Assembly (NCBI GenBank): GCA_017503805.1
Contig: JAFVSJ010000005.1
Coordinates: forward strand, 141,258 to 205,257
DNA from: Tidjanibacter sp.
GTDB lineage: Bacteria > Bacteroidota > Bacteroidia > Bacteroidales > Rikenellaceae
Reading direction: 5' to 3'
Length of the DNA: 64,000 nucleotides
In this document: positions 1 through 64,000 of the stretch, one piece after another
Position numbering within the stretch: position 1 is the stretch's first letter
Layout of the letters: the number at the start of each line of letters is the position of its first letter
The notes under the pieces: model-generated
The model's database searches: none
What the model saw: the letters and a program-made list of their open reading frames with translations, nothing else
What the model was told of the DNA's origin: nothing
Position numbers and translations under genes: made by a program

Positions 1-443
1 ATCACTACGATGTCAATAATACCCGAGCGAATCAGTGTCTCGGCAATTTCGAGCGCCTGCTCTCCGCTATCAGGCTGTGATACGAGCAGGCTATCTATAT
101 TAACTCCAAGTTTAGTGGCATAAAAACTATCGAAAGCGTGTTCCGCATCAATGAAAGCCGCAACGCCGCCTGCTTTCTGCGCCTCAGCGATGGCGTGAAT
201 AGCCAAGGTGGTTTTACCGGAGGACTCGGGGCCATAAATCTCCACGATGCGACCTTTGGGATAGCCACCTACTCCGAGAGCATTATCAAGAGTGATGGAA
301 CCTGTGGGAATGACTGCCACGGGCTCGATGCTCTCGAGATTCATCTTCATAATTGAGCCTTTGCCAAAATCTTTCTCGATCTTATCCAACACAGCGCTCA
401 AGACTTTCTGTTTTTCGGGATCGAGTGAAACTTTTTCTGCCAT
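1..443 (-). CDS. recA: RecA recombinase, N-terminal part (cut by window edge)
   Basis: RecA forms ATP-dependent filaments on single-stranded DNA for homologous recombination and LexA-type co-cleavage. The reading frame starts [12 protein letters not shown] at 443 and stays open to base 1, giving about 147 residues. It holds the N-terminal helix region, the phosphate-binding Walker A loop GPESSGKT and the following [15 protein letters not shown] stretch, all characteristic of RecA. The Walker B half, the DNA-binding loops and the C-terminus lie outside the window. The truncation is therefore a window effect, not a pseudogene. It lies 36 bp downstream of bcp on the same strand, so the two are probably co-transcribed. 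Confidence 0.96.
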
Positions 444-479
444 TGTTGTTTATCTTTTATATTGTTCTAATTATTTCTG

Positions 480-980
480 CTACTTGATGTCGTAAAGTCG
501 CAATAGCTCATCTTTGGTTGGAGCTTTTTCCCACCACTCGGCAATCTGCTGCCAATGGGTCGAGGTCTTTACCTTGTCGAAGATGTGGAGGATGTGCCCC
601 CTCTCGTCAATGATAAACGTTGTGCGCACGATGCCCATATATTTGCGGCCATACATACTCTTCTCCCTCCACACGCCGTATGCCTCGGCAATCACCTTGT
701 CGGTGTCGGCCACAAGTGGAAATTCAAGACCGTGTTTATCGCAGAAGTTCTCGTGCGACTTCACACTATCGGGGCTCACACCCACTATCTCGAACCCCAA
801 CTCCTTGAGGTGCATCTTGCCTTCCATCAGACTTTTAGCCTCAAGGGTGCATCCCGACGTATTGTCCTTGGGGTAGAAATATAGGATAACTTTCTTGCCT
901 TGATAGTCAGAGAGTTTTATAGTCTTGCCGCCCTGCGTAATGCCCTCCCACTCGGGGGCTTTGTTACCAACTTTCAACAT
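480..980 (-). CDS. bcp: Thioredoxin-dependent peroxiredoxin, Bcp/PrxQ type
   Basis: A cytosolic thiol peroxidase that reduces H2O2 and organic peroxides. The start is placed at ATG 980 (MLKVGNKAPEW), giving 166 residues; an upstream in-frame TTG would add five residues but matches the family less well. The AhpC/TSA thioredoxin fold is evident: NKAPEWEG near the N-terminus, then YFYPKDNTSGCTLEA with the peroxidatic Cys in the GCT motif. Many Bcp proteins carry a resolving Cys five residues after it; here that position is Lys-Ser (GCTLEAKS). A later Cys in ENFCDKHG is the only obvious alternative. It sits between the dnaA terminator and recA. Confidence 0.93.
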   Translation of the reverse strand: MLKVGNKAPEWEGITQGGKTIKLSDYQGKKVILYFYPKDNTSGCTLEAKSLMEGKMHLKELGFEIVGVSPDSVKSHENFCDKHGLEFPLVADTDKVIAEAYGVWREKSMYGRKYMGIVRTTFIIDERGHILHIFDKVKTSTHWQQIAEWWEKAPTKDELLRLYDIK

Positions 981-1030
981 AGCGAATTTGTGCAAACGAT
1001 TTTACGGATAATTTATTGTAAAATTAGAAA

Positions 1031-1067
1031 AAAAAACGCAATCACCAAAGGGTAATTGCGTTTTTTT
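1031..1067 (-). terminator. Intrinsic terminator downstream of dnaA
   Basis: Inverted repeat CGCAATcACC / GGgTaATTGCG with an AAAG loop, flanked by A and T runs on both sides. On the minus strand it ends in a long U-tract just after the dnaA stop, and it could work in both directions. Confidence 0.8.
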
Positions 1068-1084
1068 ACCAGACGTTTAGGATA

Positions 1085-2506
1085 TTATTTTGCCAGCACC
1101 AAGCGGTTAATCTCCTCTATCATCTGCATAAACGACTTGTCGGTTTCGATGAGGTTGGTCACTGCTTTGCAGGCGTGGAGAACCGTGGCGTGATTCTTAC
1201 CGCCGATGGCAGCTCCGATAGCCGAAAGTGGCGACTTGGTGTGCTGCTTGCAGAGGTACATTGCAATTTGTCGTGCTTGTGCGATGTCGCGCGTGCGTTT
1301 GGGTGAATCAAATGCGCTCTCCTCAATATTGAGATATTCGCAGACAACTTTACGGATATGCTCTATCGAAATCTCCTTGGGGCTGATTTTTACATACATT
1401 TTCAGCACCTCCTTGGCAAGCGTAATGGTAATCTTCCTATTAAGGAATGCCGAATTGGCCACCAAAGCCGACAATGCACCCTCTATCTCGCGGATGTTGG
1501 CATTGATATTCTCGGCAAAGTAGTGAACAACCTCATCGGGGAGTTCGGCGTGCAGGTTGGCTGCCTTATTGCGGATGATCTTTACCTTTGTTTCATAGTC
1601 GGGCTGTGTCAGTTCGGCCGCAAGTCCCCATTTGAATCGGGTAAGAAGTCGATCATTAATATCGCTCAACTCCGAGGGACGCTTATCCGAGGTAAGAATC
1701 AGCTGCTTACCAGTCAGATGGAGGTGATTGAAGATATTGAAGAAAGCATTCTGGGTACTATTTTTGTTGCCCGAAAGCTCCTGAATATCATCAATGATCA
1801 ACACATCCACCATCTGATAGAAGTTGATAAAATCATTGGGTTCTTTGTTGAGTATGGCGGTGGTGTATTGTGCCTGAAATTTATTCATCGACACATAGAG
1901 CACCTGCAGGTCGGGATGACGCTGCTTGATTTCCATACCAATAGCTTGTGCAAGATGGGTCTTGCCGAGGCCTGAATCGCCAAAAATGTAGAGCGGATTA
2001 TAGGCAGTTTTGCCGGGCTCAATAGATACGGCCAAACCTACGCTACGCACCAATCGATTACACTCGCCCTCCACAAAGGTATCGAAAGTGTAGTTGGGGT
2101 TGAGCTGCGAAGGGATTTCGAGCTTTTTGATACCGGGAATTATAAAAGGATTTTTTATCTTTGTGGTATCACCCATTGCAACAACCTTACCCATCTGCTC
2201 GGTGGCGGCTTGTGCGGCCTTCTGCTGCTCCACGGGACTCTGTTCATAGGTGGGTACCGAGTAGCGAAGGCTTGTATTGGAGCCAAAGAAGCGATAGATA
2301 ATAGGTCGCAACGAGGGTATATAGTTGCGCTCGATGTGGAAAACGAAGTCCTCGCTGGGCAATCTCAGGCGCAAAGTCTTGCCGTCGTAGTCCAGAGGGA
2401 CTATCGGCTCAAACCATTTAACAAACTCCTCTTCAGTAGTTTGCTCCTTGATTTGGGCCAAGCAGTTCTGCCACGCATCGCTATATGTCGTCGTGCTTGC
2501 TATCAT
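1085..2506 (-). CDS. dnaA: Chromosomal replication initiator DnaA
   Basis: DnaA binds 9-mer boxes at oriC, melts DNA with its AAA+ domain and loads the helicase. The 473 residues are the usual length. Domain I spans about 1-85 (DAWQNCLAQIK...FVKWF) and is followed by a Gln/Ala-rich linker (about 88-110). The AAA+ domain starts near residue 138 with NYTFDTFVEG, Walker A GDSGLGKT at 176-183, Walker B VLIIDDIQ and sensor RLLTRFKWG. Domain IV carries the DNA-binding signature KNHATVLHACKAV near the C-terminus. It is monocistronic, with its own terminator. I see no cluster of DnaA boxes beside it, so this is not evidently the origin. Confidence 0.98.
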   Translation of the reverse strand: MIASTTTYSDAWQNCLAQIKEQTTEEEFVKWFEPIVPLDYDGKTLRLRLPSEDFVFHIERNYIPSLRPIIYRFFGSNTSLRYSVPTYEQSPVEQQKAAQAATEQMGKVVAMGDTTKIKNPFIIPGIKKLEIPSQLNPNYTFDTFVEGECNRLVRSVGLAVSIEPGKTAYNPLYIFGDSGLGKTHLAQAIGMEIKQRHPDLQVLYVSMNKFQAQYTTAILNKEPNDFINFYQMVDVLIIDDIQELSGNKNSTQNAFFNIFNHLHLTGKQLILTSDKRPSELSDINDRLLTRFKWGLAAELTQPDYETKVKIIRNKAANLHAELPDEVVHYFAENINANIREIEGALSALVANSAFLNRKITITLAKEVLKMYVKISPKEISIEHIRKVVCEYLNIEESAFDSPKRTRDIAQARQIAMYLCKQHTKSPLSAIGAAIGGKNHATVLHACKAVTNLIETDKSFMQMIEEINRLVLAK

Positions 2507-2587
2507 TTATAGACTTGGGTAATGATTGTTTGTTTCCGACCACAAAATTGTGAATAAAATTGTTAAAAAAATATGTTTTTACTATTG

Positions 2588-2595
2588 CAAAATTA
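2588..2595 (-). promoter_or_regulatory. Candidate -7 box for dnaA
   Basis: On the minus strand TAATTTTG matches the Bacteroidota -7 consensus TAnnTTTG, about 80 bp before the dnaA start. No clear -33 element at the right distance, so support is modest. Confidence 0.35.
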
Positions 2596-2654
2596 GTTTT
2601 AATTATTATAGAAAATTTTACTGCACTTTTTCGCCGCTTTTTAATCCGCTGATA

Positions 2655-2684
2655 TTGAGAATTGACGAAAAAATCGTATCTTTG
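2655..2684 (+). promoter_or_regulatory. Bacteroidota-type promoter for the phosphohexomutase gene
   Basis: TTG at 2655-2657, 19 bp spacer, then TATCTTTG at 2677-2684, which fits the sigma-ABfr -33/-7 pattern. The gene starts 68 bp further on. Confidence 0.7.
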
Positions 2685-2752
2685 CTATATATTATTTTTA
2701 GATAGAATCGAAAGAATACTATAAACATAACTTATAACGAACAAAACTAACT

Positions 2753-4483
2753 ATGGAACAGTACATTCTCGACAGAGCGCAGAAATGGCTCGACGGAAAC
2801 TACGACGAAAAAACCAAGGAGCAGGTAAGATACCTGATGGATAATGACCCCAAAGAACTCTCCGAAAGTTTCTATCAGGATCTGGAGTTCGGCACCGGCG
2901 GCTTAAGGGGCATCCTTGGCGTTGGCACCAACCGAATGAACGTATATACAGTAGGTATGGCAACACAGGGTTTGGCCAACTATCTGAAGAAATGTTTTGA
3001 GGGTGAGGAGATTAAAGTTGCTGTTAGCCACGACTGCCGTAACTTTAGTCGTGAGTTTGCCGAGCGCACTGCCGACATCTTTGCCTCCAATGGCTTCAAG
3101 GTTTACCTTTTTGAGTCGCTCCGCCCCACCCCTGAGTTGAGCTTTGCCATTCGTGAGCTCGGCTGCAAGAGTGGTGTGATGGTGACTGCCTCGCACAACC
3201 CCCGCGAGTACAATGGCTACAAGGCATATTGGGAGGATGGCTCTCAGGTTATTGCGCCCCACGACAAAAACATTATCGAGGAAGTAAACAAAATTACCTC
3301 TGTAGATCAGATTATTAGCGGTCTCAATAAGGAAAACATCGAGATTATTGGTGAGGAGTTCGACAACATCTATCTCGAGCGTGTCAAAGGCCTTTCGCTC
3401 TCGCCCGAGGCAGTGGCTAAATATCACGATATGAAGATTGTCTACACCCCCATCCACGGTTGTGGCCACAAACTTGTGCCCGCATCGCTTCGTCGCTACG
3501 GCTTTACCAACATCTCAACCGTAGCCGAGCAGATGGTCATCGACGGCAACTTCCCCACCGTTGAGTCGCCCAATCCCGAGGAGAGGACCACAATGCGTAT
3601 GGCCATTGAACAAGGCCAGCGCGAGGGTGCCGAGATTGTTATGGCAACCGACCCCGATAGCGACCGCATCGGCATAGCAGTTCCCGACAATGATGGCAAC
3701 TTCGTGCTGCTCAATGGCAACCAGACCTGCGTACTGCTCACCTACTATATGTGCCGCCGCTGGAAAGAGAACGGAATGCTCGATGGCAAGCAGTATATCG
3801 TGAAGACCATCGTAACATCCGAGATGATGGCCGAGGTGGCCAAGAGTTTTGGCGTTGAGTACTTCGACTGCCTTACTGGTTTCAAGAATATTGCAAAGGT
3901 CATCCGTCAGGAGGAGGCCAAAGGCAATGTTTACATTGGTGGTGGCGAAGAGAGCTTCGGCTTCTTGGCAGGCTCGTTCTTGAGGGATAAAGATGGTGTT
4001 TCGGCTTGTTCGCTCGCTGCAGAGGCTGCGGCTTGGGCAAAAAGCATCGGCACAACCCTCTATGACCTCATCAAAGAGCTCTACATTGAGTATGGTTTCT
4101 ACAAAGAGGGACTCGTATCTGTAGTTCGTAAAGGTCAGGAGGGCGCAGCCGAGATTAAGCAGATGATGGTTGACTTCAGGGCCAATCCTCCAAAGCAGAT
4201 TTGCGGCTCCGACATTGTGACTATCAAAGACTATCAATCCTCGGTAGCCCTTGATCCTCGTACCGGTGCAACTTGCCCCATCGACATTGACAAGAGCAAT
4301 GTGCTTCAGTATCTCACCGCAGACGGCACAATCCTCTCGATTCGTCCCAGCGGCACCGAGCCCAAAATTAAGTTCTACTTCGGTGTAAAAGAGCCACTTG
4401 CATCGCTTGCCGACTACGACAAGGTTTCCGAGAAACTCGACCAGAAGATTGAGCAGATGAAAAAAGAGTTGAACCTGATTTAA
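2753..4483 (+). CDS. Phosphoglucomutase/phosphomannomutase (alpha-D-phosphohexomutase)
   Basis: Interconverts hexose-1-phosphate and hexose-6-phosphate, feeding glycogen and nucleotide-sugar synthesis. The 576 residues show the four phosphohexomutase domains: substrate lid region GTGGLRGILG, the phosphoserine loop VTASHNPREYNGYK, the Mg-binding loop ATDPDSDRIG, the sugar-specificity loop GGGEESFG and the C-terminal phosphate-binding loop RPSGTEPKIKFYF. The length and GTGGLRG start are those of the ~570-residue PGM2-like class rather than the shorter PMM/PGM. Which hexose it prefers cannot be read from the sequence. It is a single-gene unit with a promoter upstream and a strong terminator downstream. 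Confidence 0.95.
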   Translation: MEQYILDRAQKWLDGNYDEKTKEQVRYLMDNDPKELSESFYQDLEFGTGGLRGILGVGTNRMNVYTVGMATQGLANYLKKCFEGEEIKVAVSHDCRNFSREFAERTADIFASNGFKVYLFESLRPTPELSFAIRELGCKSGVMVTASHNPREYNGYKAYWEDGSQVIAPHDKNIIEEVNKITSVDQIISGLNKENIEIIGEEFDNIYLERVKGLSLSPEAVAKYHDMKIVYTPIHGCGHKLVPASLRRYGFTNISTVAEQMVIDGNFPTVESPNPEERTTMRMAIEQGQREGAEIVMATDPDSDRIGIAVPDNDGNFVLLNGNQTCVLLTYYMCRRWKENGMLDGKQYIVKTIVTSEMMAEVAKSFGVEYFDCLTGFKNIAKVIRQEEAKGNVYIGGGEESFGFLAGSFLRDKDGVSACSLAAEAAAWAKSIGTTLYDLIKELYIEYGFYKEGLVSVVRKGQEGAAEIKQMMVDFRANPPKQICGSDIVTIKDYQSSVALDPRTGATCPIDIDKSNVLQYLTADGTILSIRPSGTEPKIKFYFGVKEPLASLADYDKVSEKLDQKIEQMKKELNLI

Positions 4484-4502
4484 CGAGAGTTTGCACTTAG
4501 AT

Positions 4503-4535
4503 AAGAGAGCCCGATGCGTTGCGTCGGGCTCTCTT
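4503..4535. terminator. Bidirectional terminator between convergent genes
   Basis: Perfect 12-bp stem AAGAGAGCCCGA / TCGGGCTCTCTT with a 9-nt loop, lying between the mutase stop and the convergent O-methyltransferase stop. It can serve both transcripts. Confidence 0.85.
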
Positions 4536-4549
4536 GTTACCTATATATA

Positions 4550-5200
4550 TCATAATACCCTAATGAGGTTTATACCATCTCGCAGAGGGATGATAACATT
4601 CTCCACCCTCGGATCCTCGTGGACCAAGCGGTTGAATTCCAAAATTCCGCGAGTTTGCAGGTCGGAGGGTTTCACGCTCTCGGCTGTAACCTTGCCATAC
4701 CAAAGAATATTGTCGGCCAAAATATAGCTTCCCGAGTGCACCAAACCATTATCCATCAACATATTCCAATAGGCAGGATACTCTCGTTTGTCACCATCGA
4801 GAAATACCAAGTCGTAGATCTCTCCCAAATTAGGTACGATGTCGAGTGCCGAGCCGGTGTGTCGACGAATCTTGTGGCCGTAAGGTGAGCGCGAGAAAAA
4901 CTCAGTCTGTATTCCCTCCAACTCATCTTCTATTTCAATTGTATCAATGATGCCATCGTCCGGCATACCTGCTGCAAAACAGAGAGTTGCGTACCCCGTA
5001 AAGGTACCAACCTCAAGCACTCGACGGGGTGCAATCATCCGCGTGAGCATCTCAAGGAACTTGCCCTGTACGTGCCCCGACACCATCTGCGGCTGCACAA
5101 CTCTCATATTGCTTTCGGCCTCAAGTTCGGCGAGCAGACTATCTTCGTCGGATGAAAGGTTGCGTATGTAGCGTTCGAGTTCGGCGTTATTGGTTGGCAT
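4550..5200 (-). CDS. SAM-dependent O-methyltransferase (COMT/family 3 type)
   Basis: A class I methyltransferase of 216 residues. The SAM-binding motif VLEVGTFTGYATLCFA follows the usual family opening (MVSGHVQGKFLEML), then the acidic ribose-binding segment IDTIEIEDELE and the metal/catalytic motif VFLDGDKREYPAY, with ADNILWYGKV further on. These match bacterial O-methyltransferases of the catechol/caffeoyl-CoA type (PF01596). The natural substrate is unknown. It is the last gene of the dapB-lepB-yigZ-uvrA-M16 run, 10 bp after the peptidase gene. Confidence 0.9.
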   Translation of the reverse strand: MPTNNAELERYIRNLSSDEDSLLAELEAESNMRVVQPQMVSGHVQGKFLEMLTRMIAPRRVLEVGTFTGYATLCFAAGMPDDGIIDTIEIEDELEGIQTEFFSRSPYGHKIRRHTGSALDIVPNLGEIYDLVFLDGDKREYPAYWNMLMDNGLVHSGSYILADNILWYGKVTAESVKPSDLQTRGILEFNRLVHEDPRVENVIIPLRDGINLIRVL

Positions 5201-5210
5201 AACTTGCGAG

Positions 5211-6434
5211 TTATTTGTATGTTAGACTTGAGAGCGAAGGTAAAATATCTTTTGCCACCTCCATAATATCTTCGGGCGTAATTTCGGACACCTTGCGGTA
5301 GATTTCATCGAGACTATCTACGGTACCGTAGACAAGTACACTCTTGCCCACTCCAAGCATATAAGCCTCGTTGTTTTCGGCCGAGATGGTGAATTGGCCG
5401 AGAAACTGCTTCTTTGCAACAGAAAGTTGTCGGGCCGTCAGCGGCTCGGTCATTATTCGTTCCATCTCGCTGTTAATCACGGCCCTACACTGTTCGAGTT
5501 TATCTTTTTCGCAAGAGTAGTAGATAGTGAACATTCCGCAATCACTCAATGGAGTGTAGAGCGCCTCCACACAGTAGGTCAGCGCATTACGTTCTCGAAG
5601 TGCGACATTAAGTCTCGATGCCGCCGAGGGGCCACCGAGTATGTTGGTCATCAGAATAAGCGCCAGTCTGCGTTTGTCATCGAGTGGATAAGCACGCTTA
5701 CCAAGTAGGCAACGTGCCTGATGATGTGAGGGATGTGACACCACTTTTGAAAACTCCGCCACAGGACCAGGTGCTACCCTATCGGCTGCTTTTCGAGAGG
5801 CTATTTCGGTGCCGAAGTAGCGCTCAACTGCTGCTGTGAAAGACTTTGGAGAGATATTGCCTATCGCTGCAAAGACCATACGGTCTGTAGTGTAGTTGCG
5901 CTTCACAAATGAGCGGATGTCCTCTGAATGGAGCTTAGATATGGTTTGCTTGCGCCCGAGGATATTGTGACCAAGCTGCGAATCGGCAAATATAAGGTCC
6001 TCAAAATCATCGTATATACGTTCATCTGGCGAATCCTTATACATATTGATTTCATCATAAATCACCTCCTTTTCCTTGGCTACCTCGGCCTCTGGAAAGG
6101 TAGAGTGAAAAATGATATCATCGATGAGTTCCACTGCTTTGCGAAAATCTCCACGCATAACAGTTGCGTGCACAACAGTCTCTTCTTTGGTCGTAAAAGC
6201 GTTGATTTCTCCTCCGAGGTTTTCGAGTCGACAATTTACTTGATATGCTTTTCGTTTGGAGGTCCCTTTGAAGAGTGTGTGCTCGAGCAGGTGGGCCATA
6301 CCATATTCGCCTGCGACCTCGTCACGACTGCCCGCCCCTATGGTCATTGAGCAATAGCACACAGCGCTGCGCACCTGTTTAAGCACACAACGTATACCAT
6401 TAGGGAGCGTATATATGTAGAACTCCTCTTTCAC
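5211..6434 (-). CDS. M16 family zinc peptidase (single-domain, processing-peptidase-like)
   Basis: A 407-residue pitrilysin-family protein with the inverted zinc motif HLLEH (in YGMAHLLEHTLFKGT), and the downstream Glu ligand plausibly in the KEKEVIYDEINMYKD helix. Length fits bacterial M16B peptidases related to mitochondrial processing peptidase beta. The C-terminal half has the weaker repeat of the fold (ALILMTNILGGPSAASRLN). No signal peptide is seen, so it is probably cytosolic. The start is 2 bp from the uvrA stop, indicating translational coupling. Substrate unknown. Confidence 0.93.
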   Translation of the reverse strand: MKEEFYIYTLPNGIRCVLKQVRSAVCYCSMTIGAGSRDEVAGEYGMAHLLEHTLFKGTSKRKAYQVNCRLENLGGEINAFTTKEETVVHATVMRGDFRKAVELIDDIIFHSTFPEAEVAKEKEVIYDEINMYKDSPDERIYDDFEDLIFADSQLGHNILGRKQTISKLHSEDIRSFVKRNYTTDRMVFAAIGNISPKSFTAAVERYFGTEIASRKAADRVAPGPVAEFSKVVSHPSHHQARCLLGKRAYPLDDKRRLALILMTNILGGPSAASRLNVALRERNALTYCVEALYTPLSDCGMFTIYYSCEKDKLEQCRAVINSEMERIMTEPLTARQLSVAKKQFLGQFTISAENNEAYMLGVGKSVLVYGTVDSLDEIYRKVSEITPEDIMEVAKDILPSLSSLTYK

Positions 6435-6436
6435 AA

Positions 6437-9229
6437 CTACTTATCCTTATTTACTCTGGCTTTTAGATAGTCGGCCGTATAACTGTTTTTGCATTTCAGC
6501 AATCCATCCGGAGTACCCTCGTAGACCAGATTGCCACCGCCATCGCCTGCTTCAGGGCCGAGGTCTACAACCCAATCGGCGCACTTGATGATGTCGAGAT
6601 TGTGTTCGATAATCACTATTGTGTGTCCCTTCCTTAAGAGCGCATCGAAAGCGGAAAGCAGTTTATTTATATCGTGGAAATGCAGACCCGTCGTGGGCTC
6701 ATCGAAGATAAACATCGTGCCAGCCGTAGTATCATCGCCCATCAAATAGGATGCGAGTTTAACTCGCTGAATCTCTCCACCAGAGAGAGTTGATGTCGAT
6801 TGGCCGAGCTTGATATATCCGAGTCCAACATTCTGCAAAGTCTTGAGTGTCGCCACAATACGGTTATTGACTGCCTCTTTTTCGGCACCAAAAAACTCTA
6901 CCGCATCATCAACGCTCATCTCCAAAACGTCGGATATAGTCTTGCCCCGATAGCGAACTTCGAGCACCTCCTCACCAAAACGTTTGCCTCCGCAGTGCTC
7001 ACATTTGAGCTCCACATCTGCCATAAATTGCATCTCCACTCTGATTACACCCTCACCCTGGCACTCCTCACAGCGACCACCAGGACGATTGAACGAGAAG
7101 TGCGATTGAGTTATGCCATTGTGCAACGCATAGGGCTGTGATGCAAACAGTTGGCGTATTTCATTGTATGCCTTAGTATAGGTTACGGGGTTGGAACGCA
7201 ACGACTTGCCAATCGGACTTTGGTCTACCATCTCCACCGAGCGTATGAGGTCCAGATCGCCTTCGAGTCGCTCGTAACCACCCGGCTTATTGCCCGTTTC
7301 GTAGATGTGGCGGCGGAGAGCGGGGTAAAGTATGCCCTCAATGAGAGAGGACTTACCGCTACCACTCACACCGGTAATACAGGTCATCACTCCGAGGGGA
7401 ATCTGCACATCTATTCCCTTGAGATTATTCTCCCTCGCACCTCTTATTATAATTGAGTTACTCCAGCCGCGACGTGAGCGAGGCATCTCTATCGCCTTGC
7501 GGCCCGTAAGATAGTCGGCCGTAAGACTCTTTTCTGCATCTATTAGCTTTTCGATGGGGCCATTGAACATCACCTCCCCACCATTCACGCCTGCCTCCGG
7601 GCCTATATCTACGACGCAATCAGCCGCTCTAATTACCTCCTCTTCGTGCTCAACAACGATCACCGTATTGCCCAAGTCGCGAAGTTGACGGAGTACGGAG
7701 ATTAGACGGTTCGTATCACGTGGATGTAGTCCAATACTTGGTTCGTCGAGTATATATAGCGAGCCCGTCAAGTTACTACCCAGCGAAGTAGACAAGCTAA
7801 CCCTCTGACTCTCACCGCCCGACAATGTGGAGGACAACCTATCGAGCGTGAGGTAGCTGAGTCCCACGTCGGCAATATATTGCAGTCGGGTACGAATTTC
7901 CTTGAGCACTCTCTCCACTTTTGCGCGCTCATTTTGTGTCAGCTGCAGTTGGTCAAAGAACTCAATCAACTCCCCTATCGGCATTGCCACAAGTTCAGCG
8001 ATGGTTTTACCGCCCACCCTTACATAGAGAGCCTCCTTGCGCAAGCGTGCACCTTCACACTCGGGACAGAGAGTCTTGCCCGTAAAGCGCGACAGCATCA
8101 CCCGGTATTGAATCTTATATCGCTCTTTCTCAAGGAATTTGAAGAACTCATCGAGGCCGTGGAAATAAGCATTTCCCGACCACAGAAGTCGCCTTTGGGC
8201 CTGAGTGAGTTTGTGATACGGAGTGTGGATTGGAAAATCAAATTTATGGGCATTCTCAACAAGTTGATCACGCCACCAACTCATCGAAGCTCCTCGCCAA
8301 CAAGCAATTGCGTTGTCAAAAATACTCTTATTGCGATCTGGAACTACGAGATTCTCATCTATGCCGACCACCTTGCCGTAGCCCTCGCACGAGGGACACG
8401 CTCCGATGGGATTATTGAACGAAAAGAGGTGTTCTGTAGGTTCCTCGAAAGTGAGTCCGTCGAGTTCGAAATGTGAATTATAATCGGTGACTTCTCCATT
8501 GATTACTATCCTACAGATACCTCCACCAAGTTCCATTGCTCTCGAAACGGAGTCTCCCATACGGCCCACCGTATCTTCATCGTCGGCCACTCTCACTCGA
8601 TCTACCACAACGCTTATAGCCTCCGGTTTGGTTGTGTCACTTACCTGCGCAACAAACTCTTCTGCGAAGCACAATTCTCCCTGATAGATAAGGCGTTGCA
8701 CACCCTCTTGCATCAGTAACGTAAGGCGCTCGATGATAGTTTCATTTTGCCCAATAACAAATGGTGCAGCAATGATGGCCGACTCACCAAGATGGCCTGC
8801 AGTAAGCTGAGCAACAACATCTTGCGATTGGTAACGCACCACTTCATTACCGCTTATAGGTGAGAATGTTCGCCCTATTCTACCATAAAGCAACTTTAGA
8901 TAGTCGTATATTTCAGTAGATGTGCCGACCGTAGAACGAGGATTACGCGATGTGACTTTCTGTTCGATGGCAATGGCCGGTGCGATGCCTCGAATTATAT
9001 CTACATCGGGTTTCTCAATGCGACCGAGGAATTGACGTGCGTAGGTCGAAAGGCTCTCCACATAACGACGCTGGCCTTCGGCAAAAATCGTGTCGAAAGC
9101 GAGAGTCGATTTACCCGAACCAGATAGTCCGGTAATTACAACGAGTTGGTTATGAGGGATTTCAATCTCAATATTCTTGAGATTATGCACCCTCGCACCT
9201 TTTATATATATGGAGTTATACTTCTTCAT
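6437..9229 (-). CDS. uvrA: Excinuclease ABC subunit A
   Basis: The damage-recognition ATPase of nucleotide excision repair. With start ATG 9229 (MKKYNSIYIKGARVHNLKN) it has 930 residues, the usual size; an in-frame ATG at 9250 would add seven residues. Two ABC modules are visible: Walker A GLSGSGKSTLAFD and GVSGSGKSSLIEG, with the signatures TLSGGESQRVSL and TLSGGEIQRVKL. Zinc-finger cysteines appear in CPSCEGYG, CPECEGARL and CEECQGEG...CEHCGG. The start overlaps the end of yigZ, as expected inside an operon. Confidence 0.98.
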   Translation of the reverse strand: MKKYNSIYIKGARVHNLKNIEIEIPHNQLVVITGLSGSGKSTLAFDTIFAEGQRRYVESLSTYARQFLGRIEKPDVDIIRGIAPAIAIEQKVTSRNPRSTVGTSTEIYDYLKLLYGRIGRTFSPISGNEVVRYQSQDVVAQLTAGHLGESAIIAAPFVIGQNETIIERLTLLMQEGVQRLIYQGELCFAEEFVAQVSDTTKPEAISVVVDRVRVADDEDTVGRMGDSVSRAMELGGGICRIVINGEVTDYNSHFELDGLTFEEPTEHLFSFNNPIGACPSCEGYGKVVGIDENLVVPDRNKSIFDNAIACWRGASMSWWRDQLVENAHKFDFPIHTPYHKLTQAQRRLLWSGNAYFHGLDEFFKFLEKERYKIQYRVMLSRFTGKTLCPECEGARLRKEALYVRVGGKTIAELVAMPIGELIEFFDQLQLTQNERAKVERVLKEIRTRLQYIADVGLSYLTLDRLSSTLSGGESQRVSLSTSLGSNLTGSLYILDEPSIGLHPRDTNRLISVLRQLRDLGNTVIVVEHEEEVIRAADCVVDIGPEAGVNGGEVMFNGPIEKLIDAEKSLTADYLTGRKAIEMPRSRRGWSNSIIIRGARENNLKGIDVQIPLGVMTCITGVSGSGKSSLIEGILYPALRRHIYETGNKPGGYERLEGDLDLIRSVEMVDQSPIGKSLRSNPVTYTKAYNEIRQLFASQPYALHNGITQSHFSFNRPGGRCEECQGEGVIRVEMQFMADVELKCEHCGGKRFGEEVLEVRYRGKTISDVLEMSVDDAVEFFGAEKEAVNNRIVATLKTLQNVGLGYIKLGQSTSTLSGGEIQRVKLASYLMGDDTTAGTMFIFDEPTTGLHFHDINKLLSAFDALLRKGHTIVIIEHNLDIIKCADWVVDLGPEAGDGGGNLVYEGTPDGLLKCKNSYTADYLKARVNKDK

Positions 9230-9824
9230 CTTCAAAACATATACCATCAACTTTCTCGAGTCGTGCCATAAGTTGATCTACCAAGGAGAGTCTCACGGCA
9301 AGCTTCATTGAGCACATATTGTCGAACGTCTGCTCCACAATCTTTGGCCCCACCGCTTTAACCGCCCTCATAACTCCATCCATACTCTCAAACGGATAGC
9401 GAATGGCAAATATCTTGTCCACTGTTCGTTCCTCTATCTTTGCCACGTCGAGAACGGCCGTTGTAGATTCGCGATAGGCCTCAATCAACCCCGGCACTCC
9501 GAGTTTTGTGCCACCAAACCACCTCACCACCACGACCAAACAATCGGTAATATTGCGAGAAAGTAGCTGTCCCAGAATGGGTTTGCCGGCAGTACCCGAT
9601 GGCTCGCCATCATCATTAGCCCTCCACTCCTCGCCCTTTGGCCCAAGGCGGTAGGCATAGCAGTGGTGCGTCGCATCATAGAATTTCTTGCGTAGAGGCT
9701 CCATAATATCCCTCACCTGCTCTGCGGAGGTGACGTGGTATGCCAACGCAAGGAACTTGCTGCTACGCTCCTTGATAACGGCTTCGGCAGTGCCGACAAT
9801 GGTGGTATAGGTATCTTCTGCCAC
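9216..9824 (-). CDS. YigZ/IMPACT family protein
   Basis: A 202-residue member of the UPF0029/IMPACT family. The N-terminal IMPACT domain is recognised by the motif EWRANDDGEPSGTAGKPIL and VVVVRWFGGTKLGVPGLI; a C-terminal alpha/beta domain follows. E. coli YigZ has this architecture, and eukaryotic IMPACT modulates GCN2, but the biochemical role in bacteria is unsettled. It sits between lepB and uvrA and its 3' end overlaps the uvrA start. Confidence 0.92.
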   Translation of the reverse strand: MAEDTYTTIVGTAEAVIKERSSKFLALAYHVTSAEQVRDIMEPLRKKFYDATHHCYAYRLGPKGEEWRANDDGEPSGTAGKPILGQLLSRNITDCLVVVVRWFGGTKLGVPGLIEAYRESTTAVLDVAKIEERTVDKIFAIRYPFESMDGVMRAVKAVGPKIVEQTFDNMCSMKLAVRLSLVDQLMARLEKVDGICFEDEEV

Positions 9825-9847
9825 GATTTGAGAGTTGAAGTAAAGGT

Positions 9848-11203
9848 TTACTTGTGATTCTTAAACATCCTGTTCCAGCGAATATTACTCGGGAAACTCT
9901 TGAACTTATCCAGCGAGAGCCATACAAACGAAGGAGTACCAACAATGTGATCCTCGGGGACAAACCCCCAGAAACGCGAGTCGGCCGACATATGGCGGTT
10001 GTCACCCATCATAAAATAGTAATCCATCGCAAATGTGTACTTATCGGTTTTCTCTCCGTCGATAAAAATATCGTCACCTTCGACCTCGAGATCGTAGCCT
10101 TCGTAATTCTTGATAATTCGCTCATAAATGGGCAGATTAGCAGTCGTAAGCTCAACCGTAGCACCCTTAGACGGCATCCAGAGGGGGCCGAAGTTATCCT
10201 CTGTCCAAGTAAACGAATCGTCATTGGGGAAGATCGCAGAGAATGTTTCGGTACTCTCATTGCGCGTAACCGAGACCACATTCTGCATCCCCTCAAGCAT
10301 CTCTACTGCTTTATTGGTCAATGGCATAGCATAGATGCCACTGCTTGCCGAATAGTGCAAATCATCGGGCGAAACACCAAGTCGCTCGATAGCTTTTGCG
10401 CTCAAAGGCGAGGATGTCTGCACAAAGTAGATATATTGTTGGTCATCAATATAATTCTGCTCAACGCCATTCACATAGAGGACTCCGTGTTCGATATGCA
10501 GCGTGTCACCCGGCAGGGCCACACACCTCTTGACGTAGTGTTCGCGTTTATCTACGGGGCGAGCCACCACATTGTACTGTTTTTCGAGTAATTGGCGACC
10601 TCGAGCCTCACCATAAGCAGATGTAAACTGACGCACAATATCGTAATAAGTCTCATTTTGGCGTTCCAGAATGACAGTATCTCCTGCGGGGAAGTTGAAA
10701 ACCACTACATCCCCCCTCTCCACGTCGCGCATACCTGCCAAGCGCTTATAGGGGCGAGAGATTGCCTCCGAATAGGACTTTGTCCCCCACGGAGTAGTGT
10801 GGTGCATCAGTGGCAACGACAGAGGAGTGTTTGGGAGTCGTGGTCCATAGGTAGACTTGCTAACGTATAGATAATCACCAACCAGCAGAGTTTTCTCCAT
10901 CGATGAAGTGGGAATTGTGTACATCTGAAAGAAGTAGGTGTTGATGAGTGTCGCAAATACAAGTGCAAAAACAATCGCATCCACCCAACTCCAAATCTCC
11001 TTATAGGTTTTGTTATTCTTCTTGAGTTCCAAGTGCTTATCCCAACGCACGAGTCGCGCCAGATACTTTGTGATGTAAATATCGAAAATCACAGGGACAC
11101 CCAGCAACATCCAAAGGCTTTCGGTCCACACCACAAACCACAGAACATAAATCAATGTAACGACGGCAAACTTAAACCATCTATTTTTGAGTATATTTTT
11201 CAT
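9848..11203 (-). CDS. lepB: Signal peptidase I
   Basis: A membrane serine/lysine protease that removes signal peptides. Start at ATG 11203 (MKNILKNRWFKF); the frame extends two codons to a TTG that is less likely. An N-terminal membrane segment (FAVVTLIYVLWFVVW) and a second (IVFALVFATLINTYFF) precede the catalytic-Ser box YTIPTSSMEKTLLVGDYL. The general-base Lys lies in HYVKRCVALPGDTL, and the C-terminal box is FMMGDNRHMSADSRFWG. At 451 residues it is longer than E. coli LepB, with insertions between the boxes, as is common in Bacteroidota. Confidence 0.96.
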   Translation of the reverse strand: MKNILKNRWFKFAVVTLIYVLWFVVWTESLWMLLGVPVIFDIYITKYLARLVRWDKHLELKKNNKTYKEIWSWVDAIVFALVFATLINTYFFQMYTIPTSSMEKTLLVGDYLYVSKSTYGPRLPNTPLSLPLMHHTTPWGTKSYSEAISRPYKRLAGMRDVERGDVVVFNFPAGDTVILERQNETYYDIVRQFTSAYGEARGRQLLEKQYNVVARPVDKREHYVKRCVALPGDTLHIEHGVLYVNGVEQNYIDDQQYIYFVQTSSPLSAKAIERLGVSPDDLHYSASSGIYAMPLTNKAVEMLEGMQNVVSVTRNESTETFSAIFPNDDSFTWTEDNFGPLWMPSKGATVELTTANLPIYERIIKNYEGYDLEVEGDDIFIDGEKTDKYTFAMDYYFMMGDNRHMSADSRFWGFVPEDHIVGTPSFVWLSLDKFKSFPSNIRWNRMFKNHK

Positions 11204-11209
11204 AATCAA

Positions 11210-11905
11210 TTATATAGCCAAGAAATCATCCATTCCGAAAACACCTTTGCGGCCCACCAACCACTCTGCTGCCAAAACCGCACCAAGTGCCAACCCACGA
11301 CGCGACTTTGCACTATGTGATATGGAGAGTGTATCCTCCTCAGACTCATAGGTAACCGTGTGAATACCCGGCACTTCGCCCTCACGATAGGAGATAATAT
11401 CACCCCTCTCTACGTGGAGTTTACCGTCGCTGGCACTCTCCATTTCGGTCGCAAGAGTCCAAGCTGTTCCGCTCGGAGCATCGAGTTTGTGGACGTGGTG
11501 AGTCTCCTCTATTTTTACTTCATATTGAGGCAGTTGCGCCATTACTTTAGCGAGCCAACGGTTTAGTCTGAAGAGTACGTTTACGCCAAGCGAGTAGTTG
11601 GAAGAGTAGAAAAAAGCACCGTTAAGGTTGCCGCATAGAGTGTCTATCTCATTCTTTTGCTCAATCCAACCTGTTGATCCCGAGAGTGTAGGAACGCCAC
11701 ACATTAAGCATCTCTTTATGTTATCATAGGCAGTTGCCGGAGAGGTGAACTCGATAGCCACATCGACTCCTTTCATATTCTCTTTGCAATCAAGCAAGTA
11801 GCTATTGTCCACGTCGATTGTGAGCACCACTTTGTGGCCTCTTTCGACAAGGACTTTCTCGATCTCCTTGCCCATCTTGCCGTATCCGATTATCGCAACA
11901 TTCAT
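11210..11905 (-). CDS. dapB: 4-hydroxy-tetrahydrodipicolinate reductase
   Basis: Reduces hydroxy-tetrahydrodipicolinate with NAD(P)H in lysine and meso-diaminopimelate synthesis. The Rossmann loop VAIIGYGKMGKEIEKV starts the 231-residue protein, EFTSPATAYDNI follows, and the active-site motif EETHHVHKLDAPSGTA carries the catalytic His and Lys. It is shorter than the ~270-residue proteobacterial enzyme. It is first in a minus-strand run with lepB, yigZ, uvrA, the peptidase and the methyltransferase. Confidence 0.96.
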   Translation of the reverse strand: MNVAIIGYGKMGKEIEKVLVERGHKVVLTIDVDNSYLLDCKENMKGVDVAIEFTSPATAYDNIKRCLMCGVPTLSGSTGWIEQKNEIDTLCGNLNGAFFYSSNYSLGVNVLFRLNRWLAKVMAQLPQYEVKIEETHHVHKLDAPSGTAWTLATEMESASDGKLHVERGDIISYREGEVPGIHTVTYESEEDTLSISHSAKSRRGLALGAVLAAEWLVGRKGVFGMDDFLAI

Positions 11906-11934
11906 ACGTGTAGTGTCAATTTTGATTTATTCTA

Positions 11935-11963
11935 CAAAAATAGCGAATATTTCCGTATATTTG
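11935..11963. promoter_or_regulatory. Divergent -7 boxes for dapB and truA
   Basis: Minus-strand TATTTTTG at 11935-11942 faces dapB, and plus-strand TATATTTG at 11956-11963 faces truA, which starts 28 bp later. Both match TAnnTTTG. The -33 elements are less clear, and the two promoters would overlap. Confidence 0.5.
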
Positions 11964-11990
11964 TCAAACGAAATCGCAAAAAGAGTTATT

Positions 11991-12722
11991 ATGCGCTACT
12001 TTGCCGAACTTTCATATAAAGGTACAGCCTACTGCGGTTGGCAGCGTCAACCCAATGCTTCGTCGGTGCAACAGACCATCGAGGAGGCTATGACGACTAT
12101 TCTGCGAGAGAACATAGAGATTGTAGGAGCCGGTCGTACTGATACGGGGGTTCACGCCGCTTTCTACGTCATTCACTTTGACGCAACACGACCAATCAAG
12201 GACGCGCAATCGTTTGTTTATCACCTCAATGCGCTCTTGCCCGAGGATATAGCATTCTTGCACATATATCAAGTTGCCGACGATGCGCACGCGCGATTCG
12301 ATGCCATTGAGAGGGAGTATCGCTACTACATACAGACACGCAAGGACCCGTTCACTCGAGCCACAACCTGGCAGCTTACTACCCCACTCGACATTGATGC
12401 AATGAACAAGGCTGCGGCCACACTCATCAAAACCGAAGATTTCACCACATTTGCCAAGCTCGGTAGTAATAATACCACTAATATTTGTCACGTCACTCGT
12501 GCCGAATGGGTGGAGATTGAGTGTGGAATGGTTGTTTTCATCTTCAGAGCCAACAGATTTTTGCGCAATATGGTCAGGGCGGTAGTTGGGACACTCGTTG
12601 ATGTAGGCCGTGGCAAAATCACTCCTGGGCAATTTGCCGAGATAGTCGCCTCGCGTGACCTCTCGCGCAGTTCCTCATCGGCGCCCGCGAGCGGTCTCTT
12701 TCTGACCGATGTCAAATATTAA
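11991..12722 (+). CDS. truA: tRNA pseudouridine(38-40) synthase
   Basis: Modifies U38-U40 in the anticodon arm of many tRNAs. The family N-terminus MRYFAELSYKGTAYCGWQRQP fixes the start at 11991; the frame is open further upstream but that part is the dapB promoter region. The catalytic Asp is in GAGRTDTGVHA, followed by the ERE-Y motif (EREYRYYIQTRKDP) and the C-terminal FRANRFLRNMVRAVVG block. Length (243 residues) is normal. Confidence 0.96.
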   Translation: MRYFAELSYKGTAYCGWQRQPNASSVQQTIEEAMTTILRENIEIVGAGRTDTGVHAAFYVIHFDATRPIKDAQSFVYHLNALLPEDIAFLHIYQVADDAHARFDAIEREYRYYIQTRKDPFTRATTWQLTTPLDIDAMNKAAATLIKTEDFTTFAKLGSNNTTNICHVTRAEWVEIECGMVVFIFRANRFLRNMVRAVVGTLVDVGRGKITPGQFAEIVASRDLSRSSSSAPASGLFLTDVKY

Positions 12723-12738
12723 TCCCATACCTACAAAC

Positions 12739-12769
12739 AAATAGCGGCTCCAAGTTGGAGCCGCTATTT
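12739..12769. terminator. Bidirectional terminator between truA and guaA
   Basis: Perfect 14-bp stem AAATAGCGGCTCCA / TGGAGCCGCTATTT with a 3-nt loop. It is shared by truA (plus) and the end of the purine operon (minus). Confidence 0.85.
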
Positions 12770-12790
12770 AGTTTCGTATAAATCATTGTC

Positions 12791-14098
12791 TTATTCCCAC
12801 TCAATGGTTGCCGAGGGTTTTGGAGACATATCGTAGCATACCCTATTTACATTGGGCACCTCCTCGAGAATACGTTTAGTAATCTTGTCGAGTATTGCCC
12901 AATCAATATGCTCAATCGAGGCGGTCATAGCATCTATCGTATTGACCGCACGAATGATAACGGGCCAATCATAGCTACGGGCGTTGTTCCTAACACCCAC
13001 AGACTTGAAGTCGGGCACAATGGTAAAGTACTGCCAAACTTTCTTATCAAGACCTGCGATTGCAAACTCCTCGCGCAGAATTGCATCACTCTCCCTTACG
13101 GCCTCAAGCCTATCGCGAGTGATGGCACCAAGGCACCTCACGCCCAAACCGGGACCGGGGAATGGCTGGCGATAGACCATCTCGTAGGGCAGTCCAAGTT
13201 CAACGCCACAGGCCCTCACCTCATCTTTGAAGAGTTGTTTAAGAGGCTCTACGAGGCCAAACTTCATATCTTCGGGCAGGCCACCTACGTTGTGGTGCGA
13301 CTTTACCATCTTGGCGGTCTTGGTACCGCTCTCCACGATATCGGGATATATTGTTCCTTGACCGAGGAAGTCTATGCCATCAAGTTTGCGGGCCTCCTCC
13401 TCAAACACTCTAATAAACTCGCCACCAATAATTTTCCTCTTCTGTTCGGGGTCCTCTACACCCTCGAGCTTTGTGAGGAAACGGTCGGTAGCGTCAACAT
13501 AGACGAGGTTGGCACTGAGTTGCTTACCAAACACCTCCACGACAGCCTCGCTCTCGCCCTTGCGCATCAGACCGTGGTTGACGTGTACGCAAACAAGGTT
13601 ATTGCCGATGGCTTTGAGCAGAAGTGCAGCCACAACCGACGAATCGACACCGCCCGACAAAGCCAACAACACCTTCTTATCGCCAACCTGCTGGCGAATC
13701 AGCTCAACTTGGTCGCTGATGAAGTTGGTCATATTCCAGTTAGCCTCAGCCTTGCAAGTATCAAAGACAAAGCTCTTTACGGCATCCTTAATTGCCTGCT
13801 CGTCATTAGTGAAAGCCTCGAGTTTCACCTCGCAACGGGCCTTGTCGTGACCAGCAGCGATAATAGGAAGACCTGCTTCGTAAATCTCGGGGAGCACATC
13901 TATCTCCACACCATCAATAACATTATTCTCACCGCCATTGATAATCACACCTTTAACACCGGGCAAAGCCTTGAGTTCGGCTGCTGTGATATCGTGTGGA
14001 TAAATCTCGCTATAGACACCAAGTGCACGGATTGCCCTTGCAAGTACTGTATTGTGGTGGCTACCGAGATCAAGTATTACAATCATATCTTGTTTCAT
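12791..14098 (-). CDS. guaA: GMP synthase with degenerate glutaminase domain
   Basis: Converts XMP to GMP by ATP-dependent amination. The synthetase half is intact: PP-loop LALSGGVDSSV at about 146-156, the MRKGESEAV block, QGTIYPDIVES, and the C-terminal dimerisation region ending SPKPSATIEWE. The N-terminal glutaminase is not. It begins like a class I amidotransferase (ILDLGSHHNTVLARAIRALGVYSEIYPHD, residues 8-36), but after GLPIIAAGHDKARCE it jumps to the linker SFVFDTCKAEANWN. The GxCxGxQ nucleophile elbow and the His-Glu pair are absent. Total length is 435 residues against about 510 in glutamine-using enzymes. The enzyme is probably ammonia-dependent. Last gene of the purine operon. Confidence 0.95.
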   Translation of the reverse strand: MKQDMIVILDLGSHHNTVLARAIRALGVYSEIYPHDITAAELKALPGVKGVIINGGENNVIDGVEIDVLPEIYEAGLPIIAAGHDKARCEVKLEAFTNDEQAIKDAVKSFVFDTCKAEANWNMTNFISDQVELIRQQVGDKKVLLALSGGVDSSVVAALLLKAIGNNLVCVHVNHGLMRKGESEAVVEVFGKQLSANLVYVDATDRFLTKLEGVEDPEQKRKIIGGEFIRVFEEEARKLDGIDFLGQGTIYPDIVESGTKTAKMVKSHHNVGGLPEDMKFGLVEPLKQLFKDEVRACGVELGLPYEMVYRQPFPGPGLGVRCLGAITRDRLEAVRESDAILREEFAIAGLDKKVWQYFTIVPDFKSVGVRNNARSYDWPVIIRAVNTIDAMTASIEHIDWAILDKITKRILEEVPNVNRVCYDMSPKPSATIEWE

Positions 14099-14154
14099 AT
14101 CTCTTTATGATAAAATAAGTGTACCAAAAAATCTACTCTAATACCATTCTCCCC

Positions 14155-15627
14155 TTACTCTCCACGAGTGTAGTTGGGAGCCTCTTTTGTGATGGTCACA
14201 TCGTGGGGGTGATTCTCCACCACAGCTGCCGAAGTTATGCGTACGAACTTGGCATTGTGGAGCGCCTCGATATCTTTTGCGCCACAATATCCCATACCGG
14301 AACGCAAACCACCAATAAGTTGGTAGATAGTCTCGCTCAATGTACCCTTGTAGGGAACGCGAGCTACGATACCCTCGGGCACAAACTTGCTCGAATCGCA
14401 CTTTTCGCTCTGGAAGTACCTATCCTTCGAACCTGCCTGCATAGCCTCGATAGAGCCCATACCACGGTAGGACTTGAACTTACGGCCATTATAGATAATG
14501 GTCTCGCCGGGGGATTCCTCCACACCTGCAAGCATCGAACCCATCATCACGCAGTCACCACCAGCCGCAAGAGCTTTCACTATATCGCCCGAGTAGCGCA
14601 AACCACCGTCGGCAATCACAGGCACGTCATACTTATGAGCAACCTTTGCAGCATTGAAAATTGCGGAGAGCTGGGGCACACCCACACCTGCAACGATACG
14701 AGTAGTGCAAATCGAACCAGGGCCTATGCCTACCTTAATACCATCGGCGCCTGCATTAATAAGGAACTCGGCCGCCTCGGCAGTTGCGATATTGCCCACC
14801 AATACATCAATATTGGGGAAGGCTGCCTTAACAGACTTGAGAGTATTAGTAACGTTAGCCGAGTGACCGTGCGCAGTATCGATTACGACTGCATCCACAC
14901 CGGCCTCCACGAGAGCCTCTACCCTTTTGAGTGTATCGCTTGTAACGCCCACACCGGCCGCAACCCTTAGGCGACCTTTCTCATCTTTGCAGGCATTGGG
15001 ATAGTCCTGAATCTTCGTGATATCACGATAGGTAATCAGACCTATCAACCTATTATTTTCATCCACAACGGGAAGTTTCTCAATTTTGTTCTTAAGCAAA
15101 ATCTTCGAGGCCTCCTGCAGGTCGGGATTATTGGTTGTGACCAGATTCTTGCAGGTCATCACCTCTGCAATCGGGAGCGACATATCGGTCTGGAAGCGGA
15201 GGTCTCGGTTGGTGACGATACCGATAAGTTTCATCTCTGCGTCAACCACCGGAATACCTCCGATATGGTTTTCCTTCATCAACCTCAATGCATCGCCTAC
15301 GGTCTCATCCTTGGTGATAGTCACGGGATCGTAAATCATACCGCTCTCAGCCCTTTTCACTTTCCTAACTTGAGCTGCTTGGGCAGCGATGGACATATTC
15401 TTGTGAACCACACCGATGCCGCCCTCACGTGCGATGGCTATAGCCATCTCGGCCTCGGTTACTGTATCCATAGCAGCCGACACGACAGGTATATTCAAGC
15501 GGATATTGCGCGAAAAACGGCTGCCGAGCGATACCATATTGGGAGTCACCTCGGAGTAGGCTGGGATCAGTAGCACATCGTCGAAGGTCATACCCTCTTG
15601 TGCGATTTTCTCTTCGATAAAAGACAT
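14155..15627 (-). CDS. guaB: IMP dehydrogenase
   Basis: NAD-dependent oxidation of IMP to XMP, the step before guaA. It has 490 residues. The (beta/alpha)8 barrel is interrupted by two CBS domains (about 95-210, including [20 protein letters not shown] and [17 protein letters not shown]). The catalytic Cys loop is [17 protein letters not shown], followed by the IMP-phosphate site [13 protein letters not shown] and flap motif [11 protein letters not shown]. It precedes guaA by 56 bp and follows purA by 12 bp. Confidence 0.98.
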
Positions 15628-15639
15628 AGTAGTATATAT

Positions 15640-16932
15640 TTAGAATTTCCTCAATTTTTCATCGATAATGATAGTCTTGCTACGGTCTGCGCCAACGGAT
15701 ATAACTCCGACCTTAACACCCGTAACCTCCTCTATTTTTCTCACATAAGCCTTCGCAGCCTCGGGGAGAGCATCGAAACTCTTAACATCAGAGATATCTT
15801 CTTTCCAACCATCAAGTTCGATGAGTACAGGTTTGCATCGTGCAAGTTTAGCGATTGTTGCGGGAGGGTTCTCAATAACCTCACCATCAACCTCATAGCC
15901 CACACAAATAGAGACTTTATCAAGACCGGAAAGTACATCGAAAAGCATCAGAGCCCAAGAGTCAATACCCGCAAGGCGGCTCACATATCTTGCCACGACA
16001 GCATCAAACCAGCCCACCCTGCGAGGACGGCCGGTGACGGTGCCATATTCGTGACCGCGCTCTCGGATTTCCTCAGCTCTCTTATCGAACAGTTCGGTGG
16101 GGAATGGCCCCTCGCCTACTCTTGTGCAGTATGCTTTAGCCACGCCAAGCACATTATCTATCCATTTGGGTGAGATACCTGCACCGACGGGCACACTTGC
16201 CGACGAGGGAGTCGAAGAGGTCACATAAGGATATGTGCCGTGGTCGATACAAAGCATCATACCTTGCGCACCCTCGAAGAGCACTTTTTTATCGCTCTCG
16301 AGAGCTTTGTTTATGAGTGCCGATGTGTCGCAAATCATATGACCAATTTTGGCCGCCAACTCCATATATTGATCATATACAGTCTGGAAATCAAAAGTTT
16401 GGAGGCCCAGCATTTCCAACTCCATATTCTTGATTCGGATAGCCTCTTGAAGCCTCTCGGCGAAGTATTCGGGCTCGAGCAGGTCACCCATTCGGATGCC
16501 AACCCTGCTGTACTTATCCGAATATGCGGGGCCTATACCTTTCTTCGTGGTACCAATCTGCGAACCACCCTTGAGTGCCTCATAAGCGCCATCGAGTGCC
16601 GAGTGATAGGGCATAACCACGGCTGCTCTATCGGAGATGTAGAGTTGATAGTCGGTGATACCTTGTGTGTGCAATCTCTCAAGCTCCTCCACTACCGAAA
16701 CAGGGTTGATAACCATACCATTAGCCATCACATTTACAGTCTTGGGGTTGAAGATTCCCGAGGGTATGCTCTGCAACGAATATTTGTGTCCATCAAACAC
16801 GACGGTGTGGCCGGCATTATTACCGCCCTGATATCGCACTACCATATCGGCACGGCAAGCAAAGTAGTCGGTAATTTTACCTTTGCCTTCATCGCCCCAT
16901 TGCGATCCTATTACAACCAATCTTTCTGACAT
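15640..16932 (-). CDS. purA: Adenylosuccinate synthetase
   Basis: Makes adenylosuccinate from IMP, aspartate and GTP. The N-terminal signature GSQWGDEGKGK, the phosphate site GGNNAGHT, the IMP-binding TTKKGIGPAYSDK and the C-terminal guanine-binding region near GADRS are all present in 430 residues. It lies 6 bp after purB in the operon. Confidence 0.98.
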   Translation of the reverse strand: MSERLVVIGSQWGDEGKGKITDYFACRADMVVRYQGGNNAGHTVVFDGHKYSLQSIPSGIFNPKTVNVMANGMVINPVSVVEELERLHTQGITDYQLYISDRAAVVMPYHSALDGAYEALKGGSQIGTTKKGIGPAYSDKYSRVGIRMGDLLEPEYFAERLQEAIRIKNMELEMLGLQTFDFQTVYDQYMELAAKIGHMICDTSALINKALESDKKVLFEGAQGMMLCIDHGTYPYVTSSTPSSASVPVGAGISPKWIDNVLGVAKAYCTRVGEGPFPTELFDKRAEEIRERGHEYGTVTGRPRRVGWFDAVVARYVSRLAGIDSWALMLFDVLSGLDKVSICVGYEVDGEVIENPPATIAKLARCKPVLIELDGWKEDISDVKSFDALPEAAKAYVRKIEEVTGVKVGVISVGADRSKTIIIDEKLRKF

Positions 16933-16938
16933 ATATCT

Positions 16939-18237
16939 CTACTCCTCGATTTTATTACGTTTGAAAATATAGTCCACATTCTTCATATAGTACTCAAGCG
17001 TGAAGCAGCCTTCGAGTTCTTCTTCCGTAAGAGTAGCCATCACGGTAGGCTCTTGTTTGAGCAGTTCCTTGTAAGATGCGCCCTCGCTCATTGCTCTCAT
17101 TGCCACAGGCTGAACAGTATCATACGCCTTCTCGCGAACAAAACCCTTCTCGATGAGTGCGTTCATCACTCTTTGGGCAAAGATTACGCCATTGGTGCGA
17201 TAGATGTTAGCCTTCATCTGCTCCTCAAACACCACCAGGTTGTCGAGGATGCCCATAAAGCGGTTGAGCATATAGTCGAGCAGGATAGTAGCATCGGGCA
17301 TAATAATGCGTTCGGTGGCCGAGTGGGAGATATCTCTCTCGTGCCATAGGGCCACATTCTCATAGGCTGTAGCCATATAGCCTCTCAACACCCTTGCACA
17401 GCCACAGATGTTTTCACTGCTGATGGGGTTGCGTTTGTGAGGCATTGCGCTCGAACCCTTCTGGCCTTTGCCGAAGGACTCCTCCACCTCGTGCACCTCG
17501 GTGCGCTGCAAATTCCTCACCTCAAGAGCCATCTGCTCAAGGCTTGCGCCGATTACGGCAAGGGTGGCCATATAGTATGCGTGGCGATCACGCTGGATGA
17601 CCTGTGTGGAGATATTTGCGCTATCGATGCCGAGTTTTTCGCACACATAATCCTGAACAAAGGGAGGAATGTTGGCGAAGTTACCCACTGCTCCACCAAT
17701 CTTGCCTACCTCCACACCGCGTGCTGCCGTGCGGAAGCGCTCCAGATTGCGCCTCATCTCCTCGTACCAAAGTACCCACTTCAGTCCGAAGGAGGTAATG
17801 TCGGCGTGGATGCCGTGGGTGCGACCGATGCAGGGGGTATATTTGAACCTGAGTGCCTGCCTCTTGAGCACTTCGAGGAACTTCACAATATCCTCTTCGA
17901 TAATCTTATTTGCCTGCGAAAAGAGGTAGCCATTGGCCGTATCAACCACATCTGTGCTGGTCAGACCATAGTGTACCCATTTGCGCTCCTCGCCGAGAGA
18001 CTCGCTCACGGTACGAGTGAATGCCACGATATCGTGACGGGTTTGCAACTCAATCTCTTTGATACGGTCAATGTTGAAAGTTGCTTTTGCCCACAGCTTC
18101 TCTACATCCTCTGCTGGCACAACACCCAACTCTCTCCAAGCCTCTGCAGTGAGAATCTCCACTTTGAGGTAGGCATTAAACTTGTTCTCTTCGGTCCAAA
18201 CTTGGCGCATCACCTCGCGCCCATATCTCTCTATCAT
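16939..18237 (-). CDS. purB: Adenylosuccinate lyase
   Basis: Releases fumarate from adenylosuccinate and from SAICAR, so it serves both IMP and AMP synthesis. It has 432 residues of the fumarase/aspartase superfamily, with the signature loop [15 protein letters not shown] carrying the catalytic Ser, the [13 protein letters not shown] motif and GRTHGIHA. Ten bp separate it from folD. Confidence 0.98.
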
Positions 18238-18247
18238 AGTTGTTTAC

Positions 18248-19099
18248 TTATTTATTCATTTGGTGCAGATAACATTCGATCGTATTCTCCATCAGGCAGC
18301 AGCGGGTCATAGGGCCGCAACCGCCCGGCACGGGAGTGATAACGGAAGCTTTCTCTTTGCAACCCTCAAAGTCTACGTCACCACAAAGTTTGCCTGTTTC
18401 GGGGTCACGATTGACACCTACGTCCATAATCACAACTCCTTCCGAAACCATATCTGCAGTAACAAACTTAGGTTTACCGATTGCCACAACAAGAATCTCA
18501 GCCGAACGTGTAACTTCTGCAAGATTCTGCGTGCGGCTATGGGCGATAGTTACGGTAGCATTGCGGTCAAGCAACAGTTTGGCCACGGGAAGACCTACGA
18601 TATTACTGCGGCCGATAACCACAGCCCTCTTGCCCGCAATCTCTACTCCTGCCTTGTCGAGCAGTTCGATGATACCTTTAGGGGTACAAGCGACAATACA
18701 CCTCTGTTTTTGCCAAAGTGCTGCCACATTTTTGGGATGGAAACCATCAACATCTTTCTCGTGGCTGATTGTCTCGATGATTTTACTCTCGCTAATATGT
18801 TTGGGCAGAGGAAGTTGCACCAAGATGCCATCGACATCCTTATCAGCATTAAGTTCTTCAACAAGTGCAACAAGTTCGCTCTCTGTGATATCCTCGGGTT
18901 TAGTGATGGTTGTATTTCTAAATCCCACCTCCTCGGAGTCTTTGGCCTTTCCCGTAACATAGGAAACGCTGGCGGGGTCATTACCAACGAGAATCACAAC
19001 CAGATGAGGAGGTCTGCCATATTGTTCGGTATATTTCACCACGTCGGCTGCCATCTTTTGTTTCATCTCGGCAGCCAACTCTTTACCACTGATAATCAT
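18248..19099 (-). CDS. folD: Methylenetetrahydrofolate dehydrogenase/cyclohydrolase
   Basis: Interconverts 5,10-methylene- and 10-formyl-tetrahydrofolate, supplying the formyl donor for PurN and PurH encoded upstream in the same operon. It has 283 residues, with the catalytic Tyr-Lys motif VSYVTGKAKDSEEVG, the signature DGILVQLPLPKH and the nucleotide-binding loop GRSNIVGLPVAKLL. Its place among pur genes fits its role as one-carbon supplier. Confidence 0.97.
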   Translation of the reverse strand: MIISGKELAAEMKQKMAADVVKYTEQYGRPPHLVVILVGNDPASVSYVTGKAKDSEEVGFRNTTITKPEDITESELVALVEELNADKDVDGILVQLPLPKHISESKIIETISHEKDVDGFHPKNVAALWQKQRCIVACTPKGIIELLDKAGVEIAGKRAVVIGRSNIVGLPVAKLLLDRNATVTIAHSRTQNLAEVTRSAEILVVAIGKPKFVTADMVSEGVVIMDVGVNRDPETGKLCGDVDFEGCKEKASVITPVPGGCGPMTRCCLMENTIECYLHQMNK

Positions 19100-19117
19100 A
19101 TATTTCGCTATTTATAA

Positions 19118-20371
19118 TTAGTCCAATACTTTATGTCCAATGTCTCTTCTGTGGAACATTGCATCACAATCTATCCTATCCACATCCGAGAGAGCGCGAG
19201 TGCGAGCTTCGGAGAGATTTGCACCTCTACCGACAACCATCATCACCCTACCGCCGGCGGTCACAATAGTTCCATCCTGTTGGGCAGTACCCATATGGAA
19301 TACTTGCGACTGCACACTCTCAAGTCCGCCTATCACGGCACCTTTGGCATAGCTGCCGGGGTAGCCTTTGGAGGCCAGCACTATACCGAGCAGAGCATCA
19401 TTGCTCCACTTGGTCTCGCAATCTCTTCCATCAATAGCGGCATCGAAGAGTTCGTAGATGTCACTCTCCATGCGAGGTAACACGACCTCGGTCTCCGGGT
19501 CGCCAAATCGGGCATTAAACTCTATCACCTTGGGGCCATCGTTTGTAAGGATAAGACCGCCGTAGAGCACGCCCTTGAATGGAACGCCCTCAGCCACCAT
19601 TGCGGCCGCAGTCGGAATCATAATTTTGCGCAATGCAATCTCCTCCACCTCGGCAGTAACGAAGGGCACAGGGCTATAGGCACCCATACCTCCCGTGTTG
19701 GGTCCCTTGTCGCCATCAAAAGCGCGTTTGTGGTCTTGTGCAATCGCCAACGGGTAGACTTTTTCGCCCGAGACAACACACATAAACGAGAACTCGGGGC
19801 CGTCGAGGAAATCCTCTATCACTACCCTACCCTTACCAAAGCTCTCATCCTGAAGCATATCCTTAAGAGCCGCATCGGCATCCTTATAACTCTCGGCAAC
19901 AACAACACCTTTGCCTGCTGCCAGACCATCGTATTTGATGACTGCGGGCAGAGGGCGGTTTCGTACATACTCCCAAGCAGCCTCATATTCATCGAAGGCT
20001 TCATACCCGGCTGTCGGGATGTCATACTTGGCCATCAACTTCTTGGCAAACTCCTTACTGCTCTCAATCTGTGCGGCAGCTTTTGTGGGGCCAAAAATCC
20101 TCAAGCCCTCTTGCTCAAATCTATCCACTATGCCAATGGCCAATGCGGCCTCGGGGCCAACGACAGTGAGGTCGATATGCTCTATTTTTGCAAACTCCAG
20201 AAGAGCATCCACATCGGTCACTCCTATAGACACACATTCTGCTTGCATCGCAATACCTGCATTGCCCGGAGCACAGTATATTTTTTCCACTTGTGGCGAA
20301 CGCGACAGGGCATCTACAATGGCGTGACACCTACCGCCACTTCCCACAACCAATACTCTCTTATTTTTCAT
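19118..20371 (-). CDS. purD: Phosphoribosylamine-glycine ligase
   Basis: ATP-grasp ligase making GAR from phosphoribosylamine and glycine. Start is taken at ATG 20371 (MKNKRVLVVGSGGR), matching the family. An ATG at 20389 overlapping the purH stop as TAATG would add six residues and is a real alternative. ATP-grasp features include PAVIKYDGLAAGKGV, the QDHKRAFDGDKGPNTGGMG signature and FNARFGDPE. The normally conserved GGREHA loop reads GGRCHA here. Confidence 0.96.
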   Translation of the reverse strand: MKNKRVLVVGSGGRCHAIVDALSRSPQVEKIYCAPGNAGIAMQAECVSIGVTDVDALLEFAKIEHIDLTVVGPEAALAIGIVDRFEQEGLRIFGPTKAAAQIESSKEFAKKLMAKYDIPTAGYEAFDEYEAAWEYVRNRPLPAVIKYDGLAAGKGVVVAESYKDADAALKDMLQDESFGKGRVVIEDFLDGPEFSFMCVVSGEKVYPLAIAQDHKRAFDGDKGPNTGGMGAYSPVPFVTAEVEEIALRKIMIPTAAAMVAEGVPFKGVLYGGLILTNDGPKVIEFNARFGDPETEVVLPRMESDIYELFDAAIDGRDCETKWSNDALLGIVLASKGYPGSYAKGAVIGGLESVQSQVFHMGTAQQDGTIVTAGGRVMMVVGRGANLSEARTRALSDVDRIDCDAMFHRRDIGHKVLD

Positions 20372-20388
20372 AGGACAAATTAGACTCA

Positions 20389-21918
20389 TTAGTGTTTGAA
20401 GTGACGCATACCCGTAAAGAGCATAGCGATACCTTTTTCGTTTGCCTTGCGGATTGCATCCTCATCACGAATGCTACCACCCGGCTGAACGATGGCTACA
20501 ACACCATATTTAGAAGCGAGTTCCACCGTATCATCAAAGGGCAGGAAGCCATCCGAAGCCAAAACAAGGCCCTCGGTGGCACCGGCAGCTTTGGCTTGAT
20601 TGAGTGCAATCTCTGCCGAACCCACGCGATTCATCTGACCTGCACCTACGCCAAGAGTCATACCATCTTTTACGACAACGATAGCATTTGATTTGACGTG
20701 TTTAACGATCCTCCAACCGAAGTTCATATCCTCCAACTCCGCAGCATTGGGTCTGCGCTCAGTCACACACATATCAGCCACAATATCAAGGCAATCCGTA
20801 TCGGCATCCTGTACGAGCAGGCCACCCGTAACACCTACGTATTGGCGCTGTTTTTCTTTCTGGTCATCCATCTTCACCTCGAGCAGGCGGAGGTTTTTCT
20901 TCGATGCAAGAACCTCGAGTGCCGCGGGCTCAAATGCGGGAGCCATAACAATCTCCAAGAAGATGGGTTTCATCATTGCAGCCACTTCTGCTGTTAGGGG
21001 CCTATTCATAGCCACGATGCCGCCATAGATACTCACCTTGTCGGCCTCGTATGCCCTCTTCCAAGCCTCGGCAATATTCTTGCCCACGCCTGCACCACAG
21101 GGATTCATATGTTTGAGACCCACGCAGAACGGCTCACTAAACTCCCTTACAATCTGCAATGCAGCATTGGCATCCTGAATATTATTGTAGGACAACTCCT
21201 TGCCGCCGAGTTGTTTGGCATAAGCCACCGAGTAGGCGACCTCCTTGCCCGACTTATAGAACTTTGCATTCTGGTGAGGATTCTCGCCGTAGCGCAGGCT
21301 CTGAACCTCGTCGAATGCGAGGAAGAGTTTTTCATTGAGTCCTGCGGCCTTTCGCATATATGTAGCGATGTGGCTGTCGTAGAGAGCCGTATGAGTGTAG
21401 GCTTTAGCCGAAAGGCGGAGTCGGGTTTCGGGTTTAGTGTTGCCGAGTTCGCGAATCTCCTCAAGAACAGTAGCGTAATCATCGGGGTCGCACACAACGC
21501 TCACCGAAGCAAAGTTCTTGGCTGCCGATCGCAACATCGAGGGGCCACCGATATCTATATTCTCTACTGCTTCCTCCATTGTCACGCCCTCCTTTGCGAT
21601 TGTTGCTTCAAAGGGATAGAGATTCACGCAGACCATATCGATTGTTTCGATTCCATTCTCGGCGAGTTGCGCCATATGGTCCTCCTTGTCGCGGCGGGCC
21701 AGCAGACCACCGTGAACCTTGGGGTGGAGTGTCTTCACCCTACCCTCGCAAATCTCGGGAAATCCGGTCACCTCGCTAATGTTAGTCACCTGTAGGCCAC
21801 TATTAAGCAGTGTAGTCATCGTGCCACCCGTTGCAATAATTTCCCAACCCATTTTGCTCAGAGCAGTAGCAAATTCTACTACGCCCCTCTTATCGCTAAC
21901 GCTAACTAAAGCTCTCAT
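20389..21918 (-). CDS. purH: Bifunctional AICAR formyltransferase/IMP cyclohydrolase
   Basis: Catalyses the last two steps to IMP. The N-terminal cyclohydrolase (MGS-like fold, residues about 1-190) shows IATGGTMTTL and VKTLHPKVHGGLLARRD. The C-terminal transformylase carries the catalytic Lys-His pair in CVGLKHMNPCGAG, the GAGQMNRV motif and ASDGFLPFDDTVE. 509 residues is normal. The ATG overlaps the purN stop by one base (TAATG), so translation is coupled. Confidence 0.98.
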   Translation of the reverse strand: MRALVSVSDKRGVVEFATALSKMGWEIIATGGTMTTLLNSGLQVTNISEVTGFPEICEGRVKTLHPKVHGGLLARRDKEDHMAQLAENGIETIDMVCVNLYPFEATIAKEGVTMEEAVENIDIGGPSMLRSAAKNFASVSVVCDPDDYATVLEEIRELGNTKPETRLRLSAKAYTHTALYDSHIATYMRKAAGLNEKLFLAFDEVQSLRYGENPHQNAKFYKSGKEVAYSVAYAKQLGGKELSYNNIQDANAALQIVREFSEPFCVGLKHMNPCGAGVGKNIAEAWKRAYEADKVSIYGGIVAMNRPLTAEVAAMMKPIFLEIVMAPAFEPAALEVLASKKNLRLLEVKMDDQKEKQRQYVGVTGGLLVQDADTDCLDIVADMCVTERRPNAAELEDMNFGWRIVKHVKSNAIVVVKDGMTLGVGAGQMNRVGSAEIALNQAKAAGATEGLVLASDGFLPFDDTVELASKYGVVAIVQPGGSIRDEDAIRKANEKGIAMLFTGMRHFKH

Positions 21919-22484
21919 TATCTATTTCTCAGTTTATTAATTGTTTCTACATAAAGTTTGTGTTCTGCTGCGTGGATCATCGCCTCCAGCTCTTCGATGT
22001 CGTCTCCCTCATAGGGGACAGCCACCTGCGAAATAATCTTACCCCCATCGAGAGTCGCATCTACATAGTGGATAGTCACGCCATAGACCTTCACGCCATA
22101 GTTGAAAGCATCCTGTATACCGTGAGCACCTGGAAATGCGGGCAAAAGTGCAGGGTGGATATTGACAATCTTGCCGCCGTACCTTTCGAGCAGTTCATCA
22201 CCAATGATGCGCATATATCCCGCCAAGCAAACAAGGTCTACTCCGAGGCTATCCATCTTATCGGCAATCATCTTCTCGAAATCGCGTTTGCTACCATACT
22301 CTTTGGGGTTGAAAACCAATGTTTCCACGCCATATCTCGCAGCTCTCTCGAGTACGTATGCGCCCGCCTTATCGCAGACACAGAGCACAACCTCCGAATC
22401 GGCAATAGCTCCACTGCGACAGCCTTCGGCAATGGCCTCAAAATTGGAACCACTGCCACTCGCAAAAACACACAATCGGGTCAT
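21918..22484 (-). CDS. purN: Phosphoribosylglycinamide formyltransferase
   Basis: Transfers the formyl group of 10-formyl-THF to GAR. The 188 residues include the GAR-phosphate site FASGSGSNFEAI, the YMRIIGDELL motif, the catalytic-region IHPALLPAFPGAHGI and the metal/His-Asp block VTIHYVDATLDGG. This is the folate-dependent enzyme, not the formate-dependent PurT. The start abuts the purM stop with no gap. Confidence 0.97.
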   Translation of the reverse strand: MTRLCVFASGSGSNFEAIAEGCRSGAIADSEVVLCVCDKAGAYVLERAARYGVETLVFNPKEYGSKRDFEKMIADKMDSLGVDLVCLAGYMRIIGDELLERYGGKIVNIHPALLPAFPGAHGIQDAFNYGVKVYGVTIHYVDATLDGGKIISQVAVPYEGDDIEELEAMIHAAEHKLYVETINKLRNR

Positions 22485-23510
22485 CTACAGCAGTTTTACG
22501 CCTTCGCCTTCTATGACGCGGCCTATTACACTTGCTTTCTCACCACATTCGGTAAGGATAGTTACCACCTTTTCGGCATCCTCGGCGGCCACAGCCAACA
22601 CCATACCAATACCCATATTGAAGATGTTAAACATCTCTCTGTGAGGCACCTTACCATACTCTTCGAGCAGACGGAATACTGGAAGAATATCCCAACTACC
22701 CTCTTTCACTTCTACACCCTGACCGTCCTTGAGGATGCGGGGAATATTCTCATCGAATCCACCACCGGTAATATGTGCCAGACCGTGAACATCCACTTGC
22801 TCAAGCACCTTATGAATCTGACGCACATATATTTTGGTCGGTGTGAGCAACATTTCACCCAATGTTTGTTCTCCCGTATGAGGATATTTCTCATTGAGTT
22901 TCATAGCATTGTCGGCAACAATTTTCCTCACGAGGCTAAAGCCATTGGAGTGCACACCCGTTGATGCAACACCAACAAGCACATCACCCACTGCCACTTT
23001 GGAGCAATCGATAAGTTTCGATTTTTCCACAGCACCTACGGTGAAGCCGGCTATATCATATTCGCCCTCGCCATACATACCTGGCATCTCGGCTGTTTCG
23101 CCACCTACGAGTGCGCAGCCTGCCTGACGACAACCCTCTGCCACACCCGAAACGATTGCCTCCACTACTGCAGGATGGTTTTTACCTACGGCCACGTAGT
23201 CAAGGAAGATGAGTGGCTCGGCACCCTGTGCAAGCACGTCGTTGACACACATTGCCACAGCGTCGATACCGATGGTATCGTGTTTGTCCATCTCGAAGGC
23301 AATTTTGAGTTTCGTACCCACACCGTCGGTGCCACTCACCAATACAGGGTGTTCATATCCAAGCGAGTCGAGGTCAAACATACCACCAAACGAGCCGATG
23401 TTGCCCATAGAACCTTTGCGGGAGGTCGATGCAACGTGTTTCTTGATGCGGCTAACGACTTCGTAGCCTGCTTCGAGATTAACGCCCGAAGCCTCGTAAC
23501 TTTTTGCCAT
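22485..23510 (-). CDS. purM: Phosphoribosylformylglycinamidine cyclo-ligase (AIR synthetase)
   Basis: Closes FGAM to AIR with ATP. Typical features in 341 residues are GGMFDL, the [20 protein letters not shown] motif, the [20 protein letters not shown] stretch and [15 protein letters not shown]. It belongs to the same superfamily as the synthetase part of PurL. Located between purF and purN. Confidence 0.98.
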
Positions 23511-23539
23511 AATACTATTTTGTTGCTCTTTTCAGTTTC

Positions 23540-24988
23540 TTATTTCACTTTGATTTGGTAACGCTTGTAGAGTGTCGAATTTTCATCCGTGAGGTAGAGA
23601 TCCGTTGGATAGTGGCCATCAAAGCAAGCCATACACATCTCTTTCCTATCACCCGATTTCATCAATGACTTGGTCGAGAGGAATGCGAGCGAATCCGCTC
23701 CGATGTACTCTCTCACCTCCTCCACGCTCAATCGAGCCGATATAAGTTCGGCTTCGGTGGAGGTGTCTACACCGTAGTAGCAGGGGCAAAGCATTGCAGG
23801 TGAGGCAATTCTCACGTGCACTTCGGTTGCGCCGGCCTCCTTGAGCAGCCTAACGATACGTTTTGAGGTCGTACCCCTGACGATGGAGTCGTCTACCATT
23901 ATCACACGTTTGCCGCCTACGATGCTTCTTACAGCCGAGAGTTTCATCCTCACTCCCTTCTCCCTCATACTCTGTGAGGGTTGGATAAATGTGCGGGCCA
24001 CATATTTACTCTTGACGAGGCCGATCTCATAGGGGATACCGCTTGCCTCCGAGAAGCCAATGGCTGCAGAAAGGCTCGAATCGGGCACGCCAATCACGAT
24101 GTCGGCATCTACAGGCGACTCCTCAAAGAGGAGTTTACCACTCTCCTTGCGGAATGTGTGCACATTGCAGCCGTCAATATCGCTATCCGGGCGGGCAAAG
24201 TATATATACTCCATCGAGCACATATTGTGGTGTTTGTAGCTCGAGAAGTGATTGCTGCGGATGCCGTGGTGATCAATAGATATGATCTCACCTGGCTCCA
24301 CGTCGCGTACATATTCTGCTCCAATAACCTCAAATGCACAAGTTTCACTTGCAACCACCCAACTGCCATCTTTGAGTCTACCAAGCGAGAGAGGCTTCAG
24401 GCCATACTTATCGCGGCAAGCATATATGCGTTTGCTTGTCATAATAAGGAAAGCAAAAGCGCCCTCTACCATATTCAGAGCCTCCATAATGGAGTGGATA
24501 CGGTCAACGTGGGCCTGAGCTGCATCCTTTTTGATGAGGTTGGCAATCAACTCACAATCAGACGATGTCAGGAAAAGGCTACCTTTATCCTCGAGATACT
24601 TGCGCAGACGGCAGGCATTCACAAGCTTACCATTATAGGAGATTGCAAAATCGCCCGTACCGTGATGGAATACAATGGGCTGTATGTTCTCCGCGACCTC
24701 ACCGCCGCCGGCATTGGTGTAGAGCACCTGACCGATGGAGATATTGCCTTGCAGGGTCGAGAGGTTATGCTCATTGAACACGGTGTTGACCAATCCGGGG
24801 CCCTTGATATATTTGAGTCCATCTTCATTGGCACTCACAATGCCACATCCCTCCTGACCACGGTGCTGCAACGAGTGCAGACCATAGTAGCAGATGTTGG
24901 CAGCATCGGGCGAGCCATAGATGCCAAACACTCCACACTCTTCGTGCAGTCCTACTCTTTCTTCCCTTCTATTATCTTCGGGGCTCAT
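23540..24988 (-). CDS. purF: Amidophosphoribosyltransferase, Fe-S type, with altered glutamine pocket
   Basis: First committed step: PRPP plus an amino donor gives phosphoribosylamine. A 17-residue propeptide ends GLHEE before the nucleophile Cys18 (CGVFGIYG), and cluster-type Cys residues occur (MCSMEYIYFARPDS, LCPCYYG, CMACF), as in the B. subtilis class. The PRPP motif MVDDSIVRGTTS is intact. In the glutaminase the usual GHVRYATAG loop reads GQVLYTNAG (residues 86-94), so the Arg that grips the glutamine carboxylate is Leu and the Thr is Asn. NG (oxyanion) and SSD are kept. Glutamine use may be weakened while synthase activity remains. Confidence 0.96.
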   Translation of the reverse strand: MSPEDNRREERVGLHEECGVFGIYGSPDAANICYYGLHSLQHRGQEGCGIVSANEDGLKYIKGPGLVNTVFNEHNLSTLQGNISIGQVLYTNAGGGEVAENIQPIVFHHGTGDFAISYNGKLVNACRLRKYLEDKGSLFLTSSDCELIANLIKKDAAQAHVDRIHSIMEALNMVEGAFAFLIMTSKRIYACRDKYGLKPLSLGRLKDGSWVVASETCAFEVIGAEYVRDVEPGEIISIDHHGIRSNHFSSYKHHNMCSMEYIYFARPDSDIDGCNVHTFRKESGKLLFEESPVDADIVIGVPDSSLSAAIGFSEASGIPYEIGLVKSKYVARTFIQPSQSMREKGVRMKLSAVRSIVGGKRVIMVDDSIVRGTTSKRIVRLLKEAGATEVHVRIASPAMLCPCYYGVDTSTEAELISARLSVEEVREYIGADSLAFLSTKSLMKSGDRKEMCMACFDGHYPTDLYLTDENSTLYKRYQIKVK

Positions 24989-24998
24989 TGCTCAGTAA

Positions 24999-25712
24999 TT
25001 ATTTGATTGTGTTGAGTCGTGCGTTAATCTCCTCGTAGGCCTCGATTACCTTGCCCATATCCCTACGGAAACGGTCTTTGTCGAGTTTCTCATTGGTAGT
25101 TGCATCCCAAAGGCGGCAGGTGTCGGGGCTGATTTCGTCGGCAAGAACGATGGTTCCGTCGGCGGTTTTACCAAACTCGATCTTGAAGTCTACGAGTTTT
25201 ACATTAATCTGCGCAAACATCTCAATAAGGGCCTCATTGATGCGTGCTGTAAGAGCATAAATCTCTGCCAACTCCTCGTAGGTTGCGGCACCGAGAGCTA
25301 CTGCGTGGTGATCATTGATAAGTGGATCACCGAGCGAGTCGTCTTTGTAGCAAATCTCATAGATGGTGTTGGGAGCCTCAGTACCCTCCTCAATGCCAAG
25401 ACGTTTGGCCATCGAGCCGGCTATTACGTTGCGTACAATTACCTCCAAAGGAAGAATCGACACTTTCAGACAGAGCTGGTCGCGCTCATTGAGGGTCTCG
25501 ATGTAGTGAGTTGGGATACCCGCCTCTTTGAGTTTGTGGAAAACGATGGTCGAGATGCGATTGTTGAGCACACCTTTATTCTCGATGGTCGCCTTTTTGA
25601 TATTATTAAAAGCGGTGGCAGCATCCTTGTAGTGGATAATTACCTTGTCCTCCTCATCTGTTGCAAATACCTGTTTTGCTTTGCCCTCATAGAGCATATC
25701 TAACTGTTTCAT
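24999..25712 (-). CDS. purC: SAICAR synthetase
   Basis: ATP-dependent condensation of CAIR with aspartate. 237 residues start with [16 protein letters not shown], the family hallmark. The signature [20 protein letters not shown] and the [13 protein letters not shown] motif are clear. It is a single-function protein not fused to PurE. It lies between purL and purF. Confidence 0.98.
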
Positions 25713-25755
25713 ACCTGAATTTGAATAAATGATTTATACTTATTTATCTATATTT

Positions 25756-28700
25756 CTATCTTTTTCTGAAGTAGTTCATAGCATTGCGGAAGAGATTCTG
25801 CTCCTTGTTGCCATAGATGTTCTTCATCAGTCCATCCTCATAGCGCTCCGAGTGTCCCATCTTGCCAAGCACGCGGCCCTCGGGCGAGATGATACCCTCA
25901 ATCGCCTCCACCGAACCATTGGGGTTCTCGGGAGAATTCATAGTTGCATTACCCTCAGCATCGGCATATTGGAATGCAATCTGACCATTCTTTCGCAACT
26001 CGGCGGCAAGTTCCTTGCTTGCCACAAACCTACCCTCTCCATGTGAGGCTGCAATAGAGTGCAACTCTCCGATCTCAAATCCTTTGAGCCAGGGCGATGC
26101 CACCGAACCCACTCGAGTGGTGACAATCTGCGAGATATGACGGTTGATATCATTGTGGAAGAGTGTGGGCGATTCGGGCGTAAGTTCGCCAATCTTGCCG
26201 AATGGGAGCAGACCCGACTTAACCAAAGCTTGGAATCCGTTGCAGATTCCGAGAATCAGTCCACCCCTGCTATCGAGTCGACCGATGGCCGCCTTGACTT
26301 TCTCATTCTGGAGCACGGTTGCTATGAACTTACCGCTTCCATCAGGCTCATCACCTGCCGAGAATCCACCGCTGAGTGCCAAGATGTGGCAATTGTCTAT
26401 ATATGCAGCCATCTCATCAGTGGAACGGTCGATATCCTCGGCCGAAAGGTTGCGGAATACGGATGTAGTAATCACAGCTCCTTCGCGCTCGAAAGCTTTA
26501 GCCATATCGTAGTCGCAGTTGGTGCCGGGGAATACGGGGAGGTAAACAACAGGGTGTTCGATAGGCTCACCCTGATAGGTGGCGGTATTCTCACCCGAAG
26601 TAGCATTTTCCACTTTGCCGGTCACACCACTACAGTCGGGATAAATCTCGGTAAATTTACCACGGCAAACCTCATAGAGGTTCTCGATTTTCATCTCCAC
26701 ACCATTGACGGTGAGGCTATCACTCTCATTGGTGCGACCGAGCAACTCAAAGTGAGGATAATCCAACTCGCGGTTACTCTCTACCAAGATAGAGCCGTAG
26801 CCATAGCCGAAGAGGTCTTGTTCGTCGACATTCACCTCTGCTCCAATCGCATTACCGAAACTCATCTTTGCCAAAGCCTCGGCAACACCACCAAAGCCTA
26901 TGGCGTAGGCTGCGGTGATGACACCCGAGTATATCTTGTGACGTACGGTCTCGTAGATATCGATGAGTTCTGCTGTGTCGGGCATAAAGTTCTTGAGCGG
27001 GGTGTGGCGTACAAGGTAGAGATAGCTGCCGCTATTCTTCCATTCGGGGCTGATAACCACCCTGCTATCGATAGGGGTCACGCCAAATGCCACCAAGGTT
27101 GGAGGAACACTGATATTGGCAAATGTACCACTCATAGAGTCCTTGCCGCCGATCGAGGGCAGACCGAGAGCCACCTGCATACGCAGTGCACCGAGCAGTG
27201 CGGCGAGAGGCTTACCCCAAGCCTTGGCACTCGACATCTTTTCGAAGTACTCCTGATAGGAGAATCTCATCTTATCATACTCTGCACCTGCAGCAACAGC
27301 CTTTGCAATAGCCTCTACAACTGCGTACGCAGCACCGTGATAGGGGCTCCAGCTGCTCAAATATGGGTTGAAACCATAGGCCATAAGGCTGGCTGTATTG
27401 GTTACGTGGTTACCGACAGGGAATCGCTGTACGCTCACCTGCGCCTCGGTCCTCTGGGTTTTACCACCGAAAGGCATCAAAACAGTAGAGCGGCCGATGC
27501 TCGAGTCGAACATCTCCACCAAACCCTTCTGCGATGTAACATTCTTATCGGACAAGATAGTGCAGAATTTCTCCTCTACACCCTCACCTGCAACCTCGCG
27601 AGCAAATGGATTCTTTTCCTCCACCTCGCCCACGATGGCGGCAGCATAGTGACGTGCACCGGCCGAGTCAATAAACTCGCGGCTCAGGTCTGCCACCATA
27701 TCATCGCCGTAGAACATTCTCATACGGCCCGTAGAGGTTACGTCGGCAACGTGAGTCACCTCTATATTCTCTTCGTGGCAATATTTCTCAAACTCCTCTC
27801 TATCTTTGGCCTCCACTACCACCGACATTCTCTCCTGCGACTCGCTGATAGCAAGCTCGGTAGCATTCAGACCATCATATTTGGTAGGCACACGGTCGAG
27901 GTAAATATCAAGGCCATCGGTAAGTTCACCTATCGCCACGCTCACTCCACCTGCACCAAAGTCATTGGATTTCTTAATAAGTTTTGTCACCTCGGGACGG
28001 CGGAACAGACGGGCTATCTTTCTCTCTTCTGGGGCATTACCCTTCTGCACCTCACTTCCACACTCCTCAATCGACGACTCGTTGTGCTCCTTCGAAGAGC
28101 CGGTTGCGCCACCTATACCGTCACGACCTGTGCGGCCACCGAACATCAAGATGACATCGCCCTCTGCAGGACTCTCACGTCTTACATTCTCGGCCTTCAC
28201 AGCACCCACAACAGCACCAATCTCCATACGTTTAGCCACATAATCGGGATGATATATCTCCCTGACGTGTGTAGTGGCCAGACCTATCTGGTTGCCGTAG
28301 GAGGAGTAACCAGCTGCTGCTCTGAGTGAAATAACCCTCTGTGGAAGTTTGCCGGCCATAGTTTGCTCAACAGGGAGATATATGTCACCCGCACCCGTCA
28401 CCCTCATAGCCTGATAGACATAGCTGCGGCCACTCAGCGGGTCACGGATTGCACCACCCAGACAAGTGGATGCACCGCCAAAAGGCTCAATCTCTGTGGG
28501 GTGATTGTGAGTCTCGTTTTTGAACATCAGAAGCCAACGCTCGGTAGCGCCATCAACGTCTACATCGACATAGATGCTGCAAGCATTATTCTCTTCGCTC
28601 TGCTCCATATCATCGAGCAGTCCCTGCTTCTTGAGGTAACGTGCGCCAATGGTTGCAAGATCCATCAGGCACAAGCTTTTATTCTCCCTGCCAAGTTTCT

Positions 28701-29466
28701 TGCGGATGTTTCTCCACATCGCAACAGCATCCTCGATATCATCCGACACAAACGAATCCTCCACCACAATATCTGTCAGTTCGGTGGTGAATGTCGTATG
28801 CCTGCAGTGGTCGCTCCAATATGTATCGAGGATTCTCAACTCGGTTTCATTAGGATTCCTACCCTCCTCGCTGAAGTATCTCACTACCTCCATAAGATCG
28901 TCGCCATTCATTGCAAGTCCTTTCTCCTTGCAATATCCGTCGGCCTCCTCGCGAGTGATGTAGCAGAATCCGTCGAGCACCTCCACACGTTTAGTGGTAG
29001 CACGCTCGGCGGGAGCAAGCAAGTCGAGATTTTTCTCACGCGACTCCACTGCATTGATGCAGTAGCGAGAAATCTTTGTCATTTCCTCTTTGCCAACGCT
29101 CTCATCAAAGATGATGAGCTTTGCGCTACGAATCTCCACATCGGCAGTAGGCTCAAGGAGTTTCACACACTCAACAGCCGATGCAGCCCTCTGGTCAAAC
29201 TGACCGGGCAAGCACTCAATGGCCAAATGAGGCATCCCGCCGAAGTCAACCTCACGGGTAACCGTATCGGTAGCCCTCTCTCCGAACACTCGGTAACTAC
29301 TTTGTTCAACCAACTCTTCGGTGAAGCCAAAAAGGTCGTAGACACACAGCAATCGCAGTTGAGCGATGCGGAGTCCGAGGTTTGCGTTGAGCTCTTTGCG
29401 AAGGCTCTCTGCTTCTACTCTAAAAGGTTCGCGTTTCTCTACAAATATGCGGAAGGTGTTATTCAT
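25756..29466 (-). CDS. purL: Phosphoribosylformylglycinamidine synthase, large single-chain form
   Basis: Converts FGAR to FGAM using glutamine. The start is ATG 29466 (MNNTFRIFVEKREPF), 1236 residues; an ORF extension to 29538 would overlap purE. It combines an N-terminal PurS-like domain, two AIR-synthetase-like halves (HNHPTEIEPFGGASTC, GGRTGRDGIGGATGSS, LPSIGGKDSMSG) and a C-terminal glutaminase. That glutaminase has an intact nucleophile elbow GLILGICNGFQ and the HGEGRF block, so it looks active, unlike GuaA. Single-chain PurL is shared by Proteobacteria and Bacteroidota. Confidence 0.97.
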   Translation of the reverse strand: MNNTFRIFVEKREPFRVEAESLRKELNANLGLRIAQLRLLCVYDLFGFTEELVEQSSYRVFGERATDTVTREVDFGGMPHLAIECLPGQFDQRAASAVECVKLLEPTADVEIRSAKLIIFDESVGKEEMTKISRYCINAVESREKNLDLLAPAERATTKRVEVLDGFCYITREEADGYCKEKGLAMNGDDLMEVVRYFSEEGRNPNETELRILDTYWSDHCRHTTFTTELTDIVVEDSFVSDDIEDAVAMWRNIRKKLGRENKSLCLMDLATIGARYLKKQGLLDDMEQSEENNACSIYVDVDVDGATERWLLMFKNETHNHPTEIEPFGGASTCLGGAIRDPLSGRSYVYQAMRVTGAGDIYLPVEQTMAGKLPQRVISLRAAAGYSSYGNQIGLATTHVREIYHPDYVAKRMEIGAVVGAVKAENVRRESPAEGDVILMFGGRTGRDGIGGATGSSKEHNESSIEECGSEVQKGNAPEERKIARLFRRPEVTKLIKKSNDFGAGGVSVAIGELTDGLDIYLDRVPTKYDGLNATELAISESQERMSVVVEAKDREEFEKYCHEENIEVTHVADVTSTGRMRMFYGDDMVADLSREFIDSAGARHYAAAIVGEVEEKNPFAREVAGEGVEEKFCTILSDKNVTSQKGLVEMFDSSIGRSTVLMPFGGKTQRTEAQVSVQRFPVGNHVTNTASLMAYGFNPYLSSWSPYHGAAYAVVEAIAKAVAAGAEYDKMRFSYQEYFEKMSSAKAWGKPLAALLGALRMQVALGLPSIGGKDSMSGTFANISVPPTLVAFGVTPIDSRVVISPEWKNSGSYLYLVRHTPLKNFMPDTAELIDIYETVRHKIYSGVITAAYAIGFGGVAEALAKMSFGNAIGAEVNVDEQDLFGYGYGSILVESNRELDYPHFELLGRTNESDSLTVNGVEMKIENLYEVCRGKFTEIYPDCSGVTGKVENATSGENTATYQGEPIEHPVVYLPVFPGTNCDYDMAKAFEREGAVITTSVFRNLSAEDIDRSTDEMAAYIDNCHILALSGGFSAGDEPDGSGKFIATVLQNEKVKAAIGRLDSRGGLILGICNGFQALVKSGLLPFGKIGELTPESPTLFHNDINRHISQIVTTRVGSVASPWLKGFEIGELHSIAASHGEGRFVASKELAAELRKNGQIAFQYADAEGNATMNSPENPNGSVEAIEGIISPEGRVLGKMGHSERYEDGLMKNIYGNKEQNLFRNAMNYFRKR

Positions 29467-29521
29467 CACGATAGTTTGGGTGGTATATTCTTGTAGGTTG
29501 TTTCTTTCGTTTGGGAGCCAA

Positions 29522-29989
29522 TTATATCTCCGACTCAAGCACTTTCTTGGCCTGCTCTGCGCGGAACTCGTCGAGCTTCACCTTGAGGGCTTCGTCGGTC
29601 ACTGCCATCATCGCCACAGCGAGCAGAGCTGCATTCTTTGCGCCATCTATGCCTACCGTGGCAACGGGAATACCCGAGGGCATCTGCACCATCGAGAGCA
29701 ACGAATCCAAGCCTTCGAGCGAACGCGACTTGATGGGCACTCCAATTACGGGGAGCGTTGTAAATGCAGCAACCACACCTGCAAGGTGTGCAGCACCACC
29801 GGCACCAGCAATAATCGCCGCCATACCGCGCTCTCTTGCACCCGACACCCACTCCTCCAGTGCAGCGGGAGTACGATGTGCGCTCAATACTCTCTTTTCG
29901 TATTCAATTCCAAACTGCTCCAAAATAGCAGTCGCGCCCGACATTACGCCCCAGTCGCTTGTCGAACCCATTACAACTCCAACTTTCAT
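29522..29989 (-). CDS. purE: N5-CAIR mutase, class I PurE
   Basis: Moves the carboxyl group of N5-CAIR to C4, giving CAIR. 155 residues include [21 protein letters not shown], the glycine-rich [12 protein letters not shown] and the substrate-binding [20 protein letters not shown]. These are class I features, so a PurK partner is expected, yet no purK is in this window. It is first in the 13-gene purine operon. A terminator hairpin ends only 31 bp upstream of the start, so expression may depend on read-through. Confidence 0.97.
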
Positions 29990-30020
29990 TCTTTATTGAT
30001 AATCTAAATATAGTAAAAGT

Positions 30021-30051
30021 GTGACCGCCAACGCAATATGTTGGCGGTCAC
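30021..30051 (-). terminator. Terminator/attenuator hairpin before purE
   Basis: Perfect 12-bp stem GTGACCGCCAAC / GTTGGCGGTCAC with a 7-nt loop. On the minus strand it is followed by ACTTTTACT, a short U-rich tail. It lies between pyrB and purE, both minus-strand. It can end the pyr transcript and the candidate RNA at 30073-30275, or attenuate entry into purE. Confidence 0.75.
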
Positions 30052-30072
30052 CCATTTTATTTCACTTCGTAT

Positions 30073-30275
30073 ATGGTCGCAATTTTAGCTTTCGAGTGAG
30101 CACATTTCTCGGGAGCAAGGGCCATTTCAAGCCTCCTCGCTTCCAGCCAGACGCTACCTGCATCCAACATTGTGCGCCTCCAATTCGTTCGGGCGGATAT
30201 GTTTCGGGGTTGCCTCATAATAATCTCTATTTTTGCTGACCACTACCCTATCATTCGAGCATCGGCAGCGACTAT
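30073..30275 (-). ncRNA. Structured RNA upstream of purE, possibly 6S-like
   Basis: No credible coding frame covers this 386-bp gap, yet the minus strand folds well. The 5' end ATAGTCGC pairs with GCGACCAT about 200 nt later (30268-30275 with 30073-30080, 7 of 8 pairs). After a symmetric internal loop a second co-linear helix forms. A central hairpin joins AACAT with ATGTT and CGCC with GGCG. A Bacteroidota promoter precedes it and a terminator follows. Size (about 200 nt), rod shape and a purine-gene neighbour resemble 6S RNA, which lies next to purK in some cyanobacteria and upstream of purD in epsilonproteobacteria. A purine leader without 6S function is the alternative. Confidence 0.4.
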
Positions 30276-30313
30276 CGTTTGGGGTACCTTTCGGTTATCA
30301 ATATCCAACTTCG

Positions 30314-30345
30314 CAAAGTTACGAATTTATTCCTATTCTACGAAA
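30314..30345 (-). promoter_or_regulatory. Promoter for the purE leader/ncRNA
   Basis: On the minus strand TAACTTTG (30314-30321) matches TAnnTTTG, and TTTCG (30341-30345) lies 19 bp upstream as a -33-like element. Transcription would start near 30306, over 300 nt before purE. Confidence 0.55.
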
Positions 30346-30375
30346 TGATTTTTTCAATAATTTATCAACAAATTG

Positions 30376-31464
30376 TTACAATTTTGCCTTCGATTCGCAA
30401 TATACGCAACGGAACTTACCAGGTTTGTCGGTTGCGGGGCGGAAGAGCGAATCCACATTCTCCATATTGGAGATGCAGCGTTTATTGTGACAAACATACT
30501 CATTACGGATAGCATCCTCGGGAATAAGATCGATGGTCTTGCTATCATCTTTAGCCCACTCGAGGAGTTTCATAATGAGAGCCATACGTACAAACTTGCC
30601 GTTCTCTACCTGACGGAAATATGCTGCTCTGGGATCGGCATCCACATCTACGGTAATCTCGTTTACGCGGGGCAGCGGGTGGAGAATCCTCATCTCGGGA
30701 CGGGCATTCTTGAGTTTCGACGAATCGAGAATAAAGCTATCTTTCAGACGGTCAAATTCATCCTCATCGAGGAAACGCTCTTTCTGTACGCGAGTCATAT
30801 AGAGCACGTCAAGATCGCCCATAACCTCCTCCATCGACGATACCTCAATGTAGGGAACATTGTTTTTCTCGCAAACCTCGTGTTTCATATATCCGGGCAG
30901 ACGGAGCTGGTCGGGAGCGATGAGCACTACTTTCACACCCTCGTAGCGCGACATCGCCTTGATGAGCGAATGAACGGTACGACCAAAGCGAAGGTCTCCA
31001 CAGAAACCGATAGTGAGGTTGTCGAAACGACCGATCTCACGTTTGATGGTCAGAAGGTCAGTAAGAGTCTGAGTGGGGTGACTATGACTACCGTCACCTG
31101 CATTGATAATAGGCACCGTAGCATTCTGAGCAGCTACCAAAGCAGCGCCCTCCTCAAAGTGGCGCATAGCGATGATATCTGCAAAGCAGCTGATAACCTT
31201 GGTAGTGTCGGCGCAAGTCTCACCTTTGGCTACCGAGGAGCTCTTTGCATCCGAGAAACCGAGAACAGTGCCACCGAGTTCGAGCATTGCTGCGGTGAAA
31301 CTCAAGCGGGTGCGAGTACTTGGCTCATAGAAGAGCGTAGCGAGTTTCTTACCTTTGCAGGCCTCTGAATATTTCTCGCGATTGTCGATGATGTCAAGAG
31401 CGAGGTTGATTACTTCGTCAAGTTCCTGCATCGAAAGGTCGGTGGGGTCAATCAAGTGTCTCAT
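30376..31464 (-). CDS. pyrB: Aspartate carbamoyltransferase fused to a PyrI-type zinc domain
   Basis: Condenses carbamoyl phosphate with aspartate. Residues 1 to about 303 are a full catalytic chain: carbamoyl-phosphate loop [10 protein letters not shown] (47-56), [24 protein letters not shown] and the HPLPRVNEI aspartate region. A linker ([20 protein letters not shown]) leads to a C-terminal tail with Cys325-x4-Cys330-x22-Cys353-x2-Cys356 and the CISNMENV phrase. That tail matches the zinc domain of the separate PyrI regulatory chain (CISHAEPV in E. coli). The nucleotide-binding allosteric domain of PyrI is missing, so CTP/ATP control of the classical kind is unlikely. Last gene of the pyr operon. 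Confidence 0.95.
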
Positions 31465-31530
31465 AGTCGTATATTTATTTAATTTGGATTAAAGTTTTTG
31501 TTTAACTAACCTATACTGATTTTTCTCTTA

Positions 31531-32169
31531 TTATTTGTTCATCCAAGACTCATCTTGGGGGTTGGCCATAAACTGTTTGAGTCGCGCTTCATCACTCTGC
31601 TCGATGTAACCTTTCTCCACAGCCACACCCACGAGAGTATCGAAGTTGGAGAGCGAGTAGTTCACCACGTTTGCAGCCGCAAGTCTCTCAAGACCTTTCT
31701 TCATACCATAGGTAAAAATGCTAACTACACCAAGCACTTCGGCACCCGCCTCACGCAGAGCCTCCACCACATCAATGCAGCTACCTCCTGTAGAGATAAG
31801 ATCCTCTATCACAACCACCTTTGCGCCCTTTTCGAGTCTACCCTCTATGCGATTACCTCTACCGTGGTCTTTGGCACTTCCGCGCACGTAGCCCATAGGC
31901 ATATCGAGAATATCGGCTGCGATGGCAGCGTGGGCAATACCAGCCGTACTCGTACCCATCAGCACCTCCGCCTCGGGGAATTTATCTTTGACGGTCTGCG
32001 CAATAGCATTCTCAACAACTTTGCGCGCTGCGGGGGCAGTCAGAATGAGGCGATTATCGCAATAGATGGGGCTTTTGATGCCACTTGCCCAAGTGAAAGG
32101 CTTATCGGGGCTCAAGAAAACTGCTCCGATGCTCAGCAATTCGGCTGCTACTATTTTTTCGGTATTCAT
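31531..32169 (-). CDS. pyrE: Orotate phosphoribosyltransferase
   Basis: Makes orotidine 5'-phosphate from orotate and PRPP. 212 residues include FTWASGIKSPIYCDNR near the N-terminus and the PRPP loop VVIEDLISTGGSCIDV. GYVRGSAKDHGRGNRIEG provides the catalytic flexible loop. It lies 17 bp after pyrF in the operon. Confidence 0.97.
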   Translation of the reverse strand: MNTEKIVAAELLSIGAVFLSPDKPFTWASGIKSPIYCDNRLILTAPAARKVVENAIAQTVKDKFPEAEVLMGTSTAGIAHAAIAADILDMPMGYVRGSAKDHGRGNRIEGRLEKGAKVVVIEDLISTGGSCIDVVEALREAGAEVLGVVSIFTYGMKKGLERLAAANVVNYSLSNFDTLVGVAVEKGYIEQSDEARLKQFMANPQDESWMNK

Positions 32170-32186
32170 ATATCAATTAAAGTTAA

Positions 32187-32900
32187 TTAGTTCAACTCCA
32201 AAAATTCCGCAACACAACGGCGATATGCCGCAACAGGATCCTCTGCAGCAGTAATGGGACGACCCACAACGATATAGTCCGAACCGAGCTGGCGGGCGCG
32301 TGCGGGCGAAGTGATGCGCACCTGATCATCGGCTGCCGAGTCGGCAAAGCGGATACCGGGTGTAATGGTCATAAACTCATTGCCGCAAGCCTCCTTAACA
32401 ATGGTCGACTCAAGAGGTGAGCATACTACTCCGTCGAGACCTGCCTCTTTGGCATTGCGAGCATATTTGATGATAGTGTCACCGATGGTTGCACTGATGA
32501 GCAGTTCTTGTTGCATAGTCTGCTCCGAGGTCGAGGTGAGTTGTGTCACAGCAATCAGCAGAGGGCGAGTACCATCCGCACGAGTAAGTCCCTCCTTGGC
32601 TGCTTTCATCATCTCCACTGTGCCAGATGCGTGTACATTTACCATATCCACATCCAAAGCAGAGAGCACCTTCATAGCTTTACGAACCGTATTGGGGATG
32701 TCGTGGAGCTTCAGATCGAGGAAAATTTTGTGACCTCTGCGTTTAATCTCTTTTACGATGGCGTTACCCTCGGCATAGTAGAGTTCCATACCGATTTTGA
32801 GAAATGGTTTGCGTTCCTCATTCTCGAATTTGTCCAAGAAAGCGAGCGTCTCCTCTTTCGACGAGAAGTCACAAGCAATGATTACATCTTTTGCGTTCAT
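32187..32900 (-). CDS. pyrF: Orotidine 5'-phosphate decarboxylase
   Basis: Decarboxylates OMP to UMP. The catalytic Asp-Lys-Asp array is in LDLKLHDIPNTVRKA, and GIRFADSAADDQVRITSP with YIVVGRPIT forms the phosphate site. The 237-residue length and motif order are those of the short PyrF class (E. coli/B. subtilis), not the ~275-residue form found in many Bacteroidota. It overlaps the pyrD stop by four bases. Confidence 0.97.
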   Translation of the reverse strand: MNAKDVIIACDFSSKEETLAFLDKFENEERKPFLKIGMELYYAEGNAIVKEIKRRGHKIFLDLKLHDIPNTVRKAMKVLSALDVDMVNVHASGTVEMMKAAKEGLTRADGTRPLLIAVTQLTSTSEQTMQQELLISATIGDTIIKYARNAKEAGLDGVVCSPLESTIVKEACGNEFMTITPGIRFADSAADDQVRITSPARARQLGSDYIVVGRPITAAEDPVAAYRRCVAEFLELN

Positions 32901-33796
32901 ACGATTCCGATTATATCTGTAAGTTTTTCTATTCCAAGTCTTTCCATTTCCGCTGGCAGAGCCTCAATAATCTCCTTGCAAGCGTAGGGATTGCGCAAGT
33001 TGGCCGCACCCACTTCCACTGCCGTTGCTCCTGCCATCATCATCTCGATTACGTCTGCTGCGCTCTCTACGCCACCGCAGCCGATGACGGGAATCTTGCA
33101 AGCCTTCGACACCTGATAGACCATCCTCACCGCCACGGGGAATACGGCTGCGCCCGAGAAACCACCCATCTTATTAGCAATCACAGGTTTTCGTGTGCGG
33201 GTGTCGATCCTCATACCGAGCATCGTATTAATCAGGCATATACCATCTGCACCTGCCTCTTCGGCAGCTTTAGCTATAGCCACAATATCGGTCACATTAG
33301 GAGTAAGTTTCACGTATAGCGGCTTTGTCACCACCTTCTTAACGGCTCTTACCACCTCGGCTACCGACTCGGGCGATGTGCCAAAACTCATACCGCCTCC
33401 GTGAACATTGGGGCAACTCACATTGAGCTCAATAATCTCCACCTGCTCCTCTTTGGTGATTTTCTCACAGCACTCCACATATTCGTCTATCGAGAATCCG
33501 CTGATATTGGCCACGATAGGTTTGCGGAAAACCGCCCTCATTTTGGGCAGTTCTTCGGCCACAACGGCATCAATGCCCGGGTTCTGCAATCCTACGGCAT
33601 TAATCATTCCTGCGCTACACTCGGCCACCCTCGGCAGTGGGTTGCCATAGCGAGCCTCACGCGTAGTGCCTTTGAACGATATGGAGCCCAAGATATTGAT
33701 ATCGTAAAATTCGGCCATACCATAGCCGTAGCCGAAGCATCCGCTTGCGGGAATCACAGGGTTGTCGAGCTTCACTCCGCTCAACACGACACTCAT
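32897..33796 (-). CDS. pyrD: Dihydroorotate dehydrogenase, class 1B catalytic subunit
   Basis: FMN enzyme oxidising dihydroorotate; the class 1B form passes electrons to NAD through PyrK. Start ATG 33796 (MSVVLSGVKLDNPVIPASG) fits the family; ATG 33814 would add six residues and overlap the pyrK end. Motifs include NVSCPNVHGGGMSFG, with the class 1B Cys in place of Ser, then VKLTPNVTD, NKMGGFSGAAVFP and the FMN-phosphate block VIGCGGVESAAD. The neighbouring pyrK confirms the type. Confidence 0.96.
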   Translation of the reverse strand: MSVVLSGVKLDNPVIPASGCFGYGYGMAEFYDINILGSISFKGTTREARYGNPLPRVAECSAGMINAVGLQNPGIDAVVAEELPKMRAVFRKPIVANISGFSIDEYVECCEKITKEEQVEIIELNVSCPNVHGGGMSFGTSPESVAEVVRAVKKVVTKPLYVKLTPNVTDIVAIAKAAEEAGADGICLINTMLGMRIDTRTRKPVIANKMGGFSGAAVFPVAVRMVYQVSKACKIPVIGCGGVESAADVIEMMMAGATAVEVGAANLRNPYACKEIIEALPAEMERLGIEKLTDIIGIV

Positions 33797-33804
33797 ATCT
33801 CTCT

Positions 33805-34554
33805 TTACTTCCATATCAACTCCTCCTTGCTAAATACGGGGCCCTCCTTGCAGATACGTTTTGCACCACTGCGAGTCTCCACACTACAACACATACATAC
33901 GCCAAATCCGCAGGCCATCCTCTCATCGAGGCTCACCTCACCCGGCCACTCCAACGATTTGCAGAGAGCCCTGAGCATAGGCATAGGGCCGCAAGCGTAG
34001 AAGTAGTCGCACTCGAGTCCCTTTTCGCGGATAACATCAGTCACAAAGCCTTTTGTGCCGACCGATCCATCGACGGTTGCCACATAGCACTCCACGCCAA
34101 GTTGCAAAAACATATCTTGTGTCACCACATCGGCGGCGCTATTGAAACCGAGAATCACTACGGGTTTTACGCCCCTTGCGAGGAGTTTTTTGGCAAGATT
34201 ATAGAGCGGGGCACAGCCCACACCACCGCCGAGCAGTGCAGGGTGTTGGCAATCAGCATCCTCACTAAATCCATTGCCGAGTCCGGTCAGCAAGTCGAGC
34301 ACTGTGCCCTCCTCCATCTGACTCATAGCTTTTGTACCCTCGCCAACCACATCGTAGACCAACGAAATGCTCTTCTCGTCGTAGTCGAAGATGGATATGG
34401 GCCTACGGAGGAACTTGCCCTCGATAGCCACATTTACAAACTGACCTGCGCAGTCGATATATTGCGTATCGCCCTCAAGCACCATCAGCATCGTCTTTGC
34501 CGAGAGGGCCCTATTGGACACAACCGTATATTTATCTCTCTTATACATAAGCAA
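33805..34554 (-). CDS. pyrK: Dihydroorotate dehydrogenase electron transfer subunit
   Basis: FAD and [2Fe-2S] subunit linking PyrD to NAD+. 249 residues: an N-terminal ferredoxin-reductase barrel with the FAD motif FLRRPISIFDYD, an NAD-binding segment LLGGGVGCAPLYNLAKKLL, and the C-terminal cluster MACGFGVCMCCSVE with a further Cys in RICKEGP. The 3' end runs into the pyrD start. Confidence 0.96.
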   Translation of the reverse strand: MLMYKRDKYTVVSNRALSAKTMLMVLEGDTQYIDCAGQFVNVAIEGKFLRRPISIFDYDEKSISLVYDVVGEGTKAMSQMEEGTVLDLLTGLGNGFSEDADCQHPALLGGGVGCAPLYNLAKKLLARGVKPVVILGFNSAADVVTQDMFLQLGVECYVATVDGSVGTKGFVTDVIREKGLECDYFYACGPMPMLRALCKSLEWPGEVSLDERMACGFGVCMCCSVETRSGAKRICKEGPVFSKEELIWK

Positions 34555-34563
34555 TTACTTTAT

Positions 34564-35844
34564 CTACTTTTCGTATGCGACTTTGCCCTGTGCGATGGTA
34601 AGTTCCACCTCTCCCCTCATTCTCATTCCGGCAAAAGGTGTGCTTTTGCCCATCGAGAGGAACTGAGTGGGATCTACTGTGTACTCGGAACGAAAATCCA
34701 CAAGAGTGGCATCCAAAGGCTCGCCGAGTTTAATTCCGCCACCGATACCAAGCAGTCGGCGTGCATTGAGCGACATCAGCCTCACGAGGTGCTCGAGGTT
34801 GATAACTCCGCCACATACCATAAAGGTATAGATTGCCGCAAGCGAGGTTTCAATTCCCACAACACCCATAGCGCTCTTCTCCAGGCCACGATTTTTCTCC
34901 TCAAGCGAGTGGGGAGCGTGGTCGGTAGCAATCACATCTATGGTGCCGTCGGCTATACCTCTACGCAAGGCCTCCATATCCTCCCTACCTCGCAGGGGTG
35001 GATTCATCTTGAATCGGCCCTCTTCGCGCATATCTTCGTCGCAGAGCACAAGATAGTGAGGAGCGGTCTCGCAAGTGACTTTCACACCACGAGCTTTGGC
35101 TGCGCGGATGAGTTCCACGCTCTCTTTGGTGGAGATGTGGCAGACGTGGAGACGACATCCGGTGCGTTCGGCAATCTCTATATCGCGCTCAACCTCGGCC
35201 CATTCGCTCTCGGAGCAAATACCTCGGTGTCCCCTACTTTGGGCCCATTCGCCGTCGTGAATATAGCCACCGTTGAGCAGACTCTCCACTTCACAGTGTG
35301 CGGCAAGCAGTTTGCCCGTAGGAGCAATGGCCTTCATAGCCTCCTCCATCACCTCGGCCGATTGCACGCCTGCACCATCATCGGAGAAACCTGCCACGTA
35401 GGGTGCGAGGGCTGCATAGTCTACACACTCATCACCCTTGCGGGCGAGAGTGATGGTTGCATAAGGGAGCACATCGATGACCGCATCGCGCTCAATTATA
35501 TCGAGTTGAGTGCGGAGATTCTCAAGAGTATCGGGTGTGGGGTTAAGGTTAGGCATCGGGCATACGGTGGTAAATCCTCCACGAGCCGATGCTTTAGTTC
35601 CGGTTGCGATGGTTTCCTTATAACCGTAGCCTGGTTCACGCAAATGAACGTGCATATCCACAAGGCCGGGCAATAGATAGCGACCTTCGCCATCTACAAC
35701 AGCATCGCCAACGAAAGGTATGATCTCCTGTGCCACCTGTGTCAGCACTCCGCCCTCCACACGCACATCCAAGCGTTGGAAAGCATCATTATACCAAACC
35801 TTTGCGCCCTTGATTACCAACGACTCTCTATTCTCCAAACTCAT
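34564..35844 (-). CDS. pyrC: Dihydroorotase
   Basis: Zinc amidohydrolase closing carbamoyl aspartate to dihydroorotate. 426 residues place it in the type I group, longer than the ~345-residue E. coli enzyme. The metal motif is DMHVHLREPGYGYKE, with the later ligands in HCEVES, HICHISTKES and the catalytic Asp in IATDHAPHS. It is first in the pyr operon; a promoter, leader ORF and terminator lie just upstream. Confidence 0.97.
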   Translation of the reverse strand: MSLENRESLVIKGAKVWYNDAFQRLDVRVEGGVLTQVAQEIIPFVGDAVVDGEGRYLLPGLVDMHVHLREPGYGYKETIATGTKASARGGFTTVCPMPNLNPTPDTLENLRTQLDIIERDAVIDVLPYATITLARKGDECVDYAALAPYVAGFSDDGAGVQSAEVMEEAMKAIAPTGKLLAAHCEVESLLNGGYIHDGEWAQSRGHRGICSESEWAEVERDIEIAERTGCRLHVCHISTKESVELIRAAKARGVKVTCETAPHYLVLCDEDMREEGRFKMNPPLRGREDMEALRRGIADGTIDVIATDHAPHSLEEKNRGLEKSAMGVVGIETSLAAIYTFMVCGGVINLEHLVRLMSLNARRLLGIGGGIKLGEPLDATLVDFRSEYTVDPTQFLSMGKSTPFAGMRMRGEVELTIAQGKVAYEK

Positions 35845-35866
35845 ATCAATTCAGAAAAATAAGTAT

Positions 35867-35901
35867 AAAAAAAGAGGTAACTCGCAGGGGCGACTTACCT
35901 C
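35867..35901 (-). terminator. Intrinsic terminator (attenuator) before pyrC
   Basis: On the minus strand GAGGTAA pairs with TTACCTC, with an inner TCGC/GCGA stem, followed at once by seven T residues. It ends 23 bp before the pyrC start and lies after the pyr promoter, so it can only act as an attenuator of the operon. Confidence 0.8.
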
Positions 35902-35993
35902 ATATTCCGAAAAATTGCAAAGACACTACGACCACCAAAGCCAACATTTCGTGCCATCTGGCAAGCGGGTGATATTTGGGTGCAAATGGTCAT
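35895..35993 (-). CDS. Candidate 32-residue leader peptide of the pyr operon
   Basis: ATG at 35993 opens MTICTQISPACQMARNVG..., and the frame ends at TAA 35895-35897, which is part of the 5' arm of the attenuator hairpin. A ribosome that reaches the stop would cover the hairpin. The mRNA just before the hairpin is U-rich (TGTCTTTGC and AATTTTTCGG), which could slow polymerase when UTP is low. Both are design points of the E. coli pyrL-pyrBI leader, where the coding frame runs into the terminator. No good Shine-Dalgarno sequence is seen, which is normal here. Translation is inferred, not shown. Confidence 0.45.
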   Translation of the reverse strand: MTICTQISPACQMARNVGFGGRSVFAIFRNMR

Positions 35994-36017
35994 AATCTTC
36001 ACAGCTCAATTTGCCCA

Positions 36018-36049
36018 CAAAAGTAGTCAATTCTTTTGAGATTTCAAAA
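36018..36049 (-). promoter_or_regulatory. Promoter of the pyr operon
   Basis: Minus-strand TACTTTTG (36018-36025) with TTTTG (36045-36049) 19 bp upstream is an exact Bacteroidota -7/-33 pair. The predicted start near 36010 gives a leader of about 165 nt before pyrC. Confidence 0.7.
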
Positions 36050-36365
36050 CGCCTCCACAACAAAATGTTATTTTTCGCACGACACGCCTCGTTAGGAAAT
36101 CATCTGGTGATACAGCGATAGCATCAAGGAGTGTGGTCTCGATGGCGGTTCCAATATATCCCCATCACACAAGGTCGTATTGAAACATATTAAAGATTAG
36201 AGTTTTAGGCCCACGCCGATCCGTTCAAATACAATCAAGAACGATTAATAATGAAATAGTTGCAGACCGAAGTCTGGGTATTGTCAGATAGCCATCAGGC
36301 ACGCATATCATAAGACTTGAGATAAAAAAGTGGCGATCAAAAGCTCAAATCTCGAAATTTATCGG
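36050..36365. other. Non-coding gap between pyr promoter and mutS
   Basis: About 315 bp with no convincing reading frame. A small CAGAC-CGAA-GTCTG hairpin lies at 36263-36276. I see no repeat or recognisable gene remnant. Confidence 0.5.
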
Positions 36366-36373
36366 TACTTTTG
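36366..36373 (+). promoter_or_regulatory. -7 box for mutS
   Basis: TACTTTTG matches TAnnTTTG, 30 bp before the GTG start of mutS. No clear -33 element. Confidence 0.45.
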
Positions 36374-36403
36374 TAAGTTATAACCCTACAAAAACTGCAG
36401 CAA

Positions 36404-39067
36404 GTGGCAAAACAAGAGAAACAAACAAAGGAAACTCCTTTGATGCAACAATATTTCTCGATCAAGGCAACACACAGCGATGCCATCCTACTCTTCAGGG
36501 TAGGCGATTTCTACGAAACCTACGGCGAAGATGCTGTCGAAGCCGCCTCTATCCTCGGCATCGCGCTCACCCGCAAAGGCAACGGCCCCGGCAATTTTAT
36601 TGAGATGGCAGGATTCCCCTATCACGCCATCAACACCTACCTGCCGAAGCTCGTCAGAGCCGGCAGACGTGTGGCTGTATGTGAGCAACTCGAGGACCCC
36701 AAATCCGTAAAAGGACTCGTCAAACGCGGTGTCGTAGAGCTCGTCACACCCGGTGTTGTGATGAATGAAAACATCCTCTCGGCACGCGAAAACATATTCC
36801 TTGCAGCAGTACATTTCGGCGAGAAAAAGAACGGTATCGCACTACTCGACCTCTCCACGGGCGAATTCTACGTAGGTGAGGGTGGTGATAGCTACACCGA
36901 CAAATTGATTGCCAATTTTTCGCCCAAGGAGATCATCTACGAACGCGGTATGGAAGACCGTTTTGCACAGGCAGTTAGCGGTCGTAACTACACCTACCGA
37001 CTCGACCGTTGGGTTTTCAACGAGGAGATTTGTCGCAAGAAACTCTGCAAGCAGTTCTCAGTGCGCACTCTCAAAGGTTTCGGCATCGAGCGTATGGGTG
37101 CAGGCATCACCGCCGCCGGAGCCATCCTCCACTACCTCGACCACACAGAACACAAAGAGATTGCCCACATCAGTTCAATCTCGCGTTTAGATCCCGACCA
37201 ATATGTTTGGATAGACCGTTTTACAATCCGTAACCTTGAGCTGCTCGACTCCAATAACCCTCTCGGTAAGGGTTCGTTTGCCGAGGCCATCGACCGCACA
37301 TCCACACCGATGGGTGGCCGCCTGTTGCGCCATTGGATCACGATGCCCATCAAGCAGGTCGACAAGCTCAACGCAAGGCTAAACATTGTGGAAGCCATCA
37401 GGGATAGTGACGAGATTCGCGACGCCATCGGTGAGTCACTCGCACAGATTAGCGACCTCGAGCGCCTTGCCTCCCGCATTGCCGTAGGGCGCATTACGCC
37501 TCGAGAAGTCAACGCCTTAAAAGATTCACTCGGAGCTATCGAGCAGCTACAACTCCTGCTTCAAGACTCAGGCAATGAGGCACTTGAGATGATTGGCTCC
37601 AAACTCATCGTGATGAGCGAGCAGCGAGGCCACATTGCCAAGACCATCTATCCCGACCCGAGCAATAATCAGATAGTCAAAGGAGGTATTATCGCCGATG
37701 GTGTAGACCTCGAACTCGACGATCTGCGTAGCATTGTTCTCCACGGCAAAGATCGCATCGCAGACATTCAACACAGCGAGAGCATCCGTACGGGTATCCC
37801 ATCGCTCCGAGTGAGCTACAACAACGTCTTTGGCTACTACATAGAGGTGCGCAATGCACACAAGGACAAAGTGCCTGCCGAGTGGATTCGCAAGCAGACA
37901 CTTGCCAATGCCGAACGCTACATCACGGCCGAACTCAAAGAGTATGAAGAGAAAGTTCTCGGTGCCGAGGAGAAGATTCTCGCAATCGAGGGGCGCATTT
38001 GGGAAGAGCTACTCGCCTACCTCGCTGGTACCATAGGTGATTTGCAGCGAAATGCCGCCGTCATTGCACGTCTTGACTGCCTTACGTCATTCGCCACCAT
38101 CGCCATTGAGCGTGGCTACGTGCGTCCCACTGTTGCCGACGACAAGGTGATTGATATCCGCGATGGTCGCCACCCCGTCATAGAGATGATGATGGCGGTG
38201 GGTGAGCACTATGTGCCAAACGATGTCTATCTCGACGATGAGAAGCAGCAGATAATGATGATTACGGGCCCCAATATGTCGGGTAAAAGTGCTCTTTTGC
38301 GACAAACGGCCCTCATTGTACTGATGGCCCAGATGGGCTCATTTGTCCCCGCATCGAGTGCCCACATCGGCATAGTCGACAAGATTTTCACTCGCGTGGG
38401 AGCCAGCGACAATATTTCGCAGGGCGAGAGTACATTTATGGTCGAGATGCTCGAGAGTGCTTCGATTCTCAACAATGTAACTGACCGCAGCCTTGTCCTG
38501 CTCGATGAGATTGGTCGCGGCACAAGCACCTACGACGGCATCTCCATTGCGTGGAGTATGGTCGAATACCTACATAATCATACGCGTGCGCGCGCGAAAA
38601 CCCTCTTTGCCACCCACTATCACGAGCTCAACCAGATGGAGGAGAGTCTCGAGAGGGTGAAGAACTACAACGTATCGGTCAAAGAGGTTGGACGTTCGAT
38701 TCTCTTTATGCGCAAACTCCAGCGCGGTGGCACAGACAACTCGTTTGGTATCCACGTGGCCAAGTTGGCGGGTATGCCGTCTAAGGTCGTGGAGAGGGCC
38801 GACGAAATTCTGGCCGTGCTCGTAGCATCCCACGCCGAGGATTCCATTGCCGTAGAGCAATCGGGCAAACACGGTGGCAAGGCACTGCCCAAAGTAAAAC
38901 CCGTCAAGAGCGTACCGCCCGTGGGTATTCAGCTCAGTATGTTTCAGTTGGAAGACCCTGTGCTACTACAGATTCGCGACCGCATCCGCGACCTGGACAT
39001 CAACTCCCTCACACCCATAGAGGCGCTCAATATGCTCAACGACATCAAGAAGATTACAGGACTTTAG
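36404..39067 (+). CDS. mutS: DNA mismatch repair protein MutS
   Basis: Recognises mismatches and signals through its ATPase. The start is GTG 36404, chosen because MAKQEKQTKETPLMQQYFSIKATH aligns with other MutS N-termini and no upstream ATG exists. The mismatch-wedge motif is VGDFYETYGED (Phe-x-Glu) at about 36-46. The Walker A is GPNMSGKSALLRQ, with DEIGRGTSTYDG and FATHYHEL downstream. The C-terminal tail includes a short dimer/tetramer region. 887 residues is full length. Confidence 0.98.
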   Translation: MAKQEKQTKETPLMQQYFSIKATHSDAILLFRVGDFYETYGEDAVEAASILGIALTRKGNGPGNFIEMAGFPYHAINTYLPKLVRAGRRVAVCEQLEDPKSVKGLVKRGVVELVTPGVVMNENILSARENIFLAAVHFGEKKNGIALLDLSTGEFYVGEGGDSYTDKLIANFSPKEIIYERGMEDRFAQAVSGRNYTYRLDRWVFNEEICRKKLCKQFSVRTLKGFGIERMGAGITAAGAILHYLDHTEHKEIAHISSISRLDPDQYVWIDRFTIRNLELLDSNNPLGKGSFAEAIDRTSTPMGGRLLRHWITMPIKQVDKLNARLNIVEAIRDSDEIRDAIGESLAQISDLERLASRIAVGRITPREVNALKDSLGAIEQLQLLLQDSGNEALEMIGSKLIVMSEQRGHIAKTIYPDPSNNQIVKGGIIADGVDLELDDLRSIVLHGKDRIADIQHSESIRTGIPSLRVSYNNVFGYYIEVRNAHKDKVPAEWIRKQTLANAERYITAELKEYEEKVLGAEEKILAIEGRIWEELLAYLAGTIGDLQRNAAVIARLDCLTSFATIAIERGYVRPTVADDKVIDIRDGRHPVIEMMMAVGEHYVPNDVYLDDEKQQIMMITGPNMSGKSALLRQTALIVLMAQMGSFVPASSAHIGIVDKIFTRVGASDNISQGESTFMVEMLESASILNNVTDRSLVLLDEIGRGTSTYDGISIAWSMVEYLHNHTRARAKTLFATHYHELNQMEESLERVKNYNVSVKEVGRSILFMRKLQRGGTDNSFGIHVAKLAGMPSKVVERADEILAVLVASHAEDSIAVEQSGKHGGKALPKVKPVKSVPPVGIQLSMFQLEDPVLLQIRDRIRDLDINSLTPIEALNMLNDIKKITGL

Positions 39068-39084
39068 CGCTAAATATCAACAAC

Positions 39085-39111
39085 AAAGGCTCGGACATTC
39101 TCCGAGCCTTT
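39085..39111 (+). terminator. Intrinsic terminator of mutS
   Basis: Perfect 11-bp stem AAAGGCTCGGA / TCCGAGCCTTT with a 5-nt loop, 18 bp after the stop. An eight-G run follows at 39122-39129. Confidence 0.8.
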
Positions 39112-39134
39112 ATCGTATTGAGGGGGGGGCGCTA

Positions 39135-39257
39135 TTAGAATCTGAAACCGACACCAAACTGCAGAGCATTTTGTTTGCGGATGGCATAGCCGATTCCGAA
39201 AGAGATGCGGCCCATATCAAGGCCTATTGAGGGAATTACGCCGTAGTTGGTTGCACC
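39135..39257 (-). pseudogene. Remnant of an outer-membrane beta-barrel protein (C-terminus)
   Basis: A 40-residue open stretch ends ISFGIGYAIRKQNALQFGVGF-R-F followed by TAA. Alternating hydrophobic residues and a terminal Phe are typical of the last strands of Bacteroidota outer-membrane barrels. There is no start, and the frame is interrupted to the right by sequence that reads as a different gene on the other strand. It is a decayed fragment, probably of a porin or OmpW/PorT-like protein. Confidence 0.5.
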
Positions 39258-39341
39258 TTCGGCAAATTCTTCAAGCGTGTGACTGGACTCTCACCGCGCG
39301 CCTATCGCAACAGCATCGCATCTGTAGAGACCGACCAATAG
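39258..39341 (+). pseudogene. Remnant of an AraC-family regulator (C-terminus)
   Basis: The plus frame reads FGKFFKRVTGLSPRAYRNSI and then a short tail to TAG. This is the second helix-turn-helix end of AraC/XylS regulators (F-x-x-x-F-K-x-x-x-G-x-S-P-x-x-Y-R). Nothing upstream in frame belongs to such a protein. It abuts the barrel remnant with no spacer, suggesting a deletion joined the two genes. Confidence 0.55.
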
Positions 39342-39360
39342 TCAATCATCAAATGGCAAA

Positions 39361-39398
39361 GACAGAGCAGGAACCCCGAATGGAGTTCCTGCTCTGTC
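39361..39398 (-). terminator. Terminator downstream of yidC
   Basis: Perfect 14-bp stem GACAGAGCAGGAAC / GTTCCTGCTCTGTC with a 10-nt loop, 30 bp after the yidC stop. The U-tract is weak on the minus strand. Confidence 0.65.
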
Positions 39399-39427
39399 AT
39401 TAATCTATTTTGTTGTCACACTTCCGA

Positions 39428-41431
39428 TTAGTGTTTCGAACGATACTGTCGCCTTTCGCGCTCTTTCATCATCTGCTCCTGCTGTTTCTGAGCCTCCTCG
39501 AGTCGCTGCTGCCACTTGCTTTTCTGCTTGGGGCCCTTAGCCTTTGCTTTTGCAAGCATCTTGTTACGCAGACGCTCCTCATTGATACCATAGCGGAATG
39601 CGAAGTTCTGGAGAATGGTCAGCAGCTGCGATACGAAGTAGTAGTAGCAAAGACCACTCGCATAGTTATTCATCCACATAAGCATCATAATGGGGGTAAA
39701 ATAGAGCATCATAAACTTCATACCTGCCATTTGGGGCGCTGCAGTTGCCTGCTCCTGCTCCTTGTAGGTAAGTTTGGTATAGAAGAACAAGGTGGCTGCC
39801 ATAATCAAGGCCATAAGGCTCACGTGGTCGCCATACCAAGGAATACTGAAGGGAAGGTTAAGTACACTATCGTATGTCGACAGGTCTTTCATCCACAAGA
39901 AGCTCTCACCACGCAGCTCGATAGCGGTGGGGAAGAAACGGAACATAGCCACCAATACAGGGAACTGAATCAGCATAGGCAAGCAACCACCCATAGGGCT
40001 CACACCATATTTCTTATAGAGCTCCATAGTAGCCTGTTGGCTCTTCATCATCTCATTTTGGTCGGTCTGTGCCTTGGGGTATTTGGCCTGGATAGCGGTC
40101 AACTCGGGACGGATGGCGCGCATCTTGGCCGACGACATCATCGACTTATACGTGAGGGGGAAGATAAGCAATTTGATAAAAAGTGTGAGCAGCAGGATGA
40201 TAAGTCCGTAGTTGCCGATAAAGCGGCTGAGCAAATCGAACACGGGGATAACAATCCAACGGTTCACCCAGCTCACAAGTCTACCACCAAGCTGCACAAC
40301 CTTCTCAAGACCAAGGTCGTACTCCTTCAACAGTGAATATTTGTTGGGACCATAGTAGAACTTGAAGTTATAGCTATCGGTATCAACGTCGAAGGGAACG
40401 CTCACATTGGCCTGAAAATCTTTAATATATCCCGAGCCGGGTTTATAGGTATCAAACGCGAGTTCACCATTACCAAAGCAATCGGGGGCAATCATAATTG
40501 CCGAGAAGAACTGCTGCTGGAACGCAAACCACTCAAACTCGGTCTGAACAGTTTCACTGCGGCTGCCACCACCTCGTTTACCAACCTCCGCCATAGGGAG
40601 TTTCTCCACCTTGCGGTCACCGGGGAAAAGGTAAGAGAGTGTGGTATACATATTCTCGTTCTTATAACCGCGCTCGTTTTGGTAGGTGGTATTGTTCCAA
40701 GTGATATCAAACGAGGTTGCATTACGCATCCACTCGTCCATACCCACAAAATTCACATCGAAGTCGACCATATAGTCGTTGGGGCGCATCGTATAGACGA
40801 ACTCCAAGTAACGACCATCCTCCATTGGCAGCTGCAAAGCCAACCTTTGGATTTGCTCACCCTCGGCATTGGTGATAGCCTCCACGCCATTGGTGGTGAA
40901 ATAGAAACCCTCCGTATTGAGTTTTGTCTCGCTATATCCGCGGCGCATATAGAAGCCCAGATCGAACTTGGCACTATTGGGGTCAAACATCTTCAAAGGC
41001 TCTCCATCACCATTCTCGGAATACTTCTTGTAATCCTTGAGCACAACGTCGGAAATCATTGCACCCTTGTTAGATATGGTCATCGATATGACCTCATTCT
41101 CCATAGTGAAGAACTTAGCCTCGCCATTCATAGAAGCGACAAGCACCTCGCCAAAATTGCGCTCCAACTCATTCTGGAGTCGCTCCTGTGCGAGAGCCTG
41201 ATATGCAGCCACCACCTCGGCTTGTTCTTTCTCGTCGTCGATTTTGGCAACTACCTCATCGATGTATTTTTCGGGATGCTCGGCCCTATCAATAGAGTCG
41301 GCCACAAACTGCTCCCTCTGGGCAGCGTAATAGGCCTCACGCGCCTTCTCGGCCTCTTTGCTCTGGTACCAACTGTAGCCAAACAAAATAAAGCCAATGA
41401 GGATAAAGCCTACGATACTTTTTTTGTCCAT
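39428..41431 (-). CDS. yidC: Membrane protein insertase YidC
   Basis: Inserts membrane proteins with or without SecYEG. 667 residues: an N-terminal membrane anchor (SIVGFILIGFILFGYSW), a large periplasmic P1 domain (about 90-370), then the conserved core starting near WIVIPVFDLLSRFIGNYGLII with TYKSMMSSAKMRAIRPE and FPTAIELRGESFLW. The basic, Gln/Lys-rich C-terminus fits ribosome contact. It follows pyrG by 29 bp, a conserved pairing in this phylum. Confidence 0.97.
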   Translation of the reverse strand: MDKKSIVGFILIGFILFGYSWYQSKEAEKAREAYYAAQREQFVADSIDRAEHPEKYIDEVVAKIDDEKEQAEVVAAYQALAQERLQNELERNFGEVLVASMNGEAKFFTMENEVISMTISNKGAMISDVVLKDYKKYSENGDGEPLKMFDPNSAKFDLGFYMRRGYSETKLNTEGFYFTTNGVEAITNAEGEQIQRLALQLPMEDGRYLEFVYTMRPNDYMVDFDVNFVGMDEWMRNATSFDITWNNTTYQNERGYKNENMYTTLSYLFPGDRKVEKLPMAEVGKRGGGSRSETVQTEFEWFAFQQQFFSAIMIAPDCFGNGELAFDTYKPGSGYIKDFQANVSVPFDVDTDSYNFKFYYGPNKYSLLKEYDLGLEKVVQLGGRLVSWVNRWIVIPVFDLLSRFIGNYGLIILLLTLFIKLLIFPLTYKSMMSSAKMRAIRPELTAIQAKYPKAQTDQNEMMKSQQATMELYKKYGVSPMGGCLPMLIQFPVLVAMFRFFPTAIELRGESFLWMKDLSTYDSVLNLPFSIPWYGDHVSLMALIMAATLFFYTKLTYKEQEQATAAPQMAGMKFMMLYFTPIMMLMWMNNYASGLCYYYFVSQLLTILQNFAFRYGINEERLRNKMLAKAKAKGPKQKSKWQQRLEEAQKQQEQMMKERERRQYRSKH

Positions 41432-41460
41432 TTTCTTTTTCTATAACAATATTTTACGTT

Positions 41461-43098
<1,638 letters not shown>

Positions 43099-43113
43099 TT
43101 ATTTATCTGATTA

Positions 43114-45075
43114 TTACTCTTGCTGACTATCGATGAGGTTGATCTTCTCGATGGTTTCAGCCATCTCCTGTTTAGCCCTCTCAATCTTGTGCTCAACATC
43201 GCGAATAAGCGCCTCAGCACCCTTCGAACGGGCAAAGAAACCGATGTTATTCTCGAGGGTAGCAATGTCGGTTTCGAGCTGTTTAACCTTATTGTAGAGC
43301 CTGTCGCGCTCGTTGCGGAGTTTACCACCGTTACCCTTCATCTCGTTCAGTTTATTGCGATATTTCTGCACACCGCGTTCGCGGTCACCACTGCGCAATA
43401 CGGCAAATAGTTTGTCTATGGCGGCACGATAGCGCTTCTGCAACGCCTCTTTCTCCTTGATGGGCACAAAACCGATTTCACTCCACCTGCGCTGGAACTC
43501 TTTGATATTCTCAATGTTACCACCGGTAATATCATAAGCCTCAATCTCCTCCACAAGTGCAATCTTGCGAGCAAGGTTATCGGAATGCTCTGCATCTACA
43601 CTCGCAAAATGTTCGCTCTTGCGGGCAAAGAAGTGGTCGCAGGCCGCACGGAAACGTTTCCATACAGCATCGGAGTGGCGACGCGAAACAGAACCTATCT
43701 CCTTCCAACGTTTCTGCAAGGCAATCAGCTCTTCGGAGGTCTTCTTCCATTGCTCACTATCTTGAATTGCCTCCGCAGCTTCGCAAATTTCAATCTTTAA
43801 TTGCAGATTATGCTCCATCTCGCTCTTAATACCCTCATAGAACGCGCGCTTGAGTTCGAAGAATCTGTCGCAAGCCCTACGGAATCGTTCATAAATCTTG
43901 GTATTATCTTTCTTGGGCGCAAAACCGATGGTCTTCCAAACCTTCTGAATCTCAATGAGTTTGTCGGATGCCTTATTCCACTCTTTGCGGGTGGTCAACA
44001 TCTCGGTTGCAAGTCCTTCGGCCTTCTCACATAATTCGGTCTTAAGGGCCAGATTCTTTTTCTGCTCCTCTTTGATTGCCTCAAAATGCTCTTGGTGCTG
44101 TCTGTTGATGCGGGATGAGGCCTCTTTGAAACGCTCCCAAATAGCCTCTTTTTGCTCTGCCACAACGGGGCCTATCTCTCTCCACTGATCGTGCAAATCC
44201 TGCAATTTGCGGAAAGCCGCAACAATTGATTCTTCGCCGGCGAGCGACTCTGCAGCCTCACAAAGTGCCACTTTGGCTTCGAGATTGCGCTGCAGATCGA
44301 GGTCACGCAGTTCTTTATTGATTTTCACCACATTGTAGAAATTCTCAACGTGGAGATTGTATGTTTCCCAAATCTCTTTAACATTGGCCTGAGGTACGAT
44401 GCCGGTCTCCTTCCAACGCTGCTGCAGCTGACGGAAAGTCTGGAAAGTCTGACCCACTGTTTCGCCAGCCTCCACAAGAGCCTTCAACTCCTCGATAATC
44501 TGGAGTTTAATCTTGAGATTCTCCTCCTTGGATTTCTCCAAATCGTTCATATACTCTTCACGACGAGTGCGATAAATGCCAAAATACTCTTTCAGCCTGA
44601 TCTCGTCGCTATCGGCGGGTGCCTCAAACTCTTCGGCCACACCACCCTCTTCTACATATTTTTTGCGAAGTTCATCCACATCGGCGCGGTGTTTCTTATA
44701 AAAAGCCACCTTCACAGCCTCCACATCGTAGCGCAAGCTCTGAACGGGTTTATTCTCAAGCAATCCGGCAAAGTATTCGACGAGTTCGCCTTTTGTCATC
44801 TGCGACACCTCTTCGAGCGACTTGGCAATTCTCTCGTCGACTTCGGCACTTTCCTCGGCCATCTCATCATTCTCGAGCTTAAATTCAGGAGCCTCAGCAG
44901 CGAGTGCTGCATCCTCCTCGGCAAAGCTCACTGCCTCGGTTTCTCCAACGACCTCGTCGTCGGTTTCAGTGTTAGCCACAGCCTCTACGGCGGACTCTGC
45001 GGTAGCAATCTGTTTCGCATCTTCGGCAATGCCGACTTGTTCCTCGGGAACAGAATTCAAGTTTTTGGTAGTCAT
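43114..45075 (-). CDS. DUF349 repeat protein
   Basis: A 653-residue, highly charged helical protein. An acidic N-terminus (residues about 1-90) is followed by five DUF349-type repeats, recognised by their Trp motifs RWKETGIV, QWREIGPV, VWKTIGFAP, RWKEIGSV and RWSEIGFVP at spacings of about 70 residues. A C-terminal coiled coil follows (RNERDRLYNKVKQLETDI...). No signal peptide or enzyme motif is seen. The family is common in Bacteroidota; its function is unknown. It heads the unit with pyrG and yidC. Confidence 0.9.
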   Translation of the reverse strand: MTTKNLNSVPEEQVGIAEDAKQIATAESAVEAVANTETDDEVVGETEAVSFAEEDAALAAEAPEFKLENDEMAEESAEVDERIAKSLEEVSQMTKGELVEYFAGLLENKPVQSLRYDVEAVKVAFYKKHRADVDELRKKYVEEGGVAEEFEAPADSDEIRLKEYFGIYRTRREEYMNDLEKSKEENLKIKLQIIEELKALVEAGETVGQTFQTFRQLQQRWKETGIVPQANVKEIWETYNLHVENFYNVVKINKELRDLDLQRNLEAKVALCEAAESLAGEESIVAAFRKLQDLHDQWREIGPVVAEQKEAIWERFKEASSRINRQHQEHFEAIKEEQKKNLALKTELCEKAEGLATEMLTTRKEWNKASDKLIEIQKVWKTIGFAPKKDNTKIYERFRRACDRFFELKRAFYEGIKSEMEHNLQLKIEICEAAEAIQDSEQWKKTSEELIALQKRWKEIGSVSRRHSDAVWKRFRAACDHFFARKSEHFASVDAEHSDNLARKIALVEEIEAYDITGGNIENIKEFQRRWSEIGFVPIKEKEALQKRYRAAIDKLFAVLRSGDRERGVQKYRNKLNEMKGNGGKLRNERDRLYNKVKQLETDIATLENNIGFFARSKGAEALIRDVEHKIERAKQEMAETIEKINLIDSQQE

Positions 45076-45137
45076 AATCGTAGCGGTTTATACGTTTCTG
45101 TTTCACCCTGCACAGCAACAACTGCACAGTCAACCTA

Positions 45138-45169
45138 CAAATGTAGGTGATTTTGTCGGACTTTCCAAC
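45138..45169 (-). promoter_or_regulatory. Promoter for the DUF349-pyrG-yidC unit
   Basis: Minus-strand TACATTTG (45138-45145) fits TAnnTTTG; TTGG lies about 20 bp upstream. Predicted start is about 70 bp before the DUF349 gene. Confidence 0.55.
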
Positions 45170-45275
45170 CCATTGGAGCCAAATTTTTTCTTATTACTAA
45201 ATAAGGTGGACAAGAGTAGGAATTCTCAAGATAAATCACTACCTTTCGGGGATTTTATTATCGACCTTGGAAATT

Positions 45276-45959
45276 ATGAACTATCGCATTTTGCTTGTCG
45301 ACGACGAACCAGACATCCTCGAGTTTGTGGGATATAACCTTTCGCGCGAAGGATTTGAAGTCCACACCGCGCCCAATGGCCTGATAGCCATCGAGAAAGC
45401 TCGAGAGATCGCCCCAAATCTCGTGCTGCTCGACGTGATGATGCCCGAGATGGATGGAATGGAAACGTGTCGCAAACTGAAAGAGATTCCGGAGCTCGCA
45501 CGCACCAGCATTGTATTTCTCTCGGCACGCGGCGAAGACGAATCTCAACTGCAAGGTTTCGAGCTTGGTGCAGACGATTACATCACAAAACCTATTCATC
45601 CCAAGCTCCTTGTGAGTCGCATCAAGGCTATTCTCAAACGTGCCGAAGGGGGCGATGGCGCCGACCACGAAGCAGAGATTCCTGCAAGCAAAGATGTCAT
45701 AACAATTGATAAGGAACGATTTGTGGTAGTGAAAAACAGCCAAGAGCTCATCTTGCCACGCAAAGAGTTCCAACTACTTGCCCTACTCTACTCCAAACCC
45801 CACAAGGTCTTCTCCCGCGAGGAGATCTATGCCACGGTTTGGGGCAGCGAGGTGGTTGTAGGCGACCGTACGATAGATGTTCACATCCGTAAATTACGCA
45901 CCAAGATTGGAGAGGATCACATCGTCACAATCAAGGGTGTGGGATATAAATACCAATAG
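45276..45959 (+). CDS. OmpR/PhoB-family response regulator
   Basis: A 227-residue two-component regulator, starting MNYRILLVDDEPD (ATG 45276; an in-frame TTG nine bases earlier is less likely). The receiver domain has Asp9-Asp10, the phospho-acceptor Asp53 in LLDVMMPEMDG, a Ser in VFLSARGE and Lys in DDYITKPIH. The C-terminal winged helix contains YATVWGSEVVVGDRTIDVHI and ends KGVGYKYQ. No histidine kinase gene is adjacent; the next gene is ackA 49 bp on. Its targets cannot be inferred, though acetyl phosphate from AckA could feed such regulators. Confidence 0.95.
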   Translation: MNYRILLVDDEPDILEFVGYNLSREGFEVHTAPNGLIAIEKAREIAPNLVLLDVMMPEMDGMETCRKLKEIPELARTSIVFLSARGEDESQLQGFELGADDYITKPIHPKLLVSRIKAILKRAEGGDGADHEAEIPASKDVITIDKERFVVVKNSQELILPRKEFQLLALLYSKPHKVFSREEIYATVWGSEVVVGDRTIDVHIRKLRTKIGEDHIVTIKGVGYKYQ

Positions 45960-46008
45960 ACGAAACAATTAACTAAATTACATATCAACTTTAAGACTAT
46001 CAGATACA

Positions 46009-47229
46009 ATGGTAATTCTTGTTCTCAACTGCGGAAGTAGCTCGATTAAATACCAGGTAATCGAGATGACAGAGAGTGGCAACAGCCTTTTGGCGAAGGG
46101 TCTTGTGGAACGTATCGGCATCGATGATGGTGTGATTACCCACAAACCCGGCGGGGGTAAAGCTCCCGTGAAAACCGTCACCGACATTCCTGATCATACT
46201 GTAGGCATCGATCTCATCATCAAGGCCATCACCGACCCCGAAAGCGGTGTCATAGCTTCGCTCGAAGAGCTCGACGCTGTAGGTCACCGCGTGGTACACG
46301 GTGGCGAGCAGTTCAAAGAGAGTACCCTCATCGACGAGAGCGTTATGCAGATGGTAGAGGGTTGCGTCGACTTGGCTCCCCTGCACATCCCTGCCAATCT
46401 CAAGGGCATCTATGCCATCAACGAACTCCTTCCCGGTGTTCCCCAGGTGGCAAACTTCGATACCGCATTCCACCAGACTATGCCCGCCAAGGCATTCCTC
46501 TACGGCATTCCTCGTCGCTACTACGACGAGTACCGCGTGAGGGCCTATGGTTTCCACGGCACCAGCCACCGCTTCGTAGCAGAGGAGGCCGCAAAACTCG
46601 CCGGCATAGATTTTTACAACTCCAAAATTGTTACATGCCACATCGGCAATGGTGGTTCGGTTACCGCCGTACTCAATGGTAAGAGCGTAGATACCTCTAT
46701 GGGTCTCACCCCTGTAGACGGCCTTATGATGGGTACACGTTGCGGCTCAATTGACCCCGGCGTGCTCAACTTCATCCACACCAAAGAGGGCAAGTCGATG
46801 GAAGAGATTTGGAACCTCATCAACAAAGAGTCGGGCATCTACGGCCTTTCGGGCGGCCTCTCTTCGGATATGCGAGACATTGGCGCAGCCGTATTGGCAG
46901 GCGACAAAGTTGTCACCGAGGCCGAGGAGGCATATTTCTATCGCGTACGTAAGTTCGTAGGCTCCTATGCAGCTGCAATGGGCGGTATTGACCTGCTCGT
47001 ATTCACCGGCGGTGTGGGCGAGAATGGCCCCGAGATGAGGGAGTACGTCTGCAAAGATATGGAGTTTATGGGCATCAAGTTCGACAAGGCTGCCAATGAT
47101 GGCGTTAAAGGTCAGGATAAGATTCTCTCCGCTCCCGATTCGAGAGTAAAAGTGGTTGTTATCGGCACCAACGAGGAGCTCGTAATCGCAACCGACACCT
47201 ACAATATTGTAAGCAAACTCGCAAAATAA
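46009..47229 (+). CDS. ackA: Acetate kinase
   Basis: Reversibly forms acetate and ATP from acetyl phosphate. 406 residues with the ASKHA signatures VLNCGSSSIKYQVIE (phosphate 1), the VGHRVVHGGE and AFHQTMP substrate regions, YRVRAYGFHGTSH and the adenosine motif FTGGVGENGPEMRE. It is followed by ptb and buk rather than the usual pta. Confidence 0.97.
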   Translation: MVILVLNCGSSSIKYQVIEMTESGNSLLAKGLVERIGIDDGVITHKPGGGKAPVKTVTDIPDHTVGIDLIIKAITDPESGVIASLEELDAVGHRVVHGGEQFKESTLIDESVMQMVEGCVDLAPLHIPANLKGIYAINELLPGVPQVANFDTAFHQTMPAKAFLYGIPRRYYDEYRVRAYGFHGTSHRFVAEEAAKLAGIDFYNSKIVTCHIGNGGSVTAVLNGKSVDTSMGLTPVDGLMMGTRCGSIDPGVLNFIHTKEGKSMEEIWNLINKESGIYGLSGGLSSDMRDIGAAVLAGDKVVTEAEEAYFYRVRKFVGSYAAAMGGIDLLVFTGGVGENGPEMREYVCKDMEFMGIKFDKAANDGVKGQDKILSAPDSRVKVVVIGTNEELVIATDTYNIVSKLAK

Positions 47230-47267
47230 ACAATTATAACATAACCTAATAACACACAAACAACACT

Positions 47268-48170
47268 ATGATCAAACATCTGGAAGATATCGTTGCAGCA
47301 GCAGTTGCACGCGGCAAAAAGAAAATGATTGTGGCCTATGGTCAGGACACCCACTCCATCGGCGCAACCGATATGGCTATCAAAGCAGGCTTGGCAGAGG
47401 TAACCCTCGTTGGTGATCCCGAGGAGATTAAGAAATCGTGCGAGGCCGAGGGCGTAGATATGAGTCAGTACACCATCATCCCCGAGTGCGAGGATGTCAA
47501 GGCTGTGGAGATTGCAGTGAAAGCAGTCCACAACGGCGAATATGACGTTCTGATGAAAGGCGTTGTTCCCACCGACAAATATATGCGCGGCATTCTCAAC
47601 AAAGAGTGGGGTCTGCTGCCCGCAGGCACTACCCTCAGCCACGTTACCGTACTTGAGGTTCCTGCATACCACAAGCTGTTGGTAGTAAGTGACGTAGCTG
47701 TTCTTCCTCTGCCCAATATGGATCAGAAGAAACAGATTATCAAATATCTCATCCAGACTGCCAACAACCTCGGTATCGAGTGCCCCAAAGTGGCTCTTCT
47801 CGCTCCCAGCGAGCAGCTGCTGCCCAAGGTTATCAGTTCGGTAGAGGCTGCTGCTCTTTCGGAGATGGGTCAGAATGGCGAGCTCGGCAATGCTCTCTTC
47901 CAGGGTCCTTTGGCACTCGACGTTGCTATTGATGCAGAGAGCGTGAAGATTAAAAAGCTCACCGGTCCCGTTGCAGGTGATGCAGACTGTCTGCTCTTCC
48001 CCAACCTCGAGAGTGGCAACGTATTCTTCAAGGCTTGTTCCAAATTTGGCGGCGCAGAGCTCGCAGCTATGGTTGCCGGTCCTACCGCACCTTGCGTTCT
48101 CACCTCGCGTGGCGACTCGACCAAGACCAAACTCTACTCGATTGCCCTCGCTTGCTTGTCGGCTAAATAA
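47268..48170 (+). CDS. ptb: Phosphate butyryltransferase (PTA/PTB family)
   Basis: Transfers an acyl group between CoA and phosphate. The 300-residue length and lack of the N-terminal DRTGG region of long Pta suggest the PTB branch. The family motif LMKGVVPTDKYMRGIL and the C-terminal block GNVFFKACSKFGGAELA support this. Its pairing with a butyrate kinase gene 31 bp downstream supports butyryl- or branched-acyl-CoA as substrate. A phosphate acetyltransferase role, pairing with ackA upstream, cannot be excluded. Confidence 0.88.
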   Translation: MIKHLEDIVAAAVARGKKKMIVAYGQDTHSIGATDMAIKAGLAEVTLVGDPEEIKKSCEAEGVDMSQYTIIPECEDVKAVEIAVKAVHNGEYDVLMKGVVPTDKYMRGILNKEWGLLPAGTTLSHVTVLEVPAYHKLLVVSDVAVLPLPNMDQKKQIIKYLIQTANNLGIECPKVALLAPSEQLLPKVISSVEAAALSEMGQNGELGNALFQGPLALDVAIDAESVKIKKLTGPVAGDADCLLFPNLESGNVFFKACSKFGGAELAAMVAGPTAPCVLTSRGDSTKTKLYSIALACLSAK

Positions 48171-48201
48171 ACCTTACACCCAAACTGCTAACACATAACA
48201 A

Positions 48202-49284
48202 ATGAATATGGAAAAAGCATATAAAATTCTGACTATCAACCCCGGTTCGACCTCTACCAAGGTTGCTGTTTTCGAGAATGACAAAGAACTGTTCTCGACC
48301 ACTCTCCGCCACTCGAGCGAGGAGATTGGCCGCTACAAAACTATTCTCGACCAGCTTGATTTCCGTCGTGATGTAATTCTCGATGCCATCAAACAGTCGG
48401 GCATCGAGCTCACCGAGCTCAATGCGGTTATCGGCCGCGGCGGTCTGCTCAAACCCATCCCCAGCGGCACCTATGAGGTGAACGAGAAGATGATTGAGGA
48501 TATCAAAGAGCGCCCTGCCGGTCAGCACGCCTCCAACCTTGGCGCACTGCTCGCAGCGGAGATTGCCAAACTCGCAGGTGTAAATGCCTACATCGCAGAT
48601 CCTGTTGTTGTAGACGAACTCCAGCCCGAGGCAAGACTCACCGGCCTTCCCCAACTCGAGAGGGCTTCTATCTTCCACGCACTCAACCAGAAAGCCGTCG
48701 CTCGCGTATATGCCGAGAAAGAGGGTAAGGAGTATGAGGATATGAATCTTGTAGTGGCTCATATGGGTGGCGGCATTTCGATTGGTGCTCACCGCAAAGG
48801 CCTTGTTGTAGACGTAAACAACGCTCTCGATGGCGAGGGTCCCTTCTCGCCCGAGCGTGCAGGTACAATGCCCGCATTGGCATTTGCAAAGATGTGTATG
48901 AGTGGCCAGTACACTCTCGCTGAGATTGCAAAGATGATCAACGGTAAAGGCGGCGTAGTGGCACACCTGAATACCAACGATATGCGCGAGGTTGAGAACC
49001 GCTACAATGCCGGCGATCCCGATGCAATTTTGGTTGCAAATGCAATGGCCTACGGTGTTGGTAAGTTCATTGGTCAGATGATTGCCGTACTCAAAGGCGA
49101 CGTTGATGCAGTCATCCTCACCGGCGGTATTGCCTACGACAAAAACGTTGTTGGCTACATCAAAGATATGATCGAGCCTATGGCCAAAGTTGTGGTTATG
49201 CCTGGTGAGAACGAACTTGAGGCTCTCGCAATGAATGCCCAGCGTGTTCTGGAGGGTAAACTCACTCCCAAGGTGTACGAATAG
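48202..49284 (+). CDS. buk: Butyrate kinase
   Basis: Makes ATP and butyrate (or isobutyrate/isovalerate) from the acyl phosphate. 360 residues of the ASKHA fold: ILTINPGSTSTKVAVFEN, GRGGLLKPIPSGTYEVNEKM, LPQLERASIFHALNQKAVAR and VAHMGGGISIGAHRKG with VILTGGIAYDK. Length distinguishes it from the ~400-residue acetate kinase upstream. A second ATG at 48208 is possible. The unit ends in a strong terminator. Confidence 0.95.
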   Translation: MNMEKAYKILTINPGSTSTKVAVFENDKELFSTTLRHSSEEIGRYKTILDQLDFRRDVILDAIKQSGIELTELNAVIGRGGLLKPIPSGTYEVNEKMIEDIKERPAGQHASNLGALLAAEIAKLAGVNAYIADPVVVDELQPEARLTGLPQLERASIFHALNQKAVARVYAEKEGKEYEDMNLVVAHMGGGISIGAHRKGLVVDVNNALDGEGPFSPERAGTMPALAFAKMCMSGQYTLAEIAKMINGKGGVVAHLNTNDMREVENRYNAGDPDAILVANAMAYGVGKFIGQMIAVLKGDVDAVILTGGIAYDKNVVGYIKDMIEPMAKVVVMPGENELEALAMNAQRVLEGKLTPKVYE

Positions 49285-49306
49285 TCATCACCAAATAGCA
49301 CATCGT

Positions 49307-49341
49307 AAATAGGGCATCTCCCCGATGGAGGTGCCCTATTT
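49307..49341. terminator. Bidirectional terminator after buk
   Basis: 15-bp stem AAATAGGGCATCTCC / GGAGGTGCCCTATTT (one wobble) followed by TATTTTTAG on the plus strand. It lies between the convergent buk and flippase genes. Confidence 0.85.
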
Positions 49342-49361
49342 ATTTTTAGCGTCTACATTGA

Positions 49362-50828
49362 TTAGGCCCTACGTTTAGGCATATAGGCTCTGAGTATCTC
49401 CTTTGTCTCTCGCCAAGCCTCAAATTTGAAGATTTCCGAAATAAGGGCATAGAATCCTGCGCCGAGAATAATCTTGGCAGCAAAGACAATCCACAAGGGT
49501 ATCGAAACAGCAGCACCAAGCACACCAAGCCCCCATATAAACACGACCATCAGACCTGTAGCACCGAGGTATGGAAAAACATCCTTTGCTCTACTCCACA
49601 ACCTCCATTCGGCTATGTAGCGACCGGCGGTAAGGCAATTCACCACCATATCGGAAACAAAAATAGCCACCTGTCCCCACGCAATAGCTTCCACACTGAT
49701 AGGGATGGTGATACATAGAATAGCAGTAGCGATTAGTTTTTTCAGAAACTCAATGCGGAAAATCATCTTGCCATCATCGCACACCTTCACAAGATTGAAC
49801 GATATAACAGAGAGTGGTGCAAGCAAACCGGCAATGCTCAGGATGCGCAAATAAGGTACGGCAGGCAACCATATATCGGGCAGCAAAACTCTAAACATAT
49901 CTTCGGCCACAGCAATGAGCCCACACATCAACGGGAACATCACAAAAGCCCAGATAATGTAGACCTTACGCGCATTGATATTAAGCTTCACTTTATCGTC
50001 TTTCTGACGAGAGAAGGCAGAGAAGGTTACACTCAAGACGGCCATAATTGTCGATGTGACGGGCATCTCTTTGATCTTATTTCCTCGGTCATAATAGCCG
50101 AGGTCGGTCTTGGTGTAGAACTTACCTATGAAGAGATTGGAAATCTGATAGTAGACATTGCTCACCAGATCGCTCAACAATATCCGCGAGCCATAGCGGA
50201 ACATTCCCTTTATACGATCCATCGAAAAGAGCAACTTGGGCCTCCAACTACTGCGCAACCACATAAGCACGGTCTTAACCACTACTACTCCCAGCCTTTG
50301 CCCCACCAAAGCCCACACACCAAAACCTTCAATCGCCATCCAAATGGCAACAGCGCTCGACACGGCATTGGAAACAAGAATGTACAGCGAGAGGTTTTTG
50401 AACTCCATACCACGCTGAAGTATAGCGTTTTGGATATTCGACAGGGAGTTTATTGGGATGAGCAAATAGAGAATCGGTGCAATCGACACAAAATCAGGGG
50501 CACCGAAAAAGCGAGAGCAAGCAGGCGCAATAGCAACAAGCACCGAATAGAGCAACAAGGAGATGACAATATTGACATAGAATACCGATGAGTAGTCCAC
50601 ATCGTCAACATCCTTCTTACGTATCAAAGCCTGAGAGAAACCACTATCAACCAATGGCATAAGTATAGCTGGGAAAGCTGCCACTATAGCCATCAGTCCA
50701 TAATCCTCGGGGGTAAGCAGATTGAGCAGCACAAGGCTCACGGCGAGTTGCAGCACTGCCGAACATATCTTCTCGATAGTCGACCACGCAACACCTTTTA
50801 CGACCTTGTGTTTCAGTTCAGTAGCCAT
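49362..50828 (-). CDS. Polysaccharide flippase, Wzx/PST family
   Basis: A 488-residue integral membrane protein with about 12-14 hydrophobic segments, of the MOP superfamily (lipopolysaccharide exporters, WzxC-like). Typical features are the N-terminal HKVVKGVAWSTIEKICSAV, PEDYGLMAIVAAFPAILMPLVDSG and QALIRKKDVDDVDYSS. It probably moves an undecaprenyl-linked glycan across the inner membrane. No glycosyltransferases are beside it, so it is not in a classical O-antigen cluster. Its substrate is unknown. Confidence 0.9.
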   Translation of the reverse strand: MATELKHKVVKGVAWSTIEKICSAVLQLAVSLVLLNLLTPEDYGLMAIVAAFPAILMPLVDSGFSQALIRKKDVDDVDYSSVFYVNIVISLLLYSVLVAIAPACSRFFGAPDFVSIAPILYLLIPINSLSNIQNAILQRGMEFKNLSLYILVSNAVSSAVAIWMAIEGFGVWALVGQRLGVVVVKTVLMWLRSSWRPKLLFSMDRIKGMFRYGSRILLSDLVSNVYYQISNLFIGKFYTKTDLGYYDRGNKIKEMPVTSTIMAVLSVTFSAFSRQKDDKVKLNINARKVYIIWAFVMFPLMCGLIAVAEDMFRVLLPDIWLPAVPYLRILSIAGLLAPLSVISFNLVKVCDDGKMIFRIEFLKKLIATAILCITIPISVEAIAWGQVAIFVSDMVVNCLTAGRYIAEWRLWSRAKDVFPYLGATGLMVVFIWGLGVLGAAVSIPLWIVFAAKIILGAGFYALISEIFKFEAWRETKEILRAYMPKRRA

Positions 50829-50836
50829 TGTCTAAA

Positions 50837-51112
50837 CTATTCAACAATAAAAACCTCTTCGCCATCGGCGTGCATAAGATGCTTTTCGCGAGCGTACTTC
50901 TCGAGAAACTCATCATCCAAAAGCTGCTTAATGAAGAGACTATCTTGCTCTGCCTGATTGGAATAGCGTTCAATTTCGCCACGCAGACGTCTGACCGAAC
51001 GATTAGTGCGGATAAGATCAGGAAGTGTCAGATCTGACAGAAAGAGGACCATCACAACGAAAATCATCGTGACCAACATCCAATGCCAATATTTTTTCAG
51101 CCAACGCTTCAT
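50837..51112 (-). CDS. FtsB/DivIC-like septum formation initiator
   Basis: A 91-residue bitopic protein starting MKRWLKKYWHWMLV at ATG 51112 (the frame reaches a TTG five codons upstream). A single membrane segment (about 11-28, WMLVTMIFVVMVLFLS) is followed by a coiled coil (IRTNRSVRRLRGEIERYSNQ) and the short DivIC end motif FLEKYAREKHLMH. The ..EKYAREKxxM.. phrase is the hallmark of FtsB/DivIC. It probably links FtsQ and FtsL homologues at the divisome. Confidence 0.9.
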   Translation of the reverse strand: MKRWLKKYWHWMLVTMIFVVMVLFLSDLTLPDLIRTNRSVRRLRGEIERYSNQAEQDSLFIKQLLDDEFLEKYAREKHLMHADGEEVFIVE

Positions 51113-51144
51113 CTCACCACATCTCAAGCTTCTGCGGGGAATTA

Positions 51145-51702
51145 TTATTCGTTTACGATAGTATAAATATCTCGCAGATTACGACCTATCTCATCGTAAT
51201 CAAGACCAAAGCCTACAATAAAATCATCAGGAATATCCATAGCCCTGTACTTAACCTCGAAGTCTTTGGTAAACTTGGTGGGTTTGAAGAGCAGGGTTGC
51301 GATGCTTACGCTGGCGGGTTTGTGGCCCTCAAGAGTGCGGAGCAAGTGATCCATACTCTCGCCTGTATCTACAACATCCTCTACGATAATAACGTGGCGA
51401 CCTTCGATCGAACCGTTCAAACCGATAAGGTCCTGCACTTTACCGGTCGAGCAAGTTCCAACGTAAGAGGCAAGTTTAACGAACGAAATCTCGCACTGGA
51501 TGTTAATCTTCTGCATCAGCTCGCCCATAAACATAAATGCGCCATTGAGCACACCCAAGAAAATGGGGGTATCAAGATTTTTGTAGTCCTCATTGATTCT
51601 GTCGGCCACTTTCTGAATAGACTCATTGATTTTCTCGTAAGGGATTGAAAGTTCGAATGTTTTATCGAACAATGTCACTCTCGGCAGATTGTTTTGGCTC
51701 AT
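51145..51702 (-). CDS. hpt: Hypoxanthine phosphoribosyltransferase
   Basis: Salvages hypoxanthine (and often guanine) with PRPP. 185 residues: PIFLGVLNGAFMFMGEL, the flexible-loop region SFVKLASYVGTC, the PRPP motif VIIVEDVVDTGESMDHLL and the base-specificity Lys/Asp in DFIVGFGLDYDEIGRNL. It is unlinked to the de novo operon and divergent from the zinc transporter. Confidence 0.96.
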   Translation of the reverse strand: MSQNNLPRVTLFDKTFELSIPYEKINESIQKVADRINEDYKNLDTPIFLGVLNGAFMFMGELMQKINIQCEISFVKLASYVGTCSTGKVQDLIGLNGSIEGRHVIIVEDVVDTGESMDHLLRTLEGHKPASVSIATLLFKPTKFTKDFEVKYRAMDIPDDFIVGFGLDYDEIGRNLRDIYTIVNE

Positions 51703-51777
51703 AATTTTGCGTTATATTATATGATTAAACTTATCTTATCACAATTTTTGCATCCTCTGAATCTCAAGATAAATGTA

Positions 51778-51785
51778 TATATTTG
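51778..51785 (+). promoter_or_regulatory. -7 box for the ZIP transporter gene
   Basis: TATATTTG matches TAnnTTTG, 20 bp before ATG 51805. No clear -33 element. Confidence 0.45.
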
Positions 51786-51804
51786 CAAAGTTAATAAAAA
51801 ATAT

Positions 51805-52623
51805 ATGAACGAAAACACACTTTGGGCGCTTTTAATCACCCTTTTTGCAGGATTGGCTACCGGCATCGGTAGTTTAATCGGATTCTTTGCCAAGAAAACC
51901 AACACAAGATTCCTCTCATTCTCACTTGGCTTGTCGGCTGGTGTGATGGTATACATATCGTTTATGGAGATGCTACACTCGGCACGCATAGACCTTGCCG
52001 AGTTGTTTGGTTCGGGCCGCAAGGGAGATGCCATCACCGCACTACTCTTCTTTGGCGGTATGATTATCGCAGGTATTATCGACCGCCTCATACCCGATGC
52101 CGAAAACCCACACGAATTGCACAATGTCGAGGAGATGAATGGTGATGATAATCAAAATCATAACCACTCCACCCGCAAACTCCGTCACGCCGGCATCTTC
52201 AGCGCCATCGCTCTCGCCATACACAATTTCCCCGAAGGCATAGCCACTTTTATGACCTCCTACACCGACATTGGAGCCGGCATCGCCATTGCAGTGGCGG
52301 TCGCAATACACAACATCCCGGAGGGAATTGCGGTTTCGGTTCCAATCTATCACGCAACAGGGAGTCGCAAGAGAGCCTTTTGGTACTCATTTTTCTCGGG
52401 TTTCGCCGAGCCTGTGGGTGCTATTGTAGCGTGGCTCATCTTGCTGCCATTCATCACTCCCGCTCTGGTCAGCTGCATTATGGCAGCCGTTGCGGGCATT
52501 ATGATTTACATCGCATTCGACGAACTTCTTCCTGCCACTCACTACTACGGAGAGAATCACATTGCTCTCTATGGCGTATTTATAGGTATGGCTATTATGG
52601 CAGCAAGTTTGATTATTCTCTAA
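51805..52623 (+). CDS. zupT: ZIP-family divalent metal (zinc) transporter
   Basis: Imports Zn2+ and possibly Fe2+/Mn2+. The start at 51805 (MNENTLWALLITLFAGLATGIG) gives 272 residues and eight predicted membrane segments; the longer open frame is promoter sequence. The two metal-site helices are plain: IHNFPEGIATFM and IHNIPEGIAVSVP, followed by FFSGFAEPVGA. A His/Asp/Asn-rich loop (GDDNQNHNHSTRK) before the first site could bind metal. The order of motifs matches E. coli ZupT. Confidence 0.94.
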   Translation: MNENTLWALLITLFAGLATGIGSLIGFFAKKTNTRFLSFSLGLSAGVMVYISFMEMLHSARIDLAELFGSGRKGDAITALLFFGGMIIAGIIDRLIPDAENPHELHNVEEMNGDDNQNHNHSTRKLRHAGIFSAIALAIHNFPEGIATFMTSYTDIGAGIAIAVAVAIHNIPEGIAVSVPIYHATGSRKRAFWYSFFSGFAEPVGAIVAWLILLPFITPALVSCIMAAVAGIMIYIAFDELLPATHYYGENHIALYGVFIGMAIMAASLIIL

Positions 52624-52643
52624 CGGTCAATAGCTTGCAACAA

Positions 52644-52676
52644 AGTAGGGCGGCTCCCTTGTGGAACCGCCCTACT
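52644..52676. terminator. Bidirectional terminator between zupT and rnfA
   Basis: 10-bp stem AGTAGGGCGG / CCGCCCTACT with a 13-nt loop, between two convergent genes. Confidence 0.8.
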
Positions 52677-52702
52677 CTATTTAGTTAGCCTTAGTTTCTT
52701 TG

Positions 52703-53275
52703 TTACACGAGACCCGAGAAACCCATAAAGGCCATAGCGAGAATACCGGCTGTAATCAGCGCAATAGGCACACCTTTAACACCTTTGGGCACACCCACGA
52801 TCTCGAACCTCTCGCGAATGCCAGCCATAATCACAAGTGCCAATGCAAAGCCCAGGGCAATAGAAGTTGCATAGACAACCGACTCAAGCAGATTGTACTC
52901 CTTCTGCACAAGCAGCAGAGCCACACCAAGCACAGCACAGTTAGTAGTAATCAGAGGCAGGAAGATGCCAAGTGCCTGATAGAGAGATGGTGAGATTTTC
53001 TTCAGCACAATCTCGACCATCTGCACAAGTGCTGCGATAACGAGAATAAATACGATGGTCTGCATATACTCCATATTGAGTGGTACGAGTACATAGTACT
53101 GCAACATCCACACGACGAGTGACGAGATGGCCATCACAAAAGTAACTGCTGCACCCATACCTGCGGCGGTACCCACTTTATTGGAGACTCCGAGGAAGGG
53201 ACAGATACCGAGCGACTGCGAAAACACAACGTTGTTCGCAAATATTGATCCAATTATAATTGCAAATAACTCCAT
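52703..53275 (-). CDS. rnfA: Rnf complex subunit A
   Basis: Six-helix inner-membrane subunit of the ion-pumping ferredoxin:NAD+ oxidoreductase. 190 residues with the RnfA/NqrE motif [21 protein letters not shown], and [13 protein letters not shown] in the second repeat; the paired Cys residues in these two half-repeats correspond to the membrane Fe-S ligands reported for the family. It is last in the operon, 5 bp after rnfE. Confidence 0.96.
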
Positions 53276-53280
53276 AGTAA

Positions 53281-53886
53281 TCAGTTCTTTTTAGCGGTTA
53301 ACTTGCGGAAAACAATCATAAGGTAGCCGAGCACGAAGAATGCACCGGGCGAGAGGATGAAGATAAGTGCGCCATCACCCTGCCACAAGTCCATACCGAA
53401 AACACTACCACTACCAAGAATCTCCCTTACCATACCGATAATGGTCAGCGAAAGGGTGAAACCGAGGCCGATACCAAGACCGTCGAGAGCCGAAGCCCCC
53501 ACGCTATTTTTGGACGCAAAGGCCTCTGCCCTACCGAGGATGATACAGTTCACCACAATCAGAGGGATGAAGACACCGAGAGTGTTATAGAGATCCTGCA
53601 CATAGGCCTGCATAAGCAGCTGTACGACAGTTACGAACGATGAAATTACCACGATATAGGCGGGAATACGCACCTTATCGGGAATGACATTTTTGAGCAA
53701 CGAGATTACAATATTGGACATCACCAACACAAACAGAGTGGCGATACCCATACCCATACCATTGATTGCCGAAGTGGTAGTTGCCAACGTGGGGCACATA
53801 CCCAACACAAGTACAAATATCGGGTTGTTTTTCAACACTCCGTCGGTAAATATTTTCAAATTCTTACCCATAACTATCTCAATCAA
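53281..53886 (-). CDS. rnfE: Rnf complex subunit E
   Basis: Membrane subunit homologous to RnfA and NqrD. 201 residues with [24 protein letters not shown] and [19 protein letters not shown], carrying the paired membrane cysteines, and about six hydrophobic helices. It lies between rnfG and rnfA with 2- and 5-bp gaps. Confidence 0.96.
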
Positions 53887-53888
53887 TA

Positions 53889-54869
53889 CTAAAGATTAAC
53901 TTTCTTAAACAACTGATATGCAGCCTCTACGGCTTCAACGTAAGCACGCGACGAAACAGTAGCAGATGTAAGCGCATCAACATCTCCTCCCTCGTTTTTC
54001 AAGGCAAAACGTGTAGCGGAGGCCTTCTTACCTTTCAGGCTTGCAATCAGAGCATTGTCAGCATCGCACATCTTGGTGCCGAGTCCGGGAGTTTCATTTT
54101 GCTCGAGAACTGCGATATTGATAATTGAGCCATCAACATCAAAGCCAACAAGGACTTTCACCAAGCCATTGAAACCCTTCATCGAGCTCCCCTCTATAGC
54201 ATAGCCTACGGTCTGGCCCTCGAGTATTGCGCGATACACTACTCCATCGGCAGACTCAACGTTCTCAAGAGTGTCGTGTGCGGGTAGCAGGCTTGCGAAA
54301 TCTACACCTCCCTTGCTATTCTCCTCCGAGACCTCAAGGAATGCAGCGTAGGCAAACGACACAGCCTCCGAAAACGCTCTCGAAGAGATAGTTGCAGCCG
54401 TAAGTGCATCCACATCGCCACCATCTTTTTTGACGGTCATATTCATCTCACCGGCAACTTTGCCAACAAAGCTTGCCACAAGAACATTACCTTCGGAAGC
54501 CATATTGGCTCCCAAACCGGGTGTCTCGGCCTGCGACAACACCTCTACATTATATATGGTACCATCAGCAGTAAAGCCGACCATAATAGTGACATTGCCG
54601 CTGAAACCATTGGGCGAAGTCGCCTCTACAGCATAGCCGACAATCTTTCCGTCAGTTGTAGCCTCATAAAGGCCACAACCTGCGACCTCCATCCTCTCGG
54701 AGCAATCCTCAAAAGCGGGCAGCACCTTGCGGATAGCATCCACAACCTTCTGAGACTGTGCGGCCGCTATTGGTTCTTTGGTGAGTTGATATACGCCAGC
54801 GACTGCTGCCGAACAAACCAAAGCAATGATGCAAAGCATCAGAACCATATTTTTAAGCGAACTTTTCAT
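53889..54869 (-). CDS. rnfG: Rnf complex subunit G with two FMN-binding domains
   Basis: RnfG is a membrane-anchored periplasmic subunit with a covalent FMN. This one has 326 residues where about 200 are usual. After one membrane segment (about 8-25) two copies of the FMN-binding domain follow. Copy 1 has GFSGNVTIMVGF, ETPGLGANM and DALTAATISS (154-163). Copy 2 has GFNGLVKVLVGF, ETPGLGTKM and DALTSATVSS (298-307). Thr160 and Thr304 occupy the flavin-attachment position of the (S/T)GAT motif, the Gly being Ala or Ser. The two halves are clearly an internal tandem duplication, and both look competent to carry flavin. Confidence 0.93.
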   Translation of the reverse strand: MKSSLKNMVLMLCIIALVCSAAVAGVYQLTKEPIAAAQSQKVVDAIRKVLPAFEDCSERMEVAGCGLYEATTDGKIVGYAVEATSPNGFSGNVTIMVGFTADGTIYNVEVLSQAETPGLGANMASEGNVLVASFVGKVAGEMNMTVKKDGGDVDALTAATISSRAFSEAVSFAYAAFLEVSEENSKGGVDFASLLPAHDTLENVESADGVVYRAILEGQTVGYAIEGSSMKGFNGLVKVLVGFDVDGSIINIAVLEQNETPGLGTKMCDADNALIASLKGKKASATRFALKNEGGDVDALTSATVSSRAYVEAVEAAYQLFKKVNL

Positions 54870-54884
54870 ACTCTTTTCTCCTCC

Positions 54885-55865
54885 TTATTTTTTGGTTCTA
54901 ACAGCACCGAATCTTCTGGGGCGCACATACTTATCAATAAGAGGCACCACAGAGTTCATAATCAGAATCGCAAACGACATACCCTCGGGATAAGGTCCCC
55001 AGAGTCGTATCAGCATAGTGATAATACCGATGCCCACTGCGTAGATAACCATTCCTTTCTTGGTCATTGGCGAGGTAACATAGTCGGTAGCCATAAATAC
55101 CGCACCGAGGACTGCGCCACCGCTGAGCAGGTGGAACAAAGGACTCATAAACTCTTCGGGAGCAATTACATAGGTGATAGTGGAGAACAGAGCCATAGTA
55201 CCAAGTATACATACAGGAATATGCCACGAAATCACCTTGCGGAAGAGCAACCAAGCAAAGCCAATCAGCAGAGCGACAACAGAGATCTCACCCATCGAAC
55301 CGCTCTTCATTCCGAGGCTCATAGCACCCAAATCAACATTCTGCATAACCTCACTCACGGGCACACCTGCCTTGAGAGCCTCCTTGGCCATTGCCAGAGG
55401 AGTAGCACCGGTCACAGCACCGGCAGCCTCGGGGAAGGTGGTCATAGCCACAGGGAAGGCAATCAACAGGAAAACACGACCAACGAGCGCGGGGTTGAAA
55501 GGATTCTTACCCAGACCTCCATAGGTCATCTTACCGATACCTATCGAAACGACTGCTGCAATGGCAACAAGTCCGAGAGGAATGTTTGCAGGCAGGTTGA
55601 ATGCCAGCAGAACACCCGTTACAATCGCCGACATATCGCCGAGTGTCGAAGGGCCCTTGAGCATAAACCTCTGCACAAACCACTCAACCAGCACGCAGCA
55701 AGCAACCGAAAAGGCCGTAACAACCAGGGGCTGAAGGCCATAAACCAACACCGACACGACAAGAGCAGGCATCAATGCAATGAGCACATCGCCCATCATA
55801 CGGCGAGTATCATTGCTGCCGTGCACGTGAGGCGCTGGTGAGACTACCAATTTTTGAGTTTCCAT
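54885..55865 (-). CDS. rnfD: Rnf complex subunit D
   Basis: Membrane subunit with covalent FMN, homologous to NqrB. 326 residues with multiple helices, the motif LGKNPFNPALVGRVFLL and the flavinylation sequence AVTGATPLA, in which Thr155 is the probable attachment residue. VHGSNDTRRMMGDVLIALMP opens the protein. It lies 15 bp upstream of rnfG in the operon. Confidence 0.96.
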   Translation of the reverse strand: METQKLVVSPAPHVHGSNDTRRMMGDVLIALMPALVVSVLVYGLQPLVVTAFSVACCVLVEWFVQRFMLKGPSTLGDMSAIVTGVLLAFNLPANIPLGLVAIAAVVSIGIGKMTYGGLGKNPFNPALVGRVFLLIAFPVAMTTFPEAAGAVTGATPLAMAKEALKAGVPVSEVMQNVDLGAMSLGMKSGSMGEISVVALLIGFAWLLFRKVISWHIPVCILGTMALFSTITYVIAPEEFMSPLFHLLSGGAVLGAVFMATDYVTSPMTKKGMVIYAVGIGIITMLIRLWGPYPEGMSFAILIMNSVVPLIDKYVRPRRFGAVRTKK

Positions 55866-55893
55866 ATTTTGTACTTTAAATTATTATCCTAAT

Positions 55894-57231
55894 CTATTTT
55901 TTAGCCATAGCTCTTTCGCGGATGCGTTTCATAACTTCTGCCTTACCGATCCTCACCCAATCGAGCAAAGGAAGGTATGAGGGACACGAGAAAGTACAGC
56001 ATCCACACTCGATACAATCGGCCATATAGTGGGCCTCAAGAGCCTCGTAATCACCGAGTTGAGTGAGCGAGTTAAGCAAATAAGGCTCCAAGCCCATAGG
56101 ACAAGCCTCCACGCATTTGGCGCAACGGATACAACTGCCTTCCACCTTACGGAGCGACTCCTCAGTAGGAATTAGAAGCACACCCGAAGTGCCCTTGGTA
56201 ACGGGCGCATCTACATTGCTCACAGCCCTACCCATCATCGGTCCTCCGGCCACGACCTTGCCCACGTTCTCCATACCACCGCAATACTCAATCAGAGCAC
56301 TCATTGGGGTACCAATCCTAACAAGCAGGTTTTTGGGTGAAGCAAGCCTTGAGCCCGTAACGGTTACCACCCTCTCAAACAGAGGCTTATTTTTCATCAC
56401 TGCCTCATACACAGCCAGCGCTGTTCCGACGTTTTGTACTACTGCGCCAACATCAATGGGAAGGCCGCCACTGGGTACCTCTCTACCCGTAACGGCGGCA
56501 ATAAGCTGCTTCTCACCTCCTTGAGGGTAGCGCATCTTCAGAGGAACAATCTCCACCTCCACATACACAGCCGCCAACTTGCGCAGATGTGCAATGGCAT
56601 CGGGTTTATTGTTCTCAATACCGATATATATTTTATCTACTCCGATTGCCTTTGCCAAAATACGCGCGCCCACAATCAGTTTATCACCCTGCTCGAGCAT
56701 CACACGGTAGTCAGCAGTCAGGTAGGGTTCGCACTCAACTGCATTGATTATCAAACACTCGGCCTTTTTACCTGCAGGCACAGAGAGTTTGACGTGAGTG
56801 GGGAAGGTGGCACCGCCCATACCGACAATACCCATCTCCGACACTTTGGCAATAATCTCCTCTTTGGTTAGGTTAATATTCTTAACAACCGCTTCGCTGC
56901 GGTCTATGCTCTCCATCCACTCGTCGCCTTCGACGGCAATAGTGATGGTTGGTTTCATATTACCCTGCGCATCGGCCTTGGGCTCAACGGCCACAACCGT
57001 ACCCGAAACCGAGGAGTGAATAGGGCTCGAAACAAATCCGCCCGCATTGGCAATCACCTGGCCAACAAGCACTTTATCGCCCTTAGCCACACAAGCCACA
57101 GCCGGTGCACCTATATGTTGCGAGAGAGGTATGGTCACTGTTGCGGGAATGGGGAACTGCTCAATGGCAGCACCTTTGCTATACTCTTTACAATCCGACG
57201 GATGGATACCGCCTATAGGAAATGTCTTCAT
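55894..57231 (-). CDS. rnfC: Rnf complex subunit C
   Basis: Peripheral subunit that binds NADH/FMN and two [4Fe-4S] clusters. 445 residues: the N-terminal domain (GGIHPSDCKEYS), the glycine-rich nucleotide site GMGGATFPTHVKL, the ENNKPDAIAHLRK region and C-terminal clusters CIRCAKCVEACPMGLEP and CIECGCCTFSCPSYLPL. It lacks the long Ala/Lys-rich tail found in E. coli RsxC. Located between rnfB and rnfD. Confidence 0.96.
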   Translation of the reverse strand: MKTFPIGGIHPSDCKEYSKGAAIEQFPIPATVTIPLSQHIGAPAVACVAKGDKVLVGQVIANAGGFVSSPIHSSVSGTVVAVEPKADAQGNMKPTITIAVEGDEWMESIDRSEAVVKNINLTKEEIIAKVSEMGIVGMGGATFPTHVKLSVPAGKKAECLIINAVECEPYLTADYRVMLEQGDKLIVGARILAKAIGVDKIYIGIENNKPDAIAHLRKLAAVYVEVEIVPLKMRYPQGGEKQLIAAVTGREVPSGGLPIDVGAVVQNVGTALAVYEAVMKNKPLFERVVTVTGSRLASPKNLLVRIGTPMSALIEYCGGMENVGKVVAGGPMMGRAVSNVDAPVTKGTSGVLLIPTEESLRKVEGSCIRCAKCVEACPMGLEPYLLNSLTQLGDYEALEAHYMADCIECGCCTFSCPSYLPLLDWVRIGKAEVMKRIRERAMAKK

Positions 57232-57234
57232 ACT

Positions 57235-58089
57235 CTACTCTGCTTTAGCTGTTTGTTGGGGTTCACTTTCTACAACTTTCCTCGGAGGGAAACCATACTC
57301 AACGATAGCACCTGTGGGGCACTCGAGAACGCATTTTCTACACATCTTACACTTGGTAAAATCGATGTAGGCCAAGTTATTCTCCACCGTAATCGCATCA
57401 AAGGGGCATACTTTGGCGCATTTACCGCAACCAATACAAGCCACCTTGCAAGCCTTACGTGCCACAGCACCTTTGGCTTTGCTGACGCACGACACGTAAA
57501 TTTTGCGCCCTTTGGGTGCCTTCTTCCTCAACTCGATAATCATCTTGGGGCAAGCCTTAACGCACGCGCCGCAAGCTGTACATTTTTCTTCGTCCACCTC
57601 GGGCAGCCCCGTAACGGGATTCATATGCAGGGCATCGAACTCGCACTTGAGGGTACAATCGCCCAAACCTATACATCCAAACGAGCAACCCGTATTGCCC
57701 GCATAGAGCGATGATGCGATAAGGCACGATTGGGCTCCATTATACTGGTTGGTGCGAGGGCGATTATCGCAACTTCCAGCGCACCTGACCACAGCAACCA
57801 TCGGCTCCTTTTCAGCCACAGCCTTACCCAAATACTCGGCGATGCGTTTCATACAATCGCCTCCACCCACGGGGCAATAGAGCGCCGAGATGTCGTCGCG
57901 GCTCACCAAAGCCTCCGACATAGCACGACAGCCCGCAAATCCACAGCCACCGCAGTTGGCACCGGGAAGGATCTTCTCCACCTCGTCGATGCGCGGATCC
58001 TCCTCTACATAGAATTTCTTTGCCACGAGGAACAGTAGCAACGCCAGCAGCGCGCCAAGTCCTCCGACAACCAAAATTGTACTAATCAT
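57235..58089 (-). CDS. rnfB: Rnf complex subunit B (ferredoxin-type)
   Basis: Entry point for electrons from ferredoxin. 284 residues: an N-terminal membrane helix (TILVVGGLGALLALLLFLVA), a 4Fe-4S domain ANCGGCGFAGC with a distal Cys, a CSFGCIGLGDCTLKC block, and two ferredoxin motifs CTACGACVKACP and CIGCGKCAKVCP, then CKMCRKCVLECP. Its start is 3 bp from the previous frame boundary and the gene precedes rnfC by 3 bp. Confidence 0.96.
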   Translation of the reverse strand: MISTILVVGGLGALLALLLFLVAKKFYVEEDPRIDEVEKILPGANCGGCGFAGCRAMSEALVSRDDISALYCPVGGGDCMKRIAEYLGKAVAEKEPMVAVVRCAGSCDNRPRTNQYNGAQSCLIASSLYAGNTGCSFGCIGLGDCTLKCEFDALHMNPVTGLPEVDEEKCTACGACVKACPKMIIELRKKAPKGRKIYVSCVSKAKGAVARKACKVACIGCGKCAKVCPFDAITVENNLAYIDFTKCKMCRKCVLECPTGAIVEYGFPPRKVVESEPQQTAKAE

Positions 58090-58128
58090 ACTAATGAATC
58101 TATTATATTATTATTTCACATTTGCTGA

Positions 58129-58554
58129 CTACAAATCCCACTTCTTCACACTGAAAACAATCACTTTCTCGAGGCGATTGCGGAAAAAAGAGAGTATTAT
58201 ATAATAAAGAGCGCAGGCTCCCAAGGCCGAGAGTCCTGCCACAAGGTCGCCCCACCTGCTATGTGTAAGCGCCAAAGCAAGTAACATCACAACGAGAGGC
58301 ACAATATAGGAGAGCACGATGGCCTTATAGCCCATAATCTGTTCGATGCTGACGGTGACCATATCTCCCTCTTTATAGAGTTCGGGATGGTCGGTGTAGG
58401 CCGTAACCCTACGCGCCTCGCTCTCACTACTTCCACATACGCCTTTTGCTTTGCAAGCACCACAAGCACTGCTCACAATCATCTCCACATCCACGCAACG
58501 CTGGTCGGCCATAACCTCCAGAACGCGTGCCTCGTGTTCCATTATCTTTGCCAT
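58129..58554 (-). CDS. RseC/MucC-like SoxR-reducing system protein
   Basis: A 141-residue inner-membrane protein. The N-terminal soluble part has the Cys pattern ACGACKAKGVCG typical of RseC, followed by VSIEQIMGYKAIVLSYIVPLVVMLLALAL and a second membrane segment. RseC acts with the Rsx/Rnf complex to reduce SoxR in E. coli; here it precedes rnfB in the same unit, as in many Bacteroidota, and probably supports Rnf assembly or redox maturation. Confidence 0.9.
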   Translation of the reverse strand: MAKIMEHEARVLEVMADQRCVDVEMIVSSACGACKAKGVCGSSESEARRVTAYTDHPELYKEGDMVTVSIEQIMGYKAIVLSYIVPLVVMLLALALTHSRWGDLVAGLSALGACALYYIILSFFRNRLEKVIVFSVKKWDL

Positions 58555-58611
58555 ATATTACCTTTAACCTACCTGATTATTATCTTCATTTATCTATTGC
58601 TCCCCATTGCA

Positions 58612-60174
58612 TTACCCTATCGGGAGGTCCACATAGCTCTTATCGAGCGGCATTGACGACACCTCCACAATGGGACAGAATTGATATATCTTCTCAAGCG
58701 AATCATAAATTAGCGAACGTATCATCTTAACGTCATTCTCCTCGAATCCGGCCTCGACAATCTCATCCTGCGACTGCCAACACTCCAGAAGCCTGTAGAG
58801 AATAGCATCTATCACATCATAGGGCGGGAGCTGCTGCTCACCAGACTCGAGCAACATCATCTCCGACGATGGAGACTTCAGCATCGTCTGCTCTGCGATG
58901 ACCTCTCGGCTGGAATTGATGTATCGGGCAAGCGAATAAACGTCACTCTTATAGAGGTCACCCAACAGGCCTATCATACCTCCCGTATCGCCATAGAGAG
59001 TGAGCGCGCCCACGGCCAATTCAGTCTTATTGGAGCTATTGATGGGTACATATCCCCACTTTTCGCACACCGCCATAAAAAGCGCAGTCCTCAAGCGCAG
59101 TTGGAAATCAACCTCAAGCTTCTTTCTATCGGGAGCTCCAATAGCAGCCACAATAGTATCGAGGCTGGCTCGATAAATCTCCGTCAAAGGCACAGTCATC
59201 AACTGAACACCCAATTGACGTGCAAGCATCTCTGCATCATCGGCCGAGTGGTCATTGGAGTAGCGCGAAGGCATCTGCAGTGCCACCACATTCTCCGCCC
59301 CCAGCGCATCCACAAGTATGGCTGCAGCCACAGAAGAGTCAATCCCTCCTGTCAAAACTATACAAGCCTTTTTGCCCGGATGGTTTTTGCACATATAATC
59401 ACGCGCTGCAAGTTTGAGCGCACCATATACATTGGCGGTTTTATCCTGGTAGGGAATCTCCACATTCTGCTCCGAGTGGGAGGTGTCCACGAAACATATC
59501 TCTTCATCGAAGCTATTCAGCAGTGCGACAGCCTTACCTTGTGCATTGAAAGCGGCCGAGCTACCGTCATAGACAAACTCGCTCGAACCACCAACGTGAT
59601 TGACGAAAATCACATTCGCATCAGCCATAAATGCCTTCTGAGAAAGCGTATTGTAACGTTTCTCGATGCGGCCCTGGTGGTAGCGATCCGCTCCCATCAC
59701 CACAATGGTACCGGCATTCGAAAAGTCGTGATCGAGCATAAAATCGGCACCTACGGCCACCGCAACCCTCTCTCCGGCCACGGTGATAAACTCATATCCC
59801 CTACCCGATGATAAGTAAGCTGCATCCACATCGCCTGCAAGAGTCTTCTTGGTTACGAAACGACGGATGTGACGATTTTTGATTACCGCTGCAGCGCTAA
59901 CCGTACCTCCACTGCGTTTACGGATAGGCAGACCAACGAGAACTGCAATATCATCACAAAATGCAGCAATCTCTACAAGAGACTGCTCTGCCTTATCGAG
60001 GAAGTTACTACGTACGAGCAAAGAGTGAGCGGGAACACCTGTAATGGCTTGCTCGGCAAAGACAACGAGTTGAGCGCCCTGCTTTTTAGCCTCGGCGATT
60101 GCGTCGATAATTTTGTACTTGTTGTACTCGAAGTTACCACACTGGTAGTTAAGTTGAGCAATAGCTACTTTCAT
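58612..60174 (-). CDS. nadE: NAD synthetase with inactivated glutaminase domain
   Basis: Converts deamido-NAD to NAD+. The C-terminal synthetase has the PP-loop VLTGGIDSSVAAAIL, RYSNDHSADDAEMLA and NSSNKTELAVG, so it should work. The N-terminal domain (1 to about 250) is a nitrilase fold with Glu41 (VFAEQAITG) and a Lys near 109-110, but where the nucleophile motif ICED is expected it reads VGAD (141-144). Cys is Gly142 and the Glu is Ala143. Glutamine hydrolysis should be lost and ammonia used instead. 520 residues. It heads the unit with rseC and rnf, with a promoter upstream. Confidence 0.95.
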   Translation of the reverse strand: MKVAIAQLNYQCGNFEYNKYKIIDAIAEAKKQGAQLVVFAEQAITGVPAHSLLVRSNFLDKAEQSLVEIAAFCDDIAVLVGLPIRKRSGGTVSAAAVIKNRHIRRFVTKKTLAGDVDAAYLSSGRGYEFITVAGERVAVAVGADFMLDHDFSNAGTIVVMGADRYHQGRIEKRYNTLSQKAFMADANVIFVNHVGGSSEFVYDGSSAAFNAQGKAVALLNSFDEEICFVDTSHSEQNVEIPYQDKTANVYGALKLAARDYMCKNHPGKKACIVLTGGIDSSVAAAILVDALGAENVVALQMPSRYSNDHSADDAEMLARQLGVQLMTVPLTEIYRASLDTIVAAIGAPDRKKLEVDFQLRLRTALFMAVCEKWGYVPINSSNKTELAVGALTLYGDTGGMIGLLGDLYKSDVYSLARYINSSREVIAEQTMLKSPSSEMMLLESGEQQLPPYDVIDAILYRLLECWQSQDEIVEAGFEENDVKMIRSLIYDSLEKIYQFCPIVEVSSMPLDKSYVDLPIG

Positions 60175-60205
60175 ATCGAAAAATGATAGGGTATAATTAT
60201 CCTCG

Positions 60206-60213
60206 CAAAGATA
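60206..60213 (-). promoter_or_regulatory. -7 box for nadE-rseC-rnf
   Basis: Minus-strand TATCTTTG, the most common form of the Bacteroidota -7 box, 32 bp before nadE. A TTGG lies about 22 bp upstream. Confidence 0.6.
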
Positions 60214-60443
60214 CCACTTTTTTATTACATTATCCCAACCGCCCTATTTTTTCTCCGTTTTTATTAAAAATAAAAGGTTTGAGCTCCGAATACAACTTGC
60301 GCCTATGTTGAATTAAGCATTACACATTCACAATCTCCCTGTTATGACAGCAAAAAGCAGCCAATAAAAGGAGAACAACGAGGTCATTGCCCCACTCGGG
60401 AGAGAAGAAAAATGGGAAAAAGAAAAAAAATATCACAAAACAC

Positions 60444-60473
60444 TTGCAGAATAAAAAAATATAGCTACCTTTG
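60444..60473 (+). promoter_or_regulatory. Promoter of tRNA-Phe
   Basis: TTG at 60444-60446, 19-bp spacer and TACCTTTG at 60466-60473; the tRNA begins 37 bp later. Confidence 0.75.
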
Positions 60474-60509
60474 CATCGCTTTTGGAAATCAAGAGCAGAA
60501 ACATAGGCT

Positions 60510-60582
60510 GGTGCCATAGCTCAGTTGGTAGAGCAAAGGACTGAAAATCCTTGTGTCCCTGGTTCGAATCCCGGTGGCACCA
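60510..60582 (+). tRNA. tRNA-Phe (GAA)
   Basis: Full cloverleaf: acceptor GGTGCCA/TGGCACC, D-arm GCTC/GAGC, anticodon stem AAGGA/TCCTT around loop CTGAAAA (anticodon GAA), T-loop TTCGAAT. The T-stem CCTGG/CCCGG has a U-C mismatch at its middle pair (51-63). Discriminator A; the 3' CCA is not encoded (the genome reads ACAG). The mismatch suggests that the 3' part came from the element integrated here. Confidence 0.97.
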
Positions 60583-60606
60583 CAGCAAAGAAAAGCAAAA
60601 CAACGT

Positions 60607-60639
60607 AAAATCCTGATTTTCAACGAAAATCGGGATTTT
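60607..60639 (+). terminator. Terminator after tRNA-Phe
   Basis: Stem AAAATCCTGATTTT / AAAATCGGGATTTT (one G-T wobble) with a 5-nt loop, followed by TT-rich sequence. It ends the tRNA transcript. Confidence 0.75.
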
Positions 60640-60695
60640 TTATTTTCTCCAAAAACGCAAAAAAGTGCGGTTCACTACCGTCTTTGGTGGAGCAA

Positions 60696-60733
60696 GAGGT
60701 GGAGCAAACGGGTGTTCCAAACATCTCCACCTC
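60696..60733. repeat. Inverted repeat between tRNA-Phe and integrase
   Basis: GAGGTGGAG (60696-60704) and CTCCACCTC (60725-60733) are perfect 9-bp inverted copies 20 bp apart. GGTGGAGCAA also occurs twice directly at 60686-60707. Such repeats beside the att core could be integrase arm sites. Confidence 0.4.
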
Positions 60734-60835
60734 GAAAGATCGCTTTTCGTTGATTCACAACATTTTGCATAGCGTCAAAACGGACTCGGATTCTTACTTT
60801 TGCCAAATAAAAGTTTAACTTAAAAGTAGGAGAAA

Positions 60836-62068
60836 ATGAGACGAGATTCATTTAATGTGCTTTTCTTTATCAAGAAAACCAAGCTGCTGAAGAACGGAGA
60901 GGCTTCAGTATGTATGCGTATCACAGTCAATGGCGCAAGAGTAGAAACAAACATCCGCAAAAGTATTGAGCCTGTATCGTGGAATCAGGCTAAGGAGTGT
61001 GCGAGAGGTAAAAGTCGTAAATCTACCGAGCTTAACAACTACATTGAGGAGAGCCGTATCAAACTCCACCGAATTTACACGCAACTTGAAGAGAATGGAG
61101 AACTTATCACTGCCCGAATATTGCAAGAAAAGTTCTTTGGAGTGGACAAAAAGGTGGAGCAAGTACGCTCCATCATCGGAACTATGCGTGAGCACAACGA
61201 GCAATGCCGAGCGTTGGTGGGTAAAGATTTTGCACTAATCACCGTAAGACGCTACGAAAGTTGTACTCGCTATCTTGCCGAACTTATCAAACTAAAATAT
61301 GACAAAGAGGATTTGCCTATTACGGAGGTAAATGGCGAACTTGTGCGAGCCTTTGAATTCTATTTGAAGACCGAGAAGAATTGTCAGCAGAATACCGTTA
61401 TCCGTTATATGAAGTGCTTGAAGAAGATTATCAACCTTGCACTTGCCAACGAGTGGATAGAGAAAAATCCTTTTGCGGGCATTAAGTTCCACGAAAAGGA
61501 AGTTGTCCGCGAGTTCCTGACGATAGACGAGCTTATGACCATCTACCAAAAGGAGTTTTCGCTGCCTCGCCTTGCATTGGTGCGTGATGTATTTATCTTC
61601 GCCGCCTTTACGGGATTGGCATTTATAGATGTTCAGCAACTCGCTGCCGAGCATATAGTGCAAGACAACAACGGACACTATTGGATTCGCAAGACGCGCC
61701 AAAAGACAAATAATATGTGCAATATCCCACTGTTGGATATTCCTTTGGCAATTCTCAAGAAATACGAAAACAACCCGACTTGCATTAAACGAGGCGTATT
61801 ACTCCCCGTTCCTTGCAATCAGAATATGAACAGTTACCTAAAGGAGATAGCCGATGTCTGCGGAATTCAGAAGCACCTTAGCACACATGTGGCAAGACAT
61901 AGCTACGCCACGTCTGTGTGCTTGGCTAACGGTGTAAGTATAGAGAATGTAGCAAAGATGCTCGGACACTCTAATATCAAGATGACGCAACACTATGCCA
62001 AAGTGCTTGACAGTTCGATATTGAAGGATATGATGAATGTAAAGAGTGCGATAGTGAATTTAGGATAG
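60836..62068 (+). CDS. Tyrosine recombinase/integrase, Bacteroidota CTn type
   Basis: Mediates site-specific integration and excision. 410 residues: an arm-binding N-terminal domain (1 to about 95), a SAM-like core-binding domain (about 105-215) and the catalytic domain. Visible catalytic residues are Lys near 287-290 (KTRQK), His351-x-x-Arg354 (THVARHS), His378 (LGHSNI) and nucleophile Tyr387 (QHYAKV). The first Arg of the usual pentad is missing: TGLR is TGLA at Ala262, as in many integrases of this group (IntDOT also lacks it). An AGGAGAAAATG ribosome site precedes the start. It stands 254 bp from tRNA-Phe. Confidence 0.94.
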   Translation: MRRDSFNVLFFIKKTKLLKNGEASVCMRITVNGARVETNIRKSIEPVSWNQAKECARGKSRKSTELNNYIEESRIKLHRIYTQLEENGELITARILQEKFFGVDKKVEQVRSIIGTMREHNEQCRALVGKDFALITVRRYESCTRYLAELIKLKYDKEDLPITEVNGELVRAFEFYLKTEKNCQQNTVIRYMKCLKKIINLALANEWIEKNPFAGIKFHEKEVVREFLTIDELMTIYQKEFSLPRLALVRDVFIFAAFTGLAFIDVQQLAAEHIVQDNNGHYWIRKTRQKTNNMCNIPLLDIPLAILKKYENNPTCIKRGVLLPVPCNQNMNSYLKEIADVCGIQKHLSTHVARHSYATSVCLANGVSIENVAKMLGHSNIKMTQHYAKVLDSSILKDMMNVKSAIVNLG

Positions 62069-62329
62069 AAGTCTGCGGTACGCTTCACTTGCTTTCGCCC
62101 CATTATAAAGTTAACTCGGAGGGCAATACCTGCGAGTTCAAGCCCACTGGTTTTCGAGCAAAAAATTCTCTACGATAATTTTTTACCCGAAAAAACTCTC
62201 CGGTATCACCGTCCGAGTTGAGAATGGGATTGGGACGAAGCAAGCGAAGCGACCTACGACGCATAAATTAAGGTCAAAAGAAAATCAAATACATTTCAAA
62301 CATCTTGAGTGGTTATTATTATGAAAAAA

Positions 62330-62366
62330 CAGAGTTGGGGACAAAGACAGCTCGCTCCCAACTCTG
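62330..62366. terminator. Stem-loop, possible terminator between convergent integrase and HTH genes
   Basis: Perfect 10-bp stem CAGAGTTGGG / CCCAACTCTG with a 17-nt loop. No strong U-tract on either strand, so terminator function is only possible. Confidence 0.4.
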
Positions 62367-62405
62367 CATAACAACATTCTGCGTGGCTATTCTTTCTAAC
62401 CGACT

Positions 62406-62466
62406 TTATACCCTTTTGGGTATAATTGGCGGTTGTAGGGTCGTTATTACACCCTATCGGGTATAA
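62406..62466. repeat. Pair of palindromes TTAYACCC-N4-GGGTATAA
   Basis: TTATACCC-TTTT-GGGTATAA (62406-62425) is a perfect 8-bp palindrome, and TTACACCC-TATC-GGGTATAA (62447-62466) repeats it with one change, 41 bp apart (about four helical turns). They lie just after the stop of the first HTH gene and look like paired protein-binding sites. Confidence 0.5.
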
Positions 62467-62468
62467 AA

Positions 62469-62768
62469 TTAAAACTTGCCTCGATAGCAACTTTGCAATA
62501 CTCGTTCAATATCGCTTTCACGATAAAGGATTTTTCCACCCAGTTGGCGATACGGCAAAATGCCGTTGTTGCGATAGTATTGCAAGGTGCGGCGACTGAT
62601 TTTCAAGCGTTGCGATAACTCCCTGTCGGTCAAATAGTGTTCGCCTCCCAATAGTGGTTGATTCTCATCTGCCATCGTTGCGGCATCTTTGGCAATGCGA
62701 TCTAATTCTGAGAATAGGCCGCGTACCCACTCGTGTTTGTGCGTGATAACTTCGTTACTCATAGGCAT
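62469..62768 (-). CDS. Excisionase-type helix-turn-helix protein
   Basis: A 99-residue DNA-binding protein. The C-terminal half (about 45-95) is a winged HTH of the MerR/excisionase class: YLTDRELSQRLKISRRTLQY, then YRNNGILPYRQLGGKILYRESDIERVLQ. This arrangement is typical of the Xis-like proteins beside integrases in Bacteroidota elements, where they control excision and transfer genes. It is probably co-transcribed with the HTH gene 11 bp upstream. ATG 62762 is an alternative start. Confidence 0.85.
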   Translation of the reverse strand: MPMSNEVITHKHEWVRGLFSELDRIAKDAATMADENQPLLGGEHYLTDRELSQRLKISRRTLQYYRNNGILPYRQLGGKILYRESDIERVLQSCYRGKF

Positions 62769-62779
62769 AGAATTTTAGG

Positions 62780-63052
62780 TTAAACATCATTTTCAATAAG
62801 TCGCTCCACATCTTCGGGGCGATAGTATATGCGGTTGTTTATCTTAGAGTGTGGCAATCGCCCACTATCCCGCAAGGTCTGTAATGTACGAGGACTAATC
62901 TTCAATGCCTGACAGACATCTTGATTGTCCATCCAATCGCTCATACGCCTGCTACTACGCTGGCGGTTAATACTATCCATTCGTTTAACGAACTGCCCGA
63001 GGCGCGAAACGAGCTCCTCAAAGGTCTTTTTCTCAATGCTGATAATCTCCAT
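62780..63052 (-). CDS. Second excisionase-type helix-turn-helix protein
   Basis: 90 residues. The C-terminal part reads WMDNQDVCQALKISPRTLQT and SGRLPHSKINNRIYYRPEDVERL, a winged HTH like its downstream neighbour, with only moderate similarity between the two (KIS-RTLQ, GR/GILP, YR-DVER). The N-terminal helix (EKKTFEELVSRLGQFVKRMD) may mediate dimerisation. Paired small HTH proteins of this kind regulate excision in CTnDOT-like elements. Confidence 0.85.
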   Translation of the reverse strand: MEIISIEKKTFEELVSRLGQFVKRMDSINRQRSSRRMSDWMDNQDVCQALKISPRTLQTLRDSGRLPHSKINNRIYYRPEDVERLIENDV

Positions 63053-63220
63053 AACTATTTCATTTTTACATTAAACATTCGCTTTTCGAATGCTAAGTAA
63101 AAACAAAAAATAATACCTTCCGCAAGCCCGACATAACGTGTCGTCAGGTGTCATTAGATTGCATAATTGGTAGTATTTTAGAAAGTAAATAGCTAATCCA
63201 ATTACAGAAAGAGTGATTGA

Positions 63221-63277
63221 CAGACTGCAAGATTGTGTGACTGCAAGTCTGGCAGATTGCAAGATTGAGTGATTGCA
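63221..63277. repeat. Two 25-bp imperfect direct repeats, 32-bp period
   Basis: CAGACTGCAAGATTG... at 63221-63245 and CAGATTGCAAGATTG... at 63253-63277 agree at 22 of 25 positions, with a partial third unit (GAGTGATTGACAG) just before. They lie upstream of the HTH operon and look like iterons or repressor sites. Confidence 0.5.
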
Positions 63278-63334
63278 TTACTTGTTATAATCACTAATGA
63301 TTACACTCATTCTTTATTGCTTGATTTGCTTATT

Positions 63335-63368
63335 GGTTATAAACAAGTAACCAACAAGTATTATAACC
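63335..63368. repeat. Inverted repeat GGTTATAA/TTATAACC
   Basis: Perfect 8-bp arms at 63335-63342 and 63361-63368, with the direct repeat AACAAGTA inside the spacer. Possible operator. Confidence 0.4.
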
Positions 63369-63404
63369 ACTTCACCAATGCTGATATTTGAGTAAAATTT
63401 AGAC

Positions 63405-63500
63405 TACTGTATAGTAATTTCCAGTGCCTGGAAATTTATGTTCAAGCGAACATAGCAAGTTGTGTTTTGGGGCACCCGAAATGTTTTCGGCAGCCCAAAA
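63405..63500. repeat. Run of four palindromes
   Basis: Consecutive inverted repeats with short loops: TACT-GTAT-AGTA (63405-63416), AATTTCCAG-TGC-CTGGAAATT (63416-63436), TATGTTC-AAGC-GAACATA (63437-63454), and TTTTGGG/CCCAAAA enclosing CCGAAA/TTTCGG (63465-63500). None has a T-tract, so they are not terminators. Candidate oriT, replication origin or control region of the element. Confidence 0.55.
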
Positions 63501-63619
63501 CTACCTATTGACATCCCACCCTCCAAAGTCGGGCGGAAATTCAGCTATAAAACGCTATTATAATACAGAGTAAATGCATTTTGTTACACTACTTTATATA
63601 CCGAAGAGAATATTTTGTT

Positions 63620-63627
63620 TAACTTTG
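63620..63627 (+). promoter_or_regulatory. -7-like box inside the element
   Basis: TAACTTTG fits TAnnTTTG and would drive a rightward transcript through the hairpin at 63723-63746. No matching -33 element at the usual distance. Confidence 0.35.
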
Positions 63628-64000
63628 CAATTGAAATTTGCGATTATTGATTGCAATTGTGCTGGTAAAAAGAAACTTTTATTAGTTCATTTGCTAAATT
63701 ATCGTAAAGTCCTACGCCGATAGTTCTATCTCCAACGGAGAAGAACGGGAGGGTGGGACAAGACATATGAAAAAGGCGTTTACTACGCTTTGGTTTTGAC
63801 GATCTGAAACTTCGCAACTTTCAATTACCTGTCAAAAACAAAGCAACGTGAATGCCCCTTAGGTGTGTTATATACATGCCTCAAATGCCGAATAGCCATG
63901 AGTGTATCCATACTTATGGTAACAAACGGTATAGAGGTTGTGTTATACATATCGGCGTGGGGCTTATGCGTTGCTCGTTTCGACAGGTAGGGCAATGCGA

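What the first reader, a model, noticed from the sequence alone, without database searches (positions are those of the whole stretch)
12791..14098. GMP synthase that has lost its glutaminase
The 435-residue GuaA keeps the first ~80 residues of a class I glutaminase, then skips the region that should carry the GxCxGxQ nucleophile and the His-Glu pair, and continues into a normal ATP-pyrophosphatase domain. The frame is uninterrupted and the remnant is still folded-looking, so this is a stable architecture rather than a sequencing error. The enzyme should use free NH3 only, or a separate partner glutaminase.
Basis: partly seen in the sequence, partly recalled or inferred. Interest (0 to 1): 0.8.

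Follow-up and report, generated by a model that had tools for sequence, protein, structure and literature searches.

The report
GMP synthase without a glutaminase
A gut bacterium, like many others, makes the nucleotide GMP with an enzyme that has lost the part that takes nitrogen from glutamine, so it very probably uses free ammonia directly, a form of this enzyme that a published survey of genomes did not list.

Summary
The gene at 12791-14098 lies on the minus strand, is open, and encodes 435 residues. It keeps ~80 residues of a class I glutaminase, has Gly where the catalytic Cys belongs, lacks the His-Glu segment, and continues into an intact ATP-pyrophosphatase and dimerisation domain.

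It is not an oddity of one genome. The 80 best loci of a genome scan, from Bacteroides, Rikenellaceae, Lachnospiraceae and others, all carry this form. By the tree they are one clade that arose in Bacillota and reached Bacteroidota by transfer; a ~327-residue ATPase-only version nests inside. Of 59 carrier genomes tested, 44 also have a normal GuaA. In 15, five from the window's genus, it is the only GuaA found and no GuaA-type glutaminase passes the family cut-off. In this genus it sits behind guaB, where sister species carry full-length guaA.

The remnant is under purifying selection about as strong as the catalytic domain's, so it is probably a working docking half-domain. Best explanation: a horizontally spread, ammonia-only GMP synthetase that passes NCBI's glutamine-hydrolysing model. 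No assay or structure could be run. A 2012 table lists guaA as 100% fused in 730 genomes; my searches found no description of this form.

The parts
12791..14098 (-). short guaA, 435 aa, glutaminase-less GMP synthetase
13859..14098 (-). residues 1-80: retained N-terminal half of the class I glutaminase domain, with R21 and R24 of the interface helix alpha1 invariant
   Evidence: alpha1 motif from PMC10526850
13850..13852 (-). codon 83 (Gly) at the place of the catalytic Cys
13784..13858 (-). residues 81-105: variable junction; about 98 residues of the E. coli enzyme (nucleophile elbow to His-Glu) are replaced by 13 here
13076..13783 (-). residues 106-341: end of the glutaminase domain (F110, C115, W121 retained) and ATP-pyrophosphatase domain with D253, E256, K266, H268, H269, K291, R295 invariant
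13637..13657 (-). PP-loop SGGVDSS (residues 148-154)
12794..13075 (-). residues 342-435: GMP synthase C-terminal (dimerisation) domain
   Evidence: PF00958, 126.5 bits
14155..15627 (-). guaB, IMP dehydrogenase (makes the substrate XMP), 56 bases upstream of guaA
   Evidence: TIGR01302, 639.6 bits
15640..16932 (-). purA, adenylosuccinate synthase, upstream of guaB
   Evidence: NF002223, 585.4 bits

Best explanation
This is an ammonia-only GMP synthetase. The ATP-pyrophosphatase domain adenylates XMP, made by the guaB product encoded next to it, and free NH3 from the cytoplasm attacks the adenyl-XMP to give GMP; glutamine is not a donor because the nucleophile, the His-Glu pair and most of the second half of the glutaminase are gone. 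The first half of the old glutaminase is kept, probably because its helix alpha1 still packs on ATPPase helices alpha11/alpha12 and supports turnover. The gene belongs to a clade that formed, by the tree, in Bacillota from a two-domain GuaA and moved into Bacteroidota. In many carriers it is a second, ammonia-using isozyme beside the glutamine enzyme; in the window's lineage and several others it is the only one found. Shown: architecture, loss of the catalytic residues, conservation, selection, phylogeny, co-occurrence, the guaB neighbour. Inferred: GMP synthesis from NH3, the role of the remnant, the nitrogen-economy rationale.
For: Catalytic triad absent, ATPPase residues complete. Short GuaA is the only GuaA found, with no TIGR00888 match over cut-off, in 15 genomes: G070, G077-G079, G185, G394, G690, G564, G826, G539 and genus members G005, G009, G012, G013, G016; completeness is told for six: G185 99%, G005 99, G009 90, G012 95, G013 88, G016 92. 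In G005 the only PF00117 matches are a CTP-synthase-sized frame and short GuaA. guaB lies directly upstream in 12 of 12 genus loci. Median dN/dS in genus pairs 0.050 for residues 1-80 (48 of 55 pairs usable) and 0.039 for 106-435 (55 of 55). Literature: two-domain GMPSs and archaeal ATPPase subunits use external ammonia in vitro, and ATPPase activity is independent of the GATase (PMC10526850, passages); isolated PfATPPase keeps ammonia-dependent activity with kcat 5.9-fold lower than the whole enzyme, and PfGMPS_C89A keeps ammonia activity (PMC4673825, passages).
Against: No assay, no expression data, no structure (prediction switched off). A non-class-I or very divergent glutaminase acting in trans is not excluded; sub-cut-off TIGR00888 matches in frames of 197-605 aa, not assigned by me, exist in short-only genomes. 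Completeness is unknown for 9 of the 15 short-only genomes. The ~327-aa form lacks the remnant altogether, so the remnant is not needed in every member. In 44 of 59 carrier genomes tested a full GuaA is also present, so there the short one need not carry the flux.
Confidence: 0.85

Rival explanations
1. Two-subunit enzyme: a separate glutaminase, as in archaea, supplies ammonia to the short GuaA.
For: Archaeal GMPSs work this way (PMC10526850); the interface helices of the ATPPase are conserved.
Against: No TIGR00888 match over cut-off in 15 short-only genomes; G005 (99% complete) has only a CTP-synthase-sized frame and short GuaA as PF00117 matches. The retained N-terminal half would occupy the docking face (inference).
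Confidence: 0.06
2. A paralogue with another job: not a GMP synthetase, or a regulator that dimerises with the full-length GuaA.
For: Full GuaA coexists in 16 of 20, 19 of 21 and 9 of 18 carrier genomes tested; the dimerisation domain is intact.
Against: It is the only GuaA found in 15 tested genomes and stands behind guaB in the window's genus; catalytic residues are invariant across 36 short and 7 full sequences.
Confidence: 0.06
3. Decaying relic in organisms that live on salvaged guanine.
For: Rather small genomes in the genus (1.25-2.4 Mb, some incomplete); one relative with an internal stop (G401).
Against: Open frame and low dN/dS throughout, the remnant included.
Confidence: 0.02

Closest known systems
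Bacterial two-domain GMP synthetase (GuaA; E. coli 1GPM)
   Same: ATPPase and dimerisation domains over their whole length; the first ~80 residues of the glutaminase; best PDB match (425.2 bits)
   Different: About 98 residues with Cys, His and Glu replaced by 13; 435 instead of 525 residues
Archaeal two-subunit GMP synthetase, ATPPase subunit (2DPL, 6JP9)
   Same: ATPPase without a glutaminase on the chain; uses ammonia on its own in vitro (PMC10526850)
   Different: Closer in sequence to bacterial two-domain enzymes (329.8 bits for 6JP9 against 389.2 for the ATPPase part of 1GPM); no partner found; a half-glutaminase is kept
Single-domain (type N) NAD synthetase
   Same: An N-type ATP pyrophosphatase without glutaminase that uses free ammonia (PMC3376133, passages)
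   Different: Other substrate; that paper's Table 1 gives 44% without glutaminase for nadE (886 genomes) but 100% fused for guaA (730 genomes)
AsnA beside AsnB; vertebrate CPS I beside CPS II (both recalled)
   Same: Ammonia-using counterpart of a glutamine-using enzyme; CPS I keeps an inactive glutaminase domain
   Different: Recalled, not tested here; AsnA is not homologous to AsnB, and CPS I lost the Cys by substitution, not by an internal deletion

Membership tests
Glutamine-hydrolysing two-domain GuaA (NF000848) | ATPPase plus C-terminal domain | tested here: met
   TIGR00884 459.5 bits, PF00958 126.5 bits; NF000848 540.8 bits over its cut-off of 400
Glutamine-hydrolysing two-domain GuaA (NF000848) | Complete class I glutaminase domain | tested here: not met
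   PF00117 1-76 of 190; TIGR00888 43 bits against a cut-off of 172.15
Glutamine-hydrolysing two-domain GuaA (NF000848) | Catalytic Cys-His-Glu | tested here: not met
   Gly at the Cys position, His-Glu segment missing; 0 of 96 short relatives have Cys there
Two-subunit GMP synthetase | Separate GuaA-type glutaminase encoded in the genome | tested here: not met
   None over the TIGR00888 cut-off in 15 short-only genomes. The window's own genome (59% complete) was searched with PF00117 only: two matches, the CTP synthase frame and short GuaA
GMP synthetase (XMP to GMP), any donor | Catalytic and substrate-binding motifs of the ATPPase (DXXES, K-SHH, KD(D/E)V(K/R)) | tested here: met
   D253, E256, S257, K266, H268, H269, K291, D292, E293, V294, R295 invariant in 43 sequences; motifs from PMC10526850
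GMP synthetase (XMP to GMP), any donor | Enzyme activity with NH3 and not Gln | not testable with these tools
   no assay

The most novel reading that the evidence does not exclude
A horizontally moving, ammonia-only GMP synthetase with a selected half-glutaminase is a general nitrogen adaptation of gut anaerobes: first acquired as a second isozyme, then displacing the glutamine enzyme, with similar internal deletions made separately in other Bacillota. In the window's genus the NAD synthetase glutaminase has also lost its catalytic Cys, so nucleotide and cofactor amidation there has partly switched from glutamine to ambient ammonia.
Probability: 0.45. Interest if true: 0.82.

Novelty: new variant of a known kind. 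Interest (0 to 1): 0.72.

Why it matters
GMP synthetase is a textbook glutamine amidotransferase, and a survey table gives its gene as always fused to its glutaminase. A widespread ammonia-only form in common gut bacteria would mean that a core nucleotide pathway there depends on available ammonia, that the current name (glutamine-hydrolysing GMP synthase) is wrong for a whole clade, and (inference) that glutamine-analogue inhibitors of GuaA should miss it. The half-domain gives a natural test of which part of the glutaminase supports the ATPPase.

Tried and rejected
Partner glutaminase: searched with PF00117 and TIGR00888; none over the TIGR00888 cut-off in the short-only genomes. Hidden triad: E31, H35 and C115 are invariant in 96 short sequences, but E31 and C115 are shared with full-length GuaA and none lies in a glutaminase motif; C89 is in 89 of 96. 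Nitrogen-related neighbourhood: ORF clusters around the 80 loci show no shared nitrogen gene that I recognised (judged by eye from sequence starts). Rfam in 11 loci found no purine or glutamine riboswitch (3 matches: two c-di-AMP in L115, one tRNA in L066); the window itself was not searched. Transfer by recombination at the 3' end of guaA: tandem full and short copies share at most 19 identical end bases, in one locus, too weak. Independent truncations: four other Bacillota short forms (L185-L188) have different junctions and fall outside the main clade, but a single origin is not rejected (AU p 0.167 on a smaller set of 68 rows). Plasmid or phage carriage: of the three best plasmid records, H1 carries only chromosomal-type genes in all 10 annotated, the stretch of H2 seen has an integrase and mobile-element-like genes beside tandem guaA genes, and H3 has no gene annotation there but tet(W), so carriage by a mobile element is not excluded for H2 and H3; no phage record exceeds 60% identity (17 records).

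Rows dropped or relabelled: one search labelled by length; 7 sequences of odd length ('other', some of them full-length copies) were left out of the trees. In one search (145 rows thinned to 96 at 95% identity) the length rule mislabelled three rows (L175, L170 and the contig-cut L113 copy, all really full-length); L175 and that L113 copy were dropped, L170 was relabelled, and 29 short loci picked by hand stood for the clade beside the new ones. One search found guaB in 26 of 27 loci. One search used 73 distinct coding sequences of exactly 435 codons.

Full report
WHAT IS THERE. The gene lies on the minus strand, 14098 to 12791, and encodes 435 residues. HMMs see three parts: the first 76 of 190 positions of the class I glutaminase (residues 6-79), the whole guaA C-terminal model (124-434; 459.5 bits) and the whole dimerisation domain. 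Alignment with E. coli GuaA puts Gly83 on Cys86 and shows about 98 residues replaced by 13; the same gap, with the FHPE segment missing, is seen against other full-length relatives. Nevertheless the protein passes the cut-off of NCBI's glutamine-hydrolysing GMP synthase model (540.8 against 400 bits), and two PLSDB records name the 435-aa form so.

HOW COMMON. In the window's genus (23 genomes) 12 including the window's carry the complete short gene, 2 more (G011, G022) carry it only in pieces, 6 carry a full-length GuaA (two of these frames, G004 and G010, run longer upstream) and in 2 (G002, G008) none was found; G003 has both a short piece at a contig edge and a full copy on another contig that groups with other Bacteroidales families. 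This scan favours close relatives. Draws spread over a group give the rate, each count including the genome the draw is centred on: 4 of 158 Bacteroidales, 2 of 395 in the window's phylum, 8 of 146 in the order of Robinsoniella (2 with remnant, 6 ATPase-only), and 14 of 398 in its phylum (13 with remnant, of which 4 lie outside the main clade, and 1 ATPase-only; the other 38 of 52 hits are full-length). Searches used E 1e-130, so diverged or broken copies are missed. Among 81 relatives of B. faecis, itself included, 17 match: 11 with remnant, 5 ATPase-only and 1 with an internal stop. So it is widespread but patchy.

ANCESTRY. A tree of the ATPPase region (81 rows) puts 36 short and ATPase-only rows in one clade (100/100), sister to 8 full-length rows from the phylum of Robinsoniella (93/92, not a starred node); 10 Bacteroidota rows nest inside (99/96) next to Robinsoniella (95/90), and the 5 ATPase-only rows nest inside too (100/99) (with 96 rows, agrees after correcting three labels). 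The simplest reading is one loss of the glutaminase core in the main clade, horizontal transfer into Bacteroidota, and a later loss of the remnant. Four further Bacillota short forms (G690, G564, G826, G539) lie outside this clade with other junctions, one still holding the FHPE segment without a Cys; separate deletions are likely but one origin is not rejected (p 0.167 on 68 rows).

DISPLACEMENT. guaB precedes short guaA in 12 of 12 genus loci, and precedes full guaA in 5 of 6 loci of sister species (the sixth begins near a contig end). Their guaB proteins are 74-76% identical to the window's (5 loci) while guaA is 42-48% identical (6 loci), and a guaB tree keeps the 17 genus rows together (SH-aLRT 96, quick method, with 9 outgroup rows chosen because they carry the short gene). 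So guaA was swapped while guaB stayed; other flanking genes were not shared in those loci. In 8 loci a full and a short guaA stand in tandem: seven (L060, L064, L067, L076, L086, L098, L104) and one, suggesting acquisition beside the resident gene before its loss.

ALONE OR TOGETHER. A full GuaA coexists in 16 of 20 genomes, 19 of 21 and 9 of 18, 44 of 59 in all; this includes all 12 ATPase-only genomes tested (11, 1). The remaining 4, 2 and 9 genomes have the short form alone, without any TIGR00888 match over the cut-off. Genomes were picked because they carry a short form, and the five genus members because no full one had been seen, so these are not population rates. Several are drafts.

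SELECTION. In 96 short sequences residues 1-58 have a mean commonest-residue frequency of 0.914 (19 of 58 invariant), 136-435 have 0.917 and the junction 81-105 has 0.657. Median dN/dS among 55 genus pairs (usable pairs in brackets) is 0.050 for 1-80 (48), 0.034 for 1-58 (47), 0.110 for 81-105 (27) and 0.039 for 106-435 (55); among 32 closer pairs of the whole set it is 0.037, 0.008, 0.081 (31) and 0.025. The remnant is maintained. In P. falciparum GMPS helix alpha1 of the glutaminase contacts helices alpha11 and alpha12 of the ATPPase (PMC10526850, section read), and the isolated ATPPase has a 5.9-fold lower kcat with ammonia than the whole enzyme (PMC4673825, passages). R21 and R24 of the alpha1 motif and the alpha11/alpha12 motifs are invariant in 36 short and 7 full sequences; the second basic residue and the Glu of the alpha1 motif (K/R)(K/R)XRE are not kept in the window's protein (RAIRA). 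I infer that the half-domain still docks there.

KNOWN OR NOT. Two reviews, of which I saw passages and one section, name two-domain and two-subunit GMPSs (PMC10526850, PMC9312489). Table 1 of PMC3376133 (passages) gives guaA as 100% fused in 730 genomes, with none without glutaminase. Seven searches of the library on this point listed no paper whose title or abstract start describes a GuaA without glutaminase; one search matched 1,626 papers of which 12 were listed, and one search listed two enterococcal or resistance-gene papers that hold the words truncated guaA (PMC10936028, PMC7766396), not read. PMC5552732 on nitrogen use in Prevotella ruminicola holds no mention of GMP in its main text. 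Subscription papers and database curation were not searched.

NAD SYNTHETASE. The window's NadE (58612-60174, minus) keeps a nitrilase-type glutaminase domain, but the ICEDIW stretch of 5KHA aligns with VGADFM, Gly142 in place of the Cys that I recall as catalytic. Of eight further loci fetched, four from short-GuaA genus members (G005, G019, G020, G022) and two from full-GuaA ones (G007, G015) also have Gly there, read by eye; L211 (another family) is a different, shorter protein and L212 (G008) gave no match. So this loss is older than, or independent of, the guaA change. The window's CTP synthase keeps GICLGMQ, so not all glutaminases are lost.

CHECK. 

Noticed in passing
window 58612-60174 (-); L205-L210: NAD synthetase with a glutaminase domain whose ICEDxW Cys is Gly (VGADFM); also Gly in G005, G019, G020, G022 and in full-GuaA sisters G007 and G015: a second probably dead glutaminase in this genus.
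   Followed up: partly
L114, L116, L117, L119, L120 and L160, downstream of short or ATPase-only guaA: An integrase-like protein follows the gene in all six, with a regulator-like protein between in the first five and a mobilisation-like protein after it except in L120 (names judged by eye, no family search). guaA is an integration site of mobile elements in other bacteria (listing and abstract starts only).
   Followed up: partly
L185-L188 (G690, G564, G826, G539): Short GuaA proteins outside the main clade with different internal deletion junctions; L187 keeps RFHPEMVDT but no Cys. Possibly convergent losses.
   Followed up: partly
L144-L149, L152-L161, L191: ATPase-only GuaA of about 327-340 aa, nested in the short clade and present beside a full GuaA in all 12 genomes tested.
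   Followed up: partly
L015 (G003:C83): Full-length GuaA with GIFYGAQ (Phe at the catalytic Cys) in a genus member that also holds a piece of short guaA; the contig may be contamination.
   Followed up: no
G401:C1:3460004-3460828: Short guaA relative with an internal stop in a relative of B. faecis.
   Followed up: no
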